IMG/VR virus record: IMGVR_UViG_3300025769_000922
Span: 1-22,530 of that record
DNA: 22,530 nt
DNA from: a virus
Direction: 5' to 3' (one strand)
The notes under the pieces: model-generated
What the model was told of the DNA's origin: nothing
The model's database searches: none
The model's input: only the letters and a program-made list of their open reading frames with translations
Made by a program: the position numbers and the translations under genes
In this document: one piece after another, positions 1 through 22,530 of the stretch
Layout: each line of letters begins with the position of its first letter
Position numbering within the stretch: position 1 is the stretch's first letter

Positions 1-585
1 GCACAAAGCCAGCAGCAAGATCCTGTAATGATGCAGCTCCAAGCTCAGATGCAAGCCGAGCAAATGAAAGCAGAGATCAAGAAGTACGAAATAGATGTAG
101 ATGCTCAAGGCGAGAGAGATAAGCTTTACATCCAACAGCAACAGCTAGTACTTCAACAGCAGGAGCTCGAGCTTAAAAACAACGGTCTGCAGCTAGAGAT
201 GATGAAGATACAAGCTCAAGCGGCTGGCAAGGATAAGGATTCAGAGATCAAGAAAGAGCATAATCGTATGCAGTCACTTCTTGACCTCCAGCGGCTTGAG
301 TTAGAGCGAGTAGCTACCAGACTTTCCGAGACTGAAAAGCTCCTCGAGGAGCGGCGTTTAAGTCAGCAACAGCAGTTAGAGATGGTAAGGATGCAGCTTC
401 AGAGTGAGCAAGCTTTAGCCATGAGCCAATTCCAACAAGCAAGGGAGCCGGCTCCACAAAGAGAAACCCCCATAGTTATAAACAACGTAATCCCCAAGCG
501 AGGAAAGAGGCGGGCTAATATGCTAACCGACGAGTTAGGGAATGTAGCGGGAATAGAGGTAGAGGATCTTGAGGAGGAAAGCTAA
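1..585 (+). CDS. Portal protein, C-terminal coiled-coil part (partial, 5' end outside window)
   Basis: The reading frame is open from base 1 with no stop, so the internal ATG at 28 is very unlikely to be the true start; about 194 C-terminal residues are visible. They are dominated by Gln, Glu, Leu, Met and Lys in heptad-like order (for example QQQQLVLQQQELELK), which predicts a long coiled coil. The last 45 residues turn basic and then acidic (IPKRGKRR, then VEDLEEES). P22-like portals end in a long helical barrel with this composition, and the scaffold and capsid genes follow at 6927 and 7968, so I infer the dodecameric DNA-packaging portal. The N-terminal core that would prove this lies outside the window. 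Alternatives are another coiled-coil virion protein or a separate short gene starting at 28. Confidence 0.6.
   Translation, partial: AQSQQQDPVMMQLQAQMQAEQMKAEIKKYEIDVDAQGERDKLYIQQQQLVLQQQELELKNNGLQLEMMKIQAQAAGKDKDSEIKKEHNRMQSLLDLQRLELERVATRLSETEKLLEERRLSQQQQLEMVRMQLQSEQALAMSQFQQAREPAPQRETPIVINNVIPKRGKRRANMLTDELGNVAGIEVEDLEEES
571..577 (+). promoter_or_regulatory. Shine-Dalgarno site that fixes the GTG start at 586
   Basis: GAGGAGG lies inside the last codons of the portal gene, eight bases before GTG at 586. No ATG in that frame is near, so the strong site supports GTG as the real start and translation coupled to the portal gene. Confidence 0.7.
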
Positions 586-1113
586 GTGGTTGATCCAGTC
601 ACCCCTCCTACGCCAGTTATACCCCCTGATGGCAGTGTATCGTCTGACTGGGCGTATCCTCTTGGCGTATCTTTACTCTCTCAGCTATCTGACTCAACTA
701 AAAGCGATCTTCTGGCTGTTACTAACATCGGCACTAGTATTACTAGCGTTATTGAAAAAGCATTAGAGCGTATAGATGAGCTATCAGGGTTTACTACCTT
801 TCTGTTAGATGGCACACAGCTAGATAACCTGGCAAATGGCGGTAGTGTTACCTACACAGTCAGCAATACTGGTGACTCTCCAGCGGTACGATTGGTTATA
901 ATCCTAGGTGCAATAACTCCTACTTTTGGAGCTACTATAGAAGTGTCAGACGGTGTTTCAGCGTATGAGTTATCTTTATCTACTGCTAACAGTGTAAAAA
1001 GAATTGAGTTCAACGCATTGTCACCGAGCTTCGTAAGTTCGTTTACCATAACAAACAACACAGGCGTATCCCTAGCGTCTTCATCTAACAGTCTTGTCGT
1101 GGTGGGGTTATAG
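586..1113 (+). CDS. Hypothetical structural protein, beta-rich, 175 aa
   Basis: Starts at GTG directly after the portal stop codon, behind a strong GAGGAGG site. I do not recognise the family. Residues 1-20 are Pro-rich (PVTPPTPVIPPDG), residues about 30-68 look helical (SLLSQLSDSTKSDLLAV onwards), and residues about 75-175 are a run of short Thr/Ser/Val strands typical of a phage beta-sandwich, ending SSNSLVVVGL. There are no cysteines, signal peptide or TM segment. The stop codon abuts the ATG of the large beta-helix gene, so the two are co-translated. The layout of helix followed by beta-sandwich would suit a small adaptor or anchor for the neighbouring fibre-like proteins, but that is inference only. 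Confidence 0.75.
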   Translation: MVDPVTPPTPVIPPDGSVSSDWAYPLGVSLLSQLSDSTKSDLLAVTNIGTSITSVIEKALERIDELSGFTTFLLDGTQLDNLANGGSVTYTVSNTGDSPAVRLVIILGAITPTFGATIEVSDGVSAYELSLSTANSVKRIEFNALSPSFVSSFTITNNTGVSLASSSNSLVVVGL

Positions 1114-4100
1114 ATGGCAAATATTACGGTTAGCACATCTTCGAACATGGATGACCCAGCCAATCTAGCGTTAGGCAATGGGGAACAAATAACTATTACA
1201 AACAACGCAATACTGACTGTTGACAGTGACCACAAGTATTCACAACAAGCCGCAAATCCAAAAGTGGTTTTTACAAATGTTGGAACAAAGTATTTTGTTG
1301 ATGGGAAAAAAGTTTGGTGGATACCGTTTGACGCCTCAAGCGGTAATGTTCCAGCGTTATCAACATACGGCACAACAGACGTTGAAATAAGTTCCGTTGG
1401 AGTTGGCGAGTTTTTAGGTGTCTGGGCAAATCTTGGTGATGAAGCACCAATGACCGCAGGTACAGCATTACCCACAAGTGGCTACGTCAAACTGCGAGAA
1501 AAGACAGGCACAATAGCTGATAATGACGTGCTCACCTTCACAAACAACAGCGCAACAGTAACAGTCAACAGCGCAACAGGTGGCCAGCGTGGATGGATAA
1601 GAAGCACGCTTACAGACTTAAACTATCCAGGAGAAGATGGATACAAAGGTTATGGCACAATCGAGGTTGATGGTGATTGGTTCGAGCTTGGCACAAGTGA
1701 TGGAACAACAACGCAAACTTTTCAGTTTTACTTGCCAACAATAACAGCGGCCGTTCAAGTTGAAACTGGGGCAGGAACAGGGGTTTATGAATGGTGGTGC
1801 AATTATAGTACATCGCACGCAAGTTATCCTAACGCAATTAGAGGTTACACAAGCACAGCAACTGGTTTAATTACGTTTACAAAAGCTCCGCCCAATGGGG
1901 CAAAAGTGCGTGTTCCAAACGTATATCAAGGTAGTTTCTATAATATCAACACACTTTATCCAGCAAAATTTGCAGGCGTGTTGAATGTAACAATTAAAAA
2001 AGCGGTTTGTTGGGGCGGTTTCCAAGGGTATCAAACTTCATCACAGTTTTTGTTAGTTGCCAGTGCAACGGATTCAGTTTTGCAATTCTGGGTAAGTGGT
2101 GCCGCAGCTAAAACAGTAACGCTTACTAATTGCGCCAGCGATTACTTTCTTGCAAGTGTAAACGGTTGTGACACGTTGAGCATCTCAAATTGTTATTTAT
2201 TGCCAGGACGTTCTCCATTTGGCGTCACAGCAATAAACACAAAAACAGTTACAATTACTGACAGTTTTATTCATGCGGCTACAGGAGAAAAAGATAAAGC
2301 AGTAGAGCTAACTGGAGTGAGTGGCGGCAGTATATCGAATACAACAATGATTAGCGGTGGAAGCGGTGGTACGATTGTCAATGCCACAGGGGTAAATAAT
2401 TTTACGTTCAACAACGTATCGTTTTGCGCAAGAACAACCGCAGTAAATTACTCAAAGGGGTTTGCGTTTACGTTTCTTGATTCTAACGACATTGTTATAA
2501 ATGGAGTTTCAAAATTAAGTGGCGACTACGGAACAAACACTTCAGCTTATGGGTTATTGAGTGTTACTAACTGCTATCGTTTGCACGTAAGAAATATTGG
2601 GACGGCTTCAAATCCCTATGAATCTGACACTGGCGCAACTGCTACTAAACAAGCGTTAGCTACAGTTTCGGGTTGGTATGATAGTTCAATTTATAAAGTC
2701 TTTCATGAAAATCCGACTATTTATGGGATTAGATTATTTAATGTGAATATTACCGAGTGTGATAACGGTTCCAGCACAACAGGTTTTATTACGGTAAACG
2801 GCAATCAAAAACGAATGAAGTTCAATCCAAAAAAACAAGCAGCCAAATCAACAGGACCGTATTTCTTTGACGCTGTATATAATTCAGAAACGAGTATTGC
2901 GGTCGGCGTCAATTTCTGTGCGCCTTATTTGCGAGACGAGGTTGATAGATTAAAAGATATGGTTGAGGTTACAGTTGGCAATGAACAAGAGGTGTTTCCA
3001 GCGTTTACAAATATCTCTGAAGACCAGATACAAAACAAGGAAATTATATATACATGGAACTATTACGTTAAGGGAATAAACGCATTTAATACTTTTGACG
3101 AAACTGACTGGACCGTTATAAATAATTTATTTGATGGAAATTATCGTTCAGCAGATTACTACGCACGTTATTACCAGATTGATAACAGGAGCGGTTGGAG
3201 TGCTTGGAAGTCGTTGACAGGCGCAAATATAAGCGGCGAAACCCCAAATCCAGCAGGTTGTAGATTGCGTTTTAAGCTAGTTGGAACAACTAACGTAGCG
3301 AAGATAGCATGGAGAGGTACACTTGAGGGAACAACAACTCCTGCAATTATTGCGGCAAATCCTTACCCATTATCCGAGCCAAAAGTTATTGTTGATAATG
3401 CTGAAGCTGATACGCTTGTTGCATTGTTTAACGACAGTGACGGATTGTTAATGTCAATCGAAAAAGGTGTTGATACGATTACAACCTACAGTGAATATTA
3501 TCAAGCTAATCAAACGCAACGTGTTCGGATAGCAAAAGCGGGATATTATCCTCTACAAATCCCTTTGAATATTGTTGAAACGGAGCAAATCTTGCCTATC
3601 GTGCAAGAGGCAAACGGATTGCCGACTACTACACCAACAGCGACAGGGATAAGTGTAACTATTCACAGCACGCCGCAGCAATTAGGTGGTTTGGATTTTT
3701 CAATATCAATCGTTGTGACAGACGGCAGTTCACCAGCAACAATCGCTCATTACATAAACTATTATCGAGCGCAGGACGAATATAACTTACTTGGAACTTT
3801 GGCAAACATAGCGTTGCATGAAGCCGTGATTCCCGTAGGTACAAATTACGAAACGGCACGAGGACAAGTCTTTGGTTCAGCAGGGGCAACGCTCAAAGGC
3901 GTTCGGGTTGTAGATGGCAGTGGAAACGAGATTCCAGGGTTTGCTCGTATGCAAGCCGACGACGGAAGCTATTATTCGCCAGCGGCGGCATATACTCTTA
4001 CAGTAAGTAATATCGTGTCAGGCAGTCGGTTGCTTTTGAGAAGAACAGACACGCAAGCAGTGATTTACAATAATATCCCTGGCACTACGTTCACCCACAC

Positions 4101-4242
4101 ATATACTCACACTTCAGATATTCCAGTCGAAATAGTAGTGCGTAAAGCAACTACATCACCGTACTATCAGGAGTGGAGTACCACAACAACGCTATCTAAC
4201 AGTAACAACACACAAACGGCTAACCAATTAAGTGATGGATAA
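1114..4242 (+). CDS. Large beta-helix virion protein, probable adhesin or fibre, 1042 aa
   Basis: Longest gene in the window. The N-terminus (about 1-170) has a pattern I associate with phage structural proteins: ITITNNAILTVDSDHKY, a VWWIPFD strand, then a Gly/Thr-rich stretch ending near GWIRS. Residues about 330-500 repeat short rungs (TVTLTNC, TLSISNC, TVTITDS, GSISNTT, FTFNNVS, LLSVTNC), the signature of a right-handed parallel beta-helix as in tailspikes and pectate-lyase-like adhesins. Residues about 870-1020 resemble residues about 236-400 of the next gene product. No catalytic motif was identified, so receptor binding or decoration is more defensible than depolymerase activity. Leu codons differ from the capsid genes: 21 TTG and only 5 CTA of 61. 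It sits in an unusual place, between portal and scaffold. Confidence 0.8.
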   Translation: MANITVSTSSNMDDPANLALGNGEQITITNNAILTVDSDHKYSQQAANPKVVFTNVGTKYFVDGKKVWWIPFDASSGNVPALSTYGTTDVEISSVGVGEFLGVWANLGDEAPMTAGTALPTSGYVKLREKTGTIADNDVLTFTNNSATVTVNSATGGQRGWIRSTLTDLNYPGEDGYKGYGTIEVDGDWFELGTSDGTTTQTFQFYLPTITAAVQVETGAGTGVYEWWCNYSTSHASYPNAIRGYTSTATGLITFTKAPPNGAKVRVPNVYQGSFYNINTLYPAKFAGVLNVTIKKAVCWGGFQGYQTSSQFLLVASATDSVLQFWVSGAAAKTVTLTNCASDYFLASVNGCDTLSISNCYLLPGRSPFGVTAINTKTVTITDSFIHAATGEKDKAVELTGVSGGSISNTTMISGGSGGTIVNATGVNNFTFNNVSFCARTTAVNYSKGFAFTFLDSNDIVINGVSKLSGDYGTNTSAYGLLSVTNCYRLHVRNIGTASNPYESDTGATATKQALATVSGWYDSSIYKVFHENPTIYGIRLFNVNITECDNGSSTTGFITVNGNQKRMKFNPKKQAAKSTGPYFFDAVYNSETSIAVGVNFCAPYLRDEVDRLKDMVEVTVGNEQEVFPAFTNISEDQIQNKEIIYTWNYYVKGINAFNTFDETDWTVINNLFDGNYRSADYYARYYQIDNRSGWSAWKSLTGANISGETPNPAGCRLRFKLVGTTNVAKIAWRGTLEGTTTPAIIAANPYPLSEPKVIVDNAEADTLVALFNDSDGLLMSIEKGVDTITTYSEYYQANQTQRVRIAKAGYYPLQIPLNIVETEQILPIVQEANGLPTTTPTATGISVTIHSTPQQLGGLDFSISIVVTDGSSPATIAHYINYYRAQDEYNLLGTLANIALHEAVIPVGTNYETARGQVFGSAGATLKGVRVVDGSGNEIPGFARMQADDGSYYSPAAAYTLTVSNIVSGSRLLLRRTDTQAVIYNNIPGTTFTHTYTHTSDIPVEIVVRKATTSPYYQEWSTTTTLSNSNNTQTANQLSDG

Positions 4243-4245
4243 GAT

Positions 4246-5682
4246 ATGGCAATAGGTGACGATTTTTCAATAAGCGCAAATGGTGACATAAGGCACACAA
4301 GCGGTACTACGGTTTACAGCGTACTTGAATTGCATGAATGGCTGCAGGATTTAGCTGATGATGCTGCTTCAACTGGGAATGATGATCTTGATATTCTATC
4401 GCCTAATCCGTCAAAGTTAGATGGTCCTAGAGACAGTGCGGTAGCAAGTCGTCTTAACTTACTTACTGATGGTAGTGTAGCTTTTAACATTGATGACACT
4501 GCTGCTGAGTATTTTAATTTTGGATCAATTAAACAAGATGGCGCAGATGTTCAGTATTCCGGCTTAAAAACTATCGGTGGTATTGTTGCCAATAGCCCAG
4601 TTTATGTAGTGCAAAACGGTTCAAAGCTTACCTCATTTTGGGCAGATGGGCACATACAGATTTTAGTAAAAGTAAAAACTGGGGGAACCTTAATAGATGG
4701 CGGTGATGTTACTGCTTTCTCTCGAAAGTGGACACAAACCTACTCACACTTCGATGTTAATTTAGCAGCAGGTGGTGAGACTTCAGCAGCTCTTGCAACG
4801 GCAACGGATGGCAATATTACGCTTACCGAAGCACAAGCAGCAGCTCTATCAACAGATGTGGCAATTACGTTTGGCGATACAACTCAGGATTTAGGGAACG
4901 GTAATGGGTCAAAGTTATACAAAGGAACAATAGCTTTATCTAATGGCATAACGCTCCAGGAGGCGTATCAGTACCTTCAATACATTACTAGAGAAGGCAG
5001 TACAACAACGCTTAACAGCATACCAGGTTGGCGGTATCGAGTGCTAAATAGTGCATATACAGAAATACCTTCAGCTCCTTTCGGTACATTTGCTGGAGGT
5101 ACGTTCTTCTTTGCTCAAGGTTGGTATGTATCAGGAGTATTAGCAGCAGAAGCTACTAAGTATCAGCTAATTGCTCACGATGGTACGACACAAGTACCGC
5201 CTACAACTGTAACAATATCAGTAGGTAATCTTGTTTCAGGTGATAGAGTTCTGGTTGCTAGAGACAATGGAAGCGGAGGTATTCTTACCGATGAATACAC
5301 GCCAGCAGTTACAAGCTCAGGGGCTACATCTATTGTGGTAAGTGAGACAATTAAGACGGATACTCCGGCAGCAGGAGTAATACGGATAAAAGGGGCTAGA
5401 TATACTTACACAAGTATAACAGCAGGAACAAAAACCTTTAATGGCTTATCCCCTGCTTTAGCTGAAAACATACAAACTACCGATGAGGTATTTGTACCGT
5501 TTATAGATACAGCTACTACAACAACAAGTCAGTCAGTGTTGTTTGTGTATGACGCTAATTTTAATGCTAGAGTGGACGTAAGAAATGGTAGCGGTGTAGC
5601 TCCGATAATACCGTTTACTACTACAATAGGTGTGACTAATGCTGGTGGTAGTGTAAATGCCAGCCGTAACAGTGATGTGTAA
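4246..5682 (+). CDS. Phage structural protein, probable fibre or decoration component, 478 aa
   Basis: Begins three bases after the previous stop. The N-terminus contains VYSVLELHEWLQDLADDAA (about residues 24-42), followed by a Ser/Asp-rich stretch and many beta strands (YSGLKTIGGIV, IQILVKVKTGG). I recognise this arrangement from structural genes of diverse tailed phages, but its role has not, to my knowledge, been pinned down. Residues about 236-400 resemble the C-terminus of the preceding protein, including ISVGNLVSGDRVLVAR against VSNIVSGSRLLLRR. It ends in a Thr/Val-rich strand series. There is no signal peptide, TM segment or enzyme motif. A shared C-terminal module in adjacent genes suggests that the two proteins assemble side by side or bind a common partner. 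Confidence 0.8.
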   Translation: MAIGDDFSISANGDIRHTSGTTVYSVLELHEWLQDLADDAASTGNDDLDILSPNPSKLDGPRDSAVASRLNLLTDGSVAFNIDDTAAEYFNFGSIKQDGADVQYSGLKTIGGIVANSPVYVVQNGSKLTSFWADGHIQILVKVKTGGTLIDGGDVTAFSRKWTQTYSHFDVNLAAGGETSAALATATDGNITLTEAQAAALSTDVAITFGDTTQDLGNGNGSKLYKGTIALSNGITLQEAYQYLQYITREGSTTTLNSIPGWRYRVLNSAYTEIPSAPFGTFAGGTFFFAQGWYVSGVLAAEATKYQLIAHDGTTQVPPTTVTISVGNLVSGDRVLVARDNGSGGILTDEYTPAVTSSGATSIVVSETIKTDTPAAGVIRIKGARYTYTSITAGTKTFNGLSPALAENIQTTDEVFVPFIDTATTTTSQSVLFVYDANFNARVDVRNGSGVAPIIPFTTTIGVTNAGGSVNASRNSDV

Positions 5683-6308
5683 TGCCATATTACAGCGAGC
5701 CGTTTACCTTCAATTTTGATACGTCGCTAATAGCCGTCGATAGTGGAGTAGTCGATGTAGACTGCAATACTCTCTATGATGCTATTAAGTTAGCGCAATG
5801 GAGTGAGGAGGGAATTATCTATGAAAGAATCGGAAAAGGATCAGGGCTTGATGACCTCGGACCCGGCGTCCAAGTCGGTATCACCGTCGAGTTACTGGGG
5901 TCGTGGCAACTGTTGTTTCCAGTCGGAAACTACATTGCACGAGTCGCCGGAGGAAACCTCGTCGGAGGACCAGGGGGAGACCCAGTCGCTTACTCAGCAG
6001 GAGTGCAAACCCTCTTAATTCAATCAGCGAATAGTACGGTAGTTAGCACGTCTGGAAGCATACCTACAGCTACACAGATAGCGGATACAGTTTTGAAACG
6101 GTCTACAAGTAATGTAGAAGCAAGCGGAACAGGTGACACTTTATCGCTAAAATCGCTTTATGGAATGATTGCTCAAGGCGTTCATAACACACAGGTTAAT
6201 GGCTCAAAGCTGGTGATAACTAAAAGTGATGACAGTACGACGCTAGGGGAGCGTACTATAACAACTGATGCAACGGCATTACCGATTACAGGGCTAGATA
6301 GTGACTAA
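5682..6308 (+). CDS. Phage minor structural protein, 208 aa
   Basis: Start and the previous stop share a base (TAATG), so translation is coupled. The N-terminus (FTFNFDTSLIAVDSG, NTLYDAIKLAQW, LLGSWQLLFPVGNYIARVAGG) follows the order of a widespread phage tail or virion module: a strand-rich segment, a short helix, then a Trp-containing strand and a Gly-rich turn. Residues about 125-208 follow another common pattern: PTATQIADTVLKR, a helix (LSLKSLYGMIAQG), and a final strand LVITKSDDSTTLGERTI. This C-terminal part is common among minor structural proteins of tailed phages. Together with its two upstream neighbours it forms a co-translated block. The exact location in the virion is unknown. 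Confidence 0.75.
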   Translation: MPYYSEPFTFNFDTSLIAVDSGVVDVDCNTLYDAIKLAQWSEEGIIYERIGKGSGLDDLGPGVQVGITVELLGSWQLLFPVGNYIARVAGGNLVGGPGGDPVAYSAGVQTLLIQSANSTVVSTSGSIPTATQIADTVLKRSTSNVEASGTGDTLSLKSLYGMIAQGVHNTQVNGSKLVITKSDDSTTLGERTITTDATALPITGLDSD

Positions 6309-6630
6309 TGGTGGCTTTCAGAATCATCTACACTTTTTGTATGGCTTACCTGGCGGTATTCTTACTAGAAGAGATACCTCGGATATTCTGGACGTTGATA
6401 GGAAGCGCAGAAAGAGGGAGGAGCAACGGCTAGAGGAGATTGTAGCCGCTCAGCTTCTCCAAGAGCAGCTCGAGCAGGTAGAGCTAGCGCCGGAGGTAGA
6501 GGAAGAGACTTTAAGAGAGGTTTTACAAGCTAAGCTCTATCAGGAGCCAAAGCTTGGCGAGGTAGTGGGGATTGATAGGAAGCGGCGGATAACGCTCCTT
6601 CTTATGTTATTGGAGTTAGATGATGAGTAA
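6301..6630 (+). CDS. Small charged coiled-coil protein, 109 aa
   Basis: GTG start inside the last codons of the previous gene (GTGACTAA overlap); upstream Shine-Dalgarno match is weak. Residues 5-25 are aromatic and Gly-rich (GGFQNHLHFLYGLPGG), then comes a highly charged helix (DRKRRKREEQRLEEI, AAQLLQEQLEQVEL) and a second DRKRR near residue 95 followed by a Leu-rich acidic end. I read it as a short virion-associated or assembly protein with a coiled coil; no function is known to me. A TAATG-linked ATG at 6308 in another frame would encode 41 residues and is treated as a finding rather than a gene. Confidence 0.6.
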   Translation: MTNGGFQNHLHFLYGLPGGILTRRDTSDILDVDRKRRKREEQRLEEIVAAQLLQEQLEQVELAPEVEEETLREVLQAKLYQEPKLGEVVGIDRKRRITLLLMLLELDDE

Positions 6631-6934
6631 ATACAAGCTATATCAGTGGTGTCCGGTACAAAAAAAAGTAGTACCAATAGAAGAGGTTAGGCGGGAAACA
6701 TGGGCTAGAGATCTCTTTATTCAAGATGACATGGAGCCAACTAGAAACCCTCTTAATCCAAAAGAGATATTTACGAGCAAATCTAAGCTCCGTAAACGGT
6801 ATCAAGAAGCGGGAGTGGTGGAAGTGGGCGACGCTTACGAGCGAGGTTACGATCCGCATAAGCGCTTTGATGATGACAACAAGAAGCTAACTAATAACAT
6901 TATGCAACAACTGCGGGAGAGGTTGAATGGATAA
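6623..6934 (+). CDS. Conserved small phage protein upstream of scaffold, 103 aa
   Basis: Two ATGs occur in tandem (6620 and 6623). I prefer the second because GGAG at 6612-6615 is then seven bases away. The sequence begins MSKYKLYQWCPVQKKVVP and contains DDMEPTRNPLNPKEIFTSKS followed by RYQEAGVVEVGD. I recognise this layout from small proteins that accompany scaffold and capsid genes in podoviruses with P22-like portals: a predicted pocket, then MEP...N/HP, then a TSKS/KxxR turn and a G-x-x-E-V-G segment. Their role is unproven; an assembly or regulatory role is plausible from position. The gene overlaps both neighbours by a few bases. Confidence 0.75.
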   Translation: MSKYKLYQWCPVQKKVVPIEEVRRETWARDLFIQDDMEPTRNPLNPKEIFTSKSKLRKRYQEAGVVEVGDAYERGYDPHKRFDDDNKKLTNNIMQQLRERLNG

Positions 6935-7946
6935 CGAAGAAAGAACAGAAGAGGTAGTAGAGGTAGTAGAGGAATCTAACAGCATTAGAGACTCCTTAGA
7001 ATCAAATTACACTGGGGAAGAGGAAAGCTCTATAGCTGATACAGCGGTAGCTCCGACAAATTATAGAGAGGAAGAGGCAGTAGGAGCTCCTCGAGCGGTA
7101 GCACCTCCTTCGGATATGAATAAGGCAGAGCAAGAAGCGTTTCTTAATCCTACTCGGGAAAATAGTCACGTTTTACAGGGCTATCTTTCTAGGCGCTCTT
7201 TAGAGACTCGGCAAGAGTACGAAAAGAGAAGGGTAGAGCTAGAAAAGCTACAGAATGAGACTCAGCCATTTTATGAGACCTACAATAAGCACCGAGATCA
7301 CTACAGTAAGACCGGCATAAGCGCTAAAGATGTATTTGATCGGTCGATCGAGTGGGATATGGCTATGCAGAGCAATCCAGTGGATACGGCGCTAGATTGG
7401 TTAGATGCTTATGGGTTGACGGTAGATGACCTACTAGATAGAGCGCCAATACCTGGGGAGGTATCAAGGCAAGAGCCAGCTCCTAATGCCAATTACCTTA
7501 CTAGGGAAGAGGCAGAATCCATAGCGGAGGAGAGGATCAGCCGCATGCTGGAGGAGCAGCGAGAAAAAGAGGTAGCCGTACAAACCCTAGGTAGTGTACA
7601 ACAGTTTATGCAGAGTAAACCTCTCTTTACAGCTACCGATGCACAGACGGCAGCGCAGCTAGAAGAGAGAATGGCTCCTATAGTGTCGGCTCTAAGCCAA
7701 CAGGGTGGGCGCTCCTCTCAAGAGGTTCTTGAGACAGCGTATAACTATGTGGTAAAGGGCGATCCAATCTTCAGCGACCTCGAGCGAAAGCTTACAGGTG
7801 CTAGAGATGTGAAAGCACAACAGGCGCAGACTGCTAGAGCTAAAAAAGCTACTAAAAGCATTTCGGGCAGTGTAGGTAGCGCTCCCCCGAAGATAGACGT
7901 AAAAGACATAAGAGAGAATCTACGGCGAAGATTAAGCGAGCTGTAG
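6927..7946 (+). CDS. Head scaffolding protein (putative), 339 aa
   Basis: ATG lies inside the end of the preceding gene (ATGGATAA overlap), preceded by GGGAGAGG at 6915-6922. It lies directly upstream of the capsid gene, where scaffolds are usually encoded. The N-terminus (1-60) is strongly acidic, the centre has long helices (RRSLETRQEYEKRRVELEKL; YLTREEAESIAEERISRM), and the C-terminus (about 290-339) is basic, Ala/Lys-rich and ends in a short helix, DIRENLRRRLSEL. Acidic-to-basic polarity with a C-terminal capsid-binding helix is the usual scaffold design. It would guide coat-protein assembly and leave or be degraded before packaging. No protease motif is visible. Confidence 0.75.
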   Translation: MDNEERTEEVVEVVEESNSIRDSLESNYTGEEESSIADTAVAPTNYREEEAVGAPRAVAPPSDMNKAEQEAFLNPTRENSHVLQGYLSRRSLETRQEYEKRRVELEKLQNETQPFYETYNKHRDHYSKTGISAKDVFDRSIEWDMAMQSNPVDTALDWLDAYGLTVDDLLDRAPIPGEVSRQEPAPNANYLTREEAESIAEERISRMLEEQREKEVAVQTLGSVQQFMQSKPLFTATDAQTAAQLEERMAPIVSALSQQGGRSSQEVLETAYNYVVKGDPIFSDLERKLTGARDVKAQQAQTARAKKATKSISGSVGSAPPKIDVKDIRENLRRRLSEL

Positions 7947-7967
7947 GTCTTAATAATGGGGTAAGAA

Positions 7968-8924
7968 ATGGCTAATATACAAGAAGCATTGGTAGCGACG
8001 CTGTTTGATCAGAGCGATGCCATTGCAGATTTGGTTCTAGGGAACCATCCTGTTCTACGTACACTAACGGAGAAGGGGAACATCGTTCGCAAGAGCGGTG
8101 GTTATGAGTTCCGAAAGCCAGTTATGTACAACGATAGCGCTGTAGGTAATTGGTATTCGGGTTACAGTGCGTTTGATCTTACGGCTTCCGACGATCTAAC
8201 GGCTTTCCAGTTTGCAGTTAAGCAAGCATATGAGCCGGTAGCTATCAACGGTCGTGAGAGACGAGCTAACCGAGGTGAGGCAGAGCTACTCGATCTAGTG
8301 GAAGCTAAGATTAAGGCAGCTACTTCTCGACTTAAAAACAACGTATCTAACTCTCTTCGGGGTGACGGTACAGGAGCTGGCGGATTGGAGCTAGACGGTC
8401 TTAAAAAGATGGTCTCAACTTCTCCAACTGCTGGTACTTACGGTGGTATTGATCGTTCTACAAATACGTTTGCAAGAAACGTAGCTGTAAACGTAACAAT
8501 GTCAGCTACTAATATCCAAGAAACCATCACGGATACTATCTCCCAAGTAACTCGGGGCGATGAAATGCCGGATTTGGGTGTAATGGATAGAACAGCGTGG
8601 AAGTACCTACACAGCTCTCTTACTGCTATTCAGCGTATCCAAGCGCCGAAGAAGAAGGGAGAAGCGGGCTTTCGTTTGCTCAACTATGATGGTGTAGATT
8701 TTGTCTTTGACGGTGGTTTCGGTACCGCTGTCCTTGAGACTAATTCTTGCCGTTTGCTAAATACGGAGTATATCACTTTCGATATGGTTCGTGACGCAGA
8801 CTTCAAGCCGCTAACGCCAGATATGCAGCGACCAGTAGATCAGGACGCAATGTTCTCGATCATTATTCTGGAAGCTAACTTGTGTTGCTCGGCTCCGCCG
8901 CTTCAAGCTGTAATTTACGCATAA
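7968..8924 (+). CDS. Major capsid protein, HK97 fold, 318 aa
   Basis: Preceded by GGGG at 7958-7961 at normal spacing. Residues 44-150 show the conserved block of a common phage major capsid family: GGYEF then MYN near residue 53, NWYSGYSAFDLTASDDLTAF (61-80) for the E-loop and spine region, VKQAYEPVAINGRERRANRG (84-103), a spine helix (LLDLVEAKIKAATSRLKNNV), and GDG...LELDGLKKMV. The A-domain part has EMPDLGVMDRTAWKYL. Length is normal for the family. The upstream scaffold, the downstream decoration-like protein and the terminator match a T7/P22-like capsid module. It forms the icosahedral shell. No protease or crosslinking signature can be judged from sequence alone. Confidence 0.92.
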   Translation: MANIQEALVATLFDQSDAIADLVLGNHPVLRTLTEKGNIVRKSGGYEFRKPVMYNDSAVGNWYSGYSAFDLTASDDLTAFQFAVKQAYEPVAINGRERRANRGEAELLDLVEAKIKAATSRLKNNVSNSLRGDGTGAGGLELDGLKKMVSTSPTAGTYGGIDRSTNTFARNVAVNVTMSATNIQETITDTISQVTRGDEMPDLGVMDRTAWKYLHSSLTAIQRIQAPKKKGEAGFRLLNYDGVDFVFDGGFGTAVLETNSCRLLNTEYITFDMVRDADFKPLTPDMQRPVDQDAMFSIIILEANLCCSAPPLQAVIYA

Positions 8925-8930
8925 GGAGGG
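8923..8930 (+). promoter_or_regulatory. Strong Shine-Dalgarno site for the decoration-like gene
   Basis: AAGGAGGG overlaps the capsid stop codon and lies seven bases before ATG 8938. It is one of the two strongest sites in the window and fits high-level expression of an abundant capsid component. Confidence 0.7.
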
Positions 8931-8937
8931 TAGAGAA

Positions 8938-9423
8938 ATGAGTAAATCAGGATCATTTGGTGTTAATTACACTAAGACATTTACAACAGCGGATGATGGA
9001 TTGCCGGCGGTGGTTGGCGATCTAGGTAGCTCGAAGCATGGAGATTTTATCTTCGTTCAAGCTGATGGAGCTATAGATCAATATGCTGCGGTAAAGATTA
9101 GCGACGATGGGCAAGCTGCTATGCTTACGACTACCAACGCTGGTAGTAATAACTTGCAGGTAGGTATTGCTCAGGTAGCTGCTGCTGACAATGAATACCT
9201 ATGGGTATGGGTTGGAGGCGTAGCTGGTGGTGGAGTAGGAAGCGGAATTAAGGTTAAAGCCGCTGCTTCTTACGCTGCTGATGCTAACCTACAAACAACG
9301 GCGACTGCTGGTGTTGTTGATGATGCTTCTACTACGCTTATTAAGAACGTAGTCGGGCTTACAACGCTTACAGGCGCTGGAACAGTAGAGGTCAAATCTA
9401 CTGGCTATTTGACGGTTAATTAA
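8938..9423 (+). CDS. Capsid decoration/cement-like protein, 161 aa
   Basis: Follows the capsid gene after 13 bases with a near-consensus ribosome binding site. The protein is all-beta, Ala/Gly/Thr-rich and lacks cysteine, helix-rich stretches or TM segments. Motifs in order: DFIFVQADGAIDQYAAVKI (about 32-50), VGIAQVAA, EYLWVWVGGVAGG (about 83-95), then KVKAAASYAADANL and NVVGLTTL. This order (start of a barrel, GxAQ strand, W-V-G strand, internal 'aGxvdd' turns) is typical of small capsid-surface proteins encoded next to phage coat genes. I infer a cement or decoration protein stabilising the shell. A head fibre base is a possible alternative. Confidence 0.7.
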   Translation: MSKSGSFGVNYTKTFTTADDGLPAVVGDLGSSKHGDFIFVQADGAIDQYAAVKISDDGQAAMLTTTNAGSNNLQVGIAQVAAADNEYLWVWVGGVAGGGVGSGIKVKAAASYAADANLQTTATAGVVDDASTTLIKNVVGLTTLTGAGTVEVKSTGYLTVN

Positions 9424-9433
9424 CCGGCATAAA

Positions 9434-9463
9434 AGGGGAGGGAAACCTCCCCTACTTTATTTT
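9434..9463 (+). terminator. Rho-independent terminator after the capsid/decoration genes
   Basis: A perfect 8-bp stem AGGGGAGG (9434-9441) and CCTCCCCT (9446-9453) closes on a GAAA tetraloop, followed by a T-rich run CTTTATTTT with two early interruptions. It lies in the only substantial gap between plus-strand genes. Position right after the capsid genes matches the T-phi terminator of T7, which tunes capsid against downstream tail transcript levels; whether it is fully or partly efficient cannot be told. Confidence 0.8.
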
Positions 9464-9477
9464 GGGAGATAATAAAG

Positions 9478-10122
9478 ATGAGAGATTACGCACAGTTATT
9501 AGAAGAAAGAAATAGCGGTAGAAATCCGCTCCATAGAGCAAATGTACGCTTTACTTTAGAGTACAGAGAGAATCCATTAAAGAGCGCTGCTGAAGGAATG
9601 CCGGTTTATGACGAGGTAGAGACCATTTGGGTTAAGTTTGGCGGCATGGATGAAACCGTTCGAGCGGTAGAAAAACGAGATAAAGAGGGTGTTTTTAGAG
9701 AGCAGTACGAAGCTTGGAAAGCTGGCATAGAGTTAGGGTTAAAAGGTACTCCAATAGACGAGTGGAGCGCTATTCCTGGTTCAGCAGCTAGAGAGTTTAA
9801 GCATATCGGCTTCCATACCATTGAGCAGCTAGCAGAAGCTCCAGATGCTGCAAAGCAAAAGTTAGGGACGTTAGGTAGGTTTTGTGATGTTGCTAAGAGG
9901 TGGGTAGAAAACTCACAGAGCGATCAGTCTCGAGTAGTAGCGCTAGAGCAAGCTGTAGAAGCCGAAAGAAAGCGCAGCAAATCCCTCGAGGAAAAGCTAG
10001 AGGTTTTAATAGCAAGAATTAACGCTACGGAAGGGACAGATCTCAAATTAGATGTAGCAGAGACCGATCCAGATAGTGATATACTAGCGGTAAAACGGAA
10101 ACGACGTAGAAAGGTGGAATGA
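9478..10122 (+). CDS. Conserved phage protein with HHH-like segment and C-terminal coiled coil, 214 aa
   Basis: First gene after the terminator; GGGAG at 9464-9468 is its likely ribosome binding site. The pattern of the first 140 residues (VETIWVKFGG, FREQYEAWKAGIELGLKGTP followed by EWSAIPGSAAREFKHIGFHTIEQLAEA) is familiar from uncharacterised proteins in the head-tail region of many phages. KHIGFHTIEQLAEAPDAAKQ resembles a helix-hairpin-helix-like helical pair. Residues 145-190 form a coiled coil (ALEQAVEAERKRSKSLEEKL), and the C-terminus is basic (KRKRRRKVE), suggesting nucleic-acid or acidic-protein contact. Overlaps the adaptor gene by four bases (ATGA). Function unknown; association with head completion is inferred from position only. 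Confidence 0.7.
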   Translation: MRDYAQLLEERNSGRNPLHRANVRFTLEYRENPLKSAAEGMPVYDEVETIWVKFGGMDETVRAVEKRDKEGVFREQYEAWKAGIELGLKGTPIDEWSAIPGSAAREFKHIGFHTIEQLAEAPDAAKQKLGTLGRFCDVAKRWVENSQSDQSRVVALEQAVEAERKRSKSLEEKLEVLIARINATEGTDLKLDVAETDPDSDILAVKRKRRRKVE

Positions 10123-10979
10123 CGACTCTTATCGAAAGCATACAAGCCGTAGCAGATGAAGCCGGATATACTATCGGCGCTTCTGTTATTGGCAATAACG
10201 ACACCACAACAAAACAGCTCCTGGCAATCGCTAATCGGGTAAATCAGGAGATGGCTAATAGCTATCTTTGGAATAAGATGTTTAAGAGTGCCAGTATAAC
10301 TCTAGTGGCTGGGCAGTCTTCTTACAATCTCCCGAATGACTTCTCAAGTTACCACTATGATACGTTCTGGAATCAGTCTTCTCGGTGGCGATTGTCAGGA
10401 GCTATCTCAGAGCAAACGTATGCTGATAGAAAAGGTTACGGACTAAATCCTACTATTTATGATGAGTTTCAGATCCGAGGGATTACAGATAGCCGGCTAG
10501 AAATACTCCCAGCTAGCAACGCCTCTACAGATACTATTATCTTTGAGTACGTTTCGGATCGTACTATTACACCGAAGAAATGGGTAAGCGGGCAAAGCTT
10601 TGGAAACGGTAGCTACTGTATTTACAACGGAAATTACTACACAACAGCCACTGGAGGTACAGCAGGCGCTACTCCTCCTACTCACACTAGCGGAAGTGCT
10701 TCTGATGGCGTTCTTACTTGGACGTATTTTGACGGCAGTTATTCAAAGTTTTTAGCTGATTCAGATAGCACGATTTTTAATCCCAAGACATTTGAGCAGG
10801 GAATACTAGAGAGGTTTGCCGAGATTCACGGCTTGACTACAATACTACCTCGATTCCAAGAAAAGCTAGCTGATGATTTTGCAAGGCAGAAGGTTTCTAA
10901 GACTATGTTCGCCGGCGGTGAGGATACCTTAGAAGTTTATGGTAGGGGTGGTAAAATAGGATTTGGGACACCGTTGTAA
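10119..10979 (+). CDS. Head-tail adaptor (P22 gp4 / T7 gp11-like) with inserted sugar-binding-like module, 286 aa
   Basis: Starts in an ATGA overlap. The N-terminal half is helical and then beta-rich: IANRVNQEMANSYLWNKMF, ITLVAGQSSYNLPNDF (about 62-77), LEILPASNASTDTIIFEYVS. This is the order seen in podovirus adaptor or tail tubular A proteins, as is the later run ADSDSTIFNPKTFEQGILERF. Between FEYVSDRT and ADSDST sits an extra segment, about residues 155-204, with YCIYNGNYYTTATGGTAGATPP and DGVLTWTY, resembling small carbohydrate-binding repeats in phage tail proteins. Total length exceeds a bare adaptor by about this segment. The protein would form the ring under the portal; the inserted module may face outward. 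Confidence 0.75.
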   Translation: MTTLIESIQAVADEAGYTIGASVIGNNDTTTKQLLAIANRVNQEMANSYLWNKMFKSASITLVAGQSSYNLPNDFSSYHYDTFWNQSSRWRLSGAISEQTYADRKGYGLNPTIYDEFQIRGITDSRLEILPASNASTDTIIFEYVSDRTITPKKWVSGQSFGNGSYCIYNGNYYTTATGGTAGATPPTHTSGSASDGVLTWTYFDGSYSKFLADSDSTIFNPKTFEQGILERFAEIHGLTTILPRFQEKLADDFARQKVSKTMFAGGEDTLEVYGRGGKIGFGTPL

Positions 10980-10981
10980 TT

Positions 10982-12583
10982 ATGGCAAGTTATTCAGAAA
11001 TGTTAGCTCGGTATCAAGAGCTTAGAAGGCAAGGATACTCGGGGCCAGAAGCTTCAGAAATGGCTTTTGGTGAGGGTGGTATTGCAGGCGCTAAAAGAGA
11101 TCAAGCTAGAAGGGCTGCTCGAGGGCAAAGAAATGCCGGCTTAGCGCAAACAGGCGGCAAGGTAGTCGGAGGGGTTGGTACTGTAGCCGCTTATGATTAT
11201 TTGACTTCAACGGCAGAAGCTGCAGGAAAGACTACAGAGGGAGGAGCCAAGCTAGCAGAAGCGCTAGGAGGTGGCTCAACTACGGCTCCGACAGGGTTTA
11301 GTAGCGCTCAAGAAATGGTGCAAGCAGATAAGTTCTATACTCCAATACAAGGCGCTGAAGTGCCAGAGGGCTTTACTGCAATAGATGTAAGTACTCAAGC
11401 TGACGGATCTATAGGGCAAGCGGTAGTGCCTACAGAGAGTTTACAAGAGCCAGGGTTTCTTGACTCTATAGACTTTGGGAAGGTGCTACAGGGTGCGGCA
11501 GGAGCAGCGCAGCTAGCTAGTGCGTATAAGGCGTACAAGAGTGGCGACTATACCGGCGCTGGGGTAATGGGAGTGGGTGGAGCTACTAACTTGGCCGCTT
11601 CCGGTGCTTTAGGATCTGCAGCTCAAACAGGGGCAACAGAGGCGCTCGGAGGTTATTTAGTGCCAGGCGCTCAAATAGCAGCAGGTTTATACGGTGCTAA
11701 AAAGACCGCCGATATAACTGGCTCTATGGCCGAAGGCAAGCAGAGAGATATAGCTAGCGGTGTAAGTGGTGCTATGAGTGGGCTTTCGCTCGGTTTAGGT
11801 GCTGCTGGCTTAGCAAGTTTAGCTGGTGGTGCTGCGGGCGTAGCTGGTGGAGCGGCAGCGGGCGCTATGGCTGGCTCAGTAGTGCCGGTGGTAGGAACGA
11901 TTATAGGCGCTGCTGTAGGTATTATTGCTAGTCGATACATGGGCAGTTCAAAAGATAAAGGGCAGATGCGTCGAGATAGCGTGAGAGGTGCTTTACAAGA
12001 AAGAGGCGTTTTAGACGAAAACTGGCAAGGTACTTTGGCAGATGGATCTACAACCGATTTTGGTAAAGACGGATCAGTATTAAAAACTAGTGCAATGAAG
12101 GAAATGGCTGAAGCTAATCCAACAGCATACGAACCAACGGTGCAGTTATCTGATGCTCTAGTTTCTGCTTATGGCTTTCTTGGCGATAACAATCGTTCTT
12201 TGGGCAGAATGTTTGTAAGAGGTGCTTTAAGTAATGCCGGCGACGATCCGAATATCGCTATGGCAAATATGAAGCATTTTGCCGCTCAACAAGGCATAAC
12301 TTTTGATCTTATTAAGGGCAACTTAGATCAAGGTTTAGCAGAAGGCAGAATAGAACAGCCAGAGTATGAGCGTTTATTGACTGCAGCTACTACGCTAGTA
12401 CCTCCCGACGGTGCGGAGCCAGAACAGGTGCGAGAGGTACGACCAGAAGCAGGGCAAGTAAACAGATTAAGCGCTGGTATGTACAGAGATGCAAGCGGTA
12501 ATTTAGTTAAAGCTAACTCAGTTAGAGGGGCTTTAGAAAAGGCATATAACAAAACAAAGCAAGGTAAGAAAGCGGAGTTATAA
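10982..12583 (+). CDS. Membrane-active internal virion / DNA-ejection protein (putative), 533 aa
   Basis: Two bases after the adaptor stop; no good Shine-Dalgarno, so translation is probably coupled. The N-terminus (MASYSEMLARYQELRRQGYSG, then a basic ARRAARGQRN) resembles starts of phage ejection proteins. Residues about 168-240 and especially 262-321 are Gly/Ala-rich and hydrophobic with repeated GxxxG spacing (GAMAGSVVPVVGTIIGAAVG), a glycine zipper able to insert in membranes. The remaining C-terminal half is soluble, helical and acidic/polar. I infer that it is carried in the particle or tail and inserted into the host envelope during DNA entry, as P22 gp7/gp16/gp20 are. There is no signal peptide. 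Alternative: a structural protein with a buried zipper core. Confidence 0.65.
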   Translation: MASYSEMLARYQELRRQGYSGPEASEMAFGEGGIAGAKRDQARRAARGQRNAGLAQTGGKVVGGVGTVAAYDYLTSTAEAAGKTTEGGAKLAEALGGGSTTAPTGFSSAQEMVQADKFYTPIQGAEVPEGFTAIDVSTQADGSIGQAVVPTESLQEPGFLDSIDFGKVLQGAAGAAQLASAYKAYKSGDYTGAGVMGVGGATNLAASGALGSAAQTGATEALGGYLVPGAQIAAGLYGAKKTADITGSMAEGKQRDIASGVSGAMSGLSLGLGAAGLASLAGGAAGVAGGAAAGAMAGSVVPVVGTIIGAAVGIIASRYMGSSKDKGQMRRDSVRGALQERGVLDENWQGTLADGSTTDFGKDGSVLKTSAMKEMAEANPTAYEPTVQLSDALVSAYGFLGDNNRSLGRMFVRGALSNAGDDPNIAMANMKHFAAQQGITFDLIKGNLDQGLAEGRIEQPEYERLLTAATTLVPPDGAEPEQVREVRPEAGQVNRLSAGMYRDASGNLVKANSVRGALEKAYNKTKQGKKAEL

Positions 12584-12584
12584 G

Positions 12585-13265
12585 ATGGCTAGAGGAATGA
12601 TGAGACGACCTCCAACAGGAGGAGGACTAACAGAGCTAACACCGAGGCAACAGCGCCGACAGCAATACCTTGAAAGAAGAGGTAGGCAGTTTAGACCAGG
12701 CGGCCAAGTGCAAGCTCAGCCAACAGAGATGCCAGAGCTTACCGCAAGGCAACAGCGCCGACAGCAGTACCTAGCTAGAAGAGATGCAAGACAGCAAAGA
12801 GGCGTAGAGGATTACAGAGCGCAACAAGCAGCGCAACAAGCAGGGCAACAGCTCGGAGGGTTCCCTGGGCTTCCGTCAACGCCAGGAGGTTTCCAGCCGT
12901 ATCCGCTCCAATTAAGTCCAGAGCAGATTGCTATGTTCAGGGATAGACTCGGCCAAGGTATCCCTTTTAATCCTAACACAGTAGACATGACCCCTAATTT
13001 AGGACAACTCCCTACTGATTTAGCTGGTGGTATGGGGCAAGGACTAGGTAATTTACCTAACGGTATGCCAGCTCCAACTTATGGAGTTCCTAGCGGTATG
13101 GCCGGTGGTTATAACCCAGGGCAAGCTTTAGGCGGTATGGCCGGTGGTTATAACCCAGGGCAAGCTTTAGGCGGTATGGCTGGAGGGTACGATCCTGCTC
13201 AAACATTAGGCGGTGCAGTAGGTGGTTTTAATCCAATAGCTAGAGGAATCAGAAAGCTTTTCTAA
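12585..13265 (+). CDS. Gln/Arg- and Gly-rich repeat protein, 226 aa
   Basis: GGAG (12573-12576) precedes the ATG at good spacing. The protein is modular and low in complexity: a basic N-terminus (MARGMMRRPP), two copies of a TxRQQRRQQYLxRR helix at about residues 19-32 and 53-66, a Gln/Ala-rich linker (RAQQAAQQAGQQLGG), a Pro/Gly segment, then a 13-residue tandem repeat (GMAGGYNPGQALG and variants) near residues 171-215, and a short basic end IARGIRKLF. I do not recognise a family. Lying between a probable ejection protein and the tail hub gene, it is probably a virion protein; the basic helices could contact packaged DNA. No enzyme motif is present. Confidence 0.7.
   Translation: MARGMMRRPPTGGGLTELTPRQQRRQQYLERRGRQFRPGGQVQAQPTEMPELTARQQRRQQYLARRDARQQRGVEDYRAQQAAQQAGQQLGGFPGLPSTPGGFQPYPLQLSPEQIAMFRDRLGQGIPFNPNTVDMTPNLGQLPTDLAGGMGQGLGNLPNGMPAPTYGVPSGMAGGYNPGQALGGMAGGYNPGQALGGMAGGYDPAQTLGGAVGGFNPIARGIRKLF
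12645..12766 (+). repeat. Direct repeat of a 20-base core, period 102 bases
   Basis: AGGCAACAGCGCCGACAGCA occurs at 12645-12664 and again at 12747-12766, inside longer diverged copies encoding ELTPRQQRRQQYLERR and ELTARQQRRQQYLARR. This is an in-frame duplication of a basic helix in one gene. Confidence 0.9.
13095..13211 (+). repeat. 39-base coding tandem repeat, three units plus remnant
   Basis: Units at 13095-13133 and 13134-13172 are identical; 13173-13211 is diverged and a fourth remnant follows to about 13238. Each encodes GMAGGYNPGQALG or a variant. Two identical units next to diverged ones point to recent expansion by slippage or recombination. Confidence 0.95.
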
Positions 13266-13273
13266 GGTGAGTA

Positions 13274-14806
13274 ATGGCGGTTCAAGGTATTACAATGCCA
13301 GCGCCGTATGGAGGGCTGGATCTAGTTAGCCCCATTGATCAGATGGAGCCGTTTCGGGCTTTGGAGTTAATCAATATAATTCCGGAAAGTAGCGCTCCTG
13401 TTCTTAGAAAGGGCTACCAGGAGTTTGCTGATACTCTTGAGGGTGTAACTGTTCAGACCGTTGCTACTATGCCGTTGGTCAACGGAGACTTCGAGCTAAT
13501 TGTTTCGGCAGATGATAAGGTATTCAAGGTTAATTCTAGCGGTGTTCTAACCGATCTGGGAATAACTATAACTAATAGCGCTTGGCAGACTGAAGTTTAT
13601 TCTAACCGACTTTATATGGCTAACGGCAGTGATACCGTTAAAGTATATAACAGTCTTACAGGCACAATAGCGGATTGTACCTACACTGGTGTAACTCTAG
13701 CTGATTTGATCAACGTAAACAGTTACAAGAATCGAATATATTTTGTCGAGAAAAACAGCGCTAATCTGTGGTATGGCAAAGTCAATACTATAGGTAGTAA
13801 TAGCGTTACGCTCGAGGATTTATCTTTTGCTTTTACTAAGGGCGGATTTTTAGTATTCGGCGGAAGCTACACTAATCAAACGGCACAAACCAGCGCCGAT
13901 TTGTTTTTAGCTGTGAGTAGTCAAGGCGAAGTTCTAGCATACGCAGGCGACGATCCCACAAATTGGAGTATAGTTGCTAGATACTTTATCGGTAAACCGT
14001 TAGGGTATCGAGCATTTATCAGGGTTAATCAAGATGTTTGGATTTTGACCGAGCAAGGAATAGTGCCGGTTAGCGCTCTGTTCCAAGCCGATCCAGAGCA
14101 AGCTAATCAAACAGTAAGCCGGTTAGTTAATCCTTTAATTAGCGCTGCAGCTCAAACTCTTAGCTTTTCTCCAAGGTGGCAGGGGTCTTTCTTCCCAGCG
14201 GGGCGGAGGGTTTATGTGCAAGTTCCTTACAGCAACTCCAAAGCTTATCTACTTGTTTTTTCTCTTTCTACTGGCGCTTGGACAAAGTTTCACCAAGATG
14301 ATGACGGCGATTGTTTGAGTTTATCAATAGCTAACGGTAACCCCTATTACGGTAGTGCGAATGGCAAAGTCTTTCAGGCGGAGCATGAGTACGCCGATAA
14401 TAGTCAGCCGATTAACTGGAAAATAGAGACAGCATTTAGCTTCTATGGAACAAGAGGCAACTACAAAGCTTTTAAGGATGTTAGACCGCTCCTCAAGACC
14501 ATTCGAGGAACGGGTCTAAAGGTTGGGTTATCGACCGATTTCAAAAGAATTGCTCCTTATGAGACTATTACAACAAGCTCGGGAGGTACTTATACGCATT
14601 GGAGCGCTGCTGGTAGTGTAGCCGGCGATGCAGGTTTTACACCGTGGGGTAGTAATTGGAGTAGTAGCGTCGATTATATATATGATAGATTTGCTACTAA
14701 GGGACAAGGACATTGCGCTAGTATTACTTTAGCTGGCGAGTATAAAGATAAGCCGCTTGATCTGTTTGGCTTTGAGATTCGGTTTGACGTTGGAGGACAG
14801 ATATAA
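13274..14806 (+). CDS. P22 gp10-like tail hub / DNA stabilisation protein, 510 aa
   Basis: AAGGTGAG precedes ATG 13274. The N-terminus (YGGLDLVSPIDQMEPFRALEL, then NIIPESSAPVLRKGYQEFAD) is the characteristic start of podovirus tail hub proteins of the gp10 type, which begin by listing a reference coordinate path. Repeated strand pairs follow (YSNRLYMANGSDTVKVYNS; NSYKNRIYFVEKNSANLWYG; RVNQDVWILTEQGIVPVSAL; AYLLVFSLSTGAWTKF), consistent with a multi-bladed beta-propeller. The C-terminus is a beta-sandwich-like stretch ending in FGFEIRFDVGGQI. It would follow the adaptor in the short tail and seal packaged DNA. Length is close to P22 gp10 (about 470) with a modest extension. T7 gp12 is a more distant analogue. 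Overlaps the next gene in TAATG. Confidence 0.75.
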   Translation: MAVQGITMPAPYGGLDLVSPIDQMEPFRALELINIIPESSAPVLRKGYQEFADTLEGVTVQTVATMPLVNGDFELIVSADDKVFKVNSSGVLTDLGITITNSAWQTEVYSNRLYMANGSDTVKVYNSLTGTIADCTYTGVTLADLINVNSYKNRIYFVEKNSANLWYGKVNTIGSNSVTLEDLSFAFTKGGFLVFGGSYTNQTAQTSADLFLAVSSQGEVLAYAGDDPTNWSIVARYFIGKPLGYRAFIRVNQDVWILTEQGIVPVSALFQADPEQANQTVSRLVNPLISAAAQTLSFSPRWQGSFFPAGRRVYVQVPYSNSKAYLLVFSLSTGAWTKFHQDDDGDCLSLSIANGNPYYGSANGKVFQAEHEYADNSQPINWKIETAFSFYGTRGNYKAFKDVRPLLKTIRGTGLKVGLSTDFKRIAPYETITTSSGGTYTHWSAAGSVAGDAGFTPWGSNWSSSVDYIYDRFATKGQGHCASITLAGEYKDKPLDLFGFEIRFDVGGQI

Positions 14807-15657
14807 TGCCAAAGAGAAAAGGAGCAATGGGGCGAAGTCCTAAAAAGGCAGCTAGCCCAGAGCGGTTACAGAGAAGAATAGATTATCTCAGCAAGCGAGA
14901 TCCTAATGATCCTCGTTTAGCTGATTTACGCTCAAGATTAGAAGCGGCAGGTGGTGAAGTGGCAGAGACTCCTTTTGCCGAGATGTCACCACAACAGCAA
15001 ATAGGGCAAATACAGACTGGAGCTGGTGAAAACATTCAAAACTATCTAGCTGCGCTACAACAGCAGGGAGCTTTCCAGCCAGGCGCTTATGAGGATACCT
15101 ACCAGCAGGCATATCAAAACGTGATGGGTCAGTTTGAGTCGCAGACTGCTCCAGAGTTTGCTCGGCAAAACGAAGCAATAGAAGCTGCTATAGCTCAAAG
15201 AGGGCTAGATCCTACAGGCGCCCAAGCTCAAAGGTTAAGGGAGCAACTCTATCAGAATCAGAGTCAAGCTAGACAGCAGGCAATGTATCAAGCCGAGAAT
15301 CTTGGGCGACAATTACAGCAGCAGCGATTCCAGCAAGATTTAACTCAGTATCAAGTACCAACAGCGCAACTACAAGCGCTACAAGGGTACTATACTGGTC
15401 AACTTGGATCTATTGAAGCTCAAAAACAGCGAGAGTTCGAGAAGCAACAACTAGCTAAGCAGTTAGCGGCAAGGGGAGGAAGTCCAGATCCGTTTGCTTT
15501 GATGGCTGCAGAGTATGGCTACAAGAGAGATCTAATTTACGATGCGGCTGCAGCTCAGGGCGAGAATCAGCAAAAAGGCCCTAGCGCTGGAGGAGCGTTT
15601 TTAACTGGCATTGGTCAGGGCATCGGTGTAGGTGTAACTAGTAGTTTAATGAGTTAA
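14806..15657 (+). CDS. Gln-rich virion/ejection protein, 283 aa
   Basis: TAATG start with GGAGG at about 14791-14795. A basic N-terminus (MPKRKGAMGRSPKKAA) and a charged helix (RRIDYLSKR) are followed by a long Gln/Ala-rich helical body: QQGAFQPGAYEDTYQQAYQN, FESQTAPEFARQNEAIEAAI, AQRGLDPTGAQAQRLREQLY, LQALQGYYTGQLG. I recognise this order (FE.QTAPEFARQ, AQRGLDP, then a Q.LAAL..YY step) from an uncharacterised protein family found among phage tail/ejection genes. The end is Gly-rich (GAFLTGIGQGIGVGV), weakly hydrophobic. It is probably an internal virion protein delivered with the DNA. Role assignment is by context. Confidence 0.7.
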   Translation: MPKRKGAMGRSPKKAASPERLQRRIDYLSKRDPNDPRLADLRSRLEAAGGEVAETPFAEMSPQQQIGQIQTGAGENIQNYLAALQQQGAFQPGAYEDTYQQAYQNVMGQFESQTAPEFARQNEAIEAAIAQRGLDPTGAQAQRLREQLYQNQSQARQQAMYQAENLGRQLQQQRFQQDLTQYQVPTAQLQALQGYYTGQLGSIEAQKQREFEKQQLAKQLAARGGSPDPFALMAAEYGYKRDLIYDAAAAQGENQQKGPSAGGAFLTGIGQGIGVGVTSSLMS

Positions 15658-15661
15658 GAAG

Positions 15662-17107
15662 ATGGCAGAAGGTGTAGATTTACTAGCAGCATTATTTGGC
15701 TCTCAGTATAAGCCAATAGAAACACCATATGGCATAGCAGCCAGTGGAATAGCTAGCGCTTTACCGGCTGCAGTAGATCCCTACGGTAACAACTGGGAAA
15801 ACTTCGGAACGGTGCTAGGAGGAGCGCTTCTCTCGGGGCTTCTCGGCTATCAAGCAAGAAAGCAAGCTGATGAGAGAAATATAGCTCAGAGCCGAGCGAT
15901 AACGGAAATGCTTGCTGGGGGCATGACCTCCGAGCGCAGAGCGCAGCTCCTCGAGGAGCAGCCAAGATTAGCAAAAGTATTTGGCCAACTAGACCTGCAA
16001 AACTATCTCTCACAAATGGAGGCAAAGAGAACGGCAAGAGCTGCAGATGTAGAAGCTCAGAGACAGTCTCAGTTAGAAAAAGCAAAAGACCTTGGCTTAA
16101 CATATGAAGATGTAAAAGCAGGTAAGATTCCTACAGGGGTGGCAGGGTATGGTACAAAAGCTGAAAACATATTAGACGGCAAAAGAAAAAGCTTCCAAGG
16201 TAAGAGCATATTTAATGCGGTACAAAACTCAGAAGAGATCATAAAACGAATAGCTCCAGCGGTCTTTAATCAGCAAGCTATGAGTAGTAGAGATTTTGTC
16301 GTGGCAGCGGTACAGATTTTGGAGCCAGGGCTGGCGGTTCGTGAGGGCGATGAGGTTGCGGTTAAGTCGGCGGCTGGTAAGTTAAATCTTGAGTACAACA
16401 AATTAAAAAACATAATGACCGGCGAGGGAGAGCTTAGCTTACAGAATCGAACGCAGATTATGGATCTAGTGGAAAGAGCATACAACGGACGGCAAGAGAC
16501 TTTTAATAATATGCTAGAGTCGGCTGCGAAGGATGCTGCTAAGTCAATTAACCGAGATTCGGAAGATGTACTAGCGGATATTAAGTCACGTTTTGCCGGT
16601 GGTCTTGGCCGTGAGAGTTATGATCAAATGGTTAATGAAAGAGGGGTCATTCCTGGAGCGGAGCTTCCAAGCGGCTTTGATTTTGCAGGCGCTATTCGGG
16701 GCATTGCGAGGAGAGAGATACCTGCTGATACGTTTTTTGATAGGATTAGAAGTCAATTCGGACAGCAAGAGCAAAGAGTAGCAGAAGCAGTAGCCACAAC
16801 TCCAGAGGCGGTAGCTCCCGAGCGTGGTAGTGCTTTGGCAAGTGCTCTAGCTCCTACTCCTGAAGCTGCAGCGATAAGCAAGAGGGCTATTCCTACTGCT
16901 ACGCCAGCTATAGCGGGTATGCAAGAAGAGCAAGTAGTTAGCGATACGGAACAAAGAAAAGCTCCTCAAATGGTAGCGCCAACAGCCGGCGGTAGCATGG
17001 ATGCAGTAAAAGCTAGAATTGCAGAGTTAGTAGCAAAAGGTATTGCTAATTTGACTCAAGAGGAGCTGATAGAAATTAGAGAATACCGAAGGATGGCGGG
17101 GTTATAG
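15662..17107 (+). CDS. Internal virion / DNA-ejection protein (putative), 481 aa
   Basis: Begins four bases after the previous stop. A hydrophobic Gly-rich segment (residues about 44-62, FGTVLGGALLSGLLGYQ) is followed directly by a charged coiled coil (KQADERNIAQSRA; EAKRTARAADVEAQRQSQLEKA), an arrangement often seen in podovirus ejection proteins. Residues 160-330 are helical and soluble. Residues about 370-450 form an Ala/Pro/Thr/Glu-rich linker (EAVATTPEAVAPERGSALAS), and the final helix is LTQEELIEIREYRRMAGL. There is no catalytic motif. Its place between the Gln-rich protein and the transglycosylase-bearing protein supports a role in the trans-envelope ejection channel. The stop abuts the next ATG. 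Confidence 0.65.
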   Translation: MAEGVDLLAALFGSQYKPIETPYGIAASGIASALPAAVDPYGNNWENFGTVLGGALLSGLLGYQARKQADERNIAQSRAITEMLAGGMTSERRAQLLEEQPRLAKVFGQLDLQNYLSQMEAKRTARAADVEAQRQSQLEKAKDLGLTYEDVKAGKIPTGVAGYGTKAENILDGKRKSFQGKSIFNAVQNSEEIIKRIAPAVFNQQAMSSRDFVVAAVQILEPGLAVREGDEVAVKSAAGKLNLEYNKLKNIMTGEGELSLQNRTQIMDLVERAYNGRQETFNNMLESAAKDAAKSINRDSEDVLADIKSRFAGGLGRESYDQMVNERGVIPGAELPSGFDFAGAIRGIARREIPADTFFDRIRSQFGQQEQRVAEAVATTPEAVAPERGSALASALAPTPEAAAISKRAIPTATPAIAGMQEEQVVSDTEQRKAPQMVAPTAGGSMDAVKARIAELVAKGIANLTQEELIEIREYRRMAGL

Positions 17108-19291
17108 ATGGCTTTTGATGAAGATACCTTAGCGATGTTAGAAAGCTTTGGGGATGTATCTAAGTACATTCAGCCGGAGGGTTTATCAGCGGGCGAGGTC
17201 GGAACAGGTTTGGCTCGATCCGTTGCTGCTGGCCCTACCTTTGGTTTATCGCAACAACTAGAAGCAGGTATTAGAGCGCCGTTTACAGAAAAAAGCTATG
17301 CCGAGGAATTAGCTGGCATAAGACAATCTCAGCGAGCTTTTGAGGAAGAGTACCCTGTAGCGGCGCTGGGTACAGAATTAGCTTCTGGTTTGCTCTTAAA
17401 TCCTTTAGGAGCTCTAGGAGCCGTTGGTAAGGGTGGTGTAGCGGTACGAAAAGCAACTTCGGCGGCTCCACAAATACAAAAGCTTTTGGCAGCCGAAAGG
17501 ATAGCTAAGCCAGCGGCGGCCGTTGGCAGGTTTATAGAGTCAAAGCCATTTGCAGCAGGTGCTACTAAGTTACTAGCTAGACCGTCGGTACAAACAGCGC
17601 TAGAGAGTTATATCCGAACGGAAGGAACAGGGAGCGACAAGCTTAAAGCAGCAGTTATAGGTGGTGCAACTGGCGGCATAGCGTCGTATGGAGGTACACA
17701 GCTAGGCAGAGCGCTTTCAGCGGCCGGAAGGCAGTCGGATAGGTTACTTCTCTCTAGCTTTGACGTAACAGGAGCAGATGTTAAGCGACTCTTAAAAAAA
17801 CAAGAATCGGTAGGTTTTGTTCCCGCAAGTATAGACGAGATGGGCTTGCCGAAAACTATTCGAGAGTTTGAAAACCTCGGTAAGATAAAGCAAAAGGCAG
17901 ATAAGTTAGAGAATGTTACTAGCTTAAATGATTACGCTAAAGAGCTTGGCGGTGAAATTCAAGGAGTTCTTGAGGAGTTCAATCCTAAGCTAAAACCATT
18001 CCCTGATTTTACTGATGAGCATGCTAAGCGCTATATAAACTCCATAAGCGGTAAGGGAAGAGAGAAAGCCATAGAAATGATTTACGCCGAGCGGGACGCT
18101 ATCATAAGCCAGATGAGAAGAGGCGGCGATCTTCTTGATCTGCAAGAGGCAAAGATAGGGCTTAACTATACCTTTGACAATTCACCACTAAGACCAACGG
18201 TACAGAAGGTAGTACGACAAGATCTAAGACAAGAGATAGAAGACCGTTTAGCGAAAGGGGCGGAGCTTGGCAAGCTACCTGAAACAGCGCCAGAGATAGT
18301 CAAAGGGCTAAATACTCAGTTTGGAAAAGCAGCGGAGCTTAGAGATATATTTAGGACTAGGATGGGTTCCGAGCTAGGCGGCGATATTATAGAAGACGGT
18401 TTCTTGAGCATGAGAACAACAGGAGGGGCTGGTACTGCTATCCAAGCTTCAACTCAGAGCGGTAATCCTATACCCGCTTTAATCGGCGGAGCTATGACCT
18501 TAGCAAGAATACCTGAAGCCAAAAGAGAGCTAGCTGATGTATTTGCAGATCCGGCGCTTAAAAAGTATGCGCCGGCGATTGGTCAGATCCTAGAAGCTGC
18601 TCCTCAGACGCTAGGCAGAGCTGGCGAGAGATTCTATCAGCAAACATTTGAGGAAGTACCGCAAGCTAAGAAAGAACGAGAGGAGCGAGGGCGTATGATT
18701 AGCGACGCTTTAGCAGTAGCAGCAGGGCAAGAGGTTAAGAAAGATGCGCTCCAAGAGCTGCTCGATGCGGTTAAAAAGCGCCAACCAACAGAAACAAAAG
18801 AGACACCGGCTAGCTATAAGCCATTGACTGCAGGCGCTACAAAACAGCAAAAGATAGAGCGCTTTACTCAAGAAGATCCAATCATTCAAAGCATGATCTA
18901 TCAGGAAAGTAAGGGGAAAATAAAAGCTAAAAGCGCTAAAGGAGCTGGCGGTTTAATGCAGTTAATGGCTGCTACAGCAAAGGAATTAGGGATCAAAGAT
19001 AGGTTTGATCCAGAACAAAGCATCGACGGCGGCACCAGATATTATAAGCAAATGAAAGACAAGTTTGATGATGAGGAGTTAGCTTTAGCTGCTTATAACT
19101 GGGGGCCAGGTAGTGTACAAAAAGCGCTCAACAAGCTTAAAAAACAAGGTAGAGATCAGACTTGGGCAAATATCGTCAGATATACAGGCGCTCCAGATGA
19201 GACTTTACGGTATGTTAGAGAAGTTATAGCGAGAAGGGATAAGATAGCTGCTAATGCTGCAAGCTGGTGGGATAAGAATCTAAGAGGGTAA
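17108..19291 (+). CDS. Ejection protein with C-terminal lytic transglycosylase (SLT) domain, 727 aa
   Basis: Residues 1-100 carry a pattern common in phage ejection proteins: GLARSVAAGPTFGLSQQLEA, RAPFTEKSYAEELAGIRQSQ, AFEEEYPVAALGTELASGLL. A Gly/Ala-rich membrane-prone stretch follows (LNPLGALGAVGKGGVA), then a long helical middle. The C-terminus (about 590-727) is a lytic transglycosylase: catalytic Glu600 in IYQESKG, the GAGGLMQLM loop at 612-620, and AAYNWGPG at 661-668. It would cleave the glycan beta-1,4 bond during DNA entry, opening the cell wall locally. T7 gp16 has this domain at its N-terminus; here it is at the opposite end. It precedes the tail fibre, as T7 gene 16 precedes 17. 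Confidence 0.85.
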   Translation: MAFDEDTLAMLESFGDVSKYIQPEGLSAGEVGTGLARSVAAGPTFGLSQQLEAGIRAPFTEKSYAEELAGIRQSQRAFEEEYPVAALGTELASGLLLNPLGALGAVGKGGVAVRKATSAAPQIQKLLAAERIAKPAAAVGRFIESKPFAAGATKLLARPSVQTALESYIRTEGTGSDKLKAAVIGGATGGIASYGGTQLGRALSAAGRQSDRLLLSSFDVTGADVKRLLKKQESVGFVPASIDEMGLPKTIREFENLGKIKQKADKLENVTSLNDYAKELGGEIQGVLEEFNPKLKPFPDFTDEHAKRYINSISGKGREKAIEMIYAERDAIISQMRRGGDLLDLQEAKIGLNYTFDNSPLRPTVQKVVRQDLRQEIEDRLAKGAELGKLPETAPEIVKGLNTQFGKAAELRDIFRTRMGSELGGDIIEDGFLSMRTTGGAGTAIQASTQSGNPIPALIGGAMTLARIPEAKRELADVFADPALKKYAPAIGQILEAAPQTLGRAGERFYQQTFEEVPQAKKEREERGRMISDALAVAAGQEVKKDALQELLDAVKKRQPTETKETPASYKPLTAGATKQQKIERFTQEDPIIQSMIYQESKGKIKAKSAKGAGGLMQLMAATAKELGIKDRFDPEQSIDGGTRYYKQMKDKFDDEELALAAYNWGPGSVQKALNKLKKQGRDQTWANIVRYTGAPDETLRYVREVIARRDKIAANAASWWDKNLRG

Positions 19292-19294
19292 GAT

Positions 19295-20230
19295 ATGGTT
19301 TGGAGCGGTGGAACATTTACAAGAATAGACGGTACAACTGGCTTTCAAGATGATGAGGCGGCCGGAACAGGTATAGAGAGTGGTATTATGGATACTGCTT
19401 TTAATGACCTTGCTACAGCGGGAATCAACGAGACGATAAACAAAGGTGGGCAAAACTCTCCGACTGCAAATCTTCCGATGGGCGGCTTTAAGCATACAGG
19501 TGTAGCTAATGCGACGGCTAGCGATCAATATATTTCATATGGTCAACTGCTAGATGTTTCAAAAGCCGTAACCTCAACCGGAACAGAGCCAGCTTATGAG
19601 GTTACTCTTACACCAACTCCAAGTGCATATTTTACTGGCATGACTTTCGATTTTTTATGCCATGCGTTGATGAGCGCAGATAGCGGTGGTACATTAAACG
19701 TGAATAGTTTGGGTGCAAAAGATATTTATATTGAGTTTAGTTCAAGTGGTGGTACAACACGACGAAGGCCAGCAAAAGGCGAGTTATGTTCGGGACAAGC
19801 ATATCGAGTTACTTACAACGGCACCGAGTTTATTTTGCATAACCCTACCTTTTCCTCGACGCAGATAGATTTTACTCCAACCTGGGGCTCCGCATCGGGA
19901 ACAATTTCGCTAATAACAAATACTGATACCAACTATCGTTATTTGTCCGCCTCGACAATTAAGTTTACTAGTTATTGCACGTTAAGTTTAGCAGGCGCAG
20001 CGTCGCAATATATTGCGATACAGCTCCCTTTTACGGCCGATAACGGAGAGGATCAAACTATTTGTCCAGCAATGTTGAGAAATATTGGCGGATCGAGCTT
20101 AGTCGGCATGATTGGAATATTTGGAAACGGAGGTACTGAGTTACGAATATTTAACACCGATTACAGTTTGATACCGATTGATACTAATTTTTTCGCAAAT
20201 ATAGATGTAATTTATAATATTGAGAGTTAG
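19295..20230 (+). CDS. Tail fibre / receptor-binding protein, 311 aa
   Basis: GAGGGTAAG precedes the ATG. The N-terminus (about 1-88) is a familiar tail fibre attachment start: WSGGTFTRIDGTTGFQDDEA, GIESGIMDTAFNDLATAGIN, then GGQNSPTANLPMGGFKHTGV and ASDQYISYGQL. The C-terminal two thirds is all-beta (YFTGMTFDFLCHALM, YRVTYNGTEFILHN, TDNGE-like strands, RIFNTDYSLIPI) and probably binds the host receptor. Length is short for a fibre, so a compact spike or tip is likely. From about 19620 onward CTA Leu codons are nearly absent and TTG/TTA dominate, unlike most flanking genes, suggesting domain exchange. It attaches to the short tail and determines host range. Confidence 0.8.
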   Translation: MVWSGGTFTRIDGTTGFQDDEAAGTGIESGIMDTAFNDLATAGINETINKGGQNSPTANLPMGGFKHTGVANATASDQYISYGQLLDVSKAVTSTGTEPAYEVTLTPTPSAYFTGMTFDFLCHALMSADSGGTLNVNSLGAKDIYIEFSSSGGTTRRRPAKGELCSGQAYRVTYNGTEFILHNPTFSSTQIDFTPTWGSASGTISLITNTDTNYRYLSASTIKFTSYCTLSLAGAASQYIAIQLPFTADNGEDQTICPAMLRNIGGSSLVGMIGIFGNGGTELRIFNTDYSLIPIDTNFFANIDVIYNIES

Positions 20231-20231
20231 C

Positions 20232-20636
20232 GTGAAGCCGTTAATCTTACAGCGGTGTTTGCAATATCCTACCAGTACTTTTGGCATACTTGTGGTTAAT
20301 GACGAGCCAAAGTTTGTTACGATAGAAAAACCGTGGCTAAATAACGAGCGTAACATTAGCTGTATTCCGATCGGGCGTTATGTTGTAAGACCGCACGACT
20401 CTCCTACTTTTGGCAAAACTCTTTTAGTCGAAGGAGTAAAAGATAGAGACCATATTTTAATCCATGCCGGCAATACCTCAGCAGATACTAAGGGCTGCAT
20501 CCTTATTGGTACGGAGTTCGGTGGCTTAAATGGTATGCGAGCGATACTAAAGAGTAGAGTAGCGCTTAGAAAGCTTCTTAGTATAATTGAGGAGCCAACA
20601 GAGTTTATAGTGCGAGTGGGCTTTACTTATGGCTGA
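20232..20636 (+). CDS. DUF5675 family protein, possible murein-active lysis factor, 134 aa
   Basis: I choose GTG 20232 (two bases after the fibre stop) because the family starts close to the strand PLILQRC; a TTG at 20220 would add four residues. Motifs match the DUF5675 pattern: STFGILVVNDEPKFVTIEKP (14-33), NNERNISCIPIGRY (37-50), SPTFG, then DHILIHAGNTSADTKGCILI (73-92). Histidine 78 with the Gly-Cys pair at 88-89 resembles the His/Cys arrangement of L,D-transpeptidase-like domains, which suggests a peptidoglycan target. The catalytic role is unproven for this family. It opens the cassette between tail fibre and holin. Overlaps the next gene by eight bases. Confidence 0.75.
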   Translation: MKPLILQRCLQYPTSTFGILVVNDEPKFVTIEKPWLNNERNISCIPIGRYVVRPHDSPTFGKTLLVEGVKDRDHILIHAGNTSADTKGCILIGTEFGGLNGMRAILKSRVALRKLLSIIEEPTEFIVRVGFTYG

Positions 20637-20862
20637 TATAGATAAGTTTCAGTATTGGTTTGATATTGTGGTAAAGGGCGCTATAGGCGGTCTTATTGCT
20701 TTAATGGGCTGGGATTATCGCGGTGTTAAGTCTCATTTAGAAGACCTCCAGCAAGCCAGGTATCACGTTCAAAGCGACGTTTCTGTAGTACAAACGGAGC
20801 TAAGGTACATTAAACAACAAGTAGATAAGATTGATTCTAAGATAGATAAACTAGTTAAGTGA
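20629..20862 (+). CDS. Small TM plus coiled-coil protein, holin/XhlA-like or inner spanin-like, 77 aa
   Basis: Residues about 12-29 (DIVVKGAIGGLIALMGW) form one membrane segment; residues about 35-77 form a charged coiled coil (VVQTELRYIKQQVDKIDSKI). This TM-then-coil layout is seen in small phage lysis-region proteins that are often called holin-like or XhlA-like, although in XhlA the TM is C-terminal. An inner-membrane spanin also combines one N-terminal TM with a coiled periplasmic part, so that is a second possibility. GTGA overlap with the next gene couples translation. The position among lysis genes supports membrane action; the exact role is uncertain. Confidence 0.65.
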   Translation: MADIDKFQYWFDIVVKGAIGGLIALMGWDYRGVKSHLEDLQQARYHVQSDVSVVQTELRYIKQQVDKIDSKIDKLVK

Positions 20863-21680
20863 GATGGTTTTTTTTACTACTACTGCTCCCCAGGTTAGCC
20901 GACGCCGATGCGGGGTTGTCATATCTTGGGTTGTGCTCACCGGAGTGGAATTGCAAGGCAACGATTAAAAGCTTTGATAGTGTAGATACCATTTACACTG
21001 GCTGGCTTGAGAATACGTTTGCAAAAGGTTGTAGGTGCGGTGAGAGGTTATTGAGACAAGAAAAGCCGGTAGTGCTTAGAGTACATTTAACCAACTCTCC
21101 TTGCCTCAGGAACGGAAGATGCGGTAGTTATGAGGTGTTCGCTGGTGAGACTGTAAAGACAGCCAGCAGAAAGATTGTTAAAAGAAATAGGCGATTACTA
21201 ACTAAGTATAGAAGGGTAGTAAAGCGCTTTAAGAGGAGGTTAGACAATGCCACAGCGCCGGTATCTTGCTACGTTAGTCCGTGTTTGGAATGTGATTTGT
21301 CAGGAGCCGCTCGGCGCTTGTTGCATAATTATACAGCTCGGTTACTTCCTAATTGTGCTTTGGTTGATAGCGTTTATCGTCGGCGGTGTCTAAAGAATAC
21401 AATCTGCGAGAAACACGGTTCTACTCCTAGTTTTAAGGATGATAACTGCATAGCAGACCTAGACGGAGAAGACGGTAGAGTAACTAACCTAGCGGTTTTT
21501 AAGGATTATACTAAGCAATGCTTATTTAGGCATTACTGGGAGCCGATGTATAACTGTATCAGAAGGGGTTATTTTGTAGACCCAAGGAAAAGAGACTGTA
21601 AGTATAGTAGCAGGGAGATTATTAAGAAAGGAGGAGTGTTATGTCACTTATCATTCAATCAATCGTGCGACACGTTATAA
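20859..21680 (+). CDS. Sec-exported cysteine-rich protein of unknown function in lysis cassette, 273 aa
   Basis: GTG start in a GTGA overlap. Residues 1-18 are a signal peptide (MRWFFLLLLLPRLADADA) with a likely cut after an Ala and no lipobox Cys. The mature chain has 18 cysteines, implying disulfides and folding in the periplasm or outside. Characteristic segments: SYLGLCSPEWNCKATIKSFD, TGWLENTFAKGCRCGERLL, VLRVHLTNSPCLRNGRCGSY, YVSPCLECDLSGAARRLL, HYWEPMYNCIRRGYFVDP. I recall similar sequences only from uncharacterised environmental phage proteins. Alternating strands and helices with acidic residues near strand ends would fit a TIM-barrel hydrolase, but no catalytic motif is established. 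Its 3' end overlaps the holin gene by 40 bases. Candidates: novel endolysin, secreted glycosidase, or envelope modifier. Confidence 0.8.
   Translation: MRWFFLLLLLPRLADADAGLSYLGLCSPEWNCKATIKSFDSVDTIYTGWLENTFAKGCRCGERLLRQEKPVVLRVHLTNSPCLRNGRCGSYEVFAGETVKTASRKIVKRNRRLLTKYRRVVKRFKRRLDNATAPVSCYVSPCLECDLSGAARRLLHNYTARLLPNCALVDSVYRRRCLKNTICEKHGSTPSFKDDNCIADLDGEDGRVTNLAVFKDYTKQCLFRHYWEPMYNCIRRGYFVDPRKRDCKYSSREIIKKGGVLCHLSFNQSCDTL
21628..21634 (+). promoter_or_regulatory. Strong Shine-Dalgarno site for the holin
   Basis: AAGGAGG lies six bases before ATG 21641, inside the 3' end of the cysteine-rich gene. It decides the start within a 40-base overlap and predicts efficient, independent translation of the holin. 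Confidence 0.8.
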
Positions 21681-21823
21681 CGCTAGCAGCCGGAGCTTTA
21701 CTTTCAATCGGAGTAACGCAACAGCAGACTGATGATCTAGCAAAGACTGTAACGCCGATAGCGGAAGCTGCAGTGCTTTATGGCATTGCTCAAGTTTGGT
21801 CGATTAAAGAAAAGAAGCGCTAG
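21641..21823 (+). CDS. Holin, Pam3-gp28-like, 60 aa
   Basis: Small protein with two predicted hydrophobic segments (about 4-24, IIQSIVRHVITLAAGALLSIG; about 38-54, PIAEAAVLYGIAQVWSI) joined by a short polar loop (TQQQTDDLAKT), ending in the basic tail KEKKR. This is the layout of Pam3-gp28-type putative phage holins, which begin with a similar IQSIIRH-like helix and end in a Trp followed by Lys-rich residues. It would accumulate in the inner membrane and time lysis. Its stop codon overlaps the stop of the opposite-strand gene within the tetranucleotide CTAG. It is the last gene of the late operon in view. Confidence 0.8.
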   Translation: MSLIIQSIVRHVITLAAGALLSIGVTQQQTDDLAKTVTPIAEAAVLYGIAQVWSIKEKKR

Positions 21824-22374
21824 TTTCTATTTCGTGTAAGCCGTTGTCTAAAGTTTAGCGGCGGCTTTACATAATCATCTAAATCAACGTCATCCACTGC
21901 TATCGGTGTGACTATCTTTCCTGTTTCCTTTTCATAGATCGGTAAAAACTCAGCCACAATGGGCACAGCAGCATACATGCTGATATTCTTATCGTGAGTA
22001 GTTTGAATTAGCTCTCTAGCTTTATCTATTGCTTCCTCCCATTCTGCAGGAATCGCTATTTCCCAGATTAGTTGAGCGTTAAATAAGAGTGGCTCAGGTT
22101 CAAAAAGAAAGGATCTTAGGTATCTATAGTTTCGCATCACATCGTTAAAAGATCTAAGTTTCCATTTAGAGTGACCAGATTTTTTAAGAGCGCTGGTACG
22201 CCGGCAGATAAAGTCTCCGAATTGACAGTAATCGTAGATAGCTCTCTCTAGCACAGCTAACCATAGGTGCATCTCGGGAGTAGTGCTTACCTTAGCTTCG
22301 GATAGGGTTTTATACTTAGACTGCTTTGATTCCCTCGGATCTCCATGCTTAAAAAAGTTATAGCTATATTTCAT
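21820..22374 (-). CDS. Hypothetical phage protein, probable non-structural gene, 184 aa
   Basis: Encoded opposite to the late genes, with its start 11 bases inside the end of the VRR-NUC gene. Features in order: basic N-terminus (MKYSYNFFKHGDPRESKQSK), a helix HLWLAVLERAIYDYCQFGDF (about 36-55), a basic segment (TSALKKSGHSKWKLRSF), RYLRSFLFEPEPLLFNAQ, a helix (EEAIDKARELIQTT), and a C-terminal acidic part (AVDDVDLDDYVKP) ending basic. The stretch 'L.LAVLERAI.D' followed by 'LRSFLF......F....IWE.' is reminiscent of small phage proteins thought to be regulators, but the match is weak and I assign no function. No good Shine-Dalgarno is seen before ATG 22374, so coupling to the upstream gene is likely. 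Confidence 0.75.
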   Translation of the reverse strand: MKYSYNFFKHGDPRESKQSKYKTLSEAKVSTTPEMHLWLAVLERAIYDYCQFGDFICRRTSALKKSGHSKWKLRSFNDVMRNYRYLRSFLFEPEPLLFNAQLIWEIAIPAEWEEAIDKARELIQTTHDKNISMYAAVPIVAEFLPIYEKETGKIVTPIAVDDVDLDDYVKPPLNFRQRLTRNRN

Positions 22375-22530
22375 TTTTAAGATACTTATCTAAGGTTTCT
22401 AGAGCTTCTTGACCGCTCCAGCAGACACAAGCGTAGTAGCCGTTTAGGTTTAACTGCTTTAGTACCTGATGCTGGTCAGGGCTTACTCGATTGGGCTTTA
22501 CTTTCATCTCAATAAAAAGACCGTTGTATT
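22364..22530 (-). CDS. VRR-NUC domain nuclease, C-terminal part (partial, 5' end outside window)
   Basis: On the minus strand the frame is open from the window edge to a TAG at 22364-22366, giving about 54 residues. It reads GLFIEMKVKPNRVSPDQHQV, then LNLNGYYACVCWSGQEALET and a final DKYL helix. The E-x-K pair in IEMK and the conserved Gln in SPDQ are the active-site features of VRR-NUC, a PD-(D/E)xK nuclease family common in phages and related to Holliday-junction resolvases and FAN1. The 'G-Y-x...G-x-x-A...YL' end matches the family too. It would act on branched DNA in replication or recombination. The N-terminal half with the first acidic residue is outside the window. Too short in this window to stand out as a gene by length. 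Confidence 0.8.
   Translation of the reverse strand, partial: YNGLFIEMKVKPNRVSPDQHQVLKQLNLNGYYACVCWSGQEALETLDKYLKNEI

Follow-up and report, generated by a model that had tools for sequence, protein, structure and literature searches.

Our study describes a family of phage proteins, unnamed in every library that we searched, which is disulfide-rich, is predicted to fold as a TIM barrel and is fixed in lysis cassettes; it is here that the novelty lies. Its representative, which we call CYS, is the product of the open reading frame at positions 20859-21680 (+) of the window, that is, of the whole 22,530-nucleotide virus record analysed (IMGVR_UViG_3300025769_000922). Judging from the sequence and the model, the best explanation that we can offer, to which we give an even chance, is that CYS is exported by the Sec route, folds as a TIM barrel stabilised by disulfides and acts at lysis as a hydrolase of the envelope, probably a glycosidase.

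Export, cysteines and relatives of CYS

The 273-residue protein is encoded by an intact reading frame whose GTG start overlaps by 4 bases the stop of the upstream TM/coiled-coil gene. The original prediction had singled it out for its 18 cysteines and for a signal peptide without a lipobox, and both descriptions hold. Cysteine makes up 6.6% of CYS and 0.4% of the other 21 proteins of the window (27 in 6780 residues; binomial p ~1.5e-16). The N-terminus, MRWFFLLLLLPRLADADA followed by G, has the form of a Sec signal peptide lacking a lipobox, which covers residues 1-18 (20859-20912, +) and has its predicted cleavage site between ADA and G. A hydrophobic core and an AxA-like site are retained in 61 of 61 nonredundant relatives, so that none of these homologues has lost the peptide; in the family member L064, a lipobox takes the place of the AxA-type site.

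Across the family, the cysteine columns vanish strictly in pairs: 137/166 was lost in L087/L088 and, separately, in L106; 142/145 in the lineage of L051, L057, L109, L113 and L114; 233/247 in L064; and the C-terminal pair is missing in several lineages. The number of cysteines in the mature part is even in 90 of 93 sequences, the three odd ones being cut by contig ends, and three members found later (L288, L292 and L306) have 14 each. Because the cysteines are lost pairwise and every intact copy has an even number of them in its mature part, we take them to be joined in disulfides. Paired loss and parity, together with the universal signal peptide, constitute strong evidence that CYS would fold oxidatively outside the cytoplasm, as had been proposed at the outset, and the family appears to carry both marks of a Sec-exported periplasmic disulfide protein, a cleavable signal peptide and paired cysteines.

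Three scans of IMG/VR returned 137, 176 and 174 relatives of CYS, from which the best 80 of each run were retained. Scans of CYS and 59 relatives with Pfam, PHROGs and NCBIfam gave matches at chance level only, and no profile of a known endolysin family (GH24, SLT, M15, amidases, DUF5675 and others) in these libraries matched CYS. A tblastn search gave no match among 50,697 phage records or among 72,556 plasmid records, and when 84,980 species of bacteria and archaea were scanned by motif, no relative emerged. A streptococcal exotoxin fragment, obtained as a sequence-profile match in the PDB, was rejected as a chance hit (E ~1). At the level of structure, three proteins of uncultured Caudovirales in BFVD (A0A6J5M538, A0A6J5SYH0 and A0A6J5MYV4) match the CYS fold with Foldseek E-values of 3e-18, 1.5e-14 and 1.5e-11, respectively. 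They have the same fold at 21-26% identity and differ in being annotated as uncharacterised and, for two of them, in being longer (451 and 375 residues); they are almost certainly distant members of the family. The tree of the family resolves two supported clades, the DUF5675-type members and all others (99/98).

Lysis cassettes and their genomic context

In the window, the cassette begins with a DUF5675 protein (20232-20636, +, or from 20220; PF18925, E 1.9e-31), a candidate endolysin whose probable start is the GTG at 20232, which agrees better with the relatives than the TTG at 20220. It is followed by a 77-residue TM and coiled-coil protein (20629-20862, +), by CYS and by a holin-like protein of the Phage_holin_10 (Pam3 gp28) family (21641-21823, +; PF23987, E 1.9e-6 in the window and 3.5e-8 in the relative L010). 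The holin-like gene overlaps the 3' end of CYS by 40 bases, and its start and AGGAGG-type ribosome site lie inside CYS. The gene is thus flanked as originally described, by a TM/coiled-coil gene and a holin. As for DUF5675 itself, a putative endolysin family, the window protein has a motif, His-x-Gly-Asn ... Gly-Cys-Ile, that recalls L,D-transpeptidases; the family also occurs in microviruses and many Vibrio phages, and the literature on it gives no function.

Four types of cassette were distinguished. The first and common one has the order DUF5675, TM/coiled coil, CYS and Phage_holin_10, followed by convergent genes. All 131 loci that have a TM gene as well as a holin gene carry CYS between the two. 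Four loci were recorded without CYS, each ending at a contig edge, which leaves no true cassette lacking CYS; in these counts certain contigs appear twice, and the searches are biased towards close relatives. The second type consists of a coil/TM gene, an SLT transglycosylase (157 residues; PF01464, E 3e-14), CYS and a 57-residue TM protein. In the third (L115), a coil/TM gene and a GH24 lysozyme (PF00959, E 2.6e-7) precede CYS in the form of a lipoprotein with an extension, and a 75-residue protein follows; this lipoprotein (L115:6001-7308, equivalent to L064:5788-7095; LLAAC followed by S) has an extra C-terminal domain of ~100 residues and is encoded on a 59-kb contig. The fourth type (L287/L288, L292/L293 and L306) runs from tail fibre through TM/coil to CYS, with no wall hydrolase adjacent. 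Its records lack DUF5675, and their sole SLT match, where there is any, is a virion protein of ~1100 residues. One of them, G030, is a near-complete, integrase-bearing genome of 33.8 kb, and Pfam found no endolysin family in 20 further genes of it; among the genes scanned in this linear record, which like G027 possibly lacks a short stretch, CYS appears to be the only candidate lysis enzyme.

The neighbouring wall hydrolase is therefore swapped (DUF5675, SLT or GH24) or missing while CYS remains, and the CYS gene, placed where the late operon ends, comes after either a small TM/coiled-coil gene or an endolysin. In our neighbour survey of IMG/VR, relatives stay with lysis genes in all cassette types and were not encoded away from them, which bears out the assignment to a lysis cassette. 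Since CYS adjoins another wall-hydrolase candidate in most cassettes, it may be an accessory protein and not the endolysin. A related genome, L124 (MW202489), ends its late operon (20056-20979) with a 137-residue, a 66-residue and a LydA-holin-like gene and has no CYS there.

Several lineages of these phages, G027 and G030 not among them, encode a second SLT transglycosylase of ~160-190 residues that is exported or membrane-anchored (L128:2816-3307, L130:14527-15030, L115:8015-8593 (-) and L031:11694-12167 (-)). Its Gly/Ala-rich N-terminal TM segment resembles a SAR anchor, and the gene is located some kilobases past the cassette, close to recT-like genes and on the other strand. The early region encodes a small lipoprotein (LSGCTGIExGGK...VPLKCYxxDC type) that adjoins a TM protein of 54-61 residues (L128:2431-2819, L031:12164-12538 (-), L115:8590-9072 (-) and L371:6665-6868 (-)); the phage of the window has a pair that differs in sequence (L002:11107-11558 (-)). 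These pairs are possible spanins or superinfection-exclusion pairs, and we dropped the idea that CYS phages lack spanins, as such pairs occur elsewhere in the genomes. The capsid relatives of the window phage belong to Bradyrhizobium, Stenotrophomonas and Myxococcus phages (~35% identity), from which we infer a Gram-negative host; a scan of bacterial genomes with the capsid protein found no relative. The tail-fibre genes (window 1114-6308; L131:13117-19175 (-)) are shared with the phage G002. Its capsid gene seems to be of a different type, which suggests that phages infecting a common host have exchanged modules.

Predicted fold and conserved face

The AlphaFold2 model built on a 59-sequence alignment (pLDDT 91.2, pTM 0.87; from the single sequence, pLDDT was 38.6 and the model unusable) has eight strands alternating with helices in a TIM barrel. 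The strands, encoded within 20907-21536 (+), comprise residues 17-21, 45-50, 71-76, 135-140, 167-172, 182-186, 197-200 and 223-226. Active sites of TIM barrels sit at the C-terminal ends of the strands, and 21 of the 30 invariant non-cysteine residues of CYS fall in the 74 of 215 positions near these ends (p=2e-5); R74, H76, E144, D146, D170, E184, H186, D200, D202, W227 and N232 lie on this face, in or just past the strand ends. A (beta/alpha)8 enzyme with a conserved C-terminal face is thus well supported as a prediction, and the model matches no virion structural family.

Conservation of motifs was judged on 42 sequences below 80% identity. The three segments that had been described as invariant-looking are so only in part: in SPEWNCKATIKSFD, C26 and C32 alone are conserved; in LTNSPCLRNGRC, P81, C82, R84, N85, R87 and C88; and in YWEPMYNC, W227, N232 and C233. 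Stronger motifs had been overlooked, namely CYVSP-LE-D (138-146), VD (169-170), CExHG (183-187) and CIxDxDG (197-203).

The highest Foldseek probabilities against the PDB were obtained for glycosidases (GH35, 0.98 and 0.97; GH29 AlfC, 0.93; GH26, 0.82), but no match reached E <=1e-3, and the best TM-scores were about 0.45-0.48. The structural comparison proposed originally has therefore yielded a barrel compatible with a glycosidase and no significant PDB match, and a glycosidase function, which draws on fold class and not on homology because of these E-values and low TM-scores, is plausible only. With the glycoside hydrolases of clan GH-A and GH29 (GH35 3d3a, GH26, GH29 AlfC and PslG), the model has in common the TIM barrel and conserved acidic residues after strands 4 and 7. 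However, CYS lacks the signature of clan GH-A, in which strand 4 carries an Asn-Glu acid/base and strand 7 a Glu nucleophile: it has Leu-Glu144 at strand 4 and D200/D202 at strand 7, with no invariant Glu there. It is also small, has 7-9 disulfides and shows no significant E-value in sequence or structure, neither Pfam and NCBIfam nor Foldseek against the PDB pointing to clan GH-A homology.

Possible functions and known systems

In the mechanism that we favour, CYS would be a late product of the unit formed by the TM/coiled-coil, CYS and holin genes, whose translation is apparently coupled; it would be exported by the host Sec system and freed of its signal peptide. The mature protein would then fold in the periplasm into a TIM barrel with seven to nine disulfides, as sequence covariation and the model suggest, and present a catalytic face with Glu144/Asp146 after strand 4, Asp170 at strand 5, Glu184/His186 at strand 6 and Asp200/Asp202 at strand 7. 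It may cleave an envelope polymer, with a glycan as the most likely substrate and peptidoglycan as a good possibility. Where it has a wall hydrolase as its neighbour (DUF5675, SLT or GH24), the two would work together, and elsewhere CYS would work alone; candidates for restraining it until lysis are the coupled TM/coiled-coil protein and the holin-driven loss of membrane potential. The idea of a Sec-exported endolysin, glycosidase or envelope modifier has thus gained support for export, oxidative folding, cassette location and a glycosidase-compatible fold, but not for lytic or glycosidase activity. The fourth cassette type favours peptidoglycan as the substrate, while the three endolysin-type partners and the lipoprotein form favour an outer glycan. 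Two points tell against the glycosidase reading: a second glycan-cleaving endolysin beside SLT or GH24 looks redundant, and the invariant Asp, Glu and His residues could equally bind metal. We advance only tentatively the narrower proposal that CYS represents a new endolysin family, in which a TIM-barrel glycosidase with muralytic activity, stabilised by disulfides and secreted by the Sec route with loss of its signal peptide, can serve phages of probably Gram-negative hosts as sole endolysin (G027/G030-type) or beside DUF5675, SLT or GH24.

A somewhat unlikely alternative is an accessory outer-layer enzyme in a role like that of LysB. Its target would not be peptidoglycan but a glycan of the outer membrane, the LPS or the capsule, or another one specific to the host, and its action would let the progeny escape once the endolysin has acted. 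It would account for the company of three chemically different types of wall hydrolase and for the L064/L115 lipoprotein, whose C-terminal extension would suit outer-membrane anchoring; consistent with it are also the lack of any Rz match in 25 records and of a convincing lipobox ORF in 61 CYS cassettes, and the tail-fibre genes shared by lineages with different capsid proteins, which suggest one host. However, no other candidate endolysin was found among the genes scanned in phages of the G027/G030 type, and the separate lipoprotein and TM pair of several genomes could be the spanin.

We consider it rather improbable that CYS is a metal-dependent TIM-barrel hydrolase of other chemistry (for instance a phosphodiesterase, a phospholipase or a deacetylase) whose substrates are lipids of the envelope or modified glycans. 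The invariant H76, E144-x-D146, D170, E184-x-H186 and D200-x-D202 do form a dense acidic and histidine set on the barrel face, and the weak Foldseek matches include metal-dependent aldolases, an epimerase and a UV endonuclease; however, Foldseek probabilities are higher for glycosidases, the aldolases superpose badly (rmsd ~13 A), and no such family was matched by sequence in Pfam or NCBIfam.

There is little probability, in our estimate, that CYS is a periplasmic regulator of lysis or a superinfection-exclusion factor whose barrel binds and does not catalyse. It is exported and disulfide-bonded, its gene overlaps genes of membrane proteins, and its position is like that of the exported antiholin RI of T4, which likewise carries a cleavable signal peptide (PMC8385771); but ~20 invariant residues, many of them acidic, on a TIM-barrel face across several cassette types would not be expected of a regulator, and CYS persists where the holin and TM genes are exchanged. 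That CYS is a virion or adsorption protein merely lying beside lysis genes is very improbable, for although it follows tail-fibre genes in the late operon, a conserved cleavable signal peptide and disulfides are unfit for cytoplasmic virion assembly, and no structural family matched it.

CYS represents a phage family that is widespread but unnamed, is conserved in the manner of an enzyme and depends to an unusual degree on disulfide formation in the periplasm. If it is lytic, phages that are probably Gram-negative have a further type of endolysin, exported by means of a cleavable signal peptide; one would then have to ask how a wall enzyme in the periplasm is restrained until lysis, and CYS would offer a stable envelope-acting scaffold. 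If its substrate is an outer glycan, CYS would give lysis an enzymatic function at the outer layer, next to that of the spanins. It differs from spanins (o-spanin/u-spanin) themselves, as the window protein has no lipobox and L064/L115, which have one, show no evident C-terminal TM segment such as a u-spanin has. To our knowledge, the fold of Lys44 is unrelated to that of CYS, and LysB is an alpha/beta-hydrolase, whereas the CYS model is a TIM barrel. Lys44 of the Oenococcus phage fOg44 is a Sec-exported endolysin with a cleavable signal peptide (PMC6116005), features in which CYS resembles it, but its host is Gram-positive, and CYS is a putative lysis enzyme. The SAR endolysins of Gram-negative phages (P1 Lyz and phage 21 R21) are also Sec-exported lysis enzymes (PMC8879335); their anchor stays uncleaved, whereas CYS has an AxA-like cleavage site after its hydrophobic core and so does not belong with them. 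Mycobacteriophage LysB, a mycolylarabinogalactan esterase, acts on the envelope in addition to the endolysin (PMC6116005). It is not reported to be Sec-exported; CYS may share with it this role of an extra envelope enzyme.
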